The position numbers were made by a program, and so were the translations under genes. Positions 1-64,000 of a DNA stretch of 64,000 nucleotides are shown piece after piece. The stretch spans positions 62,001-126,000 of the forward strand of contig CATLBR010000004.1 of assembly GCA_949879795.1 (NCBI GenBank), read 5' to 3'. Position 1 is the stretch's first letter. The number at the start of each line of letters is the position of its first letter. The stretch is from an uncultured Hungatella sp. (GTDB lineage: Bacteria > Bacillota > Clostridia > Lachnospirales > Lachnospiraceae). The notes beneath the pieces were generated by a model. It had not been told where the DNA came from. It was given only the letters and a program-made list of their open reading frames with translations, and made no database searches.

Positions 1-13
1 AATACAGGATATA

Positions 14-27
14 CAGGCATATGCCTG
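14..27. promoter_or_regulatory. 14-bp perfect palindrome before the GH3 gene
   Basis: CAGGCATATGCCTG is a perfect 14-bp palindrome ending 15 bases before the GH3 start codon and just ahead of its ribosome site (AAGGAG, 30-35). It could be a repressor operator or a short hairpin that affects translation. The upstream gene is outside the window, so its role cannot be judged further. Confidence 0.3.
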
Positions 28-42
28 GGAAGGAGACAGAAT

Positions 43-2202
43 ATGTCAGATATAAGAGAGGAGCAGATGGAAAAAGAGAGGGGAGAGATGCGGGAGAGAG
101 CCAGGAAACTGGCGGGGGCCATGACTCTTGACGAAAAGATTGGGATGATACATGGGGCGCAGCTTTTCAGGACGAAAGGAGTGGAGCGCCTGGGGATTCC
201 GCCCCTGACCATGTCTGACGGCCCCATGGGCATCCGCCAGGAATTCCGGTCTGACAGCTGGAAAGCCATAGGACTCACGGACGATTATGTCACCTATCTT
301 CCCTGCAACAGCGCCCTGGCTGCCACATGGAACAGGAAACTGGCTCGGGAGGCGGGGGGTGTCCTGGGGGCGGAGGCCAGAGGGAGGGGCAAGGACGTGA
401 TACTTGCCCCCGGGATCAATATTAAGAGAAGCCCCCTGTGCGGCCGGAATTTTGAATATTTCAGTGAAGACCCACACCTGACAGGAGAACTGGCCGCGGC
501 GTTCGTCCAGGGAATTCAGGAGTGGGATGTGGCCGCGTGTGTGAAACATTTTGCAGTGAACAACCAGGAGACTCAGCGGCTGTGGATGGAGGTGAAGATT
601 GACGAACAGGTTCTGCGAGAATTATATTTGCCTGCTTTCTACGATGCTCTGAAGAAGGGGGGATCCTACACGGTCATGGGGGCTTACAACAAACTATACG
701 GGGAGCACTGCTGCCACAGCGATTTTTTGCTCAATCAGATTTTGAGGAAGGAATGGGATTACGATGGGGTTGTGGTCTCCGACTGGGGGGGAGTCCACGA
801 CACCGAGGCTGCCGCCAACTCCCAGCTGGATATCGAGATGTCTGTCACCAGCAATTTTGACCAGTATTATATGGCGGAGCCTCTGAAGAAAGCCGTCAGG
901 GCGGGGCGCGTCAAGGAGGAGGCCATTGACGAGAAGATCGTCAGGATCCTGATGCTGATGATGAGGCTCCACATGTTGGACGGAAACAGGAAGCCAGGCT
1001 GCTACAACACAGAGGGGCACAGGCAGACAGCTCTCCGAACAGCCAGAGAATCGGTGGTTCTTCTGAAAAATCAGAAGGGCCGTCTTCCTCTCTCCAGGGA
1101 ACATGTCAGATCCGTTCTCGTTGTCGGGGACAACGGCAACCGTATCCATTCCGACGGCGGGGGGAGCGGTGAGGTAAAGGCCCTCTACGAGATCACGCCT
1201 CTCATGGGGATCAGGAAACTGCTGGGCGGAAACGTGAAGGTGGATTACGCAGAGGGGTATTGTAAGGACTGGGAGAAAAGGGAGGATAAGGAGACCAACT
1301 GGCAGGAGACAAGCCTGGAACATGGTGGCGGTTTCCGTCACGATTCGGAGGAGAATCAGAAACATTCGGAGGAGACTACCCATAGTGCGGGAACGGCTGG
1401 AAGGCGGGAACAGCTGTTTTTGGAGGCTTTGGAGATGGCACCTCGGTATGACCAGGTGATATTCGTGGGAGGCCTGAATCATGACCAGGACTGCGAGGGC
1501 AATGACAGGACAGATATGAAGCTCCCCTATGGCCAGGACCGGCTGCTCTCAAAACTGCTGGATATCCGGCCGGATATGACAGTCGTGATCATGGGCGGGA
1601 GTCCGGTGGAGATGGGACAATGGATAGAGAAAGCCGATTCCCTGGTTTGGAACTGGTACAGCGGGATGGAGGGGGGAACCGCCTTGGCGGAAGTGCTCTA
1701 CGGTGTTGTGAATCCTTCGGGAAAGCTGCCGGAAAGTTTTTACAAGACTCATACGGACTGCTCTGCCCACTGCCTAGGAGATTTCGGAAATGAAGATGAG
1801 ACAGAATACAGAGAAGGGCCGCTGGTAGGATATCGATATCTGGATACCTGTCATGTGGAACCGGAATTCTGCTTTGGCCACGGTTTGTCCTACACCAGCT
1901 TCTCTTATCATGGGGGAAAGCTGGTGGAAGAAGGGGGCTCCACCTTTTTCTCCTGTCTGGTGACAAACATCGGTGAACGAGAAGGAGCGGAAACCGTGCA
2001 GGTGTATGTGCGTCCTGCAGCGGCGGCAGATGAGGAAAAGCCTGAGGTATTCCAGGAACTGCGGGGTTTTGAAAAGGTGTTTTTAAAGCAGGGAGAGACA
2101 CAGATGATTTATATAAAACTGGAGGGTGATTTGAGAGGGGCGAAAATTGCCGCAGGATCCTCCTCCAGGGATATACGGATTTTTTTAAGCGCACAGGTGT
2201 AG
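43..2202 (+). CDS. glycoside hydrolase family 3 beta-glycosidase
   Basis: This 719-residue enzyme should hydrolyse terminal beta-linked sugars (beta-glucosidase or beta-xylosidase type). The N-terminal TIM barrel carries the GH3 motif VVVSDWGG, in which D247 is the expected nucleophile, and the KHFAVNNQE segment near residue 170, typical of the family. A GH3 C-terminal sandwich domain follows, interrupted by a hydrophilic insert around residues 430-460 that is rich in His, Ser and Glu. The last 90 residues resemble the fibronectin-III-like domain of clostridial beta-glucosidases. There is no signal peptide, so it acts in the cytoplasm on imported oligosaccharides. AAGGAG lies 8 bases before the ATG. 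A strong terminator follows, so it is the last gene of its transcript. Substrate is not determined; proximity to the lyase suggests glycan-derived disaccharides, which is inference. Confidence 0.93.
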   Translation: MSDIREEQMEKERGEMRERARKLAGAMTLDEKIGMIHGAQLFRTKGVERLGIPPLTMSDGPMGIRQEFRSDSWKAIGLTDDYVTYLPCNSALAATWNRKLAREAGGVLGAEARGRGKDVILAPGINIKRSPLCGRNFEYFSEDPHLTGELAAAFVQGIQEWDVAACVKHFAVNNQETQRLWMEVKIDEQVLRELYLPAFYDALKKGGSYTVMGAYNKLYGEHCCHSDFLLNQILRKEWDYDGVVVSDWGGVHDTEAAANSQLDIEMSVTSNFDQYYMAEPLKKAVRAGRVKEEAIDEKIVRILMLMMRLHMLDGNRKPGCYNTEGHRQTALRTARESVVLLKNQKGRLPLSREHVRSVLVVGDNGNRIHSDGGGSGEVKALYEITPLMGIRKLLGGNVKVDYAEGYCKDWEKREDKETNWQETSLEHGGGFRHDSEENQKHSEETTHSAGTAGRREQLFLEALEMAPRYDQVIFVGGLNHDQDCEGNDRTDMKLPYGQDRLLSKLLDIRPDMTVVIMGGSPVEMGQWIEKADSLVWNWYSGMEGGTALAEVLYGVVNPSGKLPESFYKTHTDCSAHCLGDFGNEDETEYREGPLVGYRYLDTCHVEPEFCFGHGLSYTSFSYHGGKLVEEGGSTFFSCLVTNIGEREGAETVQVYVRPAAAADEEKPEVFQELRGFEKVFLKQGETQMIYIKLEGDLRGAKIAAGSSSRDIRIFLSAQV

Positions 2203-2272
2203 GCGGTTTATATGATATATGTTGCTGCCTGGCGTATAAGCCGGGAAAGCTGTCAGGTGCTCATAAAAGCGG

Positions 2273-2321
2273 CAGTGGCTGTGAAAACGGTGTTTTATCA
2301 GTTTTCACAGCCACTGTTTTT
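2273..2321 (+). terminator. intrinsic terminator after GH3
   Basis: A perfect 16-bp stem (2273-2288 with 2301-2316) and a 12-base loop are followed by five Ts. It closes the GH3 transcript. Confidence 0.93.
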
Positions 2322-2464
2322 GATGAGAAATACTCTTACCCCAGAGTCGTGCGATATAGGTGAGAGGTTGGGAGAAGAGATGGCAAAAAAGAGAGAACAG
2401 ATCTGCTATGGCGATTATTACAAAATACAACGTCAAAAATCATATGTATATTGTGGAAAATATG
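2322..2464. other. gap with no supported gene
   Basis: The space between the GH3 gene and the LacI-type regulator runs from 2203 to 2688. It holds the GH3 terminator, the promoter/operator at 2465-2526 and a possible second extended -10 (TGTTATACT, 2640-2648). I see nothing identifiable in 2322-2464. A short open frame crosses the terminator and promoter and is not credible. Confidence 0.6.
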
Positions 2465-2526
2465 TTGACAATTGGAAGAAAATATGCTTTAATTGTAACG
2501 TTAACGCAAATGTTTTAGTAAACGTT
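2465..2526 (+). promoter_or_regulatory. promoter with two AACGTT boxes upstream of the LacI regulator
   Basis: TTGACA (2465-2470), a 17-base spacer and TTTAAT (2488-2493) form a good sigma-A promoter. Two AACGTT boxes (2497-2502 and 2521-2526), 24 bp apart, sit over and just after the expected transcription start. AACGTT cores are typical half-sites of LacI-family operators. Autoregulation by the adjacent regulator, or control by a paralogue, is inference. Confidence 0.7.
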
Positions 2527-2688
2527 AAGTTATAAAAAACGCAATATGGCAGAAGCATTTTGTGACGGTTCAGAAGGTTCGGACGGGCAGGTGCGCCTTG
2601 TGGGAGCACCATGATATGATGGCTGAACGATTTCAAAAATGTTATACTGGACATAATAGACAGTTTTACAAAGGAGGGAAAGACAGCT

Positions 2689-3795
2689 ATGTCCAGAGAC
2701 GAGGCGAAAGGTAAAGGGGCCGTTACAATAAAAGATATTTCTACCAGACTGAATGTCTCGGTCACATCTGTCCACCGTGCGCTCGCAGGGAAAGAAGGAG
2801 TGGGAGAGTAGCTTCGGAGACAGATACAGGAGACGGCAAAGGAGATGGGGTATGAGATGAATTACGCGGCATCCTCCATCAAGCGGGCCACCAGGCATAT
2901 TGCGGCGGTTCTGCCTGAAAATGACGGGCTTTATTTTGATTATATCTGGAAAGGTTTTGAAGCCATGGCCAAGGAGGCCAGAGGGCTGAATCTGGAGATT
3001 GAAAAACTGGCCTGCCGCCACGAACAGAACCAGTACGAACTGCTGAGACAAATTGCGGACGCGGGAAGCGAGAAGTATGCAGGTGTAGTTACATTTTCCT
3101 ACACCCGCAGCCCCAAGGTTTTACTGCAGCTGCAGCGCCTTGTCGCCCAGAAGATCGTCACCTTGGTGATTGATGACGAGTTGAAAGAGCCGGAAGGTTT
3201 GTACTGTATCCCGCCTAACGAGAAGGTTTTAGGGCGGGTGGCAGGAGAACTGATCGAGATGATTTCGCCGAAAACAGGAACGGTTCTTGTCTCTCAGGGG
3301 AATCCTGACTCCAAGATCCATATCAACAAGATTCAGAGCCTGAAAGATTATCTCCAGGAGAAGAAGAGCAGGCTGTCGGTGCAGATTGTGAGAGAGTATT
3401 CCAACCGCCATGAACGGGACGAGGCAGTATGCCGGGCGGTGGAGAGCGCGCTGAGGCAATATGAAGATGTTGTAGCATGCTACGCACTCACCTCTTATGA
3501 CAATGAACTGATGGCAAAGGCGGTGAGGGATATGGGACTGACAGGCCGTATCCCGGTTATCGGCACGGACTTGAGCGAGACCACGGCAGGACTTTTGAGA
3601 AAGGGAGAGCTGAAGGCCATCATCGATCAGGGAGCCTATGTAAAAGGGTATTCGGGCTTAAGTATTCTGGTGAACAGCATCATCAAGCATATGGATCCGC
3701 CCCAGAGAGTGGATTGTCCCATTGATATTGTGCTTCAGGGCAATCTGGATTTCTATGAGCGTTACAGCCATTTCAGGGCGGCCTCGGAGATATGA
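2689..3795 (+). pseudogene. LacI-family regulator interrupted by an in-frame TAG
   Basis: An ATG at 2689, 11 bases after AGGAGGG, opens a LacI-type helix-turn-helix (TIKDISTRLNVSVTSVHRALAG). Codon 41 is TAG (2809-2811). The same frame continues without another stop to 3795, resuming as LRRQIQETAKEMGYEMNYAA, the usual end of the LacI DNA-binding domain, then a full periplasmic-binding-protein-like effector domain. Reading through would give a normal-length protein of 368 residues. An internal ATG at 2845 could give a 316-residue effector-binding domain without a DNA reader. This may be a true nonsense mutation, a strain variant or a base error. Its position directly before the lyase gene suggests it once controlled that gene. 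Confidence 0.85.
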
Positions 3796-3892
3796 CGCGG
3801 TGAGGATGAAAGGCAGCTAAGCAGATATGGCCCGCGGTCAAGGCGGCCTGCAGTGCAGTAAAGGGGGAGAGAAGAAAAAAGGAGAAGGAGAC

Positions 3893-6800
3893 ATGTATTT
3901 AAAAAAGAGGGTGTGCCGGAAGATCAGTGCGGTTATGGCAGCGGCGCTGATGGTGGGAAATACCATGAGTGCAGGGGCAGCTCCTGTTTCAGGTGGAGAC
4001 GGGGCTGCCTCTCCGACGACGGTGGAGACGGCGGGTTATCGGGCGGAGATCCATCTGGATTCTGGAACCGTGCTGCTGTCCTGCAACAGTGACCATACAA
4101 AAGACTGGAATACGGCAGACGGTATGAGTCCGGGAGCTACCATGCTTATGGACGGCAATGATCAGGTGAGAACGGCTGCCATGACGGTGGACGGCGCTTT
4201 TGACAATGAGGACGGAAAAGGCGGAGCCGCAGGAATACGGATGTCCGGGGAAGTGGCAGGTGTGAAATCCTGGTTTTTCTTTGACAGCGAAGTGGTGTGT
4301 CTGGGGGCTGGCCTGGAAAGTAGTGCGGAGGGCACAGACCGGATTATCAATGTCGTAGATAATGTGGCGGCAGATCAGAGTTTAAAGATAGGCCTTACCA
4401 ATCCTAACAACGGATTCCGGGGAGCTGTGGCAGCTACCAATACAGGAGGCCAGTGGGTCAGCGCAAAAGACACGGCAACTCAGCAGACACATACCCGCAA
4501 TTGGCTGAGCGCTTCTGGCCTTGCGGCGAATGGAGATGTCCAGCCTCTTGAATGGCGTTATATTTTCAGCGATACCCTTAAAAATTCTAATGTATATTGC
4601 CGTTTCCCAACGGCGGACGGCGCCGTAAGCAGATTTGAACTGTGGGCAGAACCTGTCAAAGGGGCATATCAGTATACGTTAGGCGCAGGAGGGAATCAGA
4701 AAGCTCTCCCCAACAATACTATCGAAGCCGAGAACAGAGTCTTAAGCAACACCAAAGACCTGCAGGCTGCCGAGAGCCAGGTAGAGGGCCTGATGGCGGT
4801 GAACAAGTGGACCGCAGGTGCGGAAGAGGTGTCTGGAGCGGTGGCCGATCTGAGTTTAAATCAGCCGGTATCCGTATTTATCCGGAAGTCCGAAGCGGGA
4901 GACAAGGCTACGGTTATCGTGTCAAAACTTACAACGGATGCCTCCTCCTCCATCAATGTGACTGCGGATCTTTTGGCAGAGTCGGTGGGCAGTATAAGCG
5001 ATCCGGGGGCAGTCACCCGGTCGGAAGTGGAAACCGGAAAGCTGATTTTGACCCTGGATGCCGCTAAGATGTCGGGTCCGGTGACTGTAGAGGTGAACTT
5101 AAAGAAGCCGGAATATGTGACCGGAGATACCATCACTATGGTGCGGGGCGATGTGGTTAATTTGAGCAAACCGGATGAGCTGTCAGGTGATGTGACATGG
5201 AGTGCCAAATTTATGAAGAAAGACGGCACCTATATCCGGAACGTGGGCAGCAGCAAGATTAAACGGGAACTGAAGGACGGAGAGGTAGATGGAACCAGAA
5301 CAGCGGGAGATACACTGGCGGATCATCTGATCAATGTGAAAGTGCTGTCGAACGGGGATGTGACTCTGACGGCTAAGGAGAAAGGCGATCTGGTGGTGGT
5401 TGCAAAGGATGCCAGCGGAAAAGAAAAGGTTTATCCTACAAAGATTCTCTACGAGGATCCAGCCAACCTTCCTCAGGTTACAGACGCGGATTACGCGAAG
5501 ATCCGCCAGACATGGAAAGAGTCTCTGATCGGAACCGACATCGCTTCTGCGGAAGGCGGGGCGGAGATTCTGCAGGCTATTGACCAGGAGGCAAAGGATA
5601 TCTGGGATGCATATGGATACAAGGGACTGGATTCCTGTCCGGATGTGCCGTGGCCCGGCGACCTGGGAGCTGCGGGAAATATAGATGTGGTGTATCAGGA
5701 CGACGCAGTAGAATTCCGGCCTGCATTCAAAAAAGTCCTTGCCATGGCCAAGGCTTACAGCACGGAAGGAAGTCAGTACTATGGCAATCAGGAGATGTTT
5801 TCGGATATGATTCATGCCATGGATTACCTGTGTACAGTCTGCTATACACCGAAGAGCCAGACGGACAACTGGTGGACCTGGGAGATCGGAATGCCCAAGG
5901 ATTTGATTCCCATTCTGATCCTGCTCTATGACGAACTTACCCCGGAACAGATCATGACCTATACGGAAGCCTTATATTTCTTCCAGCCCGATCCCTACCA
6001 CGAGGGGGCTCTGGGTACAGGAAGCACCCATGCGCAGGGATATCGGATCGCACAGGGCGCCAACATCATTGACTGTTCCACCACAGCCGTAGGGCTGGGG
6101 GCATTGAGAAAGGATAATGAGCTGGTATATCTGGGGATGCTGGCATCCTCCCAGACTTTTGTGATCCAGCAGGTGGCGGACAGTGAGGCTCTGCCTCTCA
6201 ACGGTTACACCAGCGGTTTCTATGCGGACGGCTCCTATTTGGACCACAGCCATGTGCCCTATATCGGAGCTTACGGAATCGAGTTTATGAAAGGCGGCGT
6301 GAAGATTCCTTCCCTCATCGGAGGAACACCGTGGCAGTATCCAGATGAGGTCCGCCAAAATCTGGAGTACTATATCGTGGAAGGATTTGGAAATTCCATC
6401 TATCGGGGCATGATGCTGGACAATTTAAAGGGACGTTCCGTGTCCAGACCCGCCTCCAGCAACAGGGCAGCAGGCCGTGAGGCCATGGCCATCACCCTGC
6501 AGATGGTGGATTCCCTCAGCGAGGAGGCCAGGGAAACTGTATTGTCGGCTATGAAATATTGGCTCGAATCGGATCCGGGCTTTATAGACAGCCTTGTGGG
6601 CGTGGAAAATATGCCCATCAAACGGAAGGCCCAGGAGATCCTTCAGGACGATTCCATCGAGAGCTATGTGCCCTCCATGCACCGCTCCTTCCCTCTCATG
6701 GACCGTGCGGTCCACAGGCGGGATTCCTATCTGTTTGCTCTGTCCATGTATTCGGAGCGGATACAGAATACAGAGATTATGAATGACGAGAACAAGTTCG

Positions 6801-9703
6801 GCTGGCATCAGGGAAATGGTATGACCTACATTTACGACGACGATGACCAGTATACGGACAATTACTGGAACACAGTGAATCCCTTGAGACTGCCTGGAAC
6901 CACGGTGGTTCCCATGAATATCGGCAACGGTGTTCCGGACAGTTCCGGTTTCCTCCAGGGCGGTGATTTCCGCTCCGACCAGAGCTGGGTGGGCGGAAGC
7001 GCCATAGGGAATTACGGTATCAGCGGAATGGCCTTCAGCGGTGTGATCGGAGGCAAAGGCAAGAGCGCCGACAGCAGCGAAGTGGCATATGCCCCCAACT
7101 TGAGAGGAAAGAAATCCTGGTTTATGTTCGACGACGAGATCGTCTGCCTGGGTGCTGGAATCACTAACACAGGCATGGATCTTCCCGTGGAGACCACGGT
7201 GGAGAACAGAAAGATAAATGAGGACGGATCCAATGGACTGATTATAGACGGAACGGCTATGGAACTCTCAACCAAAGCGGCAGATTTGAGAGACTATGTG
7301 TCAGGGACCGCAGATGTGACAGGGACTGTGGCAGAAAATGTGACCTGGGCTCACCTGGAGGGGAATGAGACGGCAGGAACCGGATACTATTTCCCGTATG
7401 AGAACACGGAGCTGAATGTCCGCAAGGCCCGGACCACAGGAAACTGGAGCGACGTTGGCACCACAGAGGGAGAGAGCACACAGAATTACATGGAGATGTG
7501 GCTTGACCATGGTGTCAACCCTCAGGATGCATCCTACGGCTATGTACTTCTGCCGGGCATGACGGCAGACGAGACGGCAGATTACGCCCAGGCCCCCAAG
7601 GTAGTGATTCTCACGAATACAGCCAAGGCACAGGCGGTTCACCATGAGGAACTGGGTATCACGGGAATCAATTTCTGGGAGGACGAGGAGACGAGGGCAG
7701 GGGATGTGACCTGTGACAGAAAGGCTTCCGTCATGCTTCGGGAAGAGGAAGACGGTCTGCTGGCTGTAGCAGTCTCCGACCCGACCATGAAGAACAAGGG
7801 AACCATCCAGGTGACACTTCACAGGCCGGTGGTCTCCGAGGAAGTGTTAGACGACAATGTCTCCTGTGAGATCCAGGAAGACGGCAGTGCCGTTCTGACA
7901 TTCCAGATGAAGGGAACCAACGGAGCTTCTTCTGTGGCTAAAGTTCAGCTGGCCGCGTCTATCCGACCCTCTGCCGCGTCTATGAGACCGGGAGAAAGCA
8001 GGATCTTTGAAGTGAGGGACTATCTGGGCGGAGTAGGCCAGGTCACCTGGTCAGTCAAGGGGTGTGACGGCTCTCTGGCTGCGGGGACTGTCATAGACGA
8101 TGACGGTGTCTTATTGATCGACCCGACTGAAGAAAACAAGGCATTGACCGTCACGGCGGAGACAGAATCCGGCCTGACACTGAACGCCAGCGTTTCCCTT
8201 GGCGGGGATGTGGTTATCACCGAGCTGCCGGAGGACATGAAGAAAGTAGAGTTAAAGGTTGACCAGGCATTTAAGGTGATGGAAGAGCTGGGAGTCGACG
8301 ACCCGGAGACGGAGAAAGCCGTAAAAGCTGCCATTGTATCCGCCGAGAACTCAGAAAGCGGCAAATTGGTAGAATATATGATGTCCTCCCTTCTGAAGCT
8401 GGCTCAGCTGTACATAGAGGTTCGAGACGCCATAGGGATTCCGATAGACGAGCGGGTAGAGCCGAGAGGGAAGAGTGTGGAGGGATTACATCCTGTTGCC
8501 AGAGGTATGGTTCTGAACATTTCTCCCGATTACAAGGATCAGCCGTCCACGGCGGTACTGGTAATCAGCGGGGAGGATGCGGAAGTCTTGCAAAGTTATG
8601 CCAGCGCCACACCATCCAACGCCGCGCGGAAGGCCAAAGCCTCCACAGCGCCGAAAGCTACGCCATCCGTGGCCTCCAAGGAGGAGGAGACTGTGACCCG
8701 GACCTGGTCCGAGACAGTATCTGCGCTGGCCAAAGCCTCGAGAGACGGAATCACAGATGGGGAAACAGAGAAGATCCTCGGAAAGCCTGCAGTCAGTGAG
8801 AGCATTTTCAGATTCCGGCTTGAGCTGTTCTGGGAAAAGGAGAATGAGGAAGACTGGTCAAATCTGGATCAAAAGATTCCTTATGAGGTCACTATCGATT
8901 TGCCGGAGAGGATCGATATCGATCAAACGATTCTGGCGGCGGTGACGGATGAGGAAGGAAAAGAATATCCTCTGTCCTTTGAGATAGACAAGGAAAATCA
9001 AAAATTGATATTCTTCGCCGAGAGAGAAGGAACCATGATTTTGGCAAACGAGGAAGTGACTGAGAAACCGGATCCAGAGAAACCGGAACCAGAGAAACCG
9101 GATCCAGAGAAGCCGGAACCAGAGAAACCGGATCCAGAGAAACCGGAACCAGAGAAACCGGATCCAGAGAAACCGGAACCAGAACCAGAGAAACCGGAAC
9201 CGGAAAAACCAGAGCCAGAAAAGCCGGAACCGGAGAAACCGGAACCGGAAAAACCAGAGCCAGAAAAGCCGGCCCAGGATTCAGACGGTGATGATTCGGA
9301 CCATTCGGATTCAGGCATCGGGTGGAGCAGATTCAACAATCAATGGCAATATCGGAGAGTTGACGGCAGATTTGCGTCAAACTGCTGGGAGAACATCAAT
9401 GGGCAGTGGTATTCTTTTGACGCAAGGGGCAATATGCGTACCGGCTGGTACTTTGAGAATCAGGACGGCTGTTGGTATTATCTGAAACCGGACGGTTCCA
9501 TGGCAACCGGATGGCTTGAGATCGGAGGAAAATGGTATTATTTCAATCTGTCAGCCACAGGAACCACAGGATGGGGTTATCACGATGGCGTCTGGAGTTG
9601 TGAGACATCCCTGGGAGAAGGAATGCCTCAGGGAGCTCTCTACCAGTCGCGGCTCACACCCGATGGTTACAGGGTGGATGAGCAGGGAAGCTGGATTGAA
9701 TAA
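3893..9703 (+). CDS. secreted polysaccharide lyase family 8 (hyaluronate/chondroitin/xanthan lyase type) with cell-wall-binding repeats
   Basis: From the ATG at 3893 (ribosome site GGAGAAGGAG) this is 1936 residues, well beyond usual PL8 length (about 750-1100). Residues 1-31 are a signal peptide. The catalytic alpha-domain (about 555-960) has the aromatic pair N659-W660-W661, the GANIIDCS motif with N724, and H785/Y794 in DHSHVPYIGAY; these match the Asn-His-Tyr triad of streptococcal hyaluronate lyase. The middle beta-sandwich carries KSWFMFDDE at 1074. A second, diverged copy of that signature, KSWFFFDSE, occurs at 125, so the N-terminal 500 residues contain an extra lyase-like sandwich region. 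The C-terminus has an Ala/Ser/Pro/Lys segment (about 1565-1600), a Pro-Glu-Lys repeat spacer (about 1722-1792) and choline/glucan-binding-type repeats (about 1800-1936). It probably cleaves acidic host glycans by beta-elimination at the cell surface. Exact substrate is unknown. Confidence 0.92.
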   Translation: MYLKKRVCRKISAVMAAALMVGNTMSAGAAPVSGGDGAASPTTVETAGYRAEIHLDSGTVLLSCNSDHTKDWNTADGMSPGATMLMDGNDQVRTAAMTVDGAFDNEDGKGGAAGIRMSGEVAGVKSWFFFDSEVVCLGAGLESSAEGTDRIINVVDNVAADQSLKIGLTNPNNGFRGAVAATNTGGQWVSAKDTATQQTHTRNWLSASGLAANGDVQPLEWRYIFSDTLKNSNVYCRFPTADGAVSRFELWAEPVKGAYQYTLGAGGNQKALPNNTIEAENRVLSNTKDLQAAESQVEGLMAVNKWTAGAEEVSGAVADLSLNQPVSVFIRKSEAGDKATVIVSKLTTDASSSINVTADLLAESVGSISDPGAVTRSEVETGKLILTLDAAKMSGPVTVEVNLKKPEYVTGDTITMVRGDVVNLSKPDELSGDVTWSAKFMKKDGTYIRNVGSSKIKRELKDGEVDGTRTAGDTLADHLINVKVLSNGDVTLTAKEKGDLVVVAKDASGKEKVYPTKILYEDPANLPQVTDADYAKIRQTWKESLIGTDIASAEGGAEILQAIDQEAKDIWDAYGYKGLDSCPDVPWPGDLGAAGNIDVVYQDDAVEFRPAFKKVLAMAKAYSTEGSQYYGNQEMFSDMIHAMDYLCTVCYTPKSQTDNWWTWEIGMPKDLIPILILLYDELTPEQIMTYTEALYFFQPDPYHEGALGTGSTHAQGYRIAQGANIIDCSTTAVGLGALRKDNELVYLGMLASSQTFVIQQVADSEALPLNGYTSGFYADGSYLDHSHVPYIGAYGIEFMKGGVKIPSLIGGTPWQYPDEVRQNLEYYIVEGFGNSIYRGMMLDNLKGRSVSRPASSNRAAGREAMAITLQMVDSLSEEARETVLSAMKYWLESDPGFIDSLVGVENMPIKRKAQEILQDDSIESYVPSMHRSFPLMDRAVHRRDSYLFALSMYSERIQNTEIMNDENKFGWHQGNGMTYIYDDDDQYTDNYWNTVNPLRLPGTTVVPMNIGNGVPDSSGFLQGGDFRSDQSWVGGSAIGNYGISGMAFSGVIGGKGKSADSSEVAYAPNLRGKKSWFMFDDEIVCLGAGITNTGMDLPVETTVENRKINEDGSNGLIIDGTAMELSTKAADLRDYVSGTADVTGTVAENVTWAHLEGNETAGTGYYFPYENTELNVRKARTTGNWSDVGTTEGESTQNYMEMWLDHGVNPQDASYGYVLLPGMTADETADYAQAPKVVILTNTAKAQAVHHEELGITGINFWEDEETRAGDVTCDRKASVMLREEEDGLLAVAVSDPTMKNKGTIQVTLHRPVVSEEVLDDNVSCEIQEDGSAVLTFQMKGTNGASSVAKVQLAASIRPSAASMRPGESRIFEVRDYLGGVGQVTWSVKGCDGSLAAGTVIDDDGVLLIDPTEENKALTVTAETESGLTLNASVSLGGDVVITELPEDMKKVELKVDQAFKVMEELGVDDPETEKAVKAAIVSAENSESGKLVEYMMSSLLKLAQLYIEVRDAIGIPIDERVEPRGKSVEGLHPVARGMVLNISPDYKDQPSTAVLVISGEDAEVLQSYASATPSNAARKAKASTAPKATPSVASKEEETVTRTWSETVSALAKASRDGITDGETEKILGKPAVSESIFRFRLELFWEKENEEDWSNLDQKIPYEVTIDLPERIDIDQTILAAVTDEEGKEYPLSFEIDKENQKLIFFAEREGTMILANEEVTEKPDPEKPEPEKPDPEKPEPEKPDPEKPEPEKPDPEKPEPEPEKPEPEKPEPEKPEPEKPEPEKPEPEKPAQDSDGDDSDHSDSGIGWSRFNNQWQYRRVDGRFASNCWENINGQWYSFDARGNMRTGWYFENQDGCWYYLKPDGSMATGWLEIGGKWYYFNLSATGTTGWGYHDGVWSCETSLGEGMPQGALYQSRLTPDGYRVDEQGSWIE
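9057..9272 (+). repeat. coding tandem repeat for the Pro-Glu-Lys spacer
   Basis: About 70 codons alternate PEKP with D or E, with a period of 10 residues (30 bases) in the first half and 6 residues in the second. Nucleotide units such as GAGAAACCGGATCCA recur almost exactly. Such spacers hold an enzyme away from the wall. The repeat length can vary between strains by slippage. Confidence 0.9.
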
Positions 9704-9739
9704 AAAAAATAGACACGGCAGGTTATCTGCCAGAGAAGA

Positions 9740-9774
9740 ATCTGCCGGGAGGAACTTCCTCCCGGCAGATTTTT
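9740..9774 (+). terminator. terminator after the lyase
   Basis: A perfect 14-bp GC-rich stem (9740-9753 with 9757-9770), a 3-base loop and a T run. It separates the lyase gene from the convergent LacI-type regulator and may serve that side too. Confidence 0.93.
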
Positions 9775-9844
9775 GCGTTTCTGTAAGCAGTAGGCAAAGT
9801 GCCATGTTCGCGGCAGCTTTGACCGGAAAATACAGCCTGTCAGT

Positions 9845-10876
9845 TCAGGTGTTCAAAGTCCTGCAGCTGTCCCTTTCCACCAGATGATGAGGAACAATGA
9901 TCTTGGTGGCCATCAAATTGGGATTTTCCATGTGATTGATAATCTGGGAGGCGGCCTCGATGCCCAGCTGGCTGGAATTCACGTCAATGGAAGTCAGCTG
10001 AGGGGAGGTAAGTCTGGCCAGGAGGGAATTGTTGAAGGAGATGATGGACAGATCGCGGGGGATGGACAGTCCATTTTCCAGGCAGACTCTCTCAAGGGCT
10101 ACTGCCAGAATATCGTCGCTGACGACCATGGCAGTAGGATGGTTGGGCCCCTTCAGCAAAGTCTGAAGGGCGTTGGAGCTGTTTTTGTGGATGGAGTGGA
10201 TTTCCACGCAGTATTCAGGCAGCAGAGGGAGCTGATGGAGAGTCAGGGCCAGCTGATATCCCGCTTTTCGGTCGGCGGAGAACATCAGGCTGCTGTCGCT
10301 TCCGAGGTAGGCGATCTTGGTGTGGCCAAGGCTGATCAAATACTCCGTGGCCTCCTGACCTGCCAGAAGGTTATCATTGTCAATATATATGGTCTGGTTG
10401 GCGTACTGGTAGGCTTTGCCTATGAGCACATACAGCAGCCCTTCATTGTACAGATATTCGATCACAGGGTCCTGCTGCCTGGAGTACAGAATGATAAAAC
10501 TGTCCACCTGTCCGGTTCGGGACAGGGTTTGAATGACTTTTAAAAGTTCGTCTTCATCCTGTCCGGTGATGACCGTGTTGATGTACTGGCGATTGCTGCA
10601 GAACTGGCTGATACCCCGGATGGTCTCCAGATAAAATGAATTTTCATAAGTTTCTTTTTGGGACGGAGGCAGGATGACGCCGATGGTCCTAGTGCTGGGA
10701 ATCTGGGGCGCGGCAGTCTGGGAGGAAGGTCCCGGTTCATATCCCAGCTGAGCCATGGCCCGCCGTACTCTCTCTTTGGTTTCCTCGCTTATGGAGGGAT
10801 TGTCTTTGCATGTTCTTGACACGGTGGAAGGGGATACTCCTGCAAGAGCCGCCACTTCTTTGATGGTTACCGCCAT
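9845..10876 (-). CDS. LacI-family repressor, MalR-like
   Basis: This 343-residue protein begins with a textbook LacI helix-turn-helix (TIKEVAALAGVSPSTVSR, residues 4-21) and hinge, followed by a sugar-binding effector domain from about residue 60. It is transcribed away from the maltose-type PTS gene. The intergenic region between them contains many TGCAA/TTGCA half-sites, including two perfect inverted repeats close to the PTS start. The likely role is maltose- or sugar-phosphate-responsive repression of the PTS-phosphatase-MalQ operon and of itself. The effector is inferred from the neighbours only. Confidence 0.92.
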   Translation of the reverse strand: MAVTIKEVAALAGVSPSTVSRTCKDNPSISEETKERVRRAMAQLGYEPGPSSQTAAPQIPSTRTIGVILPPSQKETYENSFYLETIRGISQFCSNRQYINTVITGQDEDELLKVIQTLSRTGQVDSFIILYSRQQDPVIEYLYNEGLLYVLIGKAYQYANQTIYIDNDNLLAGQEATEYLISLGHTKIAYLGSDSSLMFSADRKAGYQLALTLHQLPLLPEYCVEIHSIHKNSSNALQTLLKGPNHPTAMVVSDDILAVALERVCLENGLSIPRDLSIISFNNSLLARLTSPQLTSIDVNSSQLGIEAASQIINHMENPNLMATKIIVPHHLVERDSCRTLNT

Positions 10877-11309
10877 AAAATAGGTATTCCTCCTGAATAA
10901 AATGAATGAGTATAGCTAAATCTATTGTAGGGGATAATGAAAAAAAAGTCAACGAGTTCATGCAAAATCAGAAGAAACAACTGTGCAATAATACAAAATA
11001 TTATAGAAATGAATATGCAAAATTGCAAAAACATAATGCAAAACAGTAACATAATCCTAACATGAAAAATATATGTAAATACCTCATCTCAAATAGGCAA
11101 TGAAGGAAAATACATTTTATTATACTTGGTATGTGAAAATTGCATAAAAATCAATTGATAAAATTGTGACAAACAGAGAAAAGAAAGAAAAATGATGAAA
11201 AGTATTGCAAAATCAATGCAAAGAATATATATTTAATGCAAGTAATTGCATTGAATTTGCATGATGATATGCAAAGACTAAAAGGAAAATAAAACAGGAG
11301 GGAAACAAA
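10877..11309. promoter_or_regulatory. divergent AT-rich control region with 12 TGCAA/TTGCA sites
   Basis: This 433-bp gap between the LacI regulator and the PTS gene is very AT-rich. Counting by eye and merging overlaps, TGCAA or its complement TTGCA occurs at 10961, 10984, 11016, 11023, 11037, 11140, 11205, 11217, 11237, 11246, 11257 and 11270. The last four form two inverted repeats (separate entry). Candidate promoter elements toward the PTS are TTGCAA (11205-11210), 17 bases, then TATATT (11228-11233), which is weak. The density suggests several operators and possibly DNA looping. Confidence 0.65.
11235..11275. promoter_or_regulatory. paired operators upstream of the PTS gene
   Basis: Two perfect 7-bp-arm inverted repeats lie in tandem: AATGCAA-GTAA-TTGCATT (11235-11252) and TTTGCAT-GATGAT-ATGCAAA (11256-11275). 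They end about 35 bases before the PTS start codon. Symmetric half-sites next to a divergent LacI gene are the classic layout of a repressor operator. The two spacers differ (4 and 6 bases), which is unusual for one protein. Confidence 0.65.
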
Positions 11310-13535
11310 ATGAGCAGCAAGAACGACAATTGCAGGAATATCCGTATTCTATCTCCAGAAACAGGGAAGGTAGTGCCTCTTGACCAGGTTCCGGATCCGG
11401 TGTTTTCTCAGAAGATCATCGGCGACGGAATCGCGGTGATTCCGTCAGACGGGAAGATCACAAGCCCGGTGGACGGTGAGGTGGCATCTGTGGCGGAGAC
11501 TCTTCACGCCTACGGGTTCCGCACGGAGGACGGCCTGGAACTGCTGATCCATATAGGGTTGGAGACGGTTGGTTTAAAAGGAGAATGCTTCAAGGTTTTT
11601 GTGAAGGCAGGGGACAAGGTGAAAGCAGGGGATCTCATCGCAGAAGTAGATTTGGAGGCCCTGGCTCAGAAGCAGATCAATCCCATCACGCCGGTGCTTG
11701 TGTGCGGCGGAATGGAAGGAAAGACTCTGGAATACGGCAGCGGTGAGGCGGAAGGAGGAAAGACGCCGGTTCTGACGGTTGTGAGCAGCCAGACCCAGGC
11801 GTCGGAAGAGCTTACGGCTCAGACGGGAGAGAGGGGTGCTTCTGCGCAGCAGGGACAGACGGCTGAGGCTGGGGAGAAAAAGTCTAAAAAGCCGGCGATC
11901 AACTTTGATTTTCTTCAGAAGCTGGGCAAGGTGCTCATGGTGGTTATCGCCGTCATGCCGGCGGCGGGGCTGATGATCAGCCTTGGCAAGCTGGTTCAGA
12001 TGGCAGGGGCAGATCTTCACATGATCCTGATGATCGGGAGCACCATGGAAAATATCGGCTGGGCTGTCATCAACAATCTCCACATCCTGTTCGCGGTGGC
12101 CATCGGCGGTTCATGGGCGAAAGAACGGGCAGGCGGCGCGTTTGCGGCAGTGATCGCGTTTATATTAATCAACTGTATCACAGGAGCCATATTCGGTGTC
12201 ACCGCCGATATGCTCAATGACGCAGAAGCCGTGACTCACACCTTGTTTGGCAGAGAGATTCTGGTAAACGGATACTTTACCTCGGTTTTGGGGGCTCCAG
12301 CCTTGAATATGGGTGTGTTTGTGGGAATTATTTCCGGATTTGTAGGTGGAATTATTTACAATAAGTATTATAATTATAGAAAACTTCCTGATGCTCTGGC
12401 ATTTTTCAACGGAAAGCGGTTTGTACCTATGGTAGTCATTGTTTGGTCGGTCATCGTCTCCATGGTGCTGGCGGTGGTGTGGCCGGTGGTCCAGACAGGA
12501 ATCAACAACTTCGGCGTGTGGATTGCCAACTCGTCTTCCACATCCCCGGTGCTGGCTCCGTTTATCTACGGAACACTGGAGAGGCTGCTGCTTCCTTTCG
12601 GTCTCCATCACATGCTGACCATCCCCATGAACTACACTTCCTTCGGGGGAACATACACGATTCAGACAGGCATCAATGCGGGCTCTCAGGTGTTTGGGCA
12701 GGACCCGCTGTGGCTCGCCTGGGTTACCGACCTGATCAATTTTAAGGATGCGGGAAACATGACCGCCTACACGGATCTGATGACCAACGTGATTCCTGCC
12801 AGATTCAAGGTGGGCCAGATGATCGGCGCCACAGGTCTTCTTTTGGGAATCGCTCTGGCTATGTACCGCAGAGTGGATCCGGATAAACAGCCCAGATACC
12901 GTTCCATGTTCTTCTCTACGGTGCTGGCAGTGTTCCTCACCGGCGTCACAGAGCCTCTTGAGTTTATGTTCATGTTCTGCGCTCTTCCGCTGTATGTGGT
13001 TTACGCCGTTCTGCAGGGCTGCGCGTTTGCCATGGCGGGAATCATTCACCTGAGGCTTCACTCTTTTGGAAATCTGGAGTTTATCACCAGAGTTCCCATG
13101 TCCCTGAAAGCGGGGCTGTCAGGAGACTTGATCAATTTTGTGATCTGCGTGGTGGCATTCTTTGCCATCGGGTATGTAGTCGCCTATGTGATGATCGACA
13201 AACTGAAATTTGCCACTCCGGGACGTCTGGGGAATTATACAGATGAAGGCTCTGAGGAGGAGGCCGGTTCCGGGCAGGCAGCCTCTGGCGGCAAGGGAGG
13301 CAATTCCCAGGCCGAGAGGATCATCGGACTTCTGGGAGGAAGAGAGAACATCACCTTGGTAGACGCCTGTATGACAAGACTTCGCGTCACGGTGAAAGAT
13401 CCGTCCAAGGTGGCAGAGCTGGCCCAGTGGAAAGCGGAAGGAGCCCTGGGACTGCTGAAGAAAGACAACGGAATACAGGCAGTATACGGCCCCAAAGCCG
13501 ACGTCCTAAAATCCGACATCAACGACATTCTATAG
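11310..13535 (+). CDS. PTS maltose/glucose-type permease, IIA-IIC-IIB fusion
   Basis: This 741-residue membrane protein imports and phosphorylates a sugar. Residues 1-165 are a Crr-like IIA domain; H81 in LLIHIGLETV is the expected phosphohistidine, with H66 as its partner. A hydrophilic linker (about 165-195) joins it to a multi-spanning IIC domain (about 200-620). The C-terminal IIB domain has C687 in VDACMTRLRVTV, the phosphocysteine motif of the glucose superfamily. The segment FATPGRLGNYTDE is typical of the maltose/glucose branch (MalX/MalT/PtsG). IIA at the N-terminus is less common than the IICBA order. With the downstream phosphatase candidate and MalQ, maltose is the best-supported substrate. 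AGGAGGG precedes the ATG. Confidence 0.93.
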   Translation: MSSKNDNCRNIRILSPETGKVVPLDQVPDPVFSQKIIGDGIAVIPSDGKITSPVDGEVASVAETLHAYGFRTEDGLELLIHIGLETVGLKGECFKVFVKAGDKVKAGDLIAEVDLEALAQKQINPITPVLVCGGMEGKTLEYGSGEAEGGKTPVLTVVSSQTQASEELTAQTGERGASAQQGQTAEAGEKKSKKPAINFDFLQKLGKVLMVVIAVMPAAGLMISLGKLVQMAGADLHMILMIGSTMENIGWAVINNLHILFAVAIGGSWAKERAGGAFAAVIAFILINCITGAIFGVTADMLNDAEAVTHTLFGREILVNGYFTSVLGAPALNMGVFVGIISGFVGGIIYNKYYNYRKLPDALAFFNGKRFVPMVVIVWSVIVSMVLAVVWPVVQTGINNFGVWIANSSSTSPVLAPFIYGTLERLLLPFGLHHMLTIPMNYTSFGGTYTIQTGINAGSQVFGQDPLWLAWVTDLINFKDAGNMTAYTDLMTNVIPARFKVGQMIGATGLLLGIALAMYRRVDPDKQPRYRSMFFSTVLAVFLTGVTEPLEFMFMFCALPLYVVYAVLQGCAFAMAGIIHLRLHSFGNLEFITRVPMSLKAGLSGDLINFVICVVAFFAIGYVVAYVMIDKLKFATPGRLGNYTDEGSEEEAGSGQAASGGKGGNSQAERIIGLLGGRENITLVDACMTRLRVTVKDPSKVAELAQWKAEGALGLLKKDNGIQAVYGPKADVLKSDINDIL

Positions 13536-13600
13536 CTATGAGCCGGGCGGAGGCAGGCGAGCAGCCACGAAGCGAGAAAAGCCGCAGCAAAGCGGAGGCT

Positions 13601-13696
13601 TTTGGAGCTTCAGCCCGGCGTGGCAGCCCGTCAGCTTCCATATAGCATCGCTTGAGCCCGACCAAAGCCAAGCGAAGACATTTGGAGCTTCAGCCC
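13601..13696. repeat. imperfect 80-bp direct repeat between PTS and phosphatase genes
   Basis: TTTGGAGCTTCAGCCC occurs at 13601-13616 and again at 13681-13696, exactly 80 bp apart. Around it are related stretches (AAGCGA...AAGCC, GGCAGCC). The sequence fills most of the gap between the PTS stop and the next gene. It looks like a duplicated intergenic element; a role in transcript processing or partial termination is possible but unproven. Confidence 0.7.
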
Positions 13697-13735
13697 CGCC
13701 GGGGCAGCCGTACAACACAAGAAGGGGGGATTTCC

Positions 13736-14593
13736 ATGAAACTTCTTACATTAAACACCCACAGCCTGGCGGAACCGGAGTATGAGAAAAAGCTCCGTCT
13801 TTTTGCCGAACTGGTAGAGAGAGAAGAGCCCGACATCATCGCTCTCCAGGAGGTTAACCAGACTGTCGCGTCTTCTCCGGCAAAAGACGCCGAAGATTTT
13901 GGATATATACCCTGCAGCGGATACCAGGGGCAGGTGAAGGAAGACAACCACGGCTTGAATCTGGCAAGAATCCTAAGCGGCTCAGGTATCTTCTATCACT
14001 GGACCTGGGTTCCTGCCAAGTTGGGGTATGATATCTATGAAGAAGGCCTTGCCCTGTTTTCATTAAGTCCCATAGAAGACGCGGAACACTTTTTTATCAG
14101 CGCAAGCCAGTCATTTTCCAACTGGAAGACACGGAAAGCGGTGGGAATTCAGGTGGGGGGCCAGTGGTTCTACTCAGTCCACATGGGCTGGTGGGGAGAC
14201 GAGGACGAACCTTTTGCATGTCATTGGGACCGGTTTCAGGAACATATAAAACGGCACAGGGAAGAGAAAAAGATTGTCTGGATCATGGGGGATTTCAACA
14301 GTCCTTGTGACAGGACGGGAGAAGGGTATGATTATGTGAGAAATTCCGGCTGGCATGACACATACGAGCTGGCGGAGGAAAAAGACGGGGGTATCACCGT
14401 AGGGCACGTGATCGACGGCTGGCGTCAGGAGGAAGGACAGCAGGGAAAGCCGCCCAAGGGTATGAGGATTGATTATATATGGTGCTGTGACAAGGCAGAG
14501 GTGCGCAGATCCCAGGTGGTCTGCGACGGTGTCAGCAGTCCGGTGGTTTCCGACCACTACGGACTGATGATTGTGGCAGAGAAAGAATCGTGA
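13736..14593 (+). CDS. endonuclease/exonuclease/phosphatase-fold enzyme, likely maltose-6'-phosphate phosphatase
   Basis: From the ATG at 13736 (ribosome site GAAGGGGGGA) this is 285 residues. The exonuclease-III/DNase-I fold signatures are present: TLNTHS at the N-terminus, ALQEVNQ near residue 42, GDFNSP near residue 187 and SDHYGLM at the C-terminus. No export signal is visible. In Enterococcus faecalis the phosphatase MapP converts PTS-made maltose-6'-phosphate to maltose, and to my knowledge it belongs to this fold. A gene of this fold between a maltose-type PTS and MalQ fits the same role: without dephosphorylation MalQ could not use the PTS product. The specific function is inference; the fold is clear. 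Confidence 0.75.
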   Translation: MKLLTLNTHSLAEPEYEKKLRLFAELVEREEPDIIALQEVNQTVASSPAKDAEDFGYIPCSGYQGQVKEDNHGLNLARILSGSGIFYHWTWVPAKLGYDIYEEGLALFSLSPIEDAEHFFISASQSFSNWKTRKAVGIQVGGQWFYSVHMGWWGDEDEPFACHWDRFQEHIKRHREEKKIVWIMGDFNSPCDRTGEGYDYVRNSGWHDTYELAEEKDGGITVGHVIDGWRQEEGQQGKPPKGMRIDYIWCCDKAEVRRSQVVCDGVSSPVVSDHYGLMIVAEKES

Positions 14594-14610
14594 GAAGGGA
14601 AGGAGTCAAT

Positions 14611-16149
14611 ATGAATCGTGGAGCAGGGATTTTGCTGCCGATTACCAGCCTGCCGTCCAAATACGGCATAGGCTGTTTTTCGAAAAGCGCTTATGAGTTT
14701 GTAGACTGGCTGAAGGAGGCAGGGCAGTGTTACTGGCAGATTCTGCCCCTGGTGCCTACCAGTTTTGGAGATTCGCCGTATCAGTCGTTTTCCACCTATG
14801 CAGGGAATCCATATTTTATCAGTCTGGAAGAACTGATTGAAGAGGGTGTTCTGACAGAAGAAGAGTGTGAGAGCGTGGATTTCGGCGACGACCCAAAAGA
14901 TATTGACTATGAGAAAATGTATCTGGGGCGTTATCCGCTTTTGAGGAAAGCTTATGAGCGGAGCAAGGTCAGCGAAAACCAGGAGTACTTAAACTTTGTA
15001 GAGGAGAACAGCTGGTGGCTCAGCGACTATGGGCTGTTTATGGCGGTGAAGGAGCGGTTTGACGGGAAACCATGGACCGAGTGGGCCGAGGATATCCGTT
15101 TGAGATGGGGAAATGCCATGGATTACTACAGGCGGGAGCAGTACTTCGAAATCGAATTTCACCAGTATCTTCAGTATCTGTTCCATCGGCAGTGGACGAA
15201 GCTGAAGGCCTATGCCAACGAGAAAGGCGTGAAGATTATAGGCGACATTCCCATCTATGTGGCCATGGACAGCGCGGATGCCTGGGCCAGGCCGGAGCTG
15301 TTCCAGCTGGATGAGAATAATGTGCCGGTAGCTGTGGCAGGATGCCCGCCGGATGGGTTTGCCGTGGACGGACAGCTGTGGGGGAACCCTCTGTACCGCT
15401 GGGACTATCACGAGAGCACCGGATATCAGTGGTGGATGGAGCGTCTTGGGTATTGTTTCAAGATGTACGACGTGGTGCGCATCGACCATTTCAGAGGATT
15501 TGACGAGTACTATTCCATCCCTTACGGCTCTGAGACAGCCAAGAAGGGGACTTGGGAGAAGGGGCCCGGGATCAAACTGTTTAACCGTATGAAGGAAGTT
15601 ATGGGCGAGAGGGAAGTCATCGCCGAGGACCTGGGGTATGTGACAGACTCGGTGCGGAAACTGGTGCAGGACAGCGGATTTCCGGGGATGAAGGTTTTGG
15701 AGTTTGCCTTTGATTCCAGAGACACCGGCAGCGCCAGCGATTACCTTCCCCACAACTACACGGAGAACTGTGTGGCCTACACGGGAACACACGACAACGA
15801 GACTCTGGCAGGATGGTTCGGCAGCATCAGCAAAGAGGAGATGGAGATGACCAGGGATTACCTGTGTGACCAGCACACTCCCAGGAAATATCTGTATAAG
15901 CCTATGATCAGCCTGATTATGAGGAGCAGGGCAAAACTGTGTGTGATTCCCATGCAGGACTATCTGGGATATGACAACTCCTGCCGCATGAACCGGCCTT
16001 CCACCGTGGGGACCAACTGGAAGTGGCGGGTGACCTGGGAAGAACTGACAGAGGAACTGAAGGAAGAGATTTACGATACTGCCAGGAGATTTGGAAGACT
16101 GGGATGGCAGTGGCGCCAGGAGGCCAAAGAGGAAGACGGGACAAAATAA
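14611..16149 (+). CDS. malQ: 4-alpha-glucanotransferase (amylomaltase, GH77)
   Basis: MalQ transfers alpha-1,4-glucan segments, turning maltose and short maltodextrins into longer chains plus glucose. The ATG at 14611 follows GGGAAGGAG with good spacing and gives the standard N-terminus MNRGAGILLPITSLPS; 512 residues is normal for the family. Catalytic residues are visible: nucleophile D292 in RIDHFRGF, acid/base E339 in IAEDLGYV and D395 in GTHDNET. The 18-base gap to the phosphatase candidate indicates one operon with the PTS gene. It is the step that would consume free maltose made by that phosphatase. Confidence 0.97.
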   Translation: MNRGAGILLPITSLPSKYGIGCFSKSAYEFVDWLKEAGQCYWQILPLVPTSFGDSPYQSFSTYAGNPYFISLEELIEEGVLTEEECESVDFGDDPKDIDYEKMYLGRYPLLRKAYERSKVSENQEYLNFVEENSWWLSDYGLFMAVKERFDGKPWTEWAEDIRLRWGNAMDYYRREQYFEIEFHQYLQYLFHRQWTKLKAYANEKGVKIIGDIPIYVAMDSADAWARPELFQLDENNVPVAVAGCPPDGFAVDGQLWGNPLYRWDYHESTGYQWWMERLGYCFKMYDVVRIDHFRGFDEYYSIPYGSETAKKGTWEKGPGIKLFNRMKEVMGEREVIAEDLGYVTDSVRKLVQDSGFPGMKVLEFAFDSRDTGSASDYLPHNYTENCVAYTGTHDNETLAGWFGSISKEEMEMTRDYLCDQHTPRKYLYKPMISLIMRSRAKLCVIPMQDYLGYDNSCRMNRPSTVGTNWKWRVTWEELTEELKEEIYDTARRFGRLGWQWRQEAKEEDGTK

Positions 16150-16173
16150 CTTTCATAAATAGCAGGATAGAAA

Positions 16174-16202
16174 AGGGTGTGTGAATTTAATCCACACACC
16201 CT
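16174..16202. terminator. convergent terminator between malQ and rubrerythrin
   Basis: A 10-bp perfect stem (16174-16183 with 16193-16202) lies between two converging genes. The T-rich flank (TTTTCT) is on the minus-strand side, so it best serves the rubrerythrin transcript and may also halt malQ transcription. Confidence 0.75.
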
Positions 16203-16230
16203 GAAAAATCCTCTTCTAAGAAAGTTCTTC

Positions 16231-16773
16231 TTAGCCAAAGTATCTCTTCAGCAGACCTGCGAATGCCTTGCCGTGTCTTGCCTCGTCTCTTGCCATCTCG
16301 TGTACGGTGTCGTGAATAGCGTCAAGGTTGGCGGCTTTAGCTCTCTTGGCCAGATCGAACTTGCCGGCGGTAGCTCCGTTCTCGGCGGCAACTCTCATCT
16401 CCAGGTTCTTCTTGGTACTGTTGGTAACTACCTCGCCCAGAAGTTCCGCGAACTTGGCAGCATGCTCGGCCTCTTCGTAGGCAGCCTTCTCCCAGTACAG
16501 ACCGATCTCGGGATAACCCTCTCTGTGGGCAACTCTCGCCATAGCCAGATACATACCAACTTCGGAGCACTCACCCTCAAAGTTGGCTCTCAGATCAGCG
16601 ATAATGTCCTCGGAAACGCCCTGAGCGACACCTACCACATGCTCTGCGGCCCATGCCATCTCACCTTTCTGCTCTTCGAACTTGGAAGCAGGTACATGGC
16701 ACTGTGGGCACTCAGCAGGAGGATTGTCTCCCTCGTGAACATAACCGCATACTGTACAAACCCATTTCTTCAT
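16231..16773 (-). CDS. reverse rubrerythrin (NADH peroxidase type)
   Basis: The ATG at 16773, preceded by AAAAGGAG, gives 180 residues. The rubredoxin-like CxxC...CxxC iron site comes first (residues 5-24: CTVCGY and CPQCH), followed by the four-helix diiron domain with [15 protein letters not shown] and DEARHG motifs. That domain order is reversed from classical rubrerythrin and matches the reverse rubrerythrin (revRbr) of clostridia, which reduces hydrogen peroxide and oxygen. It acts in the cytoplasm as an oxidative-stress defence. A TTGACA promoter followed by a PerR-box-like palindrome lies upstream, and perR is the next gene. Confidence 0.95.
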
Positions 16774-16821
16774 AGATCGATTCTCCTTTTCTTTATATAA
16801 ATTTATTTGTCTCCAGAACCA

Positions 16822-16879
16822 TAACAATAATAGTAATTGTTACTGATATGACTTTATCATAAGTATGTCCCAATGTCAA
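16822..16879 (-). promoter_or_regulatory. rubrerythrin promoter with PerR-box-like operator
   Basis: On the minus strand TTGACA (16874-16879), 17 bases and TAAAGT (16851-16856) form a promoter. Nine bases beyond the -10 is the palindrome TAACAAT-N7-ATTGTTA (16822-16842), covering the likely start site. It resembles the PerR box (TTATAATnATTATAA) at roughly 10 of 14 positions by eye. De-repression by peroxide is the inferred logic. Confidence 0.65.
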
Positions 16880-16897
16880 GCCTTAATGAGAAATTTT

Positions 16898-17287
16898 TTA
16901 AACATTTTTCAGGCAATCCTGGCAGAGACCGTAAAAGTAGGTGAGATGGCTGTCGACACGGCCGCTGCAGCAGCGCTGAGCCTGCTGATTCAGGTCGGCA
17001 GAAGGTTCTAAGGGCAGATCTGTGATGGCTCCGCAGGCTCTGCAGACAAAGTGATAGTGGGGAGACAGCTCTCCGTCAAACCGGTCCGGCCCGTATCCGA
17101 AGCTCAGTTTCCGGACCTCGCCCTGCTCCACGAGAAGATTTAAGTTTCGATACACAGTGCCCAGGCTGATGTTGGGATATTCCTCTCTGATGGCCAGGTA
17201 TACATGGTCGGCGGTGGGGTGGTCCCGGCGGGTCATGAGACAGGCCTTGATGCTTTCGCGCTGTCTGCTGTATTTTAATATCTTCAT
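16898..17287 (-). CDS. perR: Fur-family peroxide regulator, PerR-like
   Basis: This 129-residue protein has the Fur-type winged helix (TADHVYLAIREEYPNISLGTVYRNLNLL) and two CxxC pairs (CRAC near residue 82 and CQDC near the C-terminus) that hold the structural zinc. His and Asp residues around DRFDGELSPHYHF (about 68-80) are the regulatory metal site. PerR proteins repress peroxide-defence genes and sense peroxide by iron-catalysed histidine oxidation. The reverse rubrerythrin gene lies just downstream on the same strand with its own promoter. PerR rather than Fur or Zur is judged from this neighbour and the PerR-box-like elements. Its leader contains two copies of a 109-bp structured repeat. 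Confidence 0.85.
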   Translation of the reverse strand: MKILKYSRQRESIKACLMTRRDHPTADHVYLAIREEYPNISLGTVYRNLNLLVEQGEVRKLSFGYGPDRFDGELSPHYHFVCRACGAITDLPLEPSADLNQQAQRCCSGRVDSHLTYFYGLCQDCLKNV

Positions 17288-17303
17288 GGCAGCCTCCTGT
17301 CAC

Positions 17304-17521
17304 AAGTAAACCTCCATGCGCCCGGAGGGCGGGTGTACCGCCACCCATGAAAATCTGCGGGCGCATTTGGCATACCTGAATGCATGCCGCCTAATCGGCG
17401 GCAAAACTTACAAAGTAAACCTCCATGCGCCCGGAGGGCGGGCGTACCGCCACCCATAAAAGTCTGCGGGCGCATTTGGCATACCTGAATGCATGCCGCC
17501 TGTTCGGCGGCGGACTTTCAT
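17304..17521. repeat. two tandem 109-bp hairpin-rich repeats in the perR leader
   Basis: Units 17304-17412 and 17413-17521 differ at about ten positions. Each contains nested inverted repeats: ATGCGCCCG with CGGGCGCAT, inside it GGCGG with CCGCC, then GGCAT with ATGCC and GCCGCC with GGCGGC. The block lies between the perR promoter (17549-17577) and the perR start codon, so it would be transcribed as a strongly folded 5' leader. GC content is far higher than the flanking AT-rich promoter sequence. It could be a dispersed mobile repeat or a regulatory RNA. Confidence 0.9.
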
Positions 17522-17522
17522 G

Positions 17523-17577
17523 GTAATAATGATAATAGTTACTGTTTAAGAATAACAGAAGGAAAGGTGAATGTCAA
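17523..17577 (-). promoter_or_regulatory. perR: perR promoter with PerR-box-like operator
   Basis: On the minus strand TTGACA (17572-17577), 17 bases and TATTCT (17549-17554) form a promoter in the gap after the LysR gene. Downstream, over the likely start site, 17523-17542 reads GTAACTATTATCATTATTAC, matching the PerR box at about 11 of 14 positions by eye. The same arrangement occurs at the rubrerythrin promoter, which supports autoregulation. Confidence 0.65.
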
Positions 17578-17583
17578 GACGGG

Positions 17584-18522
17584 TCACATATATTCTTTGG
17601 CAATTCGTATGAATTCTTTGGTGGCCTGAGACATATAATGGCCTTTGTGGTAACCGATTCCCAGGGTGCCGTGGGCTTTGGGGGAATTGAGATGGTAAAA
17701 GCTGGTGTTCATGAAAACAGCGCCCTGCTGTCTGGTGTTTTCCTGGCCAGACATAAACATCTTGGGATAGAACGTGATACCCATCCCCTTCAGGGCCAGT
17801 GCCAGACAGGTCTCGATATTTTCCGTCTCCAGTATGATCTTCGGATCGATCTGGGCTTCCGAGAACATCTCGTCCGCCAGAGTGCGCACCCGGTTGCCGG
17901 GATTGATCAGGAGGAAGGGACACTCTTTCACCAGGGAGAGGTCCGCATTTTCGGAGAGGCGGGATTTCAGATCGTCCAGCTGCCCCGGATAAATCCTTTC
18001 CAGGACAGAGTCAGGGACTGCCAGAAGTATTTCCTCGGCGCAGATGGGGATGGTCTCCACGTTTTCTACTTTGAAGGGCAGCATTCCGATAACCAGATCT
18101 ACGTCCCCGTGGAGCAGACCGGCGTCCAGTTCCGTGGAATTGCCCTCCTTCAAATGGAGGTCGATGTTGGGAAAGCGTTCCTGGTACAGGGGGAGAATCT
18201 GGGGAAGGATTTTGCGCCCCCGGGTGTGGGACATTCCGATGGTGAGCTGTCCCTTGGTGAAATCTTTGATGTCGGCGATCTCCTGGTAAGTCTCCTCACG
18301 CAGTTCCAGCATCTGACGGGCCCGCTTCTGGAGAACCTTTCCCGCGTAAGTCAGGGTCAGAGGCGTTGTGCGGTTGAACAGGGCGACGCCGAATTCCCGC
18401 TCAAGGTTGGAGATGTGGCAGCTTAAGGACTGCTGGGAAATGTACAGTCTCCTGGCGGCTTTGGTGAAATTCAATTCTTCCGAGGCGGCCAGAAAATATT
18501 CCAGATTCAGAAAGTTGATCAT
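17584..18522 (-). CDS. LysR-family transcriptional regulator
   Basis: This 312-residue protein has the LysR winged helix at the N-terminus (LNLEYFLAASEELNFTKAARRLYISQQSLSCHISNLE) and a co-inducer domain from about residue 90 (GQLTIGMSHTRGRKILP). The LysR fold is certain but its target is not. It is divergent from the S1-domain gene, and a perfect 6-bp-arm inverted repeat sits between them. No metabolic gene is adjacent on its own strand, so the ligand cannot be guessed. Confidence 0.93.
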   Translation of the reverse strand: MINFLNLEYFLAASEELNFTKAARRLYISQQSLSCHISNLEREFGVALFNRTTPLTLTYAGKVLQKRARQMLELREETYQEIADIKDFTKGQLTIGMSHTRGRKILPQILPLYQERFPNIDLHLKEGNSTELDAGLLHGDVDLVIGMLPFKVENVETIPICAEEILLAVPDSVLERIYPGQLDDLKSRLSENADLSLVKECPFLLINPGNRVRTLADEMFSEAQIDPKIILETENIETCLALALKGMGITFYPKMFMSGQENTRQQGAVFMNTSFYHLNSPKAHGTLGIGYHKGHYMSQATKEFIRIAKEYM

Positions 18523-18615
18523 GGTACTGTCTCTATACCTCCTAAAAAAGCCCTTGTTTCTGCAAAAGGTTTATTATTATCCAATATAACACATTTTTTT
18601 AAAGAAAACTATAAA

Positions 18616-18632
18616 AATTCTTATGTAGAATT
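18616..18632. promoter_or_regulatory. candidate LysR binding site
   Basis: AATTCT-TATGT-AGAATT is a perfect inverted repeat in the divergent gap between the LysR gene and the S1-domain gene. It contains the T-N11-A core expected of LysR boxes. Location supports autoregulation; this is inferred. Confidence 0.5.
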
Positions 18633-18740
18633 GCGGGATTTTATGGTAAGATATAGGTAAGCCATGAGCAGCGGGGGGATATAACCTGTTCTGCCCCAGG
18701 CCCTGATCAAAAATAGATATGACTACAGGAGGATCAAAAC

Positions 18741-19613
18741 ATGAGCCAGGAATTAACACCCGAGGTAAACAAGACACCAGAAGCGGCCAAGGCCGCCCAG
18801 ATACCGGAGACAGAGACGGCCCAGGCGCCGGAGACTGCAGCGGCAGAAGGAGCGCCGAAGACAGAGACAGCCCGGGAGGCAGAGACGCCCAAGGCGGCCG
18901 GCCCCACGGAAACCATGGAAGATTTCGCCGCGGAGCTGGAAGAGTCCTACAAGGAATTTGACGAGCGCCGTCGTCAGACCTACGTGCCGGAAGAGTCTCC
19001 GGATGCCGAGAAGTGGCAGGAGATCCGCCAGATGCAGGCTGACAAGACTGTGGTGAAGGTGAAGATCAAGGAGATCGTAAAAGGCGGCGCCATCGCGTAT
19101 TTAAATGAACTTCAGGCATTTATCCCCGCCTCCCAGCTGGCTCTGGGATATGTAGAGAAGCTGGAAGAGTGGGTGGGCAAATATATCGAAGCCTACATCA
19201 TCACAGCGGAACCGGAAAAAAAGCGTCTGGTTCTATCGGCAAAAGAGCTTCTGAAGGAGCGCAGGGATGCTGCCCGCAGGGAGAAGATGGCTTCCTACAA
19301 GGCAGGGGATGTGGTGGAAGGAACTGTGGACACCTTGAAAGATTACGGCGCGTTTGTCAATCTGGACGGCGGCGTGTCTGGTCTTCTCCACGTTTCCCAG
19401 ATCAGCAGTCAGCGGATCAAGCACCCCGGCGTGGTTCTGAAGGAAGGCCAGCAGGTCAGAGTAAAGATCCTTTCCGTTGACAACGGCAAGATCAGCCTGA
19501 GCATGAAGGCTCTGGAGAGTCAGGAGCCTCAGGAAGAAGAACATTTTGAGTACAAGAGTACTGGGGAAGTATTTACCGGTCTGGGAGATCTCCTGAAAGA
19601 TCTGAAATTTTAG
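18741..19613 (+). CDS. S1 RNA-binding domain protein
   Basis: The 290-residue protein begins with about 60 residues rich in Ala, Glu, Pro and Thr with no predicted fold. Two S1 OB-folds follow: one diverged (about 103-165) and one canonical (about 190-262, GDVVEGTVDTLKDYGAFVNLDGG...GLLHVSQIS). This is the short S1-like protein of Firmicutes, related to ribosomal protein S1 and YugI/YabR, likely binding mRNA or ribosomes. AGGAGG lies 10 bases before the ATG. It starts a cluster with the alarmone synthetase (23 bases downstream), a link to translation and stringent control. Confidence 0.9.
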   Translation: MSQELTPEVNKTPEAAKAAQIPETETAQAPETAAAEGAPKTETAREAETPKAAGPTETMEDFAAELEESYKEFDERRRQTYVPEESPDAEKWQEIRQMQADKTVVKVKIKEIVKGGAIAYLNELQAFIPASQLALGYVEKLEEWVGKYIEAYIITAEPEKKRLVLSAKELLKERRDAARREKMASYKAGDVVEGTVDTLKDYGAFVNLDGGVSGLLHVSQISSQRIKHPGVVLKEGQQVRVKILSVDNGKISLSMKALESQEPQEEEHFEYKSTGEVFTGLGDLLKDLKF

Positions 19614-19636
19614 ACAGGACCAGGAGGAGGGATAAG

Positions 19637-20296
19637 ATGGATCGTATCCCCAAGACGTATGATCAGCTGGAACAGTGGAATTCACTGATGTTTCTCTACA
19701 GTTCCGCGCTGAAAGAGATCAATGTAAAAATAGAGATCCTGAACAATGAGTTTATACACATTTATAATTACACACCTATTGAACATGTGAAGTCCCGGCT
19801 GAAAACCGCGGAGAGCATTGTGCGGAAGATGAAGCGGCATCACTATGAGGTCACTGTTGACAATATGACGGAGAGGCTCAGCGACATCGCGGGGATCCGA
19901 ATCATCTGTTCATTTACATCAGATATATACCAGATTGCGGACATGATATCCAGACAGAGGGATGTGACGGTGCTGTATATCAAAGACTACATCAAGAATC
20001 CGAAGCCCAACGGGTACAAAAGCTACCATATGGTGGTCACCATCCCCGTATACTTGTCCGACGGACCGGTGGAGACTAAGGTAGAGATCCAGATTCGGAC
20101 GGTGGCCATGGATTTCTGGGCCAGCCTGGAGCACAAGATTTATTACAAATTCGAAGGGGAAGGGCCGGATTATCTGCAGCAGGAACTGAAAGCCTGTGCG
20201 GACATGGTAGATATGCTGGATGCAAAGATGTACTCACTGAACGAGGCGATTTTGGCGTGGAACAGCCAGAGAGAACAGAGAGGGACGGCAGGATGA
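19637..20296 (+). CDS. small alarmone synthetase (RelQ/SasB family)
   Basis: This 219-residue enzyme makes (p)ppGpp from ATP and GTP or GDP. It is a stand-alone RelA/SpoT synthetase domain without the hydrolase. Visible motifs are RLSDIAGIRIIC (about 75-86), the NPKPNGYKSYH substrate loop (about 116-126), and VEIQIRT-MDFWASLEHK (about 148-166). The length and the C-terminal helix match RelQ, which forms allosteric tetramers. It overlaps the next gene by an ATGA, so the two are translationally coupled. The start follows AGGAGGAGGG. Confidence 0.95.
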   Translation: MDRIPKTYDQLEQWNSLMFLYSSALKEINVKIEILNNEFIHIYNYTPIEHVKSRLKTAESIVRKMKRHHYEVTVDNMTERLSDIAGIRIICSFTSDIYQIADMISRQRDVTVLYIKDYIKNPKPNGYKSYHMVVTIPVYLSDGPVETKVEIQIRTVAMDFWASLEHKIYYKFEGEGPDYLQQELKACADMVDMLDAKMYSLNEAILAWNSQREQRGTAG

Positions 20297-22089
20297 GGGC
20301 CTTATTGAGAGAGACGGGTCAGATCATCTGGTTCAATATGAAAAATCTGTTGCTATTTCTTTTGGGATACCGGCTGACGGCGGCGGCAGTCTATCTGCAG
20401 CTGCTCAACGCCGGTATACGGTTTTCTCTGGGGAAGGCGGGATACAGTTATCTGACACTGGAAAATGCCTGGAAGGTATTCGCAGGTCCGTGGACGGTTC
20501 CCGTCTTTTTTGTGCTGTCCGCAGTGGGGCTTTTGTTTCTCATGGTGGAGGCGGGAGGCCTTGTGGCCGCCTATTCTGGGGCTATGTACTCCCTCAGGAT
20601 ATCGGCGCCCCAGATGTTCATCCAGGGGATCCGCGGCGCCGTCCAACAGCTGGAGCGGAAAAATTTTCGGCTCTTTTTTGTCGTCCTGGCAGATTTTCTT
20701 CTGATGAATCTGCTTTATCTCTATCGAACCCTGACCCATGTAAAACCTCTCAACTTTGTCATGGAGGAGATGTCTCGATATCCCCTTGCATGGGCGGCGG
20801 CAGCCCTGGCAGTTTTGATCTGCGTGGCAGCCGTGATTCCCACATATTTCACGATCCACCAGTGTATGATCGAGCAGAAATTTTACAGTGACGGCAGGAG
20901 GGGGAGCATGGAGCTGCTGAGAGGCAGATACATGAGAACCGTCTTCAGGGTGGTGTGCCTTCAGATTCTGATCGTGGCGGCAGCGGTGGCGGCGTATCTG
21001 CTTTTTGTCGTCACTGCGGCAGTGTTTGCCGTCCTTTTTGTCCGCAGAGAGCTGGAATTTGCTTTTCTCATACGGGCTGCGGACTGGATGGAATGGATTG
21101 TCATGGGGCTGGGGGGAATGGCGGCAAGTCTTCTGTTCTTTGCCGACGTGACGGTACGGTATTATGAATACGGAAAAAGCAAGCTGGAGAAACGGCATTT
21201 TTTTTACTCCGGTACGGCGATAGTCAGCCGAAGGAACGGGCTGGCGGTGCTGGCAGCGTTCGGCGTCATCGGAGGCCTGGGGCTTATAGACGCCGCGGTT
21301 AACGGAACTTTCCTCTTGAACTCCGTGGTGGTGCAGACGGAGATCACCGCTCACAGGGGAAGTTCGGCGTCGGCGCCGGAGAACACCATGGCGGCGGTGA
21401 CGGCAGCCGTGGAGGAGATGGCAGACTGGGCGGAGATCGATGTCCAGGAGACGGCGGACGGGGTGGTGATACTGTGTCATGACACCAGTCTGCTGCGGGT
21501 AGCAGGCGTGAAGAAAGATGTAAAAAGCATGACATTTGAGGAATTGAGGGCTTTGGATGTGGGTTCCTGGTTTTCGGAAGAGTTCGCAGGGGAGAGAGTG
21601 CCGTCTCTTGAGGCGGTGATGGAGTATGCCAAGGGGCGTCTGAAGCTGAATATCGAGATCAAGTATTCCGGCATGGGCAGTATGCTGCCGGATAAAGTGA
21701 GGGAGCTGGTGGAAGATTATGAGATGGAGGATCAGTGTATTGTCAGCTGTACCAACTTAAACTATCTCAGACGGATCAAGAAAGAGAATCCCCGGATCAA
21801 GACAGGATATATCATCCCGGCGGCTTTCGGAAATTACTATATGGATGAGGATGTGGATGTCATAAGCATCCGCTCCGGGTTTGTCACGGAAAAGCTGGTG
21901 ACGGCGGCGCACGAGGCTGGAAAAAGTGTTCACGCGTGGACGGTGAACGAGAAAATAGAGCTGGAGCGCATGCGTGTGCTGACTGTGGACAACGTGATCA
22001 CCGACAGCCCTGCCCTGGCCAGGGAGATTCTGTACAGGGAGGAGGCTACAGAAAACCTGATAGAGTATCTGACCATGATACTGCGGTGA
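20293..22089 (+). CDS. membrane glycerophosphodiester phosphodiesterase
   Basis: The ATG at 20293 overlaps the previous stop and gives 598 residues. Residues 1-330 contain six to eight hydrophobic segments, the GPDPase membrane domain. The catalytic GDPD domain follows from about 345: [31 protein letters not shown] and the later [10 protein letters not shown] region. Such enzymes release glycerol-3-phosphate from glycerophosphodiesters or from lipoteichoic-acid-type polymers. The active site should face outward, though topology is inferred. Coupling with an alarmone synthetase is a feature of the neighbourhood, not a known functional partnership. Confidence 0.93.
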
Positions 22090-22171
22090 GGGCAGAATCC
22101 ATGGCGCAGGCGATATGGACGCGGCGCGGCAGGCTCAAGAAATATATGGGGAACAGAGGAGGAATGCAACA

Positions 22172-22627
22172 ATGAAGATCGTACTTCAGAGAGTGGAGGA
22201 GGCCAGCGTGTCTGTGGACGGAAACGTGACAGGGGCCATAGGAAAAGGATTTATGGTACTTTTGGGGGCGGAGGAAGAGGACACGGAAGAGATCACCGAC
22301 AAGATGGTGGACAAGATGTGCAAATTGAGAATCTTTCCTGACAGGGAGGGAAAAACCAACCTGTCCCTGGCGGATGTGGGAGGGGAATTGCTGGTGGTGA
22401 GTCAGTTCACCCTGTACGCCGACTGCAGAAAGGGCAACCGCCCCAGCTTTGTCAGGGCAGGGAATCCTGAGAAGGCCAGGCATCTGTATGAGCACGCCCT
22501 GGCCAGGTGCAGGCTCCATGTGGAGAAGGTGGAGCAGGGGATTTTCGGCGCTGAGATGAAAGTGTCCCTGATCAATGACGGACCGTTCACCCTTGTTTTG
22601 GACAGCAGGGAACTTAATTTTTTGTGA
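22172..22627 (+). CDS. dtd: D-aminoacyl-tRNA deacylase
   Basis: Dtd hydrolyses D-amino acids mis-attached to tRNA. The ATG at 22172 with AGGAGG upstream gives 151 residues, the standard length. Family signatures are visible: [17 protein letters not shown] at the start, [17 protein letters not shown] around 79-95 and the C-terminal [11 protein letters not shown], corresponding to the Gly-cisPro and active-site Thr regions. It lies 82 bases after the glycerophosphodiesterase gene and is probably the last gene of that transcript. Confidence 0.96.
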
Positions 22628-22662
22628 ATTTTCAGGAAAGGCTTTTTTTTAAAAGTGAGATG

Positions 22663-22671
22663 TGCTATACT
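22663..22671 (+). promoter_or_regulatory. extended -10 promoter before the trigger-factor-like lipoprotein
   Basis: TGCTATACT is an extended -10 element (TGn plus TATACT, 22666-22671). No good -35 is seen 17 bases upstream (only a T run). A short GGCCC...GGGCC hairpin follows in the leader before the start codon at 22742. Confidence 0.5.
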
Positions 22672-22741
22672 CAGACACAGGCCCTTTTTGGGGGCCGGGA
22701 GGAGTAAAGCGGCTCAATTTTAGAAAGAAAAGGAAGATACG

Positions 22742-23860
22742 ATGAAAAAAAGCGTAAAAGTTCTCATGTGCAGCCTGGCGGCTGTGATGATGGTATCAGG
22801 ATGCTCAAAAAAGACAGATTCTACGGCGGACACCACGGCCGGGGAGACGACAGCAGCCACACAGGCGGCAGAGACCACCAGTGCGGCACAATCCCAGACA
22901 GGGGACGGTTCGGATGTCCCCGTAGATTGGGGCAAGGTGGAGAAGCTGGGCAATTATAAAGGTGTGGTGTACACACCTCTGTCCACGGAGATCACTGACG
23001 AGGAGGTGGAGTATCAGATTCAGTCTTTGCTGGCTGCCAACCCGGAGTTCAGAGAAGTGGACCGGCCGGCAGAGGAAGGCGACATCGTCAATATCGACTA
23101 TGTGGGAAAGAAAGACGGAGTGGCTTTTGACGGCGGGACAGGCAGCGGGTATGACCTGACTCTGGGATCCGGACAGTTTATTGACGGCTTTGAGGATGGG
23201 CTTATCGGAACCTCCGCCGGCGACAAGGTGAACCTGGATCTGACATTTCCGGAGCAGTACCACAGCGAGGAGCTGGCGGGACAGGCAGTGGTGTTTGAGG
23301 TGACGGTAAACAGTGTCAAGGAGTCGGTGGAGGCCCAGCTCAACGACGAATTTATAGCGGCAAACACAGACTCGGCTACGGTGGATGAGTACCGCAAGTC
23401 CGTGAGAGAAGAGCTGGAGGAGATGGCCCGGATAGACGCGGAGAATCAGAAGATGTCCGACGTGTTTACGAAGGTGGTGGAGGACAGCCAGGTCACCGTT
23501 CCGGAAGAGTCTGTCCAGATCGCCTACGAGCAGCAGAGGTCTTACTATGAGCAGCAGGTTCAGATGTTCGGCATGGATCTGGAGACATGGCTTGGGTATT
23601 ATGGAACGGACATGGAGACCTTTGAGAGCGATCTGAGGGAGCAGGCGGAGGAGGTCTGCAAGAGCAACGCGGTGATTATGGCTATCGCCCAGGCGGAGAA
23701 CATAACCGTGGAGGATGAGGACAGAGAGCAGCTGGCTGCGGATTACGGTTATCCGGATGTGGAGACTATGATCGGGGATGCCGGCGAGGACGCTGTAAAC
23801 GAGAGAATTCTGGGAGAAAAGGTTATACAGTTCATTGCAGACAACGCAGTGGAAGGATAA
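22742..23860 (+). CDS. trigger-factor-like lipoprotein with FKBP domain
   Basis: The 372-residue protein has a lipoprotein signal ending VSGC (Cys about residue 21), a Thr/Ala-rich linker to about 55, and the trigger-factor order without the ribosome-binding domain: an FKBP-type peptidyl-prolyl isomerase domain (about 90-195; GDIVNIDYVGKKDG, GSGQFIDGFEDGLIG) and the helical Tig C-terminal domain. It should be anchored on the outer face of the membrane and act as a secretion foldase, like PrsA but with a trigger-factor architecture. This arrangement is found in Lachnospiraceae. The next gene follows by 8 bases. Confidence 0.9.
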   Translation: MKKSVKVLMCSLAAVMMVSGCSKKTDSTADTTAGETTAATQAAETTSAAQSQTGDGSDVPVDWGKVEKLGNYKGVVYTPLSTEITDEEVEYQIQSLLAANPEFREVDRPAEEGDIVNIDYVGKKDGVAFDGGTGSGYDLTLGSGQFIDGFEDGLIGTSAGDKVNLDLTFPEQYHSEELAGQAVVFEVTVNSVKESVEAQLNDEFIAANTDSATVDEYRKSVREELEEMARIDAENQKMSDVFTKVVEDSQVTVPEESVQIAYEQQRSYYEQQVQMFGMDLETWLGYYGTDMETFESDLREQAEEVCKSNAVIMAIAQAENITVEDEDREQLAADYGYPDVETMIGDAGEDAVNERILGEKVIQFIADNAVEG

Positions 23861-23868
23861 AGACGAAT

Positions 23869-24660
23869 ATGGGCAGGAAAGCATTGTTTTTTGACGTGGA
23901 CGGCACATTGTTCAGCGAGACCGAGCGGATAGTGCCGGAGAGCGCTAAAAGAGCTCTTGCAAAGACCAGAAAGAAAGGCAATCTGGTGTTTATCAACTCG
24001 GGGAGGGTTTTGAGCAATCTGGGTCCCGTCATGAAGCTGGTGGAGGCAGACGGGTATCTGTGCGGCTGCGGCACCTATGTACAGGTGGCGGGGGAGGAAC
24101 TCTACCGCTGCCGGATCCCCCATGAACGGGGAATCGCCGTGAAGAAAGCCATCGTAAAGTATGGTCTGGACGGGGTGCTGGAGGGAATCGAGAACTGCTA
24201 TTTTCAAAAGGGAGATTCCCCCATGGAGCAGGTCAGAGTGCTGAAAGGTCATATGCAGCGGGGAGGCCACTGCAGTCCCTATGGCTGGGAAGAAGACTGT
24301 TATGATTTTGACAAGTTTTGCGTCATCGCCGACGAACACAGCGACCGGCAGGGACTGTTTGACTTTCTGGAGCAGGATTTCCAGGTGATCGACCGGGGCG
24401 ATGATTTTTATGAGTGTGTGCCCAGAGGCCACAGCAAGGCTACGGCTATTCAGCTGGTACTGGAAAAAATGGGAATCGGTCTGGAGGATGCCTGGGTATT
24501 CGGAGACAGCAGCAACGACCTGGATATGTTTCAGTATGTTCCAAACTCGGTACTCATGGGGAAGCATGACAAGATTCTGGAACAGTATGCTGCCTTTGTG
24601 ACCAAAACCGTGGAAGATGACGGAATAGAATATGCCATGAAAAACCTGGGACTTTTATAG
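23869..24660 (+). CDS. HAD superfamily hydrolase, Cof type
   Basis: The 263-residue protein has the HAD nucleophile motif DVDGTLF (D9 and D11), motif II at IFINSGR (about 43-49), and the C-terminal VFGDSSNDLDMF motif (about 203-214) that binds magnesium. The type-IIB cap lies between. These enzymes dephosphorylate sugar phosphates, nucleotides or flavin intermediates; the substrate is not inferable here. It is probably co-transcribed with the lipoprotein gene upstream and ends at a terminator that overlaps its stop codon. Confidence 0.92.
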   Translation: MGRKALFFDVDGTLFSETERIVPESAKRALAKTRKKGNLVFINSGRVLSNLGPVMKLVEADGYLCGCGTYVQVAGEELYRCRIPHERGIAVKKAIVKYGLDGVLEGIENCYFQKGDSPMEQVRVLKGHMQRGGHCSPYGWEEDCYDFDKFCVIADEHSDRQGLFDFLEQDFQVIDRGDDFYECVPRGHSKATAIQLVLEKMGIGLEDAWVFGDSSNDLDMFQYVPNSVLMGKHDKILEQYAAFVTKTVEDDGIEYAMKNLGLL

Positions 24661-24672
24661 GCCCCGGGTTTT
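24642..24672 (+). terminator. terminator overlapping the HAD stop codon
   Basis: AAACCTGGG (24642-24650) pairs with CCCGGGTTT (24663-24671), nine pairs including one G-T, followed by a short T run. The stop codon lies in the loop. Confidence 0.65.
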
Positions 24673-24729
24673 CCTTTATACGGAGTACCCTCTTGTCACA
24701 GGGGGAAGAACAGGAAAGGGATCAGATAT

Positions 24730-26112
24730 ATGGGTTTTTCATTGGAAGTGAATGTTTCAGTTATTACTGTATTTCTGCAGGGGCTTTTGAGCTTTTTCTC
24801 CCCCTGTGTTCTGCCGATTCTGCCGTTGTATATCGGCTATCTGTCCGGCGGAACGGGGGTGAGGGGGCAAGACGGGCAGATTTTTTACAGAAGAAGGAAG
24901 GTGATGGTCCACACAGCCTGCTTTGTTGTGGGAATCAGTTTCGCCTTTTTTGTGCTGGGGCTGGGGGTCTCGGCCCTGGGCAGTTTTTTCCGATCCGGTC
25001 AGACGGCGTTCGCCAGGGTGGGGGGCGTCCTGATCCTGGTGTTTGGGTTGTATGAGCTGGGACTTTTCGGGCAGCCGGAGATCCTGGGAAAAGAGCGGAG
25101 GCTGCATCTGCCTTTGGACAGGCTGGCCATGTCGCCCTGGACCGCTCTTTTAATGGGCTTTACCTTCAGCTTCGCCTGGACTCCCTGTGTGGGGCCCGCC
25201 CTGGCCAGCGTGCTTTTGATGGCGGCGGCAGCGTCCTCACGGACCGTTGGCTTTCTCTATATAGGCGTGTACACACTGGGGTTCGTGCTGCCGTTTATGG
25301 CGGCCGGTCTGTTTACCACATCCCTGCTGCAGCTGTTTAAAAAGCACATGGGGGTGGTAAGGTATACAGTGAAGCTGGGAGGTGCTCTCCTGGTTGTTTT
25401 GGGACTTCTCATGGTGACGGGAAAGATGAATGAGGTCAGCGGGTATCTGTCGCAGCTGTCCGCGCCCGGGGTGGAGACACCTGAGGAAGGCAGGGGAGAG
25501 GGCCGGGAAGGCGGTTTTGAGGATGGAAATTCAGGTCAGGAGGACACTCCGGAGGTGGGGAACACAGACCTGCAGGAGAGTCCGGAGGATGAGAAGAGAA
25601 ACCAGCCGGTAAATCCGGGAGATGAGTCCGGAGGTCAGGATGAGCAGGAGAATCAGGACGAAAAGGTAGGGGCTCCGGATTTTGAACTGGAAGATCAGTT
25701 CGGTCAGGTTCATCGATTGTCGGACTATAAAGGAAAGACGGTGTTTTTAAATTTCTGGGCCACCTGGTGTCCGCCGTGCCGCGCGGAGATGCCGGATATA
25801 CAGAGGCTCTATGAAGAATACGGCACCGAGGGAGATGAGGCCCTGATCGTCCTGGGAGTGGCGGGTCCCGATATGGGAAATGAGAAATCACAGGAGGAGA
25901 TCGGGGCGTTTCTGGAGGAGAACGGCTATACCTATCCGGTGGTTATGGATACCACGGGAGAACTGTTTGAGACTTACGGGATCTATGCGTTTCCAACCAC
26001 ATTTATGATCGACAGAGAAGGCAATGTGTTTGGATATGCGTCGGGACAGCTTTCCTATGATATGATGCAGGATATTATCACACAGACTATGGAGGGGAAG
26101 AGGCGGCAGTGA
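24730..26112 (+). CDS. CcdA-TlpA fusion, thiol-disulfide redox protein
   Basis: The 460-residue protein joins two usually separate proteins. Residues 1-235 are a CcdA/DsbD-type membrane domain with six hydrophobic segments; FFSPCVLPILPLY and SFAWTPCVGPAL hold the two membrane cysteines that carry electrons outward. Residues 240-310 are an acidic Glu/Pro/Gly/Asn linker. Residues 313-460 are a TlpA/ResA-type thioredoxin with W346-C347-P-P-C350. It should pass reductant from cytoplasmic thioredoxin to an extracytoplasmic partner in one chain. No cytochrome c gene is near. Its TGA overlaps the GTG start of the zinc-binding lipoprotein, so expression is coupled to zinc import. Confidence 0.94.
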   Translation: MGFSLEVNVSVITVFLQGLLSFFSPCVLPILPLYIGYLSGGTGVRGQDGQIFYRRRKVMVHTACFVVGISFAFFVLGLGVSALGSFFRSGQTAFARVGGVLILVFGLYELGLFGQPEILGKERRLHLPLDRLAMSPWTALLMGFTFSFAWTPCVGPALASVLLMAAAASSRTVGFLYIGVYTLGFVLPFMAAGLFTTSLLQLFKKHMGVVRYTVKLGGALLVVLGLLMVTGKMNEVSGYLSQLSAPGVETPEEGRGEGREGGFEDGNSGQEDTPEVGNTDLQESPEDEKRNQPVNPGDESGGQDEQENQDEKVGAPDFELEDQFGQVHRLSDYKGKTVFLNFWATWCPPCRAEMPDIQRLYEEYGTEGDEALIVLGVAGPDMGNEKSQEEIGAFLEENGYTYPVVMDTTGELFETYGIYAFPTTFMIDREGNVFGYASGQLSYDMMQDIITQTMEGKRRQ

Positions 26113-27152
26113 AGAGACAGCTGGCAGGAAAATGTCTGGCGGTGTGGACAGCGGCGGCGCTGTTTATGGCAGGCTGCGGACAGAGCGGAAAAACAGACGG
26201 AGCGAAGACAGGAGACACCGGGGCAGAGAGTCAGAAGCTGAAAGTGGCAGCGACATTGTTTCCCTATTACGATTTCGCGAGACAGATCGGAGGAGATGTG
26301 ATAGACTTGGAATTGATTATTCCTGCGGGGATGGACAGCCATTCCTTCGAGCCCACCCCTGCGGATATGAAGAAGCTCCAGGAAGCAGACGTGGTGCTCT
26401 GCAACGGCGGAGCCATGGAACACTGGGTCAGCGAGGTGATGGAGGCGCTGGACAGCCGGTCCGCCGCCGTAGTGGTTATGATGGACCACACGGATGTATT
26501 TGAAGAAGAACTGGTGGAGGGCATGGAGGAAGCCGATCCCGGCCATGAACATGGCGGCAGCGGCCATGAGAACACTTATGAGCGTGATGGCAGCCAGGTT
26601 TATATCCATAATCACGAGCCAGAATATGACGAGCACATCTGGACATCGCCGGTAAATGCCATGAAGTTTGTCCAGGTCATCGCAGACACTCTGTCCCGAA
26701 AGGACCCGTCTCACCGCAGCGTGTATGAGAACGGCAGGGACAGATATATGGAGGAGCTGCAAAAGCTCCACGAGGGGTTTGCCAGGGTGGCGGAGGAGAG
26801 AAAGCGGAACACCATCGTCATAGGGGACAAATTTCCCTTCCGATATCTGGCTGAGGAGTACGGGTTTGAGTATCGGGCCGCCTTTTCAGGGTGCAGCGCG
26901 GACACGGAACCGGCAGCCAGAACCATCGCCTATCTCATCGACAGGGTAAGGCAGGAACAGATTCCGGTGGTCTATTACCTGGAACTTGGCAGTCACAGAG
27001 TCTCGGAGATCATCGGTGAGGAGACGGGGGCAGAGCCTATGCTTCTCCACTCCTGCCACAATGTGACAAGAAAGGAACTGGAAAGCGGTGTCACTTATGT
27101 GGAACTGATGAGGCAGAATATTGAAAATTTGAGAAAAGGATTAGATGAATGA
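26109..27152 (+). CDS. znuA: zinc/manganese ABC transporter substrate-binding lipoprotein
   Basis: This 347-residue lipoprotein (signal ending FMAGC) belongs to the cluster-9 metal-binding family (ZnuA/AdcA/TroA). Metal ligands expected from the family are the His in GMDSHSFEPTP (about 75), a His in the DEHIWTSPVNA segment (about 178) and later His and Asp/Glu residues. A His-rich loop (HEHGGSGHENTY, about 145) is typical of zinc-specific members. The GTG start overlaps the previous TGA. It delivers metal to the ZnuB/ZnuC pair that follows with ATGA and GTG-TGA overlaps. Zinc over manganese is inferred from the His loop. Confidence 0.93.
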   Translation: MKRQLAGKCLAVWTAAALFMAGCGQSGKTDGAKTGDTGAESQKLKVAATLFPYYDFARQIGGDVIDLELIIPAGMDSHSFEPTPADMKKLQEADVVLCNGGAMEHWVSEVMEALDSRSAAVVVMMDHTDVFEEELVEGMEEADPGHEHGGSGHENTYERDGSQVYIHNHEPEYDEHIWTSPVNAMKFVQVIADTLSRKDPSHRSVYENGRDRYMEELQKLHEGFARVAEERKRNTIVIGDKFPFRYLAEEYGFEYRAAFSGCSADTEPAARTIAYLIDRVRQEQIPVVYYLELGSHRVSEIIGEETGAEPMLLHSCHNVTRKELESGVTYVELMRQNIENLRKGLDE

Positions 27153-27856
27153 GCGCATTGATTACTTGCAGCCACGTGGATTTTGGCTATGAGAACCAGG
27201 ACGCGGTGATGGACCTGACATTGGAGATCGATGAGGGGGACTACTTCTGTGTGCTGGGAGTCAACGGTTCAGGCAAGAGCACCCTGGTGAAAGGGCTTTT
27301 GGGACTGATCAAACCTACAGGGGGAAGCCTTGTGGTATCCCAGGAGCTTAAGAAGACGGGAATCGGCTATCTTCCCCAGCAGACCAGCGCCCAGAAGGAT
27401 TTTCCCGCGACTGTCTGGGAGGTGGTGCTGTCAGGAGCTCTTGGCCTCATAGGAAACAGGCCTTTTTACAGGCGCAGGGAGAAAGAGATGGCTCTGTCTG
27501 CCATGGAAAGGCTGGGCATCAGCGATCTGAGGCGCCGCTGCTACAGAGAATTGTCCGGGGGACAGCAGCAGAGAGTCCTCATAGCCAGGGCCCTGTGTGC
27601 CGCCAGGAAGATGCTGATTCTGGATGAGCCTGTCACGGGCCTGGATCCGCAGGCTATCCAGGAGTTTTACAGCCTGGTCAGAGAACTTAACAGAGACGGG
27701 ATGACTATTTTTATGGTTACTCACGACGTGGCCAATGTGGTGGGCCAGGCGGGCAAAATACTCCATCTGCAGCAGAAGGTACTGTTTTACGGCAGCCCGG
27801 AGGAATATGTAAAGACAGCCGAGGGACGCGGCTTTTTGGGAGGTGGGGCGGTGTGA
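27149..27856 (+). CDS. znuC: zinc ABC transporter ATP-binding protein
   Basis: The 235-residue ATPase has Walker A GVNGSGKST (about 37-45), the signature LSGGQQQR (about 138-145) and Walker B MLILDEPVTGLDP (about 158-170). It overlaps znuA by ATGA and znuB by four bases, so the three are translationally coupled. It energises uptake through ZnuB. Confidence 0.95.
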   Translation: MSALITCSHVDFGYENQDAVMDLTLEIDEGDYFCVLGVNGSGKSTLVKGLLGLIKPTGGSLVVSQELKKTGIGYLPQQTSAQKDFPATVWEVVLSGALGLIGNRPFYRRREKEMALSAMERLGISDLRRRCYRELSGGQQQRVLIARALCAARKMLILDEPVTGLDPQAIQEFYSLVRELNRDGMTIFMVTHDVANVVGQAGKILHLQQKVLFYGSPEEYVKTAEGRGFLGGGAV

Positions 27857-28668
27857 ACCTGATTTTAGAAATGTTGTCCTACCCATTTTTGGCCAGGGCC
27901 TTCATGGGGGGAATCCTGGTGTCTCTGTGCGCGGCGCTGCTGGGAGTCAGCCTGGTGCTGAAACGATATTCCATGATCGGAGACGGTCTGTCCCATGTGT
28001 CCTTCGGGGCCTTGTCGGTGGCAGTGGCCATAGGGTGGGCTCCCCTTGCCGTGTCTGTCCCTGTGGTGGTTTTGGCGGCGTATTTTCTTCTGAGGATCAC
28101 GGAAAACAGCAGGGTAAAAAGCGACGCGGCTATAGCCATGATTTCTGCAGGGGCTCTGGCTGTTGGGATCGTGGCCACCTCTCTGAGTACAGGCATGGCG
28201 ACGGATGTGAACAGCTACATGTTCGGAAGTATTCTGGCCATGAGCCCCTCAGACGTGCGCCTTATGGTGGTTCTCTCAGGGGCGGTGCTGGGGCTGTTCG
28301 GGTTCTGCTACAATAAAATGTTTGCCGTGACTTTTGATGAGAATTTTGCCAGGGCGGCGGGGGTGAAGGTGTCTCTGTACAATGTGCTCATCGCCGTGCT
28401 GACGGCGGTGACCATCGTTCTGGGAATGCGGATGATGGGCGCCATGCTTATCTCCAGCCTGATTATATTTCCAGCTGTGACCTCCATGCGGATATTTAAA
28501 AGTTTCCGCGGAGTGACAGTGTGCTCGGGGGTGGTGTCGGTGGTGTGTTTCTGCGTGGGCATGACCATGTCCTACCGCTTTTCCACCCCCGCAGGAGCCA
28601 GTATTGTTCTGGTGAATCTGGCAATGTTCGGAGTGTTTTGGGCGGCGGCCAGATGTGTGGGGAGATGA
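27853..28668 (+). CDS. znuB: zinc ABC transporter permease
   Basis: The 271-residue membrane protein has seven to nine hydrophobic segments and the ABC-3 family loop (MRMMGAMLISSLIIFPAVTSM, split here as MMGAMLISSLIIFP near 200-215). The GTG start overlaps the znuC stop. It forms the membrane channel of the metal importer. The potassium channel gene follows 24 bases later, so the operon appears to continue. Confidence 0.95.
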   Translation: MNLILEMLSYPFLARAFMGGILVSLCAALLGVSLVLKRYSMIGDGLSHVSFGALSVAVAIGWAPLAVSVPVVVLAAYFLLRITENSRVKSDAAIAMISAGALAVGIVATSLSTGMATDVNSYMFGSILAMSPSDVRLMVVLSGAVLGLFGFCYNKMFAVTFDENFARAAGVKVSLYNVLIAVLTAVTIVLGMRMMGAMLISSLIIFPAVTSMRIFKSFRGVTVCSGVVSVVCFCVGMTMSYRFSTPAGASIVLVNLAMFGVFWAAARCVGR

Positions 28669-28692
28669 ATTTTGACAGAGGAGGGATATGGT

Positions 28693-30057
28693 ATGGAGGA
28701 GAAAAAAAATTTGAACGGTTTGAAAAAAAGGCGGTCTCTGAGTCAGACCCAGTTTATCGCGTTCGGATTCTTCGTGCTGATCATCACAGGAGCCCTGCTG
28801 CTCATGCTGCCCTTTGCCAGCAGGGACGGGCGGAGCATGAATTTTCTGGGGGCCCTTTTTACGGCTACCAGCGCTTCCTGCGTGACAGGGCTGGTGGTGG
28901 CCGACACATGGACTCAGTGGACCTTGTTCGGACAGCTGGTGATCATCACCATGATCCAGATCGGGGGTCTGGGGTTTATCACCATCGGTGTCTATGTGTC
29001 CATTCTTTTGAGGAGGAAGATTGGGCTGAAGACCCGGGGGCTTATGCAGGAGAGCACCAGCGCCCTGAACATCGGAGGGATCGTCAGACTGACCAAGAAG
29101 ATCATTGTGGGAACAGCCATATTTGAGGGGGGAGGGGCTTTGCTTCTGGCCATCCGTTTCGTGCCCCAATATGGCTTTTTCAGAGGGATTTTCTACAGTG
29201 TCTTCCATGCGGTGTCGGCTTTCTGCAATGCGGGGTTTGATCTGATGGGCCACACGGGACAGTACAACTCCCTGTCAGCCTATTATGACGACTGGCTGGT
29301 GAATCTGGTTATCATGTCTTTGATCATTATAGGCGGAATCGGTTTTGTGGTGTGGGACGATATCAGCAAGAAAAAATTTGCCTTCGGCAGATACCTTCTC
29401 CAGACAAAGATCGTCCTCCTGACTACGGGGGTTCTGGTGTTTGGAGGCGGAGCACTGTTTTATATTCTGGAGAAGGACCTTCTCATGGCGGACATGAGCG
29501 TCAGCGGGAAGATACTGTCCTCCCTGTTCAGCTCTGTCACGGCCAGAACGGCAGGGTTCAACACCATCGACACGGGGGCTCTGTCCGACGGGAGCAAACT
29601 GCTGACCATCATTCTGATGTTTATCGGGGGAAGTCCCGGGTCCACTGCAGGAGGAATAAAGACTACCACCGTGGTGGTTCTGTTCCTGTTTGTCAACTCA
29701 AGCATCAGGAGAACCTACGGGGTTAACACTTTTGGAAGGCGTCTGGACGACGAGGCTATCCGGCAGGCCAGTTCTGTTCTGACCATCAATCTGTTTTTGG
29801 CTTTGGGCGTGTCTCTGGCGATTATGGGGATACAGAATCTTTCCATGCAGGATACTTTGTTTGAGGCTTTTTCGGCCATCGGTACGGCGGGAATGACCAC
29901 AGGGATCACCAGAGATCTGGCGCCGGTGTCGAAGGTGTTGATCATCCTTTTAATGTACTGCGGGAGGATAGGAAGCATGTCTTTCGCCCTGTCATTTACA
30001 CAGCAGAAGAGAATCACCAGGGTTAGCAACCCGCTGGAGCAGATCAGCGTGGGATAA
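28693..30057 (+). CDS. ktrB: potassium uptake channel subunit (KtrB/TrkH)
   Basis: The ATG at 28693 lies 7 bases after AGGAGGG and gives 454 residues; a TTG at 28672 would overlap that ribosome site and is less likely. The protein has four M1-P-M2 repeats; selectivity-filter-like segments include TATSASCVTGLV (about 50-61), HAVSAFCNAGFD (about 172-183), TARTAGFNT (about 285-293) and SAIGTAGMTTG (about 392-402). The length and the single-RCK partner downstream fit KtrAB rather than TrkHA. It imports K+, using Na+ or proton drive. Together with the zinc genes it forms an ion-homeostasis cluster. Confidence 0.94.
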   Translation: MEEKKNLNGLKKRRSLSQTQFIAFGFFVLIITGALLLMLPFASRDGRSMNFLGALFTATSASCVTGLVVADTWTQWTLFGQLVIITMIQIGGLGFITIGVYVSILLRRKIGLKTRGLMQESTSALNIGGIVRLTKKIIVGTAIFEGGGALLLAIRFVPQYGFFRGIFYSVFHAVSAFCNAGFDLMGHTGQYNSLSAYYDDWLVNLVIMSLIIIGGIGFVVWDDISKKKFAFGRYLLQTKIVLLTTGVLVFGGGALFYILEKDLLMADMSVSGKILSSLFSSVTARTAGFNTIDTGALSDGSKLLTIILMFIGGSPGSTAGGIKTTTVVVLFLFVNSSIRRTYGVNTFGRRLDDEAIRQASSVLTINLFLALGVSLAIMGIQNLSMQDTLFEAFSAIGTAGMTTGITRDLAPVSKVLIILLMYCGRIGSMSFALSFTQQKRITRVSNPLEQISVG

Positions 30058-30092
30058 AGGCACCTGGATTGGAGAGAAGAGGAGGAAAAAAT

Positions 30093-30746
30093 ATGAAGTC
30101 AATATTGATAATCGGGATGGGGCGGTTTGGACGCCATCTGTGCAGGAATCTGGCAGATCTGGGCAACCAGCTGATGATCGTAGATCTGGTGGAGGAGAAC
30201 CTGGAGGAGATGCTGCCCTATGTGGTCAGCGCTAAGATCGGCGACTGCACCAATGAAAATGTGCTGAGAACTCTGGGAATCGACAACTTTGATGTATGCT
30301 TTATCTGTATAGGGACCAATTTTCAGAGCAGCCTGGAGATCACCAGCATGGTGAAGGAACTTGGAGGCAAGTATGTGGTCAGCAAGGCGAACCGGGACAT
30401 CCACGCCAAGTTCCTTCTGAGAAACGGTGCCGACGAGGTGATCTATCCGGATCGGGACATCGCAGAGAAGATAGCCGTGCGCTACAGCGCCAACCATGTG
30501 TTTGACTATATTGAGCTGACGGATGAGTACTCCATCTATGAGACCCCGCCCCTTCCCCAGTGGGTGGGAAAGAGCCTGAAGGAATCGGATATCCGCAACC
30601 GCCACCACATCAATGTGCTGGGGACCAAGAGAGGAGAGGAGGCGAATCTGATGCCGCCTGCAGATTATATCATTCGGTCCGACGACCACATGATGATTAT
30701 CGGGAAAAAGACGGATATTGACAAATTGCTGGAAGACATGAAGTAG
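30093..30746 (+). CDS. ktrA: potassium uptake regulatory subunit (KtrA/TrkA)
   Basis: The ATG at 30093, after GAGGAGGA, gives 217 residues. An RCK-N Rossmann domain with IIGMGRFGRHL (G-x-G-x-x-G, residues 6-16) binds ATP/ADP or NAD(H), and an RCK-C domain (about 135-217) closes the protein; in some members this part binds c-di-AMP. It gates the KtrB channel made from the preceding gene. No clear terminator follows immediately; the next hairpin-terminator is at 30925. Confidence 0.94.
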   Translation: MKSILIIGMGRFGRHLCRNLADLGNQLMIVDLVEENLEEMLPYVVSAKIGDCTNENVLRTLGIDNFDVCFICIGTNFQSSLEITSMVKELGGKYVVSKANRDIHAKFLLRNGADEVIYPDRDIAEKIAVRYSANHVFDYIELTDEYSIYETPPLPQWVGKSLKESDIRNRHHINVLGTKRGEEANLMPPADYIIRSDDHMMIIGKKTDIDKLLEDMK

Positions 30747-30765
30747 CAGGGAGACAATAAAAGAG

Positions 30766-30794
30766 TTGCGTTTGCCAGAATGTTGTGATAGAAT
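30766..30794 (+). promoter_or_regulatory. putative promoter of the ABC importer operon
   Basis: TTGCGT (30766-30771), exactly 17 bases, then TAGAAT (30789-30794). The -10 is good and the -35 is poor. It lies after ktrA and before a structured leader and terminator. Confidence 0.45.
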
Positions 30795-30799
30795 GTGAC

Positions 30800-30961
30800 T
30801 GTTGAGAAAATGTCGTCATGAAGACGTCGAAAGGCACAGAAGTGCATAGCGGCCGGGAGGCCATGGAAGTATCCGGGCTGTCAGAGCCGGGGAATGTTTG
30901 AAAAGTCTGAATTTTATGCCATGAAGGCGTATGAATTTTCATTAAGGAGATTCATACGCCT
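30800..30961 (+). ncRNA. structured leader with terminal hairpin, unassigned riboswitch-like element
   Basis: The gap 30747-31054 holds no gene. Four short hairpins follow each other: CGTC-ATGAA-GACG, GCAC-AGAA-GTGC, GGCC-GGGA-GGCC and GGCT-GTCAG-AGCC (about 30813-30895). An 11-bp perfect terminator stem follows (30925-30935 with 30951-30961), then GTTTTGTTG. The first importer gene starts 94 bases later. A four-helix array plus terminator is the plan of several metal riboswitches, NiCo included, but the conserved NiCo strands I know are not clearly present. It may also simply be the ktr terminator. Confidence 0.45.
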
Positions 30962-31054
30962 GTTTTGTTGCAGGATTAGGGAATATATACCGGTTTCAGG
31001 TTTTCCCGAACCGGGATATTGAAACACAGAAAACAGGCGGGGTGTGAATAAACC

Positions 31055-31996
31055 ATGATTAAGTACATTTTGAGAAGGATGATACAGCTGGCGGCTGTGC
31101 TGCTGGGAGTCACATTTCTCACATTTATCATAACCTGGGCGGCGCCCAGCGATGGGGCAGAGATGAAATATGTGTCCATGGGCATGATTCCGTCCCCCGA
31201 GCTTCTGGAGCAGACAAGAGAGGGGATGGGGCTGAATGACCCTGTGCTGGTTCAGTATGTGCGTTGGCTGGGCGCCGCCGTGACAGGTGACCTGGGCGAA
31301 TCCGTGAAATTCGGCGATCCTGTTCTGACACAGCTGGCAAAAAAGCTGCCCATGACCCTGAAGCTGGCAGGGGCGGCTATGGCTGTGGTGATTTTTGTAT
31401 CGCTCCCCCTGGGAATTTTGACTGCGGTGAGGAAAAACACATGGGCGGACTATATTGTCCGGTTCTTCTCGTTTTTCGGTGTCTCGGTGCCCAATTTCTG
31501 GCTGGGGCTCCTTCTGATGTATGTGTTTGCCGTGAGGCTTGGCTGGTTCCGTGTGGTCAGCGGCGGAACTCCGGGAGGCATGGTGCTGCCTGCCGCCGCC
31601 CTTGCCGTCCCCATGGTGTCAGGTTTTGTGCGCCAGATACGGGCGGCTTTTCTGGAGGAACTGAGTTCTAACTATGTGGTGGGGGCCAGAGCCAGGGGGA
31701 TACCGGAGAGAACCATCATCTTGTGTCATGTTCTTCCAAACGCTGTTTTTCCTGTTATCACACTGGCGGGGCTGTCGGCGGGACAGCTTCTGGGCGGGGC
31801 GGCCATCATCGAGACCATATTTTCCTGGCAGGGGATCGGAAACATGGTGGTGGAGGCTATCCGTGTCAGAGACTATCCGCTGATCCAGGGCTATGTGATC
31901 TGGATGGCAGTGATCTATGTGACAGTGAATCTTCTGGTGGATGTGAGCTACCATTTTCTGGATCCTCAGATGCGGCTGGGAAGGAGGGCGGATTAG
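31055..31996 (+). CDS. nickel/dipeptide ABC transporter permease 1 (NikB/DppB type)
   Basis: This 313-residue protein has six membrane segments. It carries the DppB-type N-terminus (YILRRMIQLAAVLLGVTFLTFII), the conserved GDLGES segment (about 75) and the EAA loop ARARGIPERTIILCHVLPNA (about 207-226) that docks on the ATPases. It pairs with the next permease. The family moves nickel-chelates, peptides or opine-type metallophores; the five-gene layout alone does not decide which. Confidence 0.93.
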   Translation: MIKYILRRMIQLAAVLLGVTFLTFIITWAAPSDGAEMKYVSMGMIPSPELLEQTREGMGLNDPVLVQYVRWLGAAVTGDLGESVKFGDPVLTQLAKKLPMTLKLAGAAMAVVIFVSLPLGILTAVRKNTWADYIVRFFSFFGVSVPNFWLGLLLMYVFAVRLGWFRVVSGGTPGGMVLPAAALAVPMVSGFVRQIRAAFLEELSSNYVVGARARGIPERTIILCHVLPNAVFPVITLAGLSAGQLLGGAAIIETIFSWQGIGNMVVEAIRVRDYPLIQGYVIWMAVIYVTVNLLVDVSYHFLDPQMRLGRRAD

Positions 31997-32803
31997 ATGA
32001 GGCGGAAATGGATGCGGTTTTTCTTGTTTCTTTTTCTTGCGATTCTGGTGTTGTCAGTGGCTGTCTGGGGTAATCGTCTAGCGCCATGGGACCCGCTGGA
32101 GACCGATTTTGAGGCAAAGCTCATGCCGCCCGGAAGGGAACACTGGATGGGAACGGACAATGTGGGAAGGGATGTTTTTTCACGGATTCTCTGCGGGGCG
32201 AGAAATTCTTTTGCCCTGACCTTTCTCATAATTGCCCTGGTGTCTGTTCTGGGGACATGGATCGGTATGGTGTCAGGGTATTTCGGCGGCCCTCTTGACA
32301 CGGTTCTCATGAGGGTCACGGACATTCTGCTGGCTTTTCCGGATACGGTCTTCGCCATCGCCGTGGTGGGGATGCTTGGGCCGGGACTTAAAAACACGGT
32401 TACAGCTCTGTCTTTTGTGTGGTGGACTAAATACGCAAGGATGGCGCGGGGGCTGGCCGGCGTCATAAGGACCAGGGACTATATCGTCCAGGCACGTTTC
32501 GGGGGAGCGGGAACCCTGAAAATACTTGTGTGCTATGTGCTGCCCAATATTGTTCCTCAGGTGATTATTATGGCTGCCCTGGATGTGGGAGGGATGATGC
32601 TGGCCCTGGCGGGACTCTCGTTTCTGGGATTGGCCTCCCAGCCTCCTGCGCCGGAGTGGGGGTATATGCTGTATGAGGGGAAATCCTACATGCAGACGGC
32701 CCCGTGGATCATGATCTTTGCGGGATTGGCCATCTTTGTCACGGTGGTGGTGTTTAATCTTCTGGGGGACAGCCTGAGAGATATCCTGGACCCTAAAGAG
32801 TAG
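31997..32803 (+). CDS. nickel/dipeptide ABC transporter permease 2 (NikC/DppC type)
   Basis: The start codon directly follows the stop of the first permease gene. The 268-residue protein shows the DppC signatures LAPWDP near residue 30 and HWMGTDNVGRDVFSRILCGAR around 50-70, then an EAA loop (ARMARGLAGVIRTRDYI). It forms the second half of the membrane channel. Confidence 0.94.
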   Translation: MRRKWMRFFLFLFLAILVLSVAVWGNRLAPWDPLETDFEAKLMPPGREHWMGTDNVGRDVFSRILCGARNSFALTFLIIALVSVLGTWIGMVSGYFGGPLDTVLMRVTDILLAFPDTVFAIAVVGMLGPGLKNTVTALSFVWWTKYARMARGLAGVIRTRDYIVQARFGGAGTLKILVCYVLPNIVPQVIIMAALDVGGMMLALAGLSFLGLASQPPAPEWGYMLYEGKSYMQTAPWIMIFAGLAIFVTVVVFNLLGDSLRDILDPKE

Positions 32804-32943
32804 GGAAAAAGTTGGGAGGGGAATGAGAGAGGAAACGTTGAGGAAGGGAGTGGAAATTGGGAGAGATGAGAGAGAATGAGGGGATGATGGGTGAGATGAG
32901 AGACAGGAGGAGAGAGACGGGTGATATGAGGAGTGAGAGGAAT
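32804..32943 (+). other. C-poor polypurine tract before the substrate-binding gene
   Basis: Between the second permease and the conserved signal peptide of the next gene, the plus strand is almost only G, A and T, with very few C. GAGATGAGAGA recurs with small changes (32863 and 32894 onward). It contains several in-frame start codons (32866, 32884, 32887, 32896, 32926) and a TTG at 32857. Such tracts can slip or form triplex-like structures. Confidence 0.7.
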
Positions 32944-34518
32944 GTGAGGAATAAGGGGAATTGGCGAGGAGTGGTTTTGGCGGTGGCGGTTTTGCTGACG
33001 GCGGTTTTTGGGGGATGCGGGGGATCGAGGGAACCTGGGGGAGAAGACAGGAATGTGGGGGGTGAGAGGCATGTGAATGTGGCTTTTTTCTGGATCACTG
33101 CGGATTTGGACCCGGCGGTGGATTATCATGGCTGGGTTACTTCCAGGCTGGGAGTGGGGGAGTGTCTGGTAAAACTCAATGACCGACTCGAGGTGGAAGG
33201 GTGTATCGCTGACTCATGGGAGAATGTGGACGATACTACATGGCGTTTTCATATACGGGACGGGGTGGTCTTCAGCAGCGGCGTGAAGGTGACGGCACAG
33301 AGCTGTAAGGACTCCCTGGAGCGGGCGGTGGCTGTGAACGAGAGAGGGGCGGAGTACCTGAAGATCGATTCCCTGGAAGCGGAGGGACAGACGCTGACCG
33401 TGAGAACCATGGAACCCAACGGGGCTCTTCTCAATAACCTGGCGGAGCCGGTGTTTATTATTGTGGATACCAGTCAGAGCGATGAGGTGATGAGGCAGAA
33501 TCCGGTGTGTACCGGCCCCTATGTGGTGGCTTCTTTCGCGTCGGAACAGACGGTGGAACTGGTGAAAAATGACAGGTACTGGGACGGTCAGCCGGGTCTT
33601 GACAGCGCTACGGTGACTCAGATTGTGGATGGGGACGCCAGAGCCATGGCTCTCCAGTCCGGAGAGATCGATATCACCAACACTATAGACAATACAAGCG
33701 TGACTCTGTTTACAGGCAATCCGGATTACAATGTGTCTTCAATCATCAGTCCCAGAGTCAATGTGGCCTACATGAATCACGCAGAAACCAGCCCTCTTCG
33801 GGATATTCAGCTGAGGAGGGCGGTGTCCTGGGCAGTGAATCGGGAGGCCTATGCCGGTCTCATCGGGGGCAGCGAGGCCCATGGCGTCTACTCGGACGCC
33901 GCACCTTTTGGCAATGAGACGGTGACTGGGTTTGGCTATGATAAGGTACAGGCGGAGGCTATCCTGGACGAGGCAGGGTATGTGGATGTGGATGGAGACG
34001 GATACAGGGAAAATCCTGACGGCTCTCCTCTGATCCTGCGGTATCTCCAGGCTGCGGATCACGGCTCGGCGGACTCGGCGATCCTGGCCGCGGCGGTGCA
34101 GTCGGATCTGAGGGACGCAGGTATCCATATGGAGATTCTGGCGGTGGAGAACCTGTCCGAGTACCAGACCCGGGGCAATTTTGACTTTTATACCGGAAAT
34201 GACAACTCGGCTCCCACGGGAGATCCCCAGGTGTGGCTGGAGACCATGTACACCGGGCTGGGCACATGGGGGAAGAAAAATCTCACCGGTTTCCAGAGCG
34301 ACCGTATCGACGGGATCGTGGAGGAGATGGACAGAACTTTTGATATGGAGAGAAGATATGAACTGGCGGCGGAGGCCTCCCAGGTGCTCAACGACGATGC
34401 CGCCAGTCTGTTTTTGACTAACTCCTATCTGAACATGGTGTCATCGGCAAAGGTGAAGCATGCCGTTCAGCCGGTGGCAGATTATTATTTTATCACAAAG
34501 GATCTTACGGTAGAGTAG
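32926..34518 (+). CDS. nickel/peptide ABC transporter substrate-binding lipoprotein (NikA type)
   Basis: The mature protein begins at the lipobox cysteine of VFGGC, followed by an SBP-bac-5 domain that runs to the end (DLDPAVDYHGW, ENVDDTTWRFHIRDGVVFSSG, YMNHAETSPLRDIQLRRAVSWAVNRE). The start codon is uncertain: an ATG at 32926 gives 530 residues and a GTG at 32944, 10 bases after GAGGAG, gives the most typical signal peptide. Upstream in-frame starts would add a highly charged tail. It captures the ligand outside the cell. The binding residues that would separate nickel from peptide ligands are not identifiable by eye. Confidence 0.9.
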   Translation: MRSERNVRNKGNWRGVVLAVAVLLTAVFGGCGGSREPGGEDRNVGGERHVNVAFFWITADLDPAVDYHGWVTSRLGVGECLVKLNDRLEVEGCIADSWENVDDTTWRFHIRDGVVFSSGVKVTAQSCKDSLERAVAVNERGAEYLKIDSLEAEGQTLTVRTMEPNGALLNNLAEPVFIIVDTSQSDEVMRQNPVCTGPYVVASFASEQTVELVKNDRYWDGQPGLDSATVTQIVDGDARAMALQSGEIDITNTIDNTSVTLFTGNPDYNVSSIISPRVNVAYMNHAETSPLRDIQLRRAVSWAVNREAYAGLIGGSEAHGVYSDAAPFGNETVTGFGYDKVQAEAILDEAGYVDVDGDGYRENPDGSPLILRYLQAADHGSADSAILAAAVQSDLRDAGIHMEILAVENLSEYQTRGNFDFYTGNDNSAPTGDPQVWLETMYTGLGTWGKKNLTGFQSDRIDGIVEEMDRTFDMERRYELAAEASQVLNDDAASLFLTNSYLNMVSSAKVKHAVQPVADYYFITKDLTVE

Positions 34519-34520
34519 AC

Positions 34521-35297
34521 ATGAACATATTGGAATTGGAACATGTGTCAATCGTCTATGGCTGTGGAAAATCGGCGGTGGAAGATGTGAGTTTCCAGGT
34601 GGCAGAAAAGAGTATCTTGGCTGTTGTGGGAGAATCGGGAAGCGGGAAATCCACCATACTCCGGGCAGTCATGGGCCTTCTGCCCCCCGGGGGAAAGGTG
34701 ACGGGAGGTGCCATTCGCTTTGATGGCCAGGATATGGGGAACTTTACCCCGGAACAGCTGCGCCGGCTTCGGGGCAGGGATATAGCCATGGTTTTCCAGA
34801 ACGCTGGGGAGTATTTAAATCCCAGGAGAAAGGTGGGGGCACAGTATCTGGAGACCCTTGGCTGCCATCTGGACATTCCCCGGGCAGAACAGAAAAAACT
34901 TGCTCTGGATATGCTGGCGGCGCTGAAGCTGACAGACGGAGAGAGAGTCATGAATTCCTATCCGTTTCAGCTGTCAGGAGGGATGAAGCAGAGGGCGGCC
35001 ATGGCTATGGCCATGAGCCTGACCCCCAGGCTTCTTCTGGCCGACGAGCCTACGAGCGCCCTGGATGTGACCGTACAGGCCCAGGTGGTGCAGGAGATGC
35101 TGCAGCTGAGAGAGAACCTGGGGACGGCCATGGTGATCGTGACACACAACATGGGGGTAGCCTCCAGGATGGCAGACTATATTGTGGTGATGCGGGAGGG
35201 GAGAATAAAAGAGCTGGGAACCAGAGACCAGGTGATTCTCACACCGAAGAGCGATTACACCAAGGAGCTTTTGTCCGCGGCTCCTGCTCTGAAATAA
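34521..35297 (+). CDS. nickel/peptide ABC transporter ATPase 1 (NikD/DppD type)
   Basis: The 258-residue ATPase starts 2 bases after the binding-protein stop. It has Walker A GESGSGKST (about 36-44), signature LSGGMKQR (about 150-157) and Walker B LLLADEPTSALD (about 170-181). It lacks the C-terminal cysteine-rich region seen in its partner. It powers the importer together with the next gene. Confidence 0.94.
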   Translation: MNILELEHVSIVYGCGKSAVEDVSFQVAEKSILAVVGESGSGKSTILRAVMGLLPPGGKVTGGAIRFDGQDMGNFTPEQLRRLRGRDIAMVFQNAGEYLNPRRKVGAQYLETLGCHLDIPRAEQKKLALDMLAALKLTDGERVMNSYPFQLSGGMKQRAAMAMAMSLTPRLLLADEPTSALDVTVQAQVVQEMLQLRENLGTAMVIVTHNMGVASRMADYIVVMREGRIKELGTRDQVILTPKSDYTKELLSAAPALK

Positions 35298-35360
35298 GGG
35301 CGGGGGTGTGAGACGGACCAGGCGGGACAAAAGGGGAGCTGGTCAGAACAGGAGGAGAAA

Positions 35361-36335
35361 ATGGCAGAGGAGACCAGGAGACTTCTGGAACTTTCCCATA
35401 TATGCAAAGAGTTTGAGCTTAAACAGGGGGAAAGGCTGAAGGCAGTGGCAGACGTGACCTTGTCTGTAGAAAAGGGAGAGTGGGTGTTTGTGGCAGGCGA
35501 GTCGGGGTGCGGCAAGAGCACGCTGGTAAGGCTGGCGGCCCGCACAGAGCCCTTGACATCCGGGAAGGTTTTATTTGAGGGGAAGGACCTGACTTCTGCC
35601 CGGGAAAAGGAGCTGCGGTGGTATCGCCGCCAGGCACAGGTGGTTTTCCAGGATCCCGGAGATGTGTGCAGTCCCCGGATGAAAGTGGGGCGGTTTCTCA
35701 TGGAGCCATGGATCAATTTTGAGAAAAAGACCAGGAGAGAGGCGAAGGAGATGGCGCTCTATGCCCTGGAGAGAGTGGGGCTGTCAAAAGAATTTTTTGA
35801 AAAATATCCTCACCAGCTGTCCGGCGGGGAGATGCAGCGGGTCGCCGTGGCCAGGGCCATTGCCCTGCACCCTGCCCTGCTCATCTGTGACGAGGCCACA
35901 AGCGCCCTGGACGTGTCGGTTCAGAGGCAGATTATCCATCTGCTAAGAGAGCATCAGAGGGAGACTGGGGTCGGCATATTGTTTATCTGCCATGACCTGG
36001 CGCTGGCGGAGAATTTTGGTGACAGGGTGGCGGTTATGTATCTGGGACACATTGTGGAGGTAATGGCAGGAAATGATCTGAGAAAGCATGCCAGACATCC
36101 CTACACCCGGGCACTGCTGGATTCCGTGCTGTCTGTCCGGAGTGACAGGCAAAAGCCCATCCCCGTTCTGCCCGGCGAGCCTCCCAGCCCTGTGAATCTG
36201 CGGGAAGGATGTGTATTCCGCAGCAGGTGCAGGTACGCAGAGGAGGTTTGTGCCAGAAAGATGCCGGGACCTCGCGAAGTGGGGGATGGGCATTGGGCGG
36301 CGTGCTGGAGAGCGCAGGGGTTACCCGAGAGATGA
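35361..36335 (+). CDS. nickel/peptide ABC transporter ATPase 2 (NikE/DppF type)
   Basis: The 324-residue ATPase has Walker A GESGCGKST (about 49-57), signature LSGGEMQR (about 154-161) and Walker B LLICDEATSALDVS. The C-terminal OppF-like extension contains HPYTRALLDSV and a Cys-rich segment (GCVFRSRCRYAEEVC) that in relatives binds an iron-sulfur cluster. It closes the five-gene operon. The ATG follows AGGAGGAG. Confidence 0.94.
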   Translation: MAEETRRLLELSHICKEFELKQGERLKAVADVTLSVEKGEWVFVAGESGCGKSTLVRLAARTEPLTSGKVLFEGKDLTSAREKELRWYRRQAQVVFQDPGDVCSPRMKVGRFLMEPWINFEKKTRREAKEMALYALERVGLSKEFFEKYPHQLSGGEMQRVAVARAIALHPALLICDEATSALDVSVQRQIIHLLREHQRETGVGILFICHDLALAENFGDRVAVMYLGHIVEVMAGNDLRKHARHPYTRALLDSVLSVRSDRQKPIPVLPGEPPSPVNLREGCVFRSRCRYAEEVCARKMPGPREVGDGHWAACWRAQGLPER

Positions 36336-36401
36336 GTCTATGGTCTTTACATCCTTTAGCCATTTGACTATTAGACAAGGGTTATGGGGGCAGGGAAGAT
36401 G

Positions 36402-37271
36402 TTATTTTTTGCCGCAGAATCCGCACCCGAAGGCCGTCACGGCGCAGCCGCCCAGGGCGGTCTCACGGAGTTCGTAGGGAATCCGTCTGCCCACCTGATA
36501 CGTGGCGGAGAGCATCTGGTCAAAGGGGATCCACTGCCTGATGCCGGCCAGGGCGATCTCCGCCGCCACGAGAGCGCCTGAAACTCCTGCGGCGTTGCGG
36601 TTCTGGCAGGGGTATTCCACCAGGCCGCCTACAGGGTCGCACACCAGGCCCAGCATGTTCATGAGAACCGTGGAGGCGGCATCCAGACTCTGCCTCGGAG
36701 TTCCGTCCATCAGTTCCACGGCAGCGGAAGCCGCCATGGCCGCAGCTACCCCGACTTCTGCCTGGCAGCCGCCCACGGCCCCGGCCACGGTTGCGTTCCG
36801 CATGGCCAGATAACCGATGGCACCTGCGTTAAACAGGCTGTCAATGATTTTTTCATCTGATATATGGCGGTGTTTCTGCAGAGACAATATGACTCCCGGA
36901 ACCACCCCTGCGGAACCGGCCGTGGGGGCGGCCACGATAATTCCCATGGAGGCGTTGACTTCCAGCACCGCCATGGCGTAGGTGATTCCGGTGCTTAGCA
37001 CGTCCCCACAGATACTTTTTCCTTCTTCATAGAGTGTATTCAGTTTTTCTGCCTGGCCGCCGATCAGGCCGCCCATGGATGTCACCGGCGATTTCAGGGG
37101 AGAGAGGGCAGAGTCTTTCATGATCTCCAGAACACGGCTCATACGGCTCTGGATCTGTTCATTTCCGGTTTCTCCCAGGTCACATTCCCTCTGTCTCATG
37201 ACACGGGAGATGGTCCAGCGATTGGTATCGCACAATTCCAGCAGTTCAGCTGCGTTTTTAAAGTCTATCAT
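36402..37271 (-). CDS. sdaAA: L-serine dehydratase alpha subunit, iron-sulfur dependent
   Basis: The 289-residue subunit carries the catalytic [4Fe-4S] site: cysteines in GLVCDPVGGLVEYPC and the C-terminal AVTAFGCGFCGKK are the cluster ligands. With the beta subunit it deaminates L-serine to pyruvate and ammonia. It lies 49 bases after sdaAB on the minus strand, in one operon. Oxygen sensitivity is expected from the family. Confidence 0.97.
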   Translation of the reverse strand: MIDFKNAAELLELCDTNRWTISRVMRQRECDLGETGNEQIQSRMSRVLEIMKDSALSPLKSPVTSMGGLIGGQAEKLNTLYEEGKSICGDVLSTGITYAMAVLEVNASMGIIVAAPTAGSAGVVPGVILSLQKHRHISDEKIIDSLFNAGAIGYLAMRNATVAGAVGGCQAEVGVAAAMAASAAVELMDGTPRQSLDAASTVLMNMLGLVCDPVGGLVEYPCQNRNAAGVSGALVAAEIALAGIRQWIPFDQMLSATYQVGRRIPYELRETALGGCAVTAFGCGFCGKK

Positions 37272-37320
37272 GGTTTTCTCCGTTCTGTATGCTCTGTATT
37301 TTTTATATGGATATGGCCTG

Positions 37321-37992
37321 CTACTGATTGTGGACGATCATCACGTCTTCCACATTGGGATTATCCAAAAGCTGCTGTTTGATATCATCGGGAAGTAGGT
37401 TGTCGGACTCCACGATGGTGTATGCCTTCTCTCCTTTGGATTCCCGAAAGATCCTCATAAACGCTATGTTAACTCCGTGTTCGCTTAATACTCTGGTAAT
37501 GTGGGCCGCCACTCCAGGCCTGTCCCGCTGGGTGACGATCACCGCGTTGTAGTCTCCGGTAAAATCCACATTCACATGATCGATCTGAGTGATTCTCATC
37601 TTTCCACCGCCCAGAGACTCGCCCCGCACCGTCATCTCGCTTCCGTCATCGCTGATCATCCGAATGTCCACGGTGTTTGGGTGGACATCGGTTTCCGCCG
37701 TGTCTGGTATAAACTCAAAGTCGAGACCTCTCTCCCGCGCGATCTGCCGGGAATCCCGAATCCGGATATCATCGGTGGCAAATCCCATAATCCCTCCAAG
37801 GAGGGCCCGGTCCGTCCCATGACCGTGGTATGTCTTGGCAAATGAGCCGTAGAGAGTAAATTCTACCTTTTTTAAATTACCGCTTTTCATCTTCTGCGCC
37901 AGATAGGCGATGGCGCAGGCTCCTGCGGTGTGGGAGCTGGAAGGCCCTACCATGCTGGGGCCAAGTACATCAAATACACTGATAAATGACAT
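37321..37992 (-). CDS. sdaAB: L-serine dehydratase beta subunit
   Basis: The 223-residue subunit contains the serine-dehydratase beta domain (DVLGPSMVGPSSSHTAGA near the N-terminus) and a C-terminal ACT domain (about 148-220) that may sense serine. It is the first gene of the operon and is preceded by a strong promoter with a cre-like palindrome at the transcription start, which suggests carbon catabolite control. Confidence 0.97.
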   Translation of the reverse strand: MSFISVFDVLGPSMVGPSSSHTAGACAIAYLAQKMKSGNLKKVEFTLYGSFAKTYHGHGTDRALLGGIMGFATDDIRIRDSRQIARERGLDFEFIPDTAETDVHPNTVDIRMISDDGSEMTVRGESLGGGKMRITQIDHVNVDFTGDYNAVIVTQRDRPGVAAHITRVLSEHGVNIAFMRIFRESKGEKAYTIVESDNLLPDDIKQQLLDNPNVEDVMIVHNQ

Positions 37993-38028
37993 GCTGTTTC
38001 TCCTTGTCTGTTCATTGACGGATGTCCG

Positions 38029-38074
38029 TAAACGTTTATGGATAAATTATACAAAAAAATATTTTTATATTCAA
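38029..38074 (-). promoter_or_regulatory. sdaAB: sdaAB promoter with cre-like palindrome
   Basis: On the minus strand TTGAAT (38069-38074), 17 bases and TATAAT (38046-38051) form a near-consensus promoter. The palindrome TAAACGTTTA (38029-38038) sits at the expected start of transcription. Its core agrees with the CcpA site TGWNANCGNTNWCA at 11 of 14 positions by eye. Another LacI-family repressor could also bind it. Confidence 0.7.
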
Positions 38075-38124
38075 GGACAGATTCATGTCAGTTTTACAAT
38101 ACCCTTGCAGTCAGGATAATTTCT

Positions 38125-38154
38125 GCATATTCTCATCTGTCTTTGGACATAGTA
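38125..38154 (+). promoter_or_regulatory. sigma-G/sigma-F-type promoter of spoVAD
   Basis: GCATA (38125-38129), 18 bases and CATAGTA (38148-38154) match the forespore consensus (GHATR, CATNHTA) with one mismatch. It lies 38 bases before the spoVAD start, as expected for a forespore gene. Confidence 0.7.
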
Positions 38155-38191
38155 TTCCTAAACTAAAACCCAAGCCAAAAGGAGTAGAGAT

Positions 38192-39214
38192 ATGCAGAAA
38201 GGAAAATCCAGTATTGAGTTCGAGACTCCCCCGGTGGTTACCAGTTTCGCGTCTGTGGCCGGGAAGAAGGAGGGGGAAGGTCCTCTGGGGCCTGTCATCG
38301 ACGTGGTGGAGCAGGATGAGATGTTCGGCATGGATACCTGGGAGCAGGCAGAGTCTGCCATGCAGAAGCAGGCGGCAGATTTGGCCCTGGAGAAAGGGCA
38401 GGTGAGACGGCAGGAGATACGGTATCTCTTTGCGGGGGATCTGCTGGGACAGCTGATTGCTACCTCCTTCGGCACGGTGGACATGGAGATTCCCCTGTTC
38501 GGGCTGTACGGGGCATGCTCCACCATGGCGGAGGCTCTGTGCCTGGGGGCCATGACCGTTCACGGAGGATATGGGGACCGGATTCTGGCGGTGTCCTCCA
38601 GCCACTTTGCCACGGCGGAGAAACAGTTCCGCTTTCCTCTGGCCTACGGCAACCAGAGACCGTTTTCTGCTACATGGACGGTGACCGGGGCGGGAGCGGT
38701 GGTAGTGTCCGACGGAAAAAAATATGCCAGGGACGGCATTGCCAGAATCACCGGGGTGACCCCCGGCAGAATCGTGGATTTCGGAAGCAGGGATTCCATG
38801 AATATGGGGGCTGCCATGGCCCCTGCGGCTTACCACACCATCAGGCAGAATTTTGAGGATTTTGGAATAGACGAGAAACATTATGACAAGATCATCACTG
38901 GAGACCTGGGTGAGGTGGGCAGCAAGATCCTTCTTGACATGATGAAGCAGGCGGGAAATGATCTGTCAGGAGTCCACATGGACTGCGGGATGGAGATATA
39001 TGAGAAGGAAGCTCAGGACACTCATGCCGGCGGAAGCGGCTGCGGCTGTGCCGCAGTTACTCTGTGCGCTCTGATTCTGCCCAGAGTCAGATCGGGGGAG
39101 TGGAAGCGGGTTTTGTATCTGCCCACAGGAGCTCTCCTGTCCACAGTGAGCTTCAACGAAGGCCAGAGTATCCCGGGAATCTGTCACGGGATCGTATTTG
39201 AGACCTGTTCATAA
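38192..39214 (+). CDS. spoVAD: stage V sporulation protein AD
   Basis: This 340-residue thiolase-fold protein is part of the SpoVA channel that loads dipicolinic acid into the forespore and releases it on germination. SpoVAD binds dipicolinate directly. Family segments include FAGDLLGQLIATSFG, PLFGLYGACSTMAE, SSHFATAEKQFRFPLAYG and a C-terminal GSGCGCAAV. The ATG follows AAAGGAG. It is transcribed with spoVAE 15 bases later. No spoVAC precedes it, unlike the usual spoVAC-AD-AE order. Confidence 0.96.
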   Translation: MQKGKSSIEFETPPVVTSFASVAGKKEGEGPLGPVIDVVEQDEMFGMDTWEQAESAMQKQAADLALEKGQVRRQEIRYLFAGDLLGQLIATSFGTVDMEIPLFGLYGACSTMAEALCLGAMTVHGGYGDRILAVSSSHFATAEKQFRFPLAYGNQRPFSATWTVTGAGAVVVSDGKKYARDGIARITGVTPGRIVDFGSRDSMNMGAAMAPAAYHTIRQNFEDFGIDEKHYDKIITGDLGEVGSKILLDMMKQAGNDLSGVHMDCGMEIYEKEAQDTHAGGSGCGCAAVTLCALILPRVRSGEWKRVLYLPTGALLSTVSFNEGQSIPGICHGIVFETCS

Positions 39215-39229
39215 GGAGGCAGACGGACG

Positions 39230-39586
39230 ATGGATTATGTGAAAGCGTTTATTGTAGGCGGGGTCATCTGCGGCCTGGTTCAGATTCTTCTGGACAAGAC
39301 GAAGATGATGCCGGGAAGAGTCATGGTGACATTGGTAGTGCTGGGAAGTATTCTGGGATGTGTGGGCCTGTATGAGCCTTTTGCCAAATGGGCCGGCGCA
39401 GGTGCCACGGTTCCTCTTCTGGGCTTCGGAAACACTCTTTGGACCGGGGTGAAGGAGGGAATTCAGTCAGACGGCTTCTTGGGAGTATTCAAAGGAGGTC
39501 TCACGGCCAGTGCGGCTGGAATCTGCGGAGCGCTGGTGTTTGGATATCTAGGGGCCCAGGTGTTTAAACCGAAGATGAAGGGATAG
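39230..39586 (+). CDS. spoVAE: stage V sporulation protein AE
   Basis: The 118-residue membrane protein has three to four hydrophobic segments and the SpoVAC/SpoVAEB family signature (AFIVGGVICGLVQILLDKTKMMPGRVMV...GAGATVPLLGFGNTL). It is a channel component for dipicolinic acid transport across the inner forespore membrane. The homologous third subunit, SpoVAC, is not in this window. Confidence 0.96.
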   Translation: MDYVKAFIVGGVICGLVQILLDKTKMMPGRVMVTLVVLGSILGCVGLYEPFAKWAGAGATVPLLGFGNTLWTGVKEGIQSDGFLGVFKGGLTASAAGICGALVFGYLGAQVFKPKMKG

Positions 39587-39594
39587 AATAAAGG

Positions 39595-39630
39595 AAGGAG
39601 GCTGCCGTATATTTCGCGGCAGCCTCCTTT
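39595..39630. terminator. convergent terminator between spoVAE and PBP1A
   Basis: A perfect 13-bp stem (39595-39607 with 39617-39629) lies between converging genes. Short T stretches lie on both sides, so it probably acts on both transcripts. Confidence 0.8.
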
Positions 39631-39641
39631 GGCTTGCTCTC

Positions 39642-42380
39642 TTACTGGCCGTCAGGGCCGCTGTACTGTACAGAGGGGGACGGTGAGGGAGGTGAGGAAT
39701 CTGAATCGCCGGAGGGAGATGAGGGGACATACCCGGGCCCGTAAGCCGGTCCGTATCCCGGCCCATACCCCGGTCCGTATCCGCCGGGACTGGAAGGCGG
39801 GGAGGACTCTTCTTCCTCTGTCTCATTCGGGTCCAGAATCGTAGCCTCCGCTGTGTGGATGGGACAGACGCCGGGGAGAGTAAACACGGAATCGTCGGTT
39901 TCGCCTGTCTCCCCGGCAGGGATGGACATGAAAACTCCCGTCACTCTCTCGGGACAGAATTCCGTGGGGATCATGCGGGATTCGCTGCAGACCGTAGCTG
40001 CCACGTGGTTGTTGCACACCTCCGTGGGAACCGTGCCCTTGGCGAAATATTCGGTGTACACCGCATTGCCTCTGGGATCTCCGCTGCACACACCGGCCAC
40101 CGCCAGCTTGCCGGACTTGCGGCAGATCTGGGCTGTCTCGATGCTGTCGGGAACCGAGAAACCGGGGTCAGCCATACCCTCATGAATCCTGGTCATGATC
40201 TTCCGCCAGATATCCTTGTGATGGCTGGTCTCTCCTGCCCTGGAGGACAGCTTCTGGTTCCTGTCATACCCCACCCATACTCCAGCGGTGTAGTAGGGAG
40301 TATACCCCACAAACCATACGTCATTGTTGCTGGTGGTGGTGCCGCTTTTTCCAGCGCAGGACATACCAGGAATCTTGGCTCTGGTGCTGGTTGAGGAGGG
40401 CCCGGAGCCGGCTCTTGAGAACTTGCGGTTGCCGATCATGGACTCTGCCATGGCATCGGTCAGCAGAAAGGCGGTGGAGTCTTTCAAAACCGGGTGTGTC
40501 TCAGGTTCCATGTCTATGAGAACCTTGCCGTTGCGGTCCAGGATCTGCGTGAAGAAAATGGGCTTGGTGTACACCCCGTTGTTGGCGATGGAGGCGTAGG
40601 AGGCAGTCAGTTCCAGGTTGGTGACTCCCTTTGTCAGACCGCCCAGGGAGGTGGCTGCGTTGTAATCCGTGTCGGTCAGGGTGGTGATGCCGAAATTCTT
40701 GGCATACTCTACACCCAGCTGAGGAGATACAGTCTCCATAAAACAGCGGACCGCCACAATATTCATGGAGTAGATAATACCATCCCTGATGCTGGAGTAT
40801 CCCTGGTATCCGCTGGAATACCAGTTTCGGAAGGTCTTGGTCCCCACGGAGAAGGGCGCATCATAGTAAACCGTCCCCAGGGTGGCCCCTTTGGTGTCTA
40901 TGGCAGGCGCGAAGGCCGTGATAACTTTAAACGTAGAGCCGGGCTGTCTGGGCACGTTGGTGGCCCGATTCAGGGTAAGGCTGGCCGTCTTGGGCCCCCG
41001 CCCGCCGCTGATGGCCTTGACCTGGCCGGAAGCCTGGTCCATGAGAACGAAAGATATCTGCGGCTGAAGTGTAGTTGTGAGGCTTTCGCCTATGACCGTA
41101 TCTCCGTCCTGAAGAACATAAGCCTTGTAGTTTTCCGCGTCAGCCCTGGCTTCGTCCTCCGTGCTGTAGAGAGCGTCGAACCCGGTGTCGCCTGCCTGCC
41201 TGTGCCAGGTCTTGAGGTTCTCCTGGGAGTAGTGGGTGGTGGTTCCGTCAGGGTGGGTGACGGACAGCCGATATTCCATGGAATACTGTACCGTGGGATA
41301 ATTCTCCGGATTGTTGATCTCCTCGTCCACAATGGCCTGGAGGGCCGGGTCCAGGGTGGTGATGATCTGAAGACCGCCGCTATAGAGAAGATTGTGGGCC
41401 TGGTTATAGCTGTAGCCCAGCTTCTCCATGAGCGCATCCATAACTTGTCCCACAAGCTCATCCGTAAAATAACTGTAAGGGGTGTTGGTCTCCTTGGTGA
41501 TGACAGAATCCACGGTCTGTATCCGTGAATAGACGTCGTCAGCCAGGGCCTCCTCCTGTTCCTCCTTGGTGATGTAGCCCTGATCAAACATGTACTGGAG
41601 GATTACCTTGCGCTTCTCCTCGTTTCTTTCACGCCCGGAGATAGGATTCAGGCGGGAAGGATTCTGAGTAATGCCGGCGATCACCGTGCATTCGGACAGA
41701 GTCAGGTCGGAAACCTCCTTGTCAAAATACCGTCTGGCGGCTACCTTCACTCCCAGACAGTCTTTGCCCAGGTTGATGGTGTTCAGATAATTGGTGAGTA
41801 CCGTCTCCTTGCTCATGGTTTTGGAAAGCTGTACCGCCAGGTACTGTTCCTGAAATTTTCTCTCCAGCTGTTCGCCGAAGCTCTGTTCCCGTCCGCCGTT
41901 GAACACGTTGTTCTTGATCAGCTGCTGGGTCAGGGTGCTGCCGCCTCCCGCAGAGCTGTCCCTGGTCAGGACTCCCTTGACCGCGCGGATGATGGAGCGT
42001 GGGTCGATGCCGTTGTGTGTCCAGAAACGGGAGTCCTCGATGGCCACGAAGGCGTCGATCAGATCCTGAGGCAGTTCCTCGTAGGTGACAGGGTCCCGGT
42101 TGGAGCCGGCCATCACCAGCGTGTCCGTGAGATTGCCTGCGCTGTCGTAAACCGTGGTGGCAAAGCCCTGGGGGACGATGCTGTCGATGTTGATCTCGGG
42201 GGCACTGTCGATGATGCCTTTTATCATGCCGACTCCCACGCTGACTCCCACCGCGATGATCAGGACAAATGAGAGCAGCAATGTCTTAAAAAATCCGAGA
42301 AAAAATTTGCTCGCGTATCTGCGGGAGTTGGAGGCTGTGTCTTTTAATTTTTTTTCGGTGGCTTTTTTTCCGTAATTCAT
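39642..42380 (-). CDS. class A penicillin-binding protein (PBP1A)
   Basis: The 912-residue bifunctional enzyme polymerises glycan strands and crosslinks peptides. A cytoplasmic start and one membrane helix (about 28-52) lead to the GT51 domain (catalytic Glu in VAIEDSRFWTHNGID, then GGSTLTQQLIKNN). The transpeptidase has S482-T-F-K485, the SMN-like motif YSMN and KSGTTT. The tail is low complexity, with repeated GPGYGP units (about 870-900) and a Ser/Pro end. Such disordered tails are common in clostridial PBP1A. It is a single-gene unit, divergent from the IMPACT-family gene. Confidence 0.96.
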   Translation of the reverse strand: MNYGKKATEKKLKDTASNSRRYASKFFLGFFKTLLLSFVLIIAVGVSVGVGMIKGIIDSAPEINIDSIVPQGFATTVYDSAGNLTDTLVMAGSNRDPVTYEELPQDLIDAFVAIEDSRFWTHNGIDPRSIIRAVKGVLTRDSSAGGGSTLTQQLIKNNVFNGGREQSFGEQLERKFQEQYLAVQLSKTMSKETVLTNYLNTINLGKDCLGVKVAARRYFDKEVSDLTLSECTVIAGITQNPSRLNPISGRERNEEKRKVILQYMFDQGYITKEEQEEALADDVYSRIQTVDSVITKETNTPYSYFTDELVGQVMDALMEKLGYSYNQAHNLLYSGGLQIITTLDPALQAIVDEEINNPENYPTVQYSMEYRLSVTHPDGTTTHYSQENLKTWHRQAGDTGFDALYSTEDEARADAENYKAYVLQDGDTVIGESLTTTLQPQISFVLMDQASGQVKAISGGRGPKTASLTLNRATNVPRQPGSTFKVITAFAPAIDTKGATLGTVYYDAPFSVGTKTFRNWYSSGYQGYSSIRDGIIYSMNIVAVRCFMETVSPQLGVEYAKNFGITTLTDTDYNAATSLGGLTKGVTNLELTASYASIANNGVYTKPIFFTQILDRNGKVLIDMEPETHPVLKDSTAFLLTDAMAESMIGNRKFSRAGSGPSSTSTRAKIPGMSCAGKSGTTTSNNDVWFVGYTPYYTAGVWVGYDRNQKLSSRAGETSHHKDIWRKIMTRIHEGMADPGFSVPDSIETAQICRKSGKLAVAGVCSGDPRGNAVYTEYFAKGTVPTEVCNNHVAATVCSESRMIPTEFCPERVTGVFMSIPAGETGETDDSVFTLPGVCPIHTAEATILDPNETEEEESSPPSSPGGYGPGYGPGYGPAYGPGYVPSSPSGDSDSSPPSPSPSVQYSGPDGQ

Positions 42381-42470
42381 AAAAAGTCCTCCTTCACCGC
42401 TACATTATAGCAAAATTTTCTCTGTAATTCAATAGAAGGGATTCTTAAGGTTTACGGCCTGCGATAATCC

Positions 42471-42499
42471 TTGCCAGACGGCCCGGTTTATATTATGAT
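42471..42499 (+). promoter_or_regulatory. promoter of the IMPACT-family gene
   Basis: TTGCCA (42471-42476), 17 bases, TATGAT (42494-42499). Each box has one mismatch. It lies in the gap divergent to PBP1A. Confidence 0.65.
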
Positions 42500-42547
42500 G
42501 GTATATGAAAATTAAAAGCAGGCCATGGCGGTGAGGAGATAAAGGGT

Positions 42548-43198
42548 ATGATGGAGAGATACAAGATTTTGTGGGAAGGCGGCACGGGGGAGCTGGTGGA
42601 AAAGAAGTCCCGGTTTATCGCCCGGACCTGTCCGGTGGAATCGGAGGAGGAGGTCTCGGCTTTTCTTGAGAAGGTGAGGAAGCAGTACTGGGACGCCAGG
42701 CACCACTGCTACGCCTATGTTATCGGGGAGCGGGGACAGCTTCAGCGGTGCAGCGACGACGGGGAACCCAGCCAGACAGCCGGCAGGCCCATGCTGGACG
42801 TGCTTTTAGGCGCCAAGGTCCGCAATATCTGTGTTGTGGTGACCCGGTATTTCGGAGGAACCCTTCTAGGCACCGGCGGGCTGGTGAGAGCATACTCGGG
42901 GGCGGCCTTGGAGGGGCTGAGAAACAGCAGGATCCTGGAGAAATGCCCCGGCGTACAGATGACGATCACCATCGATTATACAGACGCGGGGAAGATTCAG
43001 TATATTCTGGCCCAAAACAAGATTCCGATTCTGGACAGTGAGTACACGGACAAGGTGGTCATCACTGCAGTGTGTCCCCTGGAGACGGCGGAAAAACTGA
43101 AAGCCGAATTGACGGAGGCCACCGGCGGAAGAGCAGGGCTGCAGGAGACGCCTCCCCTGTACTATGGGATTGCGGAGGGAGAGATTGTTCTGTTCTGA
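42548..43198 (+). CDS. YigZ/IMPACT family protein
   Basis: The 216-residue protein has the UPF0029/IMPACT N-terminal fold ([27 protein letters not shown]...[49 protein letters not shown]) and a C-terminal ferredoxin-like domain. Bacterial members are widespread and their biochemical role is not settled; the eukaryotic relative IMPACT modulates Gcn2. Two adjacent ATGs (42548, 42551) are possible starts. Confidence 0.92.
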
Positions 43199-43245
43199 GC
43201 CTGAAATCAAAAGGCGTTTTATTATTTTTCTTGCAAACTTTTCTG

Positions 43246-43251
43246 TATAAT
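43246..43251 (+). promoter_or_regulatory. -10 box upstream of typA
   Basis: A perfect TATAAT, 52 bases before the typA start; no convincing -35 hexamer was found at 16-18 bases. Confidence 0.4.
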
Positions 43252-43302
43252 GCTATAGTAGAACCTTGTTGGATTTTATTTGTAAAAGGAAGTGCGGTTA
43301 TT

Positions 43303-45138
43303 ATGAAGATGAAGAGAGAAGATGTAAGAAATATTGCGATTATAGCCCATGTTGACCACGGCAAAACGACTCTGGTAGATGAACTCTTAAAGCAGAGCGG
43401 AGTGTTTCGGGCCAACCAGGAGGTGGCGGAGCGGGTTATGGACTCCAACGACATTGAGAGGGAGCGGGGGATCACGATTCTGTCCAAGAACACGGCGGTA
43501 TTTTATAAGAATACTAAGATCAATATCATCGACACCCCAGGCCACGCCGATTTTGGAGGAGAGGTGGAGCGGGTGCTCAAGATGGTCAACGGTGTGATTC
43601 TCATGGTGGATGCCTATGAGGGAGCCATGCCCCAGACAAAGTTTGTGCTGAGAAAAGCCCTGGAACTGGATCTGTCCGTGGTCGTATGTGTCAACAAGAT
43701 CGATCGCCCGGAGGCCAGGCCGGAGGAGGTGGTGGACGAGATCCTGGAGCTTCTCATGGATCTGGATGCCTCCGATGAGCAGCTGGACTGTCCGTTTTTG
43801 TTCGCCTCAGCCAGGGAGGGCTACGCAAAACGGAATTTAGACGACCCTCAGGTGGACATGGGGCCTCTGTTTGAGACCATCATCGAGCACATTCCTGCGC
43901 CGGAGGGGGACCCGGAGGAGGGAACCCAGGTGCTTATCAGCACCATCGATTACAACGAGTACGTGGGGCGCATCGGAGTGGGAAAGGTGGACAACGGAAA
44001 GATCAGAGTCAATCAGGAGTGCGCTTTGGTGAACCACCACGACCCAGGGGCCATGAGGAAGGTGAAGATCGGCAAGCTGTACGAGTTTGACGGGCTGAAC
44101 AAGGTGGAAGTGCAGGAGGCGGGTATCGGTTCTATCGTCGCCATCTCCGGCATTACCGACCTGCACATCGGGGACACTCTCTGTGACCCGGACAAGCAGG
44201 AGGCCATCCCGTTCCAGAAGATTTCCGAGCCCACCATCGCCATGAATTTTATGGTCAATGACAGTCCTCTGGCAGGGCAGGAGGGCAAATATGTCACCTC
44301 AAGACACCTGCGGGACAGGCTGTTTCGGGAGCTGAACACCGACGTGAGCCTGCGGGTGGAGGAGACGGATTCCCCGGACTGCTTCAAGGTGTCGGGACGG
44401 GGGGAACTGCATCTGTCGGTGCTTATTGAGAATATGAGGCGGGAAGGCTTCGAGTTTGCGGTCAGCAAAGCCGAAGTCCTTTATAAATATAATGAAAGAA
44501 ATCAGAAACTGGAGCCCATGGAGCTGGCGTACATCGATGTTCCGGAAGAATTTACCGGCGCCGTGATCCAGAAACTCACCTCCAGAAAGGGGGAACTTCA
44601 GGGGATGAGTCCTGCAAACGGCGGCTACACCAGGCTGGAGTTTGCCATCCCGGCCAGAGGTCTCATCGGATATCGGGGAGAGTTTTTGACCGACACAAAG
44701 GGAAACGGCATAATGAACACTATTTTTGACGGCTATGCACCCTACAAGGGAGATTTGAGCTACCGGAAGACCGGCTCGCTCATCGCCTATGAGAGCGGTG
44801 AATCCATCACTTACGGCCTGTTCGGCGCTCAGGAGAGAGGGGCACTTTTTATCGGGCCCGGAGTGAAGGTGTATGCAGGTATGGTTGTGGGACAGAATCC
44901 CAAGGCAGAGGATATCGAGATTAATGTGTGCAAGACAAAGAAACTGACCAACACCCGCTCTTCCAGCGCCGACGAGGCTCTGAAGCTGACTCCGCCCAGA
45001 GATATGAGCCTGGAGCAGTGTCTGGACTTTATCGACACGGACGAGCTTCTGGAGGTGACGCCTCACAGCCTGAGAATCCGCAAGAGGATTCTGGACCCCA
45101 CATTAAGAAAAAGGGCCTCTTTTAAGAAAAATGCATAA
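43303..45138 (+). CDS. typA: GTPase TypA/BipA
   Basis: The ATG at 43303 after AAAGGA gives 611 residues, the normal length; the frame is open further upstream but that part overlaps the previous gene and is not family-like. The translational-GTPase domain has [10 protein letters not shown] (about 14-23), [18 protein letters not shown] and NKIDRPEAR. Domains II, III, V and the BipA-specific C-terminal domain follow, with [18 protein letters not shown]. It binds the 70S ribosome and aids assembly and stress adaptation. A terminator follows. Confidence 0.97.
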
Positions 45139-45153
45139 CAACAGGAAGACAGC

Positions 45154-45184
45154 AGGCGGACCGGCATCAGGCTCCGCCTTTTTC
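45154..45184 (+). terminator. terminator after typA
   Basis: AGGCGGA (45154-45160) pairs with TCCGCCT (45173-45179), followed by a run of six Ts. Confidence 0.9.
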
Positions 45185-45291
45185 TGTCGAAACCTCCCGA
45201 CCTGTTTTTATCATGGATCGGATTCTGAACGCATACATTTATTATTAGCAGCAAGGCAAAAAACAATATGGAATCGAAGAGGAGAAATACT

Positions 45292-45918
45292 ATGTCAGAA
45301 AAAGCCATTGAAAACAACAAAGTTACGGTGATTGGAAAGATAGTATCCGGTTTTACATTCAGCCATGAGGTGTTCGGAGAGGGTTTTTATGTGGTGGACC
45401 TGGAAGTCAGCCGTCTCAGCGAGCAGTCAGATATTATTCCGCTGATGATTTCAGAGAGACTTCTCAACGTGGAGGAGGATTACATAGGCTGTACGGTGGA
45501 GGCCGTCGGGCAGTTCCGATCCTACAACCGCCATGAAGGCCCGAAGAACCGGCTGGTGCTGTCCGTGTTTGTCAGAGAGATCAATTTCATGGAGGAATTT
45601 ACGGATTACACTAAGACCAACCAGATTTTCCTGGACGGATATATCTGCAAGGTTCCCATTTACCGCAAGACGCCCCTGGGGAGGGAGATCGCGGACATAC
45701 TTCTGGCCGTCAACCGTCCCTACGGGAAATCCGATTACATTCCCTGCATCGCATGGGGAAGAAATGCCAGGTATGCGGCGGGCTTTGAGGTGGGAGCCAG
45801 GGTGAGAATCTGGGGGAGAGTCCAGAGCAGGGAATATACGAAAAAGCTGAGTGACAGCGAGTGTGAGAAGCGGATTGCCTATGAGGTTTCAGTGAGCAAA
45901 TTGGAGTTCGGAGAGTAG
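45292..45918 (+). CDS. single-stranded-DNA-binding (SSB-like) protein
   Basis: The ATG at 45292 follows GAGGAG and gives 208 residues. Two OB-like halves can be seen: NKVTVIGKIVSGFTFSHEVFGEGFYVVDLEVSRLSEQSD (about 8-45) and QIFLDGYICKVPIYRKTPLGREIADILLAVNRPYGKSDYIPCIAWG (about 114-160), the second having the usual SSB pattern. It lacks the acidic SSB tail that recruits repair proteins. This is the clostridial paralogue rather than the main replicative SSB. It is followed by a weak promoter and the adenosyltransferase-like gene. Confidence 0.85.
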   Translation: MSEKAIENNKVTVIGKIVSGFTFSHEVFGEGFYVVDLEVSRLSEQSDIIPLMISERLLNVEEDYIGCTVEAVGQFRSYNRHEGPKNRLVLSVFVREINFMEEFTDYTKTNQIFLDGYICKVPIYRKTPLGREIADILLAVNRPYGKSDYIPCIAWGRNARYAAGFEVGARVRIWGRVQSREYTKKLSDSECEKRIAYEVSVSKLEFGE

Positions 45919-46091
45919 AGATTGCTGTAAAATCTTAAGAAAACCTTGCAAAATATGAAGTTTTATGTTAATATATGCGGACGATGTTGTGTGCGGTGCG
46001 GGTTTTCGTGCCGTGCTGTACGATGGAAACTCTTTGAGCTCGGCTGTGTGAGTGGATTGAGTGGTCCATAAGACTGATGAGGTGCAAAAGA

Positions 46092-46595
46092 ATGAAACAT
46101 GGTAAAGTGGAAGTGATCTGCGGCAACGGTGTGGGGAAAACTTCTCTGGCAGTTGGAAAGGGTGTCGTGGCTCTGACCAGGCAGCAGAATGTAATCATGA
46201 TCCAGTTTTTGAAGGGAAGCCCTAACCAGGAGGGACTCGAAGTGCTCAAGTGCATGGAGCCCGGGTTTAAGGTGTTTCGCTTTGAGAAGGCCGATACGTA
46301 TTTTGAAAATCTTTCCCAGGAAGAAAAGCAGGAGGAACTGCTCAACATCCGCAACGGGTTTAATTTCGCGAAAAAGGTTGTGGCGACAGGGGAGTGTGAC
46401 CTTCTCATCCTGGATGAGGTTTTAGGCATTGTGGAGAAGAACATTGTGGCTATTGAGGAGTTTGAGAAACTGATCCGGGTCAAGGAGGAGGGGATGAGCC
46501 TTATACTCACCGGAAGAGTTATGCCGGAGCAGCTTCGCTCCAGTGTAGATATAATTTCTACCATCAATTATATTGAAGTTGACAAAGAGAATTAA
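46092..46595 (+). CDS. corrinoid adenosyltransferase-like P-loop protein (CobA/CobO/BtuR family)
   Basis: The ATG at 46092 after GAGGTG gives 167 residues. The P-loop ICGNGVGKTSLAVGKG (about 8-23) matches the BtuR/CobO pattern, which in canonical members reads GNGKGKTTAA; here a Val replaces the middle Lys. MIQFLKGS, LLILDEVLG and LTGRVMPEQL follow in the family order. Members adenosylate cob(I)alamin. The protein is somewhat short and lacks the usual C-terminal tail, and no cobalamin gene is near, so a related ATP-binding role is possible. Confidence 0.75.
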   Translation: MKHGKVEVICGNGVGKTSLAVGKGVVALTRQQNVIMIQFLKGSPNQEGLEVLKCMEPGFKVFRFEKADTYFENLSQEEKQEELLNIRNGFNFAKKVVATGECDLLILDEVLGIVEKNIVAIEEFEKLIRVKEEGMSLILTGRVMPEQLRSSVDIISTINYIEVDKEN

Positions 46596-46607
46596 GAATG
46601 CTAGTAT
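46579..46607 (+). promoter_or_regulatory. dapA: promoter of the lysine-riboswitch/dapAB transcript
   Basis: TTGACA (46579-46584) lies inside the end of the preceding gene; after 17 bases comes TAGTAT (46602-46607). Transcription would begin about 46614, just before the riboswitch. Confidence 0.7.
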
Positions 46608-46619
46608 AGGCATAGGATT

Positions 46620-46796
46620 ATAGAGAGTAGAGGTCGCGCGAATCATGAGTAGGCCGTCGGATGCAGCAGGTGCAGGTGACGGCGGCTGAAAGGGAGAGCG
46701 CCGAAGAGGAGTACCGCCTGACAGTACGAATCTGGGCACAGGGCGAAGAGTCTTGTGACTGTCATCTGGGGACAGATGGGGAGCTACTTAAAGAAG
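46620..46796 (+). ncRNA. lysine riboswitch (L box)
   Basis: The 320-base gap before dapA contains the lysine aptamer in order: AGAGGTCGCGCG, ATGAGTA, GGCTGAAAGGGAGAGCGCCGAAG, the CTGGGC segment and GTGACTGTC. These match the conserved core of B. subtilis lysC-type L boxes. A terminator (46802-46828) follows. Lysine binding should favour termination and so shut off dapA and dapB. Boundaries are approximate. Confidence 0.93.
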
Positions 46797-46801
46797 TCTT
46801 T

Positions 46802-46828
46802 AAGAACCGGCTCCGGCTGGTTCTTTTT
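46802..46828 (+). terminator. riboswitch-controlled terminator before dapA
   Basis: AAGAACC (46802-46808) pairs with GGTTCTT (46819-46825), with a GC-rich apex, then a run of Ts. It is the expression platform of the lysine riboswitch, 88 bases before dapA. Confidence 0.9.
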
Positions 46829-46916
46829 GGTCTCCGGGAACAGGATTTCCGCAGAGACGCCGTTTCATCCAGGTAAACAGCCGCAAACACATAGGAGCAC
46901 AAAGGAGGTTTTTATT

Positions 46917-47801
46917 ATGGCAATTTTTGAAGGAGCAGGCGTAGCGCTGGTAACCCCGTTTACAGACAGCGGTGAAGTGAATTTTTCCAAACTTTCGGAG
47001 CTTTTGGAGGAGCAGATCGCAGGCGGCACGGATGCCATCATATCCTGCGGGACCACGGGGGAGTCCTCTACCATGACTCACGAGGAACATATTCAGGTGG
47101 TTCGTTACACATGTGAGGTGGTAAATGGCAGGATTCCGGTGATCGCTGGGACTGGATCCAACTGTACCAGAGAGGCTGTACATCTGTCCGTGGAGGCTCA
47201 GAAAGCGGGGGCTGATGGTCTGCTTTTGGTGACCCCCTACTACAACAAGGCGACTCAGAAGGGCCTCATCGCCCACTACAAGGCCATAGCCCAGGCGGTG
47301 GATATCCCTGTTTTGCTGTACCATATTCCGGGGAGAACCGGTGTCACCATGACGCCGGAGACCATGGTGACCTTGTGCAGGGAGGTTCCCAACATCGTGG
47401 GAGTCAAGGAGGCCAGCGGCAATTTCTCATCCATCGCCACCATGATGCAGATGGCGGACGGGTGTATAGATCTGTATTCCGGCAATGACGACCAGGTGGT
47501 GCCTCTTCTGGCCATGGGCGGCAAAGGCGTCATCTCCGTCCTGTCCAACGTAGCCCCCAGACAGACTCACGACATGTGCAGGGCTTTCTTTGAGGGAGAC
47601 GTGAAGAAGAGCCTTAAGCTGCAGCTCCAGGCGGTTCCTCTCATCAGCCAGTTGTTCTGTGAGGTGAATCCTATCCCTGTGAAAGCGGCCATGAATCTCA
47701 TGGGCAAGAATGTAGGTCCCATGCGCATGCCGCTGACGGAGATGGAGCCGGCCCACAAGGAGGCTCTGGCAAAAGCTATGAGGGAGTACGGGATTCTGTA
47801 G
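46917..47801 (+). CDS. dapA: 4-hydroxy-tetrahydrodipicolinate synthase
   Basis: DapA condenses pyruvate with aspartate semialdehyde, the first step of the lysine and dipicolinate branch. The ATG at 46917 follows AAAGGAGG by 8 bases and gives 294 residues. Visible are the GTTGESSTMTHEEH motif, the Tyr of PYYNKATQKGL and the Schiff-base lysine in GVKEASGNF. It is controlled by the lysine riboswitch just upstream and is followed 12 bases later by dapB. In a spore former the product also feeds dipicolinic acid. Confidence 0.97.
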   Translation: MAIFEGAGVALVTPFTDSGEVNFSKLSELLEEQIAGGTDAIISCGTTGESSTMTHEEHIQVVRYTCEVVNGRIPVIAGTGSNCTREAVHLSVEAQKAGADGLLLVTPYYNKATQKGLIAHYKAIAQAVDIPVLLYHIPGRTGVTMTPETMVTLCREVPNIVGVKEASGNFSSIATMMQMADGCIDLYSGNDDQVVPLLAMGGKGVISVLSNVAPRQTHDMCRAFFEGDVKKSLKLQLQAVPLISQLFCEVNPIPVKAAMNLMGKNVGPMRMPLTEMEPAHKEALAKAMREYGIL

Positions 47802-47813
47802 GAGGACAGGAAC

Positions 47814-48569
47814 ATGATAAACATGATTATGCACGGGTGCAACGGGGCCATGGGCAGAACAATCACGGATATGATTTCAAAACAGGAAGACATAGCCATC
47901 GTGGCGGGAATCGACAAGAACAACACGATTCCCCAGACATATCCGGTGTATACCTCCCTGGAGGAATGCAGGGAGGAGGCAGATGTGATTGTGGATTTCG
48001 CCTCTGCCGCTGCTGTGGACCATCTTCTGGATTACTGCAGCTTCAGGAAAGTGCCTGTGGTGCTGTGTACCACCGGACTTTCACCTGAGCAGATAAAAAA
48101 GGTGGAGGAGACTTCCAGGAAGACGGCGGTCCTCAGATCTGCCAACATGTCTCTGGGAATCAACCTTCTCCTGAAACTGGTGAAGGAGGCGGCGTCTGTT
48201 CTGGCGGCAGCGGATTTTGACATAGAGATCGTGGAAAAGCATCACAATCAGAAGCTGGACGCTCCCAGCGGCACGGCTCTGGCCCTGGCGGATTCTGTCA
48301 ACGACAGTCTGGAGGGACAGTATCATTACCAGTACGACCGCTCCCAAAAACATGAAAAGCGGGACAAGAAGGAAATCGGAATCTCGGCTGTCCGCGGCGG
48401 CTCCATCGTGGGCGAGCACGATGTGATTTTTGCCGGCCGGGACGAGGTGGTCACCTTCAGCCACACCGCATATTCAAAGGCAATTTTTGCCAAGGGAGCC
48501 ATCCAGGCGGCAAAATTCCTGGCTGGAAAACCGGCAGGACTTTACAATATGGCTGATGTCATCGGCTGA
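47814..48569 (+). CDS. dapB: 4-hydroxy-tetrahydrodipicolinate reductase
   Basis: The 251-residue enzyme reduces the DapA product using NAD(P)H. It has the dinucleotide motif MHGCNGAMGRTI (about 5-16), the catalytic segment VEKHHNQKLDAPSGTAL (about 141-157) and the C-terminal HTAYSKAIFAKGAIQAAKFLAGKPAGLYNMADV typical of DapB. It shares the lysine-riboswitch transcript with dapA. Confidence 0.97.
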   Translation: MINMIMHGCNGAMGRTITDMISKQEDIAIVAGIDKNNTIPQTYPVYTSLEECREEADVIVDFASAAAVDHLLDYCSFRKVPVVLCTTGLSPEQIKKVEETSRKTAVLRSANMSLGINLLLKLVKEAASVLAAADFDIEIVEKHHNQKLDAPSGTALALADSVNDSLEGQYHYQYDRSQKHEKRDKKEIGISAVRGGSIVGEHDVIFAGRDEVVTFSHTAYSKAIFAKGAIQAAKFLAGKPAGLYNMADVIG

Positions 48570-48586
48570 TTCAGCCTGCGCATAAA

Positions 48587-48635
48587 ACATTCTCCGCCTG
48601 TGCATAATAAGCACAGAAAAACGAAAGGAGAATGT
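48587..48635 (+). promoter_or_regulatory. hairpin that buries the ribosome site of the small lipoprotein
   Basis: ACATTCTCC (48587-48595) is a perfect reverse complement of GGAGAATGT (48627-48635), which contains the GGAG ribosome site of the gene starting at 48640. Inside is a second perfect stem, CTGTGC (48598-48603) with GCACAG (48611-48616). Translation would need the outer stem to open. This is a possible thermosensor or translational switch. Confidence 0.7.
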
Positions 48636-48639
48636 CATT

Positions 48640-49029
48640 ATGAAGAAAATCAAGATATGTATGTTTACAATGCTCATCGCCATGTCGCTGTTTGTTCTGA
48701 CTGCCTGCAGCAGCAGCGACAAAAAGTCAGACAACAATAACTCCTCCACCCAGTCAGGCAGTACTCAGAGCTCTACGGGAGCAGGCGATACAGGTGAATC
48801 AGGCTCCGGCGGTTCCGGGACCGGTGGCTCAGAAAACGGGGGAACCAACGGGACCAGCGGTACAGGCGGCGGTTCCTCAAACTCGAGAGAGTCAAAAGAG
48901 TCAGGCAGAGAGGATGACGATGAGAGCAGCACAGGAGTGCTGGACGACATGGCGGACGATATAGAAGAAGGGGCAGAGGACATGTTCAACGGCCCCGGGG
49001 TAACTTCTGATTCATCCGAGGAGCAGTAA
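48640..49029 (+). CDS. small low-complexity lipoprotein, unknown function
   Basis: The 129-residue protein has a clear lipoprotein signal (lipobox LTAC, Cys about 23). The mature part is Ser/Gly/Thr/Asn-rich to about residue 85, then acidic (EDDDESSTGVLDDMADDIEEGAEDMF). I do not recognise a domain. It follows dapB and probably shares its transcript, but its ribosome site is sequestered in a perfect inverted repeat, so it may be controlled separately. The disordered sequence suggests a surface-exposed anchor or spacer. Confidence 0.8.
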   Translation: MKKIKICMFTMLIAMSLFVLTACSSSDKKSDNNNSSTQSGSTQSSTGAGDTGESGSGGSGTGGSENGGTNGTSGTGGGSSNSRESKESGREDDDESSTGVLDDMADDIEEGAEDMFNGPGVTSDSSEEQ

Positions 49030-49043
49030 AAATGCAATATACA

Positions 49044-49077
49044 GGGAGGCTGTCGCCGAGCGGCGGTCTCTCTTTTT
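49044..49077 (+). terminator. likely terminator of the dap operon
   Basis: An imperfect stem centred on CGCC-N4-GGCG (49054-49065) with flanking GGAG/TCTC pairing, followed by TTTTT. Confidence 0.6.
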
Positions 49078-49174
49078 AAATGGGGCGACTTTTATTGATA
49101 ACATTTTAACAAGAAAATCCCAGAAAATCCATGTATTTTTTGGCGATTTTGGGCAGTTGTTTGAATTTTTGTAA

Positions 49175-49203
49175 TTGTGGAGTAGGCTGATTTATGTTAT
49201 ACT
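49175..49203 (+). promoter_or_regulatory. rnfC: promoter of the rnf operon
   Basis: TTGTGG (49175-49180), 17 bases, TATACT (49198-49203) with an extended -10 TGT. It lies 69 bases before rnfC. Confidence 0.7.
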
Positions 49204-49271
49204 TGATAAGATGTCGGGAATAACAGTTCCTGAAAAGGATATCGAAAACATAAAGAAAGAGGGTTAATGAG

Positions 49272-50594
49272 ATGGGATTGGCTACATTTAAAGGCGGCGT
49301 TCATCCATATGAGGGAAAAGAACTGTCCGAGAATCAGCCGATTGAAGTCCTGATGCCGAGAGGAGACCTGGTCTATCCGGTTTCTCAGCATATCGGTGCG
49401 CCTGCGAAGCCTTTGGTGAAAAAAGGCGACCAGGTTCTGGTGGGACAGAAGATCGCAGAGGCCGGAGGCTTCGTATCCGCTAATGTCATCTGTTCCGTGT
49501 CAGGTACGGTAAAGGCGCTGGAGCCTCGTCGTATGGCCAACGGAAGCATGGTGAATTCGATCATAGTGGAGAATGACGGTGATTACAAGACTATAGATGG
49601 AATGGGGGCGGACAGGGATCCCTCATCGCTGTCAAAAGACGAGATTCTGAATATAGTCAAAGAGGCGGGAATTGTGGGCCTGGGCGGCGCAGGTTTTCCG
49701 ACACATGTAAAACTTGCCCCCAAAGACCCGTCAAAGATTGACTATGTCATTGTAAACGGGGCGGAGTGTGAGCCGTATCTGACCAGCGACTACAGGCTGA
49801 TGCTGGAGGAACCGGAGAAGATCATCGGCGGCTTGAAGGTCATGCTTAAGCTGTTTGACAACGCGAAAGGCGTCATCGGCATTGAGAACAACAAGCCGGA
49901 GGCCATCGCCAAGCTGACGGAGCTGGTGAAGGACGAGCCGAAGATTGAGGTTTGTCCTCTTAAGACCAAGTATCCTCAGGGAGGTGAGCGGACTCTGATC
50001 TACGCGGTTACGGGGCGGAAGGTAAACTCCTCCATGCTCCCGGCGGACGCTGGGTGTATTGTGGACAATGTGGACACGGTGATCAGCATCTACATGGCAG
50101 TGTGCAAGAGCACGCCCCTTTTGAGAAAGATCATCACGGTTACGGGAGATGCCGTCGCCAGTCCCAAGAACTTCAACGTAAAGCTGGGAACCTGCTATCA
50201 GGAGCTGATCGATGCGGCAGGCGGATTTAAGACGGAGCCTGAGAAGATCATCTCCGGCGGTCCTATGATGGGTCAGGCTCTGTTTGACGTGACTATCCCG
50301 GTGTCCAAGACTTCATCTGCCCTCACCTGCCTTTCCAAGGATCAGGTGGCCGAGATGGAGCCCACGGCGTGTATCCGCTGCGGCAGGTGTGTAGCGGCTT
50401 GTCCGGAGAACCTGGTTCCCCAGAAGATGATGAGAGCAGCTAAGCGCCACGATATAGACATGTTCCAGAAGCTCAACGGCATGGAGTGTGTGGAGTGCGG
50501 CAGCTGTGCCTGGGGATGTCCGGCGAGACTGCAGCTGACCCAGGCATTCAGAGAGATGCGTGTGGCTGTGAGGGCCAGCGCCAAGAAAGCGTAG
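49272..50594 (+). CDS. rnfC: Rnf electron transport complex subunit C
   Basis: The 440-residue membrane-associated subunit carries NAD(H)/FMN sites (GLGGAGFPTHVKL, YVIVNGAECEPYLTSDYRL) and two [4Fe-4S] motifs near the C-terminus (CIRCGRCVAACPENLVP and CVECGSCAWGCPARL). Rnf passes electrons from reduced ferredoxin to NAD+ and pumps Na+ or H+. RnfC is the NAD-side subunit. It is the first of six genes in the order C-D-G-E-A-B used by clostridia. Confidence 0.98.
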   Translation: MGLATFKGGVHPYEGKELSENQPIEVLMPRGDLVYPVSQHIGAPAKPLVKKGDQVLVGQKIAEAGGFVSANVICSVSGTVKALEPRRMANGSMVNSIIVENDGDYKTIDGMGADRDPSSLSKDEILNIVKEAGIVGLGGAGFPTHVKLAPKDPSKIDYVIVNGAECEPYLTSDYRLMLEEPEKIIGGLKVMLKLFDNAKGVIGIENNKPEAIAKLTELVKDEPKIEVCPLKTKYPQGGERTLIYAVTGRKVNSSMLPADAGCIVDNVDTVISIYMAVCKSTPLLRKIITVTGDAVASPKNFNVKLGTCYQELIDAAGGFKTEPEKIISGGPMMGQALFDVTIPVSKTSSALTCLSKDQVAEMEPTACIRCGRCVAACPENLVPQKMMRAAKRHDIDMFQKLNGMECVECGSCAWGCPARLQLTQAFREMRVAVRASAKKA

Positions 50595-50606
50595 GAGGGG
50601 TGAAAC

Positions 50607-51533
50607 ATGAATAAATTATTGAACGTATCATCATCACCTCATGCCAGGAGCAATGTGCTGACACAGAATCTTATGTTCGATGTGGCCATTGCCATGATTC
50701 CTGCGTCGGTGTATGGTGTGTATCAGTTTGGACTGAAAGCATTGTGTATCATGCTGGTGACCGTGGCCGGAGCGGTGCTCAGCGAGTATGTGTACGAGAG
50801 CCTTATGGGCAGGCCCATCACCGTCATGGATGGAAGTGCCCTGGTGACAGGTATGATTCTGGCTCTCAACATGCCTCCTGAGATCCCCCTCTGGATTCCG
50901 TTTTTAGGAAGCGTGTTCGCCATCATCGTGGTAAAGCAGATCTACGGAGGACTGGGACAGAATTTTATGAACCCGGCTCTGGCGGCCAGATGTTTTCTTC
51001 TGATCTCTTTTGCCAACCAGATGTCGTCCTTTAAGCTGGACGGCGTGTCGGGGGCCACTCCTCTCTCCGTCCTGAAGAACGGGGGAAGAGTAGACGTGGC
51101 CGCCATGTTTGTGGGAAAGATTCCGGGAACCATCGGCGAGGTGTCTGTCATCGCCCTGCTCATCGGCGCCGTCTACCTGCTGGTGAAGAAAGTGATTTCC
51201 ATACGGATCCCTGCGGCGTATCTGCTCTCCTTCGCTGTGTTCGTGTTTATTTTCGGACAGCATGACCCGGCCTATGTGCTGGCTCACCTGTGCGGCGGCG
51301 GACTGATCTTCGGCGCGTTCTTTATGGCTACGGACTACGTGACCAGCCCCATCACTCCCAAGGGACAGATCGTGTTCGGTATACTTCTGGGTGTTCTCAC
51401 GGGACTGTTCCGTATTTTCGGCGGTTCTGCCGAGGGCGTGTCCTACGCTATCATCATCAGCAACCTGATGGTTCCGCTGATCGAAAAAGTGACCCTTCCG
51501 GTTGCGTTTGGAAAGGAGGGCAAAAAGGCATGA
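50607..51533 (+). CDS. rnfD: Rnf complex subunit D
   Basis: The 308-residue membrane protein has about nine hydrophobic segments and the RnfD/NqrB flavinylation motif around DGVSGATPL (about 144-152), where Thr carries FMN through a phosphoester bond. It contributes to ion translocation. Its stop overlaps the rnfG start by ATGA. Confidence 0.97.
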   Translation: MNKLLNVSSSPHARSNVLTQNLMFDVAIAMIPASVYGVYQFGLKALCIMLVTVAGAVLSEYVYESLMGRPITVMDGSALVTGMILALNMPPEIPLWIPFLGSVFAIIVVKQIYGGLGQNFMNPALAARCFLLISFANQMSSFKLDGVSGATPLSVLKNGGRVDVAAMFVGKIPGTIGEVSVIALLIGAVYLLVKKVISIRIPAAYLLSFAVFVFIFGQHDPAYVLAHLCGGGLIFGAFFMATDYVTSPITPKGQIVFGILLGVLTGLFRIFGGSAEGVSYAIIISNLMVPLIEKVTLPVAFGKEGKKA

Positions 51534-52141
51534 GTAAAGGTGGATTTATGAAAGACGCCCTGATTCTTTTCGCCATCACTCTGGTCGCAGGAGCATGTTT
51601 AGGCGGCGCCTACGAGATCACGAAGGGGCCTATTGAGGCGGCGGAACTGGCGGCCAAGGAGGATGCTTTCCGCACGGTTTTGGCGGACGCGGATTCATTC
51701 AAGCTGGATGATTACTCCGCGGCTCTTGAGAAAGCGAATAATGACGCGGCGGGGCTGGGTTTCGGCAATGTGCAGGTGGATGAGTGCGCCACCGGCGTGG
51801 ATGCCTCCGGCAGCCCTATGGGCTATGTGGTGACCGCCACCTCCGGCGACGGCTACGGCGGTAATATCACCGTATCTGTGGGTATCACTGCGGAAGGCGA
51901 GGTGAAGGGAATAGAATTCCTGACCATCGGCGAGACCGCAGGTCTTGGTATGAACGCGGATACTCCCGAGTGGAAAGGCCAGTTTGCAGGAAAGGCCGTG
52001 GAGAGTTTTACCGTGACCAAATCCGGCGCATCGGCGGATAACGAGATTGACGCTATCAGCGGTGCTACCATTACATCCAACGCAGTGACAGGAGCGGTGA
52101 ATACAGCTCTCTATTTTGTCAACAGCTGCGTGAATCAGTAG
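51530..52141 (+). CDS. rnfG: Rnf complex subunit G
   Basis: The ATG at 51530 overlaps the rnfD stop and gives 203 residues. One N-terminal membrane helix anchors an FMN-binding domain outside the membrane. DAISGATIT contains T180, the expected covalent FMN site; the ETAGLGMN segment (about 144) is also conserved. The open frame extends further upstream, inside rnfD, but that part is out-of-frame sequence. Confidence 0.96.
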   Translation: MSKGGFMKDALILFAITLVAGACLGGAYEITKGPIEAAELAAKEDAFRTVLADADSFKLDDYSAALEKANNDAAGLGFGNVQVDECATGVDASGSPMGYVVTATSGDGYGGNITVSVGITAEGEVKGIEFLTIGETAGLGMNADTPEWKGQFAGKAVESFTVTKSGASADNEIDAISGATITSNAVTGAVNTALYFVNSCVNQ

Positions 52142-52153
52142 GAGGTGGGAGAT

Positions 52154-52945
52154 ATGAATAAATGTGTAGAACGTTTGTATAACGGCATCATTAAAGAGAA
52201 CCCTACCTTCGTTCTGATGCTGGGTATGTGTCCGACTCTGGCTACCACCACCACCGCCGTCAACGGTGTAGGTATGGGTCTCACTACGACTGCCGTGTTG
52301 ATTTTTTCTAACCTTATTATTTCCTCTTTGCGCAAGATTATTCCTGACAGGGTGCGTATTCCCGCGTATATTGTAATCGTGGCATCCCTGGTGACGATTG
52401 TACAGTTGCTTTTGAAGGCTTTTATCCCGTTTTTGGACAAATCGCTGGGAATTTTTATCCCCCTGATCGTGGTAAACTGCATCATTCTGGGGCGTGCCGA
52501 GGCATACGCGGCAAAGAACGGCCCCCTGGAATCTGCTTTTGACGGAATCGGCATGGGGCTGGGATTTACTCTGGGGCTGACCTGCATCGCAGTCTTCCGT
52601 GAACTTTTGGGTGCGGGCACCGTGTTTGGATTGACTGTCATTCCGGAAGCCTACAAGATCTCCATCTTCGGGCTGGCTCCGGGCGCGTTTTTCGTGCTGG
52701 CAGGACTGACCGCTCTGCAGAACAAGTTTAAGATGCCTTCCGCTACCAACGGCTCCGCACCGGAATCCGTGCTGGCCTGCGGCGGCAACTGTATGCACTG
52801 TACCGGATCTGCCTGCATGGCTAACCATGCCCAGCTGGAGACCAGAAGACTCCAGGCGGAGGAGGAAGCCCTGGCAGCAAAGAAAGCCAGTGTGGCTCAG
52901 AAACAGGCAGAACTTTCCGCGAAACTGGACAAAAAAGAAGATTAA
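52154..52945 (+). CDS. rnfE: Rnf complex subunit E
   Basis: The ATG at 52154 after GGAGGTGGGA gives 263 residues. Six membrane segments form the RnfE/NqrD core (NPTFVLMLGMCPTLATTTTAVNG, LIVVNCIILGRAEAYAAKN). The C-terminus adds a Cys-containing tail (ACGGNCMHCTGSACMANH) and an alanine/lysine/glutamate-rich coil absent from short homologues. The extra Cys cluster could bind metal; this is inference. Confidence 0.96.
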   Translation: MNKCVERLYNGIIKENPTFVLMLGMCPTLATTTTAVNGVGMGLTTTAVLIFSNLIISSLRKIIPDRVRIPAYIVIVASLVTIVQLLLKAFIPFLDKSLGIFIPLIVVNCIILGRAEAYAAKNGPLESAFDGIGMGLGFTLGLTCIAVFRELLGAGTVFGLTVIPEAYKISIFGLAPGAFFVLAGLTALQNKFKMPSATNGSAPESVLACGGNCMHCTGSACMANHAQLETRRLQAEEEALAAKKASVAQKQAELSAKLDKKED

Positions 52946-52960
52946 GGAGGAGCGTGGAAG

Positions 52961-53536
52961 ATGAAAGAATTAATTTTGATCGTTGTAGGCGCTGCTCTGG
53001 TGAACAATATTATCCTGAGCCAGTTCCAGGGCCTGTGTCCTTTCCTGGGAGTATCCAAGAAGACGGATACCGCCGCGGGAATGGGCGTTGCCGTTATATT
53101 CGTTATCACTCTGGCCAGCTTTGTGACCAGTCTGATCTACAAGTTTGTTCTGGATCCCCTTAAAATCACCTATCTGCAGACTATCGCGTTTATTCTGGTG
53201 ATTGCGGCTCTGGTGCAGTTTGTGGAGATGTTTTTAAAGAAGAGCATGCCTTCTCTCTACCAGGCGCTGGGAGTGTTTCTCCCCCTCATTACCACCAACT
53301 GTGCGGTATTGGGAGCGGCCCTGACCAATGTTCAGAAACAGTACGGCATTTTGTTCAGTATTTTTAACGGTCTGGGAACGGCTATTGGTTTTACTCTTGC
53401 CATTATCCTTCTGGCAAGCATCCGTGAGAGCATTGAAGATAATGATATTCCTGTTAATTTTAAGGGTTCCCCGATTGTTCTGATTACATCAGGTCTGATG
53501 GCGATCGCGTTTATGGGCTTTGCCGGACTTATCTGA
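52961..53536 (+). CDS. rnfA: Rnf complex subunit A
   Basis: The 191-residue six-helix protein is homologous to RnfE/NqrE, with NNIILSQFQGLCPFLGVSKK and LITTNCAVLGAAL. RnfA and RnfE form the pseudosymmetric membrane core and coordinate a [2Fe-2S] cluster in the membrane. It follows rnfE by 15 bases. Confidence 0.97.
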   Translation: MKELILIVVGAALVNNIILSQFQGLCPFLGVSKKTDTAAGMGVAVIFVITLASFVTSLIYKFVLDPLKITYLQTIAFILVIAALVQFVEMFLKKSMPSLYQALGVFLPLITTNCAVLGAALTNVQKQYGILFSIFNGLGTAIGFTLAIILLASIRESIEDNDIPVNFKGSPIVLITSGLMAIAFMGFAGLI

Positions 53537-53553
53537 GGAGGAGGTAGGGTAAT

Positions 53554-54339
53554 ATGATGGGTTTGCTTATGGCGGCCGGCGTCATCGGTGCTATCGGTAT
53601 CATTATCGGTGTACTGCTGGGTATTGCCAGTGAGAAATTTAAAGTAGAAGTGGACGAGAGAGAGATTCTGGTCCGGGCGGAGCTTCCGGGCAACAACTGC
53701 GGCGGCTGCGGTTTTCCCGGCTGTGACGGCCTGGCCAACGCCATCGCCGCGGGAGGCGCCCCTGTAAACGGATGCCCTGTGGGCGGTCCTGCCGTGGCCG
53801 ACAAGATCGCGGCTATCATGGGCGTGGAGAGCGGCAGCTCAGTGAAGAAAGTTGCTTTTGTGAAATGTAAAGGAACCTGTGACAAGACGAGGGTTCAGTA
53901 CAATTATTACGGCATGGACGACTGCCGCAAAGTGTCCGTGGTCCCCGGCGGCGGCGAGAAGGCCTGTGTCTACGGCTGTATGGGATATGGCTCCTGCGTG
54001 AAAGTCTGCGATTTTGACGCTATCCATGTGGTGGACGGAGTGGCTGTTGTGGACAAGGAGAAGTGTGTGGCCTGTGGTAAATGTGTGGCCACCTGTCCCA
54101 ACCATCTGATCCAGCTGGTGCCCTACGATGCCAAGCACCTGGTGCAGTGCTCGTCCCATGACAAGGGCAAAGATGTGAAGGCCAAGTGTGACAACGGCTG
54201 CATCGGCTGTACTCTGTGTACCAAGCAGTGTGAGTCCGACGCCATCCACATGGACAACAATGTGGCGGTCATCGACTATGAGAAGTGTACCAACTGCGGC
54301 AAGTGCGCCGCCAAGTGTCCGGTGAAGGTGATTCAGTAG
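53554..54339 (+). CDS. rnfB: Rnf complex subunit B
   Basis: The 261-residue subunit accepts electrons from ferredoxin. A membrane helix is followed by a Cys-rich RnfB domain (NNCGGCGFPGCDGLA...GCPVGG) and further [4Fe-4S] ferredoxin motifs (CGKCVATCPNHLI, CIGCTLCTKQCESDAI, CTNCGKCAAKCPVKVI). It is the last gene of the operon and is followed by a terminator. Confidence 0.97.
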   Translation: MMGLLMAAGVIGAIGIIIGVLLGIASEKFKVEVDEREILVRAELPGNNCGGCGFPGCDGLANAIAAGGAPVNGCPVGGPAVADKIAAIMGVESGSSVKKVAFVKCKGTCDKTRVQYNYYGMDDCRKVSVVPGGGEKACVYGCMGYGSCVKVCDFDAIHVVDGVAVVDKEKCVACGKCVATCPNHLIQLVPYDAKHLVQCSSHDKGKDVKAKCDNGCIGCTLCTKQCESDAIHMDNNVAVIDYEKCTNCGKCAAKCPVKVIQ

Positions 54340-54375
54340 GCGGGGCTTATACCGATTTTAACTTCTGATTTCCCA

Positions 54376-54404
54376 AAAAGAGGATCCCAAAGGGTCCTCT
54401 TTTT
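54376..54404 (+). terminator. terminator after the rnf operon
   Basis: AAAAGAGGA (54376-54384) pairs with TCCTCTTTT (54395-54403), with additional CCC/GGG pairing inside and a T run. Confidence 0.92.
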
Positions 54405-54439
54405 CCGCTTTTTCTGGCATACACATCCCCCTTTTTCTG

Positions 54440-54445
54440 TATAAT
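54440..54445 (+). promoter_or_regulatory. -10 box of the carboxypeptidase gene
   Basis: A perfect TATAAT ending 33 bases before the ATG at 54478. No good -35 is seen, so an activator or another sigma factor may be needed. Confidence 0.4.
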
Positions 54446-54477
54446 GAAGCAAGGTGGCAAAATCGGAGCAGCAGCTT

Positions 54478-55734
54478 ATGAAAGCAAAATTTTTTTCTTG
54501 TACTGGGATGCGGGCCATTTTGTTTTCTGTCATATTTCTGTTTTCCTCATGGCCGTTTCCTTCACTGGCACGGGAAACCGACGAGGAACCTCCTTTGAAA
54601 CTCAACGCCCAGTCGGCGGTGCTCATGGACGGGGACACGGGCCGGGTACTTTACGGGAAGGAAGAGGAGCTGGTTCGTCCTATGGCCAGCACCACTAAGA
54701 TCATGACCTGTATCCTGGTCCTGGAACATGGAAATCTGGATGATGAGGTGACAGTGTCCTCCTATGCGGCGGGACAGCCTAAGGTCCATCTGGGAGCCCC
54801 TGCGGGGAGAAGATTTCGTGTGGAAGACCTTCTCTACTCCCTGATGCTGGAGTCTCACAACGACACTGCGGTGATGTTGGCGGAGTATGTGGCAGGAGAT
54901 GTGAAAACGTTTGCAAATATGATGAATCAGAAGGCGGGAGAGATCGGGTGTGAACATACCTGGTTTATCACTCCCAACGGCCTGGATGCTAAGGAGACTA
55001 CGGAGGACGGCACGGAGAAATTTCACGGCACCACAGCCAGGGATCTGGCGGCAATCATGAGTTACTGTACATGGAAGTCTCCAAAGAGCAGGGAATTTTT
55101 GGATATCACCGGCACTCAGAATTACTATTTTACGGATCTGGACGGGAAAGGGAGTTATTCTTGTGTGAACCACAACGGGTTTCTCACCATGATGGACGGA
55201 GTCCTGTCAGGGAAGACGGGATTTACAGGGGGAGCGGGATACTCCTACGTGGCATCCATGGAGGAGGGGGGAAGAAGATATGTGATCGCTCTTCTGGGCT
55301 GCGGCTGGCCGCCTCACAAGACTTACAAGTGGAGCGACGCCAGGGCACTGTACCGCTATGGCCTGGATGAATATCATAACAAAGAGCTGAGGCGGCCCAG
55401 CAAGCTGGGGGAAATACAGGTAGAGGGAGGAATTCCGGGCGATAACTCCATAGGCGGGAAGGCGGTTCTGGAGCTGACGGCGGGACAAGGGGAAAGAGGG
55501 CAGGTGCTGACGGGAGAGGAGGAGCAGGTGACGGTGGCGGCAGAACTTCCGGAGCATGTGGAGGCGCCGGTGGAAAAAGGGCAGGTGGTGGGGAAACTTG
55601 TCTATTCTCTGGGGGGGACCACGGTCTGCATGGAACCAATATATGCGGCGGAGGATGTAAAAGCTATCGACTATTCGTGGTGTCTGGGAAGGGTTTTAGA
55701 CATGTACCTTCACCAGAATTCGGGGGAGAGATGA
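54478..55734 (+). CDS. D-alanyl-D-alanine carboxypeptidase (DacF/PBP5 type)
   Basis: The ATG at 54478 has GGAG about 10 bases upstream and gives a normal signal peptide; an earlier GTG at 54454 would lie at the predicted transcript start. The 418-residue enzyme has S71-T-T-K74, the SHN motif in LESHNDTAV and the KTG box in SGKTGFTGG. A C-terminal PBP5-type beta domain follows (about 300 on). It trims pentapeptide stems of peptidoglycan. In spore formers this class includes DacF, which acts on the cortex. Confidence 0.94.
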   Translation: MKAKFFSCTGMRAILFSVIFLFSSWPFPSLARETDEEPPLKLNAQSAVLMDGDTGRVLYGKEEELVRPMASTTKIMTCILVLEHGNLDDEVTVSSYAAGQPKVHLGAPAGRRFRVEDLLYSLMLESHNDTAVMLAEYVAGDVKTFANMMNQKAGEIGCEHTWFITPNGLDAKETTEDGTEKFHGTTARDLAAIMSYCTWKSPKSREFLDITGTQNYYFTDLDGKGSYSCVNHNGFLTMMDGVLSGKTGFTGGAGYSYVASMEEGGRRYVIALLGCGWPPHKTYKWSDARALYRYGLDEYHNKELRRPSKLGEIQVEGGIPGDNSIGGKAVLELTAGQGERGQVLTGEEEQVTVAAELPEHVEAPVEKGQVVGKLVYSLGGTTVCMEPIYAAEDVKAIDYSWCLGRVLDMYLHQNSGER

Positions 55735-55825
55735 CTCGCTGCGGGGCAGAGTCTGCGGCCCCGGCAGTTGGAGAATATGTACATAAATTGTTTACAAAAA
55801 TGTTACAATATTCTCCAAAATCCTC

Positions 55826-55854
55826 TTGAAAAACCATATGTTTAGCGATACAAT
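55826..55854 (+). promoter_or_regulatory. promoter of the carboxyltransferase/sodium-pump cluster
   Basis: TTGAAA (55826-55831), 17 bases, TACAAT (55849-55854). It gives a leader of about 80 bases before the first gene. Confidence 0.7.
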
Positions 55855-55942
55855 ATAATCGGCAGAAATTTGGATTTACAAGACGATTTTTGTTAAAATT
55901 TCTACGAAGTCGTCAAACTATTTTAGGATGGAGGACTGCAAA

Positions 55943-57397
55943 ATGAGTAATTCAGCACAGACATCAGCAAGCAGCAGGATTCACATGCTGCTTGATGAGA
56001 ACAGTTTTGTTGAAGTGGGTGCCTATGTGACAGCCAGGAATACCGATTTTAACATGACAGACAAAAAAACACCTGCTGATGGTGTGGTGACCGGCTATGG
56101 TACCATAGACGGCTGCCTAGTGTATGTGTACAGTCAGGATGCGTCTGTTATGGGCGGTTCCATGGGTGAGATGCATGCAAAGAAAATCTCCAGCATTTAC
56201 GCTATGGCCATGAAGATGGGAGCACCGGTGATCGGACTGGTGGACTGCGCAGGCTTAAGGCTTCAGGAGGCCACGGACGCGCTTCATGGCTTCGGGGAGC
56301 TGTACTATCGTCAGACTATGGCTTCCGGCGTGATTCCCCAGATTTCAGCTGTATTCGGCACTTGTGGCGGGGGTATGGCAGTGTCCTCGGCACTGGCAGA
56401 TTTTACCTTTATGGAAGAGAAGAAAGCCAAATTGTTTGTGAACTCGCCCAATGCCATCGACAACAACTACGCAGGCAAGTGTGACACCGCCTCTGCCGAA
56501 TATCAGAGCAGTATGGCGGGCAATGTGGATTTTACAGGCAGCGAGGAGGAGATTCTCTCCCAGATTCGCACGCTGATAACCGTTCTTCCTGCCAACAACG
56601 AGGATGACCTGTCTTACGGCGAGTGCAGTGATGATCTGAACAGAGTGTGCGTCGATTTGGAGAACTGTGTGGAGGATACAGGCATCGCCCTGTCTGTTAT
56701 TTCTGATGATCACTTCTTTATGGAAGTCAAAAAAGCATACGCGCCTTCTATGGTCACGGGCTTTATCCGTCTCAACGGAACCACCGTGGGATGCGTGGCC
56801 AATCGGTGCGCCGTGTACGGCGACGACGGAGAGAAGACGGCGGAGTATGCTCCCGTCCTCAACGCCAAAGGCTGCAGAAAGGCAGCCCGGTTTGTTGACT
56901 TCTGTGACGCATTCAATATTCCCCTTCTGACTCTGGTGAACGTTACCGGTTATAAAGCAGACAAATGCAACGAGAAGACCATGGCAAAGTCTGCCGCCAG
57001 GCTCACCAGTGCATTCGCAGGCGCCAGTGTTCCCAAGGTGACTGTGATTGTCGGACAGGCCTACGGAACCGCTTACCTGACCATGGCCAGCAAGTCCATC
57101 GGGGCAGATATGGTCTACGCATGGCCCACGGCCACGATCGGCATGATGGATGCCGTGCCTGCGGCCAAGATCATGTACGCCGATGAGATCAGGAATTCTG
57201 ACAATGCTGCGGCTCTGATCAATGTGAAGGCAGCCGAGTACAGGGAGCTCCAGTCCAGTGCCATGGCGGCGGCCAGAAGAGGCTATGTGGACGATATTAT
57301 CCAGGCCTGCGATACCAGAAAGCGTGTGATTGCAGCATTTGAGATGTTATTCACAAAGAGAGAGGATCGTCCATCCAAGAAGCATGGCACGGTTTAA
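55943..57397 (+). CDS. acyl-CoA carboxyltransferase, 12S/MmdA type
   Basis: The ATG at 55943, 8 bases after GGAGG, gives 484 residues. Two crotonase-fold halves form the biotin-dependent carboxyltransferase: CAGLRLQEATDALHGFG and FGTCGGGMAVSSALADFTFMEE in the first, VNVTGYKADK and GQAYGTAYLTMASKSIGADMVYAWPTA in the second. Relatives are methylmalonyl-CoA decarboxylase alpha (MmdA) and the 12S subunit of transcarboxylase. The length is slightly below typical MmdA (about 510) and the N-terminus is short. It moves the carboxyl group between an acyl-CoA and the biotin on the carrier protein encoded two genes on. Acyl-CoA preference cannot be read by eye. Confidence 0.9.
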   Translation: MSNSAQTSASSRIHMLLDENSFVEVGAYVTARNTDFNMTDKKTPADGVVTGYGTIDGCLVYVYSQDASVMGGSMGEMHAKKISSIYAMAMKMGAPVIGLVDCAGLRLQEATDALHGFGELYYRQTMASGVIPQISAVFGTCGGGMAVSSALADFTFMEEKKAKLFVNSPNAIDNNYAGKCDTASAEYQSSMAGNVDFTGSEEEILSQIRTLITVLPANNEDDLSYGECSDDLNRVCVDLENCVEDTGIALSVISDDHFFMEVKKAYAPSMVTGFIRLNGTTVGCVANRCAVYGDDGEKTAEYAPVLNAKGCRKAARFVDFCDAFNIPLLTLVNVTGYKADKCNEKTMAKSAARLTSAFAGASVPKVTVIVGQAYGTAYLTMASKSIGADMVYAWPTATIGMMDAVPAAKIMYADEIRNSDNAAALINVKAAEYRELQSSAMAAARRGYVDDIIQACDTRKRVIAAFEMLFTKREDRPSKKHGTV

Positions 57398-57415
57398 ACG
57401 AGAGGTGACAGGCAT

Positions 57416-58180
57416 ATGAAAGGATTGAAAAAAAAGGTATTACTGCTGCTGTGCGTGCTGGTATGTATGTTTGCCGTGACCGCCTGCAGCCAGCAAAAAG
57501 GCGAGCCGTCTCTCACCGAGACCGAGTCCTCATCCCTCCAGTCCAGCGCCAAGCAAATGCTGGAACAGGTGCTGGAGATCGGCGATACCATAGGCCAGGC
57601 GGCCGTGGACCGGTACCGGGAGAACGATATGGAGGCCATGGCTGCCGGTCTCGAGACTTATCTGAGCGCCAGAGACGAGCTTGGGGCCTTTAAGTCCGTC
57701 AGCGGCGGCGAGGCAGAGAAAGACGATGACGGATACAGCATTGTCTTGAACACGGTGTTTGAGAAGAGAGAATGCCGGTTCAACATCACGGTGGATAAGC
57801 GGCTGAAGACAGTGACTTCCATGTCTTTCGACCCAGTGTACACCACAGGTGAGAATATGACGAAGGCGGCGCTGAACACCCTGATGGGAATGGGCACAGT
57901 GTTCCTTGTGCTGATCTTCATCAGCTGGCTCATCAGCTGTTTCCGCTATATCCGTAAGTTTGAGGATAAGATGAATAAAAAGAATGCCCCGGCTCCTGTC
58001 CCTGTGGTGACAAGGACCGTGTCGACCCCGGTTCCTGCCTCACAGGAGGCTCTGACTGACGATCTGGAGCTGGTGGCAGTTATCACCGCTGCTGTAGCGG
58101 CGTCTGAAGGCACCTCGGCGGACGGTCTGGTGGTTCGGTCCATCAGACGCGTGTCGGGCAGCAAATGGAAAAAAGCATAA
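57416..58180 (+). CDS. OadG/MmdD-like small subunit with lipoprotein-type signal
   Basis: The 254-residue protein begins with a signal ending in TAC (Cys about residue 23) followed by a polar domain to about 150, which is unlike the plain short OadG. A membrane helix (about 160-180: TVFLVLIFISWLISCFRYI) and a C-terminal cytoplasmic tail ending in a VAVITAAVAASEG...GLVVRSIRRVSGSKWKKA segment match the OadG/MmdD delta-gamma family. This subunit assembles the carboxyltransferase with the OadB pump. The extracytoplasmic domain is an unusual addition. Confidence 0.8.
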   Translation: MKGLKKKVLLLLCVLVCMFAVTACSQQKGEPSLTETESSSLQSSAKQMLEQVLEIGDTIGQAAVDRYRENDMEAMAAGLETYLSARDELGAFKSVSGGEAEKDDDGYSIVLNTVFEKRECRFNITVDKRLKTVTSMSFDPVYTTGENMTKAALNTLMGMGTVFLVLIFISWLISCFRYIRKFEDKMNKKNAPAPVPVVTRTVSTPVPASQEALTDDLELVAVITAAVAASEGTSADGLVVRSIRRVSGSKWKKA

Positions 58181-58201
58181 TCAATCAGGAGGAGGATCAC
58201 C

Positions 58202-58573
58202 ATGAAAAATTATACGATCACAGTTAACGGCAATGTTTATGAGGTAACCGTAGAGGAAGGAACTTCTACAGGGACAGCCCCTGCTCCGAGAGCCGCGGCC
58301 AGCGCGCCCAAGGCAGCTCCCGCGGCTCCCAAGGCGGCGGCCCCCGCAGGTGCGGCAGGAGCTGTGGCAGTGACGGCTCCCATGCCGGGTAAGATTCTGG
58401 GCATCAAGGCGGAGCCGGGCAAGGCGGTGGCCAAGGGCGAGGCGATTATCATTCTGGAAGCCATGAAGATGGAAAACGAAATTGTAGCTCCGTCGGACGG
58501 AACCGTCGCCACCATCGATGTGTCTGTAGGAGATTCCGTAGAGGCAGGTGCGACTCTGGCCACTTTAAACTAG
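58202..58573 (+). CDS. biotin carboxyl carrier protein
   Basis: The 123-residue carrier has an N-terminal strand, an Ala/Pro-rich flexible linker (about 24-54) and a biotinyl domain with EAMKMEN; K89 is the biotinylation site. It shuttles the carboxyl group between the carboxyltransferase subunits and the OadB pump. Only one carrier is present for two carboxyltransferases in the cluster. Confidence 0.96.
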   Translation: MKNYTITVNGNVYEVTVEEGTSTGTAPAPRAAASAPKAAPAAPKAAAPAGAAGAVAVTAPMPGKILGIKAEPGKAVAKGEAIIILEAMKMENEIVAPSDGTVATIDVSVGDSVEAGATLATLN

Positions 58574-58613
58574 GAATCTGTAAAGACACAGAATTCCGGA
58601 TGGAGGGATTGAC

Positions 58614-59741
58614 ATGGAATATATAACAAGTACCCTGGGGAATCTTCTTCAGCAGACGGCTTTTCTGAACTTGACGGGAGGCAACCTGATTATGATCGGC
58701 GTGGCCTGCGTGTTTTTGTACCTGGCTATCAAGAAGGGATTTGAACCCCTTTTGCTGGTTCCCATCGCCTTTGGAATGCTGCTTGTGAATATCTACCCGG
58801 ATATTATGGAAGAAGGCGGACTCCTCCACTACTTTTTCATGCTGGATGAGTGGAGTATTCTGCCGTCCCTGATTTTTATGGGCGTAGGCGCCATGACGGA
58901 CTTCGGTCCCCTGATTGCCAACCCCAAAAGCTTCCTTCTGGGAGCGGCGGCGCAGTTCGGTATCTACAGCGCCTACTTTCTGGCGATTTTCATGGGCTTT
59001 AACGACAAGGCAGCCGCTGCCATCTCCATTATCGGCGGAGCAGACGGCCCCACATCCATCTTCCTGGCAGGCAAGCTGGGACAGACAGGCCTTATGGGTC
59101 CCATCGCCGTGGCTGCTTACTCCTACATGGCTCTGGTTCCTATCATCCAGCCGCCTATCATGAAACTTTTGACCACAGAGAAGGAGCGGAGAATCAAGAT
59201 GGAGCAGCTTCGCCATGTGTCCAAGCTGGAGAAGATCCTGTTCCCGATTATCGTCACCATTGTGGTATGTATGATCCTGCCTACCACTGCCCCCCTGGTG
59301 GGTATGTTGATGCTGGGAAACTTGTTTAAGGAGTCCGGCGTGGTAGGTCAGCTGGCCGAGACGGCTTCCAACGCCATGATGTATATTGTGGTTATCCTTC
59401 TGGGAACCTCCGTGGGAGCTACCACAAGCGCCGAGGCGTTCCTCAACTGGGATACCATCAAGATCGTCATACTGGGACTTGTGGCGTTTGCGGTAGGTAC
59501 AGCCGCAGGAGTGCTCTTCGGCAAACTGATGTGCAAGATGACAGGAGGAAAGGTGAATCCGCTCATCGGCTCCGCAGGCGTGTCGGCGGTTCCCATGGCG
59601 GCCCGCGTGTCCCAGAAAGTGGGGGCGGAGGCAGATCCTACCAATTTCCTGCTGATGCATGCCATGGGCCCCAATGTGGCGGGCGTCATCGGCACGGCAG
59701 TGGCGGCCGGTACATTTATGGCTATCTTTGGAGTGAAGTAG
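58614..59741 (+). CDS. sodium-translocating decarboxylase beta subunit (OadB/MmdB)
   Basis: The 375-residue membrane protein decarboxylates carboxybiotin and pumps Na+ outward. It has about nine hydrophobic segments and the key motif [15 protein letters not shown] (about 140-154), whose Asp binds Na+ in OadB of Klebsiella. [20 protein letters not shown] (about 316-335) is also strictly conserved. It links decarboxylation energy to the sodium gradient and would complement Rnf. Confidence 0.97.
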
Positions 59742-59889
59742 GGACGTGACAGGTAAATGATCCCAGCGCTGCTGAAAGAGAACGGGAAGACTGTTTGCAG
59801 GCCGCGTGAAGCGCCTGAGACACAGCGGCACCAGGGAAACGGCGAGGCTAGAGAGCGCCGGCAGATGAAAATATCCAGGAGGTAATACA

Positions 59890-61302
59890 ATGGCAGTGAC
59901 AGAGAAGAAACCGGTTAAGATTGTGGAGACCGTCCTCCGTGACGCCCATCAGTCTTTGATCGCCACAAGAATGAGCACCGATCAGATGATTCCCATCATC
60001 GACAAGATGGACAAGATCGGATACTACGCGGTAGAGTGCTGGGGCGGCGCTACATTTGATGCATCTCTGCGTTTCCTGAAGGAGGATCCGTGGGAGAGGC
60101 TGAGAAAGCTGAGAGACGGCTTTAAAAACACAAAGCTGCAGATGCTGTTCCGCGGACAGAATATTTTAGGTTATAATCATTATGCAGACGACGTGGTGGA
60201 GTATTTCGTACAGAAATCAGTGGCCAACGGCATTGATATTATCCGTATTTTTGACTGTCTCAATGATATCCGCAACCTGGAGACAGCGGTAAAGGCGGCC
60301 AACAAGGAGAAGGCCCACGCACAGATCGCTCTGTGCTACACTCTGGGCGACGCCTACACCATGGATTATTGGAAAAATATCGCGAGGAATATCGAGGATA
60401 TGGGAGCGGATTCTATTTGCATCAAGGATATGGCAGGTCTTCTGACCCCGTATGCGGCACAGGAACTGGTGACGGCTCTCAAGAGTTCCACCAACCTTCC
60501 CATCGACCTGCACACCCACTACACCTCAGGTGTGGCTTCCATGACCTATCTGAAGGCTATAGAGTCCGGCTGCGACATCATCGACACGGCCATGTCTCCT
60601 CTGGCCTTGGGAACCAGCCAGCCGGCCACAGAGGTGATGGTGGAGACTTTCCGCGGCACGCCCTACGACACGGGCCTTGACCAGGTGAAACTGGCTGAGA
60701 TCGCGGACTACTTCGCTCCTATCCGGGAGGAAGCTCTTAAGAGCGGCCTTTTAAACCCCAAGGTTCTGGGTGTCAACATCAAGACTCTCCAGTATCAGGT
60801 GCCGGGAGGCATGCTGTCCAATCTGGTTTCCCAGCTGAAGGAAGCAGGCCAGGAGGACAAGTACAGGGAGGTTCTGGAGGAGATTCCCAGAGTGAGAAAA
60901 GATTTCGGCGAACCGCCCCTTGTAACTCCTTCTTCCCAGATCGTGGGAACCCAGGCCGTCATGAACGTCATCGGCGGCGAGAGGTACAAGATGGTTCCGA
61001 AGGAATCAAAGAAGATTATGCTGGGAGAGTTCGGTCAGACTGTAAAGCCGTTTAACCCGGAAGTGCAGAAGAAGATCATCGGCGACGAGACTCCCATCAC
61101 CTGCAGGCCGGCGGATCTGATTCCGCCTCAGCTTCCCCAGTTCGAGAAGGAATGTGCTCAGTGGAAGCAGCAGGAGGAGGATGTGCTCTCCTATGCCCTG
61201 TTCCCCAAGGTGGCCGAGGAGTTCTTCAAGTACAGAGAGGCACAGCAGACCAAGGTGGATTCTGCGGTGGCAGACACGGCCAGCAAGGCTTATCCGGTGT
61301 AG
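59890..61302 (+). CDS. oxaloacetate decarboxylase alpha / pyruvate carboxylase-type carboxyltransferase (5S type)
   Basis: The 470-residue enzyme has the pyruvate/oxaloacetate carboxyltransferase barrel: TVLRDAHQSLIATRM at the N-terminus, the catalytic lysine in CIKDMAGLLTP (about 178) and metal ligands in DLHTHYTSG (about 205-213). The conserved carboxylase domain continues to about 450. It ends without a biotinyl domain, as in the 5S subunit of transcarboxylase, so it must use the separate carrier encoded upstream. A 148-base gap separates it from OadB; AGGAGG precedes the ATG. It would interconvert oxaloacetate and pyruvate with carboxybiotin. Confidence 0.93.
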   Translation: MAVTEKKPVKIVETVLRDAHQSLIATRMSTDQMIPIIDKMDKIGYYAVECWGGATFDASLRFLKEDPWERLRKLRDGFKNTKLQMLFRGQNILGYNHYADDVVEYFVQKSVANGIDIIRIFDCLNDIRNLETAVKAANKEKAHAQIALCYTLGDAYTMDYWKNIARNIEDMGADSICIKDMAGLLTPYAAQELVTALKSSTNLPIDLHTHYTSGVASMTYLKAIESGCDIIDTAMSPLALGTSQPATEVMVETFRGTPYDTGLDQVKLAEIADYFAPIREEALKSGLLNPKVLGVNIKTLQYQVPGGMLSNLVSQLKEAGQEDKYREVLEEIPRVRKDFGEPPLVTPSSQIVGTQAVMNVIGGERYKMVPKESKKIMLGEFGQTVKPFNPEVQKKIIGDETPITCRPADLIPPQLPQFEKECAQWKQQEEDVLSYALFPKVAEEFFKYREAQQTKVDSAVADTASKAYPV

Positions 61303-61317
61303 GTTATATATCTGCGA

Positions 61318-61357
61318 GGCATGGTTTCTGTTTTTGACAGAAGCCATGTCTCTTTAT
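61318..61357 (+). terminator. probable terminator after the carboxyltransferase cluster
   Basis: CATGGTTTCTG pairs with CAGAAGCCATG (one G-T) around a short T-rich loop, followed by a pyrimidine-rich tract. Confidence 0.55.
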
Positions 61358-61381
61358 AGTTATGTGCATCATATCATCATA

Positions 61382-61410
61382 TTGACAAAAAGACGGAATT
61401 TTTGTAAAAT
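61382..61410 (+). promoter_or_regulatory. promoter of the dgt-dnaG operon
   Basis: TTGACA (61382-61387), exactly 17 bases, TAAAAT (61405-61410). The long leader that follows (about 180 bases) has GC-rich inverted repeats (CCGG blocks near 61440-61490). A second TATAAT at 61533-61538 lacks a spaced -35. Confidence 0.8.
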
Positions 61411-61599
61411 TTTCTTACAATATACTGTGAAAGCATTGACCGGCAGTCCGGAGCAACCGGCCTTCACAGGGCGGCCGGCGGGGCGTCAAAGTCGGCTTTG
61501 AAAAACTTGTGGTAAAGTCGGGAATTGGGAAATATAATATAGGTAAGGACTTTGCGGCAGCGGAAGCCGAGTCGGAGAAAACGCGGGGAGGGGAGATAT

Positions 61600-62610
61600 T
61601 TGACTATCAGAGAATCCATGGAGCAGCTGGAGGAACAGTACCTGAGCCCTTATGCTGCCCTGAGCAAAAACACATTGGGGAGGGACAAACCGGAGGAGCT
61701 GTGTGATATCCGGCCGGAGTATCAGAGAGACAGGGACAGGATTCTGCACTGCAAGTCGTTTCGCAGGCTGAAGCACAAGACCCAGGTGTTTCTGTCTCCG
61801 GAGGGGGATCATTACAGGACCCGGTTGACCCACACACTGGAGGTGTCTCAGATTGCAAGAACCATCGCCAAATCTCTCAGACTCAATGAAAGTCTGACGG
61901 AGGCCATCGCCCTGGGTCATGATCTGGGCCATACGCCTTTCGGACACTCGGGGGAGGCGATTCTCGATCAGCTGTGTCAGGACGGTTTCGCCCACTACCG
62001 GCAGAGTGTCCGGGTGGTGGAGGTTTTGGAGAAAAACGGCGAGGGGCTGAATCTGACAAGGGAGGTGAGGGACGGAATCCTGAATCACAGGACCAGCGGA
62101 CATCCCTCTACGCTGGAAGGTTGTATCGTGCGTCTTTCTGACAAAATCGCCTACATCAACCATGATATCGACGACGCCATACGTGCCAGAATTTTCAGGG
62201 AGAAGGATCTGCCTTACCGGTACACAGATATTCTGGGCCACAGCGTCAGGGAGAGGCTGGACACCATGATACATGATATCATCATCAGCAGTATGGGAAA
62301 ACCGGAGATCGTCATGTCCGCGGAGAAGGAGAATGCCATGAAAGAACTGCGGGCATGGATGTTCTGCCATGTGTACAGCGGCAGCGTGGCCAAGGAAGAA
62401 GAAGGCAAGGCCCAGAGGATGTTGGAATTTCTCTATGACTATTATATGGAACACATCGATGCCCTTCCCCAGGAGTACCTGGAACTGATGGAGCGCAGAG
62501 GAGAGAAGCGGGAGAGGATCGTGTGCGACTATATCGCGGGGATGAGCGACCGCTACGCCATCGATATGTTCGAGCAGCTGTTTGTGCCCAAGTCATGGAA
62601 GGCACTGTGA
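61600..62610 (+). CDS. dgt: deoxyguanosinetriphosphate triphosphohydrolase-like protein (HD domain)
   Basis: A TTG at 61600, 7 bases after GGGGAGGGG, gives 336 residues beginning MTIRESMEQLEE, typical for clostridial dgt; upstream codons are basic and unlike the family. HD-domain metal ligands are visible in RTRLTHTLEVSQIA and HDLGHTPFGHSGE, then LEGCIVRLSDKIAYINHDIDDA. It hydrolyses dNTPs to nucleosides and triphosphate. It sits 25 bases before dnaG, the usual order dgt-dnaG-rpoD in clostridia, linking nucleotide pools with replication. Confidence 0.93.
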   Translation: MTIRESMEQLEEQYLSPYAALSKNTLGRDKPEELCDIRPEYQRDRDRILHCKSFRRLKHKTQVFLSPEGDHYRTRLTHTLEVSQIARTIAKSLRLNESLTEAIALGHDLGHTPFGHSGEAILDQLCQDGFAHYRQSVRVVEVLEKNGEGLNLTREVRDGILNHRTSGHPSTLEGCIVRLSDKIAYINHDIDDAIRARIFREKDLPYRYTDILGHSVRERLDTMIHDIIISSMGKPEIVMSAEKENAMKELRAWMFCHVYSGSVAKEEEGKAQRMLEFLYDYYMEHIDALPQEYLELMERRGEKRERIVCDYIAGMSDRYAIDMFEQLFVPKSWKAL

Positions 62611-62635
62611 CACACGAGAGAGGAGGCCTGGCTTC

Positions 62636-64000
62636 ATGTTTTATCCGGAAGAGATCGTGGAAGAAGTGAGAATGAAAAATGACATTGTGGATGTGATTTC
62701 GGGGTATGTGAAGCTGCAGAAAAAGGGCAGCAGCTATTTTGGTCTGTGCCCTTTTCACAATGAGAAATCTCCGTCATTTTCTGTATCACCCGGTAAACAG
62801 ATGTACTATTGTTTTGGGTGCGGGGCAGGGGGCAACGCCATCACGTTTCTCATGGATTATGAAAATTATTCGTTCCCGGAGGCCCTCAAAGTTCTGGCTG
62901 ACCGGGCAGGGGTGGTTCTCCCCCAGGAGGAGATGTCCGGGGAGGCCAGAGCCCAAGCGGATCTGCGGGCAGCACTGCTGGAGATCAACAAGCTGGCGGC
63001 CAACTATTTTTACTATCAGCTGAAGCACCCTCAGGGAAGACAGGGGTATGAATATCTGAGAAACAGACAGCTGAGCGACGACACTATCCGGCGTTTCGGC
63101 TTAGGATTTGCCAACAAGACCAGTGACGACTTGTATCGGTATCTGAGAGGCAAAGGCTACGGCGACCTGATTCTCAAGGAGACCGGGCTGGTGACCATAG
63201 AGGAGAGAGGAACCCACGACAAGTTCTGGAACAGAGTCATGTTCCCTATCATGGATGTGAACAACCGGGTCATCGGTTTTGGGGGCAGAGTTATGGGAGA
63301 CGGCATGCCCAAATATTTAAATTCACCGGAGACCAAACTTTTTGACAAAAGCAGGAACCTGTACGGCCTCAATTACGCCAGAACCTCCAGAGAGAAATAT
63401 ATGCTGATATGCGAGGGGTATATGGATGTGATCGCCATGCACCAGGCAGGGTTTACCAATGCGGTGGCTTCCCTGGGAACGGCGTTTACTATTCAGCACG
63501 CCTCCTTGATCAGAAGGTACACGGATCAGGTAGTTCTCACTTATGACAGCGATGGGGCGGGGGTGAAGGCCGCCCTGCGGGCTATCCCGATTTTGAAAGA
63601 GGCGGGAGTTTCCGCAAAGGTGTTGAACATGGAGCCTTACAAAGATCCGGACGAGTTTATAAAGAATATGGGGGCGGAGGCATTCAGGGAGAGGATCGCT
63701 CAGGCGAAAAACAGTTTTCTCTTTGAGATCGACGTGCTGAAAAGAGATTTTAATTTGGACGACCCTGAGCAGAAGACACGGTTCTACAACCGTGTGGCCA
63801 GAAAACTTCTGGAGTTTCCGGAGGCACTGGAGAGAGACAACTACATCCAGGCTGTTGCCAGGGAACACTTTATCAATTATCAGGATTTAAAACAGCTGGT
63901 CAACCGTCTGGGGAGCAGGCTGGGGCAGGTGCTCCAGACAGAGACACAGCCCGGAACCTCCTACAGGGAGAAAAAGAAGGAGAAAGAGGACGGGACAAAA
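62636..64000 (+). CDS. dnaG: DNA primase (3' end beyond the window)
   Basis: The ATG at 62636 follows GAGAGGAGG with 9 bases spacing. The frame runs 455 codons to the window edge without a stop. The N-terminal zinc ribbon is the CHC2 type (C38, H41, C59, C62: LCPFHNEKSP...YYCFGCG). The RNA polymerase core and TOPRIM fold follow, with the glutamate in ICEGYMDVIA and the aspartates in YDSDGAG. The DnaB-interacting C-terminal domain should lie beyond 64000. It synthesises replication primers. rpoD is expected next. Confidence 0.97.
   Translation, partial: MFYPEEIVEEVRMKNDIVDVISGYVKLQKKGSSYFGLCPFHNEKSPSFSVSPGKQMYYCFGCGAGGNAITFLMDYENYSFPEALKVLADRAGVVLPQEEMSGEARAQADLRAALLEINKLAANYFYYQLKHPQGRQGYEYLRNRQLSDDTIRRFGLGFANKTSDDLYRYLRGKGYGDLILKETGLVTIEERGTHDKFWNRVMFPIMDVNNRVIGFGGRVMGDGMPKYLNSPETKLFDKSRNLYGLNYARTSREKYMLICEGYMDVIAMHQAGFTNAVASLGTAFTIQHASLIRRYTDQVVLTYDSDGAGVKAALRAIPILKEAGVSAKVLNMEPYKDPDEFIKNMGAEAFRERIAQAKNSFLFEIDVLKRDFNLDDPEQKTRFYNRVARKLLEFPEALERDNYIQAVAREHFINYQDLKQLVNRLGSRLGQVLQTETQPGTSYREKKKEKEDGTK

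Follow-up and report, generated by a model that had tools for sequence, protein, structure and literature searches.

The 64,000-nucleotide stretch of DNA analysed here (the window) carries five plus-strand genes at 55928-61302, which the list of open reading frames places in the order M, G, B, P, S. M (55928..57397, 489 aa; PF01039, 361 bits) is a 12S/MmdA-like subunit of carboxyltransferase fold with a remodelled active-site signature; its ATG at 55943 (484 aa), preceded by GGAGG, looks a better start than 55928. G (57416..58180, 254 aa; OAD_gamma, 79 bits) belongs to the OadG family, B (58202..58573, 123 aa; Biotin_lipoyl, 70 bits) is a biotin carboxyl carrier, P (58614..59741, 375 aa; OAD_beta, 515 bits) is OadB, the sodium-translocating carboxybiotin decarboxylase subunit, and S (59890..61302, 470 aa) is a pyruvate-oxaloacetate carboxyltransferase of the 5S/OadA type. 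With all five reading frames present and matched by Pfam, the gene content described in the first-pass annotation was borne out. The M-G, G-B, B-P and P-S spacers are 18, 21, 40 and 148 bp. Upstream of M, a promoter-like site on the plus strand (TTGAAA-17-TACAAT, 55826..55854) agrees with the consensus at 10 of 12 positions; it is a consensus match only and may be chance, since both strands of the scanned stretch held 7 such sites and shuffling gave 4.3 on average (sd 1.9). Behind S, also on the plus strand, lies a terminator-like hairpin of 17 pairs (61316..61352), whose stem is by far the longest of the nine such hairpins on both strands (shuffle mean 4.7).

S matched PYC_OADA (190 bits) and HMGL-like (63 bits) in Pfam, scored 762 bits with the OAD alpha model NF008985 (cut-off 718), and had 2nx9 and 1rqb as PDB relatives. 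Its residues D18, K179, H208 and H210, which we take to be the metal/lysine site of the carboxyltransferase, were conserved in 65/65 proteins. Profile matches placed no biotin domain in S, the carrier being the separate gene B, where the expected biotin-accepting lysine of the AMKM motif (codon 58466..58468, plus strand) is indeed residue 89, as first annotated. P scored 480 bits with TIGR01109, above the cut-off, and had 6iva as PDB relative; seven motif residues, presumably those for Na+ and carboxybiotin, were each conserved in 63/63. The extra lipoprotein-type domain attributed to G was also recovered: the protein opens with a lipobox-like motif (VTAC, residues 21-24), and a long N-terminal stretch precedes OAD_gamma (residues 150-230). 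Of 30 G proteins retrieved within the window's family, 29 had the long form and 23 the lipobox-like pattern.

We searched the window's genome (65% complete) for a dedicated second carrier or pump, as the cluster had been said to share one of each. It held one OadB and a single further biotin domain, AccB-like, beside AccC-like and KipA/PxpC-like genes (names assigned by eye). Exactly one OadB was present in 27 of the 32 family genomes having M, S and OadB. One carrier B and one pump P thus seem to be shared within the cluster, in line with the earlier claim.

Recurrence and variation of the gene order

Compared across genomes, the gene order recurred. M-G-B-P-S was found in 70 of the 72 loci from named genomes with room to show the order, the other two being M-G-B-S, and M came first in all 72. 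Overall it was seen in 70/80 named loci, with 8 of the remaining 10 ending at a contig edge, and, of the 85 M loci that were chosen among the matches listed for the order and mapped, 63 had it; the maps omit M pieces shorter than 300 aa (one, at L109, where M is divided between two reading frames) and carrier, G and S matches below the score limits. Given the shared order in both the order sample and the named loci, it is not due to chance.

Ten loci carried oxaloacetate decarboxylase-like clusters that do not include M (five G-B-P-S, four S-G-B-P, one S-B-P), and the decarboxylase core therefore does not need M. Conversely, remodelled M occurred with B and S but no clustered pump at L036 and L037 (one genus), L171 and L225, and the same held for more divergent M-B-S loci (L114, L125, L126, L131, L132). 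Such clusters with remodelled M have the expected look of a transcarboxylase, and we count them against the reading preferred below. Absence of the pump was rejected as proof of transcarboxylation: in a comparison that leaves out G093, L171 and L225, OadB lay elsewhere in the genome, solitary in G193, G045, G018, G066 and G162 and as a separate G-P pair in G004, so that pump loss and relocation are indistinguishable.

Divergence of M from canonical MmdA and PccB

Scored with the mmdA model TIGR01117 (cut-off 998.8), M of the window reached 459 bits and three other remodelled M proteins 412-501, whereas the seven canonical controls, of which two are identical, reached 831-949, also below the cut-off but with a clear gap. 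By these scores M is a distant member of the MmdA superfamily and not an ordinary MmdA or 12S. The difference extends to two glycines of canonical M. Codon 381 (57068..57070, plus strand) encodes Thr in place of the Gly that corresponds to Gly419 of S. coelicolor PccB, counted in the alignment, and codon 408 (57149..57151, plus strand) aligns as Asp with the Gly of the canonical VMG motif. Gly381 and Gly408 were each absent from all 65 remodelled M proteins and all 80 named loci, and each present in all 14 canonical M proteins of the order, which were picked from the tree. Both together were kept in 39 of 40 canonical controls from other orders, including those of pump (MGBP) and transcarboxylase-like (MBS, MGBS) clusters; these controls were hand-picked from 36 genomes, with best matches and long contigs favoured and with L253 and L254 the same protein. 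Position 408 of the 65 held D (31), N (16), E (9), P (4), S (3), Q (1) or K (1). Five divergent M proteins outside the 65 likewise had no Gly408 (0/5), and one of them, from the M-B-S locus L126, had Gly at 381.

Compared with the 14 canonical proteins of the order, 24 of 191 columns were lost from at least 63 of the 65, among them G173, P340, P344, G345, H355, G356, G381 and G408. The lost columns divide into 13 in the N half and 11 in the C half (mean retention 61% and 58%); the two halves are about equally altered, and we rejected the idea of a change concentrated in the biotin-side loops. The N-domain pair was largely kept (G148 in 65/65, G149 in 56/65). New residues are conserved in their turn among the 65, namely Y91 (63), N172 (55), S173 (59), N175 (54) and N387 (63), the last being Ala in M of the window. 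In a tree made by a quick method from 35 of the 65 and containing several long branches, a branch labelled 100 separated 54 canonical M proteins from 41 others (the 35, L113 and the five divergent proteins).

The first-pass annotation proposed M as a working methylmalonyl-CoA carboxyltransferase, in a cell that could run either decarboxylation with Na+ export or methylmalonyl-CoA:pyruvate transcarboxylation. The gene content, with M and S homologous to the 12S and 5S halves, is in keeping with this. Canonical versions of the shared MmdA/5S/pump idea do exist elsewhere in the phylum, at L255 (M-G-B-P-S, genome G460) and L254 (M-G-B-S, genome G336), both with methylmalonyl-CoA mutase next door. 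Mutase was found in 29 of the 36 canonical-M genomes, in contrast to 5 of 246 in the order and none of the 65 genomes with remodelled M, the window's (65% complete) included. Strain BL-4 is reported to convert succinate to propionate at nearly 1:1 with no mutase gene identified (PMC7764203), so a missing recognised gene need not mean that methylmalonyl-CoA is missing. However, the canonical residues are gone from remodelled M and kept in canonical M of mutase-bearing genomes. With both glycines lost from all 65 relatives and all 80 named loci, and no mutase alongside, the methylmalonyl-CoA assignment did not hold up, and we consider it very improbable.

Divergence could also mean that M is a functionless, decaying passenger. 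M does evolve faster than S: median pairwise identity was 49% against 72% in 300 random pairs, with M lower in 299, and M is broken in two at L109. Its dN/dS, however, was 0.02-0.20 in 11 informative pairs, with some dS values above 1 and near saturation, and it leads every named locus with room. Remodelled M is still under purifying selection, and decay is a most unlikely explanation.

A third possibility is that M still works as a carboxyltransferase, on some acyl-CoA that is not methylmalonyl-CoA, with malonyl-CoA/acetyl-CoA as the obvious candidate and B linking acyl-CoA, oxaloacetate and the Na+ pump. Oxyanion holes are formed by backbone amides, so the loss of glycines does not prove that catalysis is lost, and the newly conserved residues suggest that the site was rebuilt and is not simply empty. 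The pump-less clusters of remodelled M, B and S also point this way. Two reports describe possible parallels: C. thermocellum, which has no standard acetyl-CoA carboxylase, is modelled to use a putative transcarboxylase (Clo1313_1523-1526) for malonyl-CoA (PMC5414155), and strain BL-4 has a 12S/1.3S/5S-like cluster (PMC7764203). On the other hand, 25 of the 32 cluster-bearing family genomes themselves encode a strong accD match. Six near-complete ones have only a weak accD-model match (G126, G142, G180, G214, G234, G242); of these, G126, G142 and G214 do match fabD (G142 in part) and carry another M-like gene, and G180, G234 and G242 (99-100% complete) have no fabD match, so the cluster does not serve in general to provide malonyl-CoA for fatty acids. 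On the accD and fabD models we rejected malonyl-CoA supply as a general role; locally it may apply. Overall, an active M is conceivable but rather doubtful.

A proposed split-alpha decarboxylase and its relatives

The reading we prefer, at a probability of roughly 0.47, is that the operon encodes a split-alpha sodium-translocating oxaloacetate decarboxylase with a remodelled, probably non-catalytic 12S-like subunit M. Judging from homology and from the fully conserved residues in S and P, S would transfer the carboxyl group of oxaloacetate to biotin on B, and B would ferry it to P, which would free CO2 and export Na+ with G as its membrane partner. Run in reverse, the same complex could carboxylate pyruvate at the expense of Na+. 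M descends from MmdA/PccB/12S stock, and the alignment shows its canonical active-site signature replaced. Most likely it serves as a core or regulatory subunit that does not catalyse but on which the carrier and the 5S-type subunit dock, the structural part played by the 12S hexamer in transcarboxylase. A pure docking role does not explain genome G240, where remodelled M (L113) is kept without S or OadB. Among open-licence papers, screened mainly by title and opening of the abstract, we found nothing on point about complexes of this kind with a carboxyltransferase subunit that has lost catalysis.

The likeness to Na+-translocating oxaloacetate decarboxylase (OadGAB) lies in OadB, OadG and a PYC_OADA carboxyltransferase with conserved residues that passes NF008985. 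Unlike OadGAB, in which the carrier is fused to alpha, alpha is here split into S and a free B, G has its long N-terminal part, and M is present as a fifth subunit. Because of this separation of S from its carrier, we describe the predicted product as one that works like an oxaloacetate decarboxylase; related genomes also have split forms that lack M. Methylmalonyl-CoA decarboxylase (MmdABCDE) resembles the operon in the M-G-B-P order of canonical clusters and the superfamily of M, but differs by the missing canonical signature of M, by the absence of a mutase match from the window's genome and by the added 5S-type S. As in Propionibacterium transcarboxylase, homologues of all three components (12S, 1.3S and 5S, here M, B and S) stand in one operon, and the solved 12S (1on3) and 5S (1rqb) appear among the structure relatives of M and S; in contrast, P and G are part of this operon, M is without the residues of its canonical relatives, and there is no evidence of methylmalonyl-CoA. 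The BL-4 cluster, compared by its published description, also has 12S-like, carrier and 5S-like genes together, with a 12S match of 33% identity, but only three genes are described there and a pump is not among them (PMC7764203). Putative transcarboxylase/oxaloacetate decarboxylase genes of C. thermocellum (Clo1313_1523-1526; Cthe_0699-0701) are discussed in PMC5414155 and PMC3561251. In these accounts, substrates of the C. thermocellum and BL-4 clusters are assigned by model or BLAST (PMC5414155, PMC3561251, PMC7764203).

The complex might instead run mainly in reverse, with Na+ entry through OadB loading biotin and pyruvate then being carboxylated; ATP-free oxaloacetate formation would replace pyruvate carboxylase, and M could be a CoA-responsive regulator. 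By hand count, the best match was of the S type in 144 genomes, and a further 40 had just a weaker match (1e-81 to 1e-93), with at most 4 of the 144 having both kinds. The four of these 40 with listed positions lie in frames of 1156-1166 aa, which is pyruvate carboxylase size. G041, the sole family genome in the sample to lack the cluster, has the weaker kind only. The near exclusion, this genome and the apparent Rnf-type genes upstream in the window would fit reversal. However, the exclusion tracks family lines, and avoidance of a futile cycle with a forward decarboxylase would give the same pattern; sequence cannot tell direction. We regard predominant reversal as improbable. Equally speculative is an order-wide role in which M, as a pseudo-carboxyltransferase, would sense acetyl-CoA or another acyl-CoA and gate a reversible Na+-coupled pyruvate/oxaloacetate carboxyltransferase that takes over from acetyl-CoA-regulated pyruvate carboxylase and needs no ATP.

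Propionate markers and the upstream neighbourhood

Since the active-site signature of the methylmalonyl-CoA enzyme is absent, taking remodelled M in this operon of gut-type bacteria as a sign of propionate production is probably a mistake. In one gut study, MmdA serves as marker for the succinate route to propionate (PMC8914356), and in another, methylmalonyl-CoA decarboxylase of Dialister, Roseburia, Prevotella and Sodaliphilus is a propionate proxy (PMC12082470). Remodelled M is common among Lachnospiraceae and occurs in a Roseburia MAG (L205), yet was found without mutase and without the canonical signature, and may therefore be miscounted as propionate capacity; the published Roseburia protein may itself be of this type. 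Remodelled M would be a natural example of an enzyme subunit that persists next to a primary Na+ pump although its canonical active site has been dismantled, and L254 and L255 offer canonical counterparts for comparison.

Genes for an apparent Rnf-type ion pump lie just upstream of the operon in the window. A conserved link between the two was rejected, as an RnfB match occurred within 7 kb upstream in 0 of the 80 named loci. Over the same distance, a D,D-carboxypeptidase match was found in 53 of the 80.

Operon, carrier and pump

The operon at 55826..61302 of the window comprises five consecutive + strand genes, separated in turn by 18, 21, 40 and 148 bp: M, 12S/MmdA-like (PF01039); G, OadG-like (OAD_gamma); B, the biotin carrier (Biotin_lipoyl; K89); P, or OadB (OAD_beta); and S, 5S/OadA-like without a biotin domain (HMGL-like and PYC_OADA). 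A terminator-like hairpin lies 3' of S, the last gene. ORFs and Pfam matches bore out the gene list, coordinates and K89 of the first-pass annotation, and the lipoprotein-like start that it had given G is also right. By M, the nearest named relatives are a Eubacteriales MAG (80% identity) and an uncultured Lachnospiraceae MAG (78%); M of [Clostridium] citroniae (Lachnospiraceae, Lachnospirales) is 75% identical. The order and family sampled for comparison are therefore most likely Lachnospirales and Lachnospiraceae. Six + strand ORFs in a row at 49272-54339, directly upstream of the operon, resemble an Rnf operon (order C, D, G, E, A, B; by eye) and form a second likely ion pump, with a D,D-carboxypeptidase gene (54454-55734) in between. 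A carboxypeptidase match was found near M in 53 of 80 loci from named records, and an RnfB match in none of the 80.

A sample of 246 genomes of the order was searched, with M matched at E <= 1e-10 and 5S-type or pyruvate-carboxylase-type proteins at E <= 1e-60. M was matched in 131 genomes, OadB in 146 and the 5S-type or pyruvate-carboxylase-type proteins in 184. M-G-B-P-S recurred in 63 of the 85 M loci fetched and mapped; the other 22 were M alone (8), MGBS (4), MGBP (3), MBS (3), MGB (2), MB (1) and MS (1). The named-record loci gave the same order in 70 of 80, with eight cut by a contig end. At the remaining two, L171 (Clostridium sp. HBUAS56010) and L225 (a Herbinix MAG), the contig is long enough to show the full order but carries M-G-B-S. 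The M-G-B-P-S operon is an old, stable unit. Locus L109 of genome G148 has an otherwise complete M-G-B-P-S cluster in which M is interrupted, giving two ORFs (124 aa and 355 aa), and is likely a broken copy.

The first-pass annotation had also proposed that the two carboxyltransferases have one carrier and one OadB in common. A dedicated second carrier or pump for either carboxyltransferase was sought in the window's genome (65% complete, 2.63 Mb, 44 contigs) and not found, in keeping with that proposal: biotin-domain matches there number two, B and one AccB-like protein, and OadB is present once. M, S and OadB occur together in 32 of 33 family genomes of the order sample, with exactly one OadB in 27 of the 32 (three in G093 and G193; two in G180, G210 and G214). 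On contig C2 of the window's genome, KipA/PxpC-like, AccB-like and AccC-like genes stand in a row (locus L002, named by eye); they would make up a biotin carboxylase set, and M is the sole PF01039 match in the 65%-complete genome. Elsewhere, OadB was found with neither carrier nor carboxyltransferase beside it at nine loci (L147, L157-L160, L162-L165). Eight of these score 425-485 bits on the OadB profile and L147 scores 612, cluster OadB being mostly above 600; they are possibly stand-alone Na+ transporters.

The long N-terminal part of G is nearly limited to the window's family, where 29 of the 30 G proteins fetched have at least 241 aa and 23 carry a lipobox-like pattern; the lipobox cysteine is missing at L036 and L037. 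G measures 84-157 aa elsewhere in the order sample and 117-158 aa at four named loci. It is fast-evolving (dN/dS 0.13-0.33, 11 pairs).

A remodelled M subunit

We next compared M with canonical, MmdA/PccB-type M. The 14 canonical M proteins of the order share 191 alignment columns, each conserved in 13 or all 14 of them. At 24 of these columns the canonical residue is missing from 63 or more of 65 order proteins that include the window's M, referred to here as variant M. The losses fall in both halves of M (13 and 11) and include G173, P340, P344, G345, H355, G356, G381 and G408 (window numbering). Position 381 is Ser in 41, Thr in 17 (including the window), Asn in 6 and Met in 1; position 408 is Asp in 31 (again including the window), Asn in 16, Glu in 9 and another residue in 9. 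Glycine was found at neither position in the 80 named loci (381: 56 Ser, 22 Thr, 2 Asn; 408: 72 Asp, 6 Asn, 2 Glu). Canonical M of other orders has both glycines in 39 of 40 proteins and the whole eleven-position signature in 38 of 40. We take Gly419-Ala420 of Streptomyces coelicolor PccB to be one oxyanion pair and Gly182-Gly183 the other. Window position 381 corresponds to Gly419 as counted in the alignment, the count being anchored on residue 422, three further on, where the deposited structures 3ib9, 1xnw and 3iav differ. Of the other pair, window G148 persists in 65/65 variant M and G149 in 56/65.

New residues are conserved in variant M (Y91, N172, S173, N175 and N387, the window itself having Ala at 387). 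Of 12 pairs compared, 11 were informative, with dN/dS values of 0.02-0.20. Since canonical residues are lost but new ones conserved, variant M is, judged by its sequence, remodelled rather than merely eroded. In contrast, the presumed catalytic residues are kept in S (65/65) and P (63/63); position C50 of S varies, with Cys in 42/65.

On the mmdA model, the window's M scored 459 bits, three other variant M 412-501 and seven canonical relatives 831-949; the gap is informative but the cut-off of 998.8 is not, because no M tested, variant or canonical, reaches it. A tree built from 95 M proteins by a quick method, with several long branches among divergent proteins, places all 54 canonical proteins (14 from the order, 40 from others) on one side of a branch marked 100*. 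Opposite are 35 of the 65 variant M, together with the M of L113 and that of five divergent M-B-S or M-G-B-S loci not counted in the 65; among these five, Gly381 occurs once (L126) and Gly408 never. The window's M groups with that of L036, whose genus has M-G-B-S. These residue and score patterns indicate that the window's M is no ordinary MmdA or 12S. A gut survey reports multi-subunit MmdABCDE in 290 genomes and, in two actinobacterial genera, a 5S/12S enzyme in 108 genomes (PMC9403272). No paper separating variant M from MmdA was found in the literature searched; we regard the cluster as a variant of the biotin-dependent Na+ decarboxylases.

Probable role of the cluster

S, B, P and G most likely form a predicted sodium-translocating oxaloacetate decarboxylase whose alpha subunit is split into S and a separate B. 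At ten mapped loci the set occurs in a cluster that lacks M (five G-B-P-S, four S-G-B-P, one S-B-P), so this core stands alone. One study reports oxaloacetate decarboxylase in all 62 butyrivibrio draft genomes (PMC4478896).

Variant M would then be a subunit added to the S-B-P-G core, most likely as a non-catalytic core or regulator. The 12S-type hexamer of transcarboxylase is a docking body for carrier and 5S, and this role is favoured because such a hexamer would be a natural one here. Several points count against a non-catalytic M: pump-less clusters of variant M, B and S exist; genome G240 has a solitary variant M (L113); and oxyanion holes are backbone in nature. Published reports on C. 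thermocellum and strain BL-4 also weigh against it, describing related clusters as a putative transcarboxylase or oxaloacetate decarboxylase (PMC5414155, PMC3561251, PMC7764203).

G240 has no S-type or OadB match and has one of pyruvate-carboxylase strength; G220 shows the same pattern in the tables, with an M-like ORF. S-type and weaker pyruvate-carboxylase-like matches seldom occur together: by a hand count from the table, no more than 4 of 144 genomes have both, a near-exclusion that suits a decarboxylase or a reverse-running carboxylase alike. Genome G142 gives no more than a weak match to the accD model, and at its locus L148 (contig C52) a second M-like gene, of 539 aa, is immediately preceded by an 1822-aa ORF; the two are perhaps an alternative acyl-CoA carboxylase.

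Mutase and candidate canonical hybrids

The first-pass annotation had read M as a methylmalonyl-CoA carboxyltransferase. Methylmalonyl-CoA mutase was matched in five of the 246 order genomes (G012, G019, G066, G114 and G130), and no genome of the 65 variant M is among them. In G012, G019 and G066 the mutase shares a contig with a canonical M that has no mapped S for a neighbour. A second, divergent M-B-S locus (L132) lies apart in G066. The canonical M mapped in G114 is on a different contig from the mutase. Outside the order, 29 of 36 genomes with canonical M have the mutase. The arrangement envisaged in the first-pass annotation exists in other orders, and the window's cluster differs from it. 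Canonical M-B-S occurs at L271 and L272 in mutase-bearing genomes and at L273 in one without mutase (G440). Canonical M-G-B-P-S at L255 (G460) and canonical M-G-B-S at L254 (G336) each have an adjacent mutase, and either locus may encode a genuine methylmalonyl-CoA/oxaloacetate hybrid, that of L255 with a pump and that of L254 without one.
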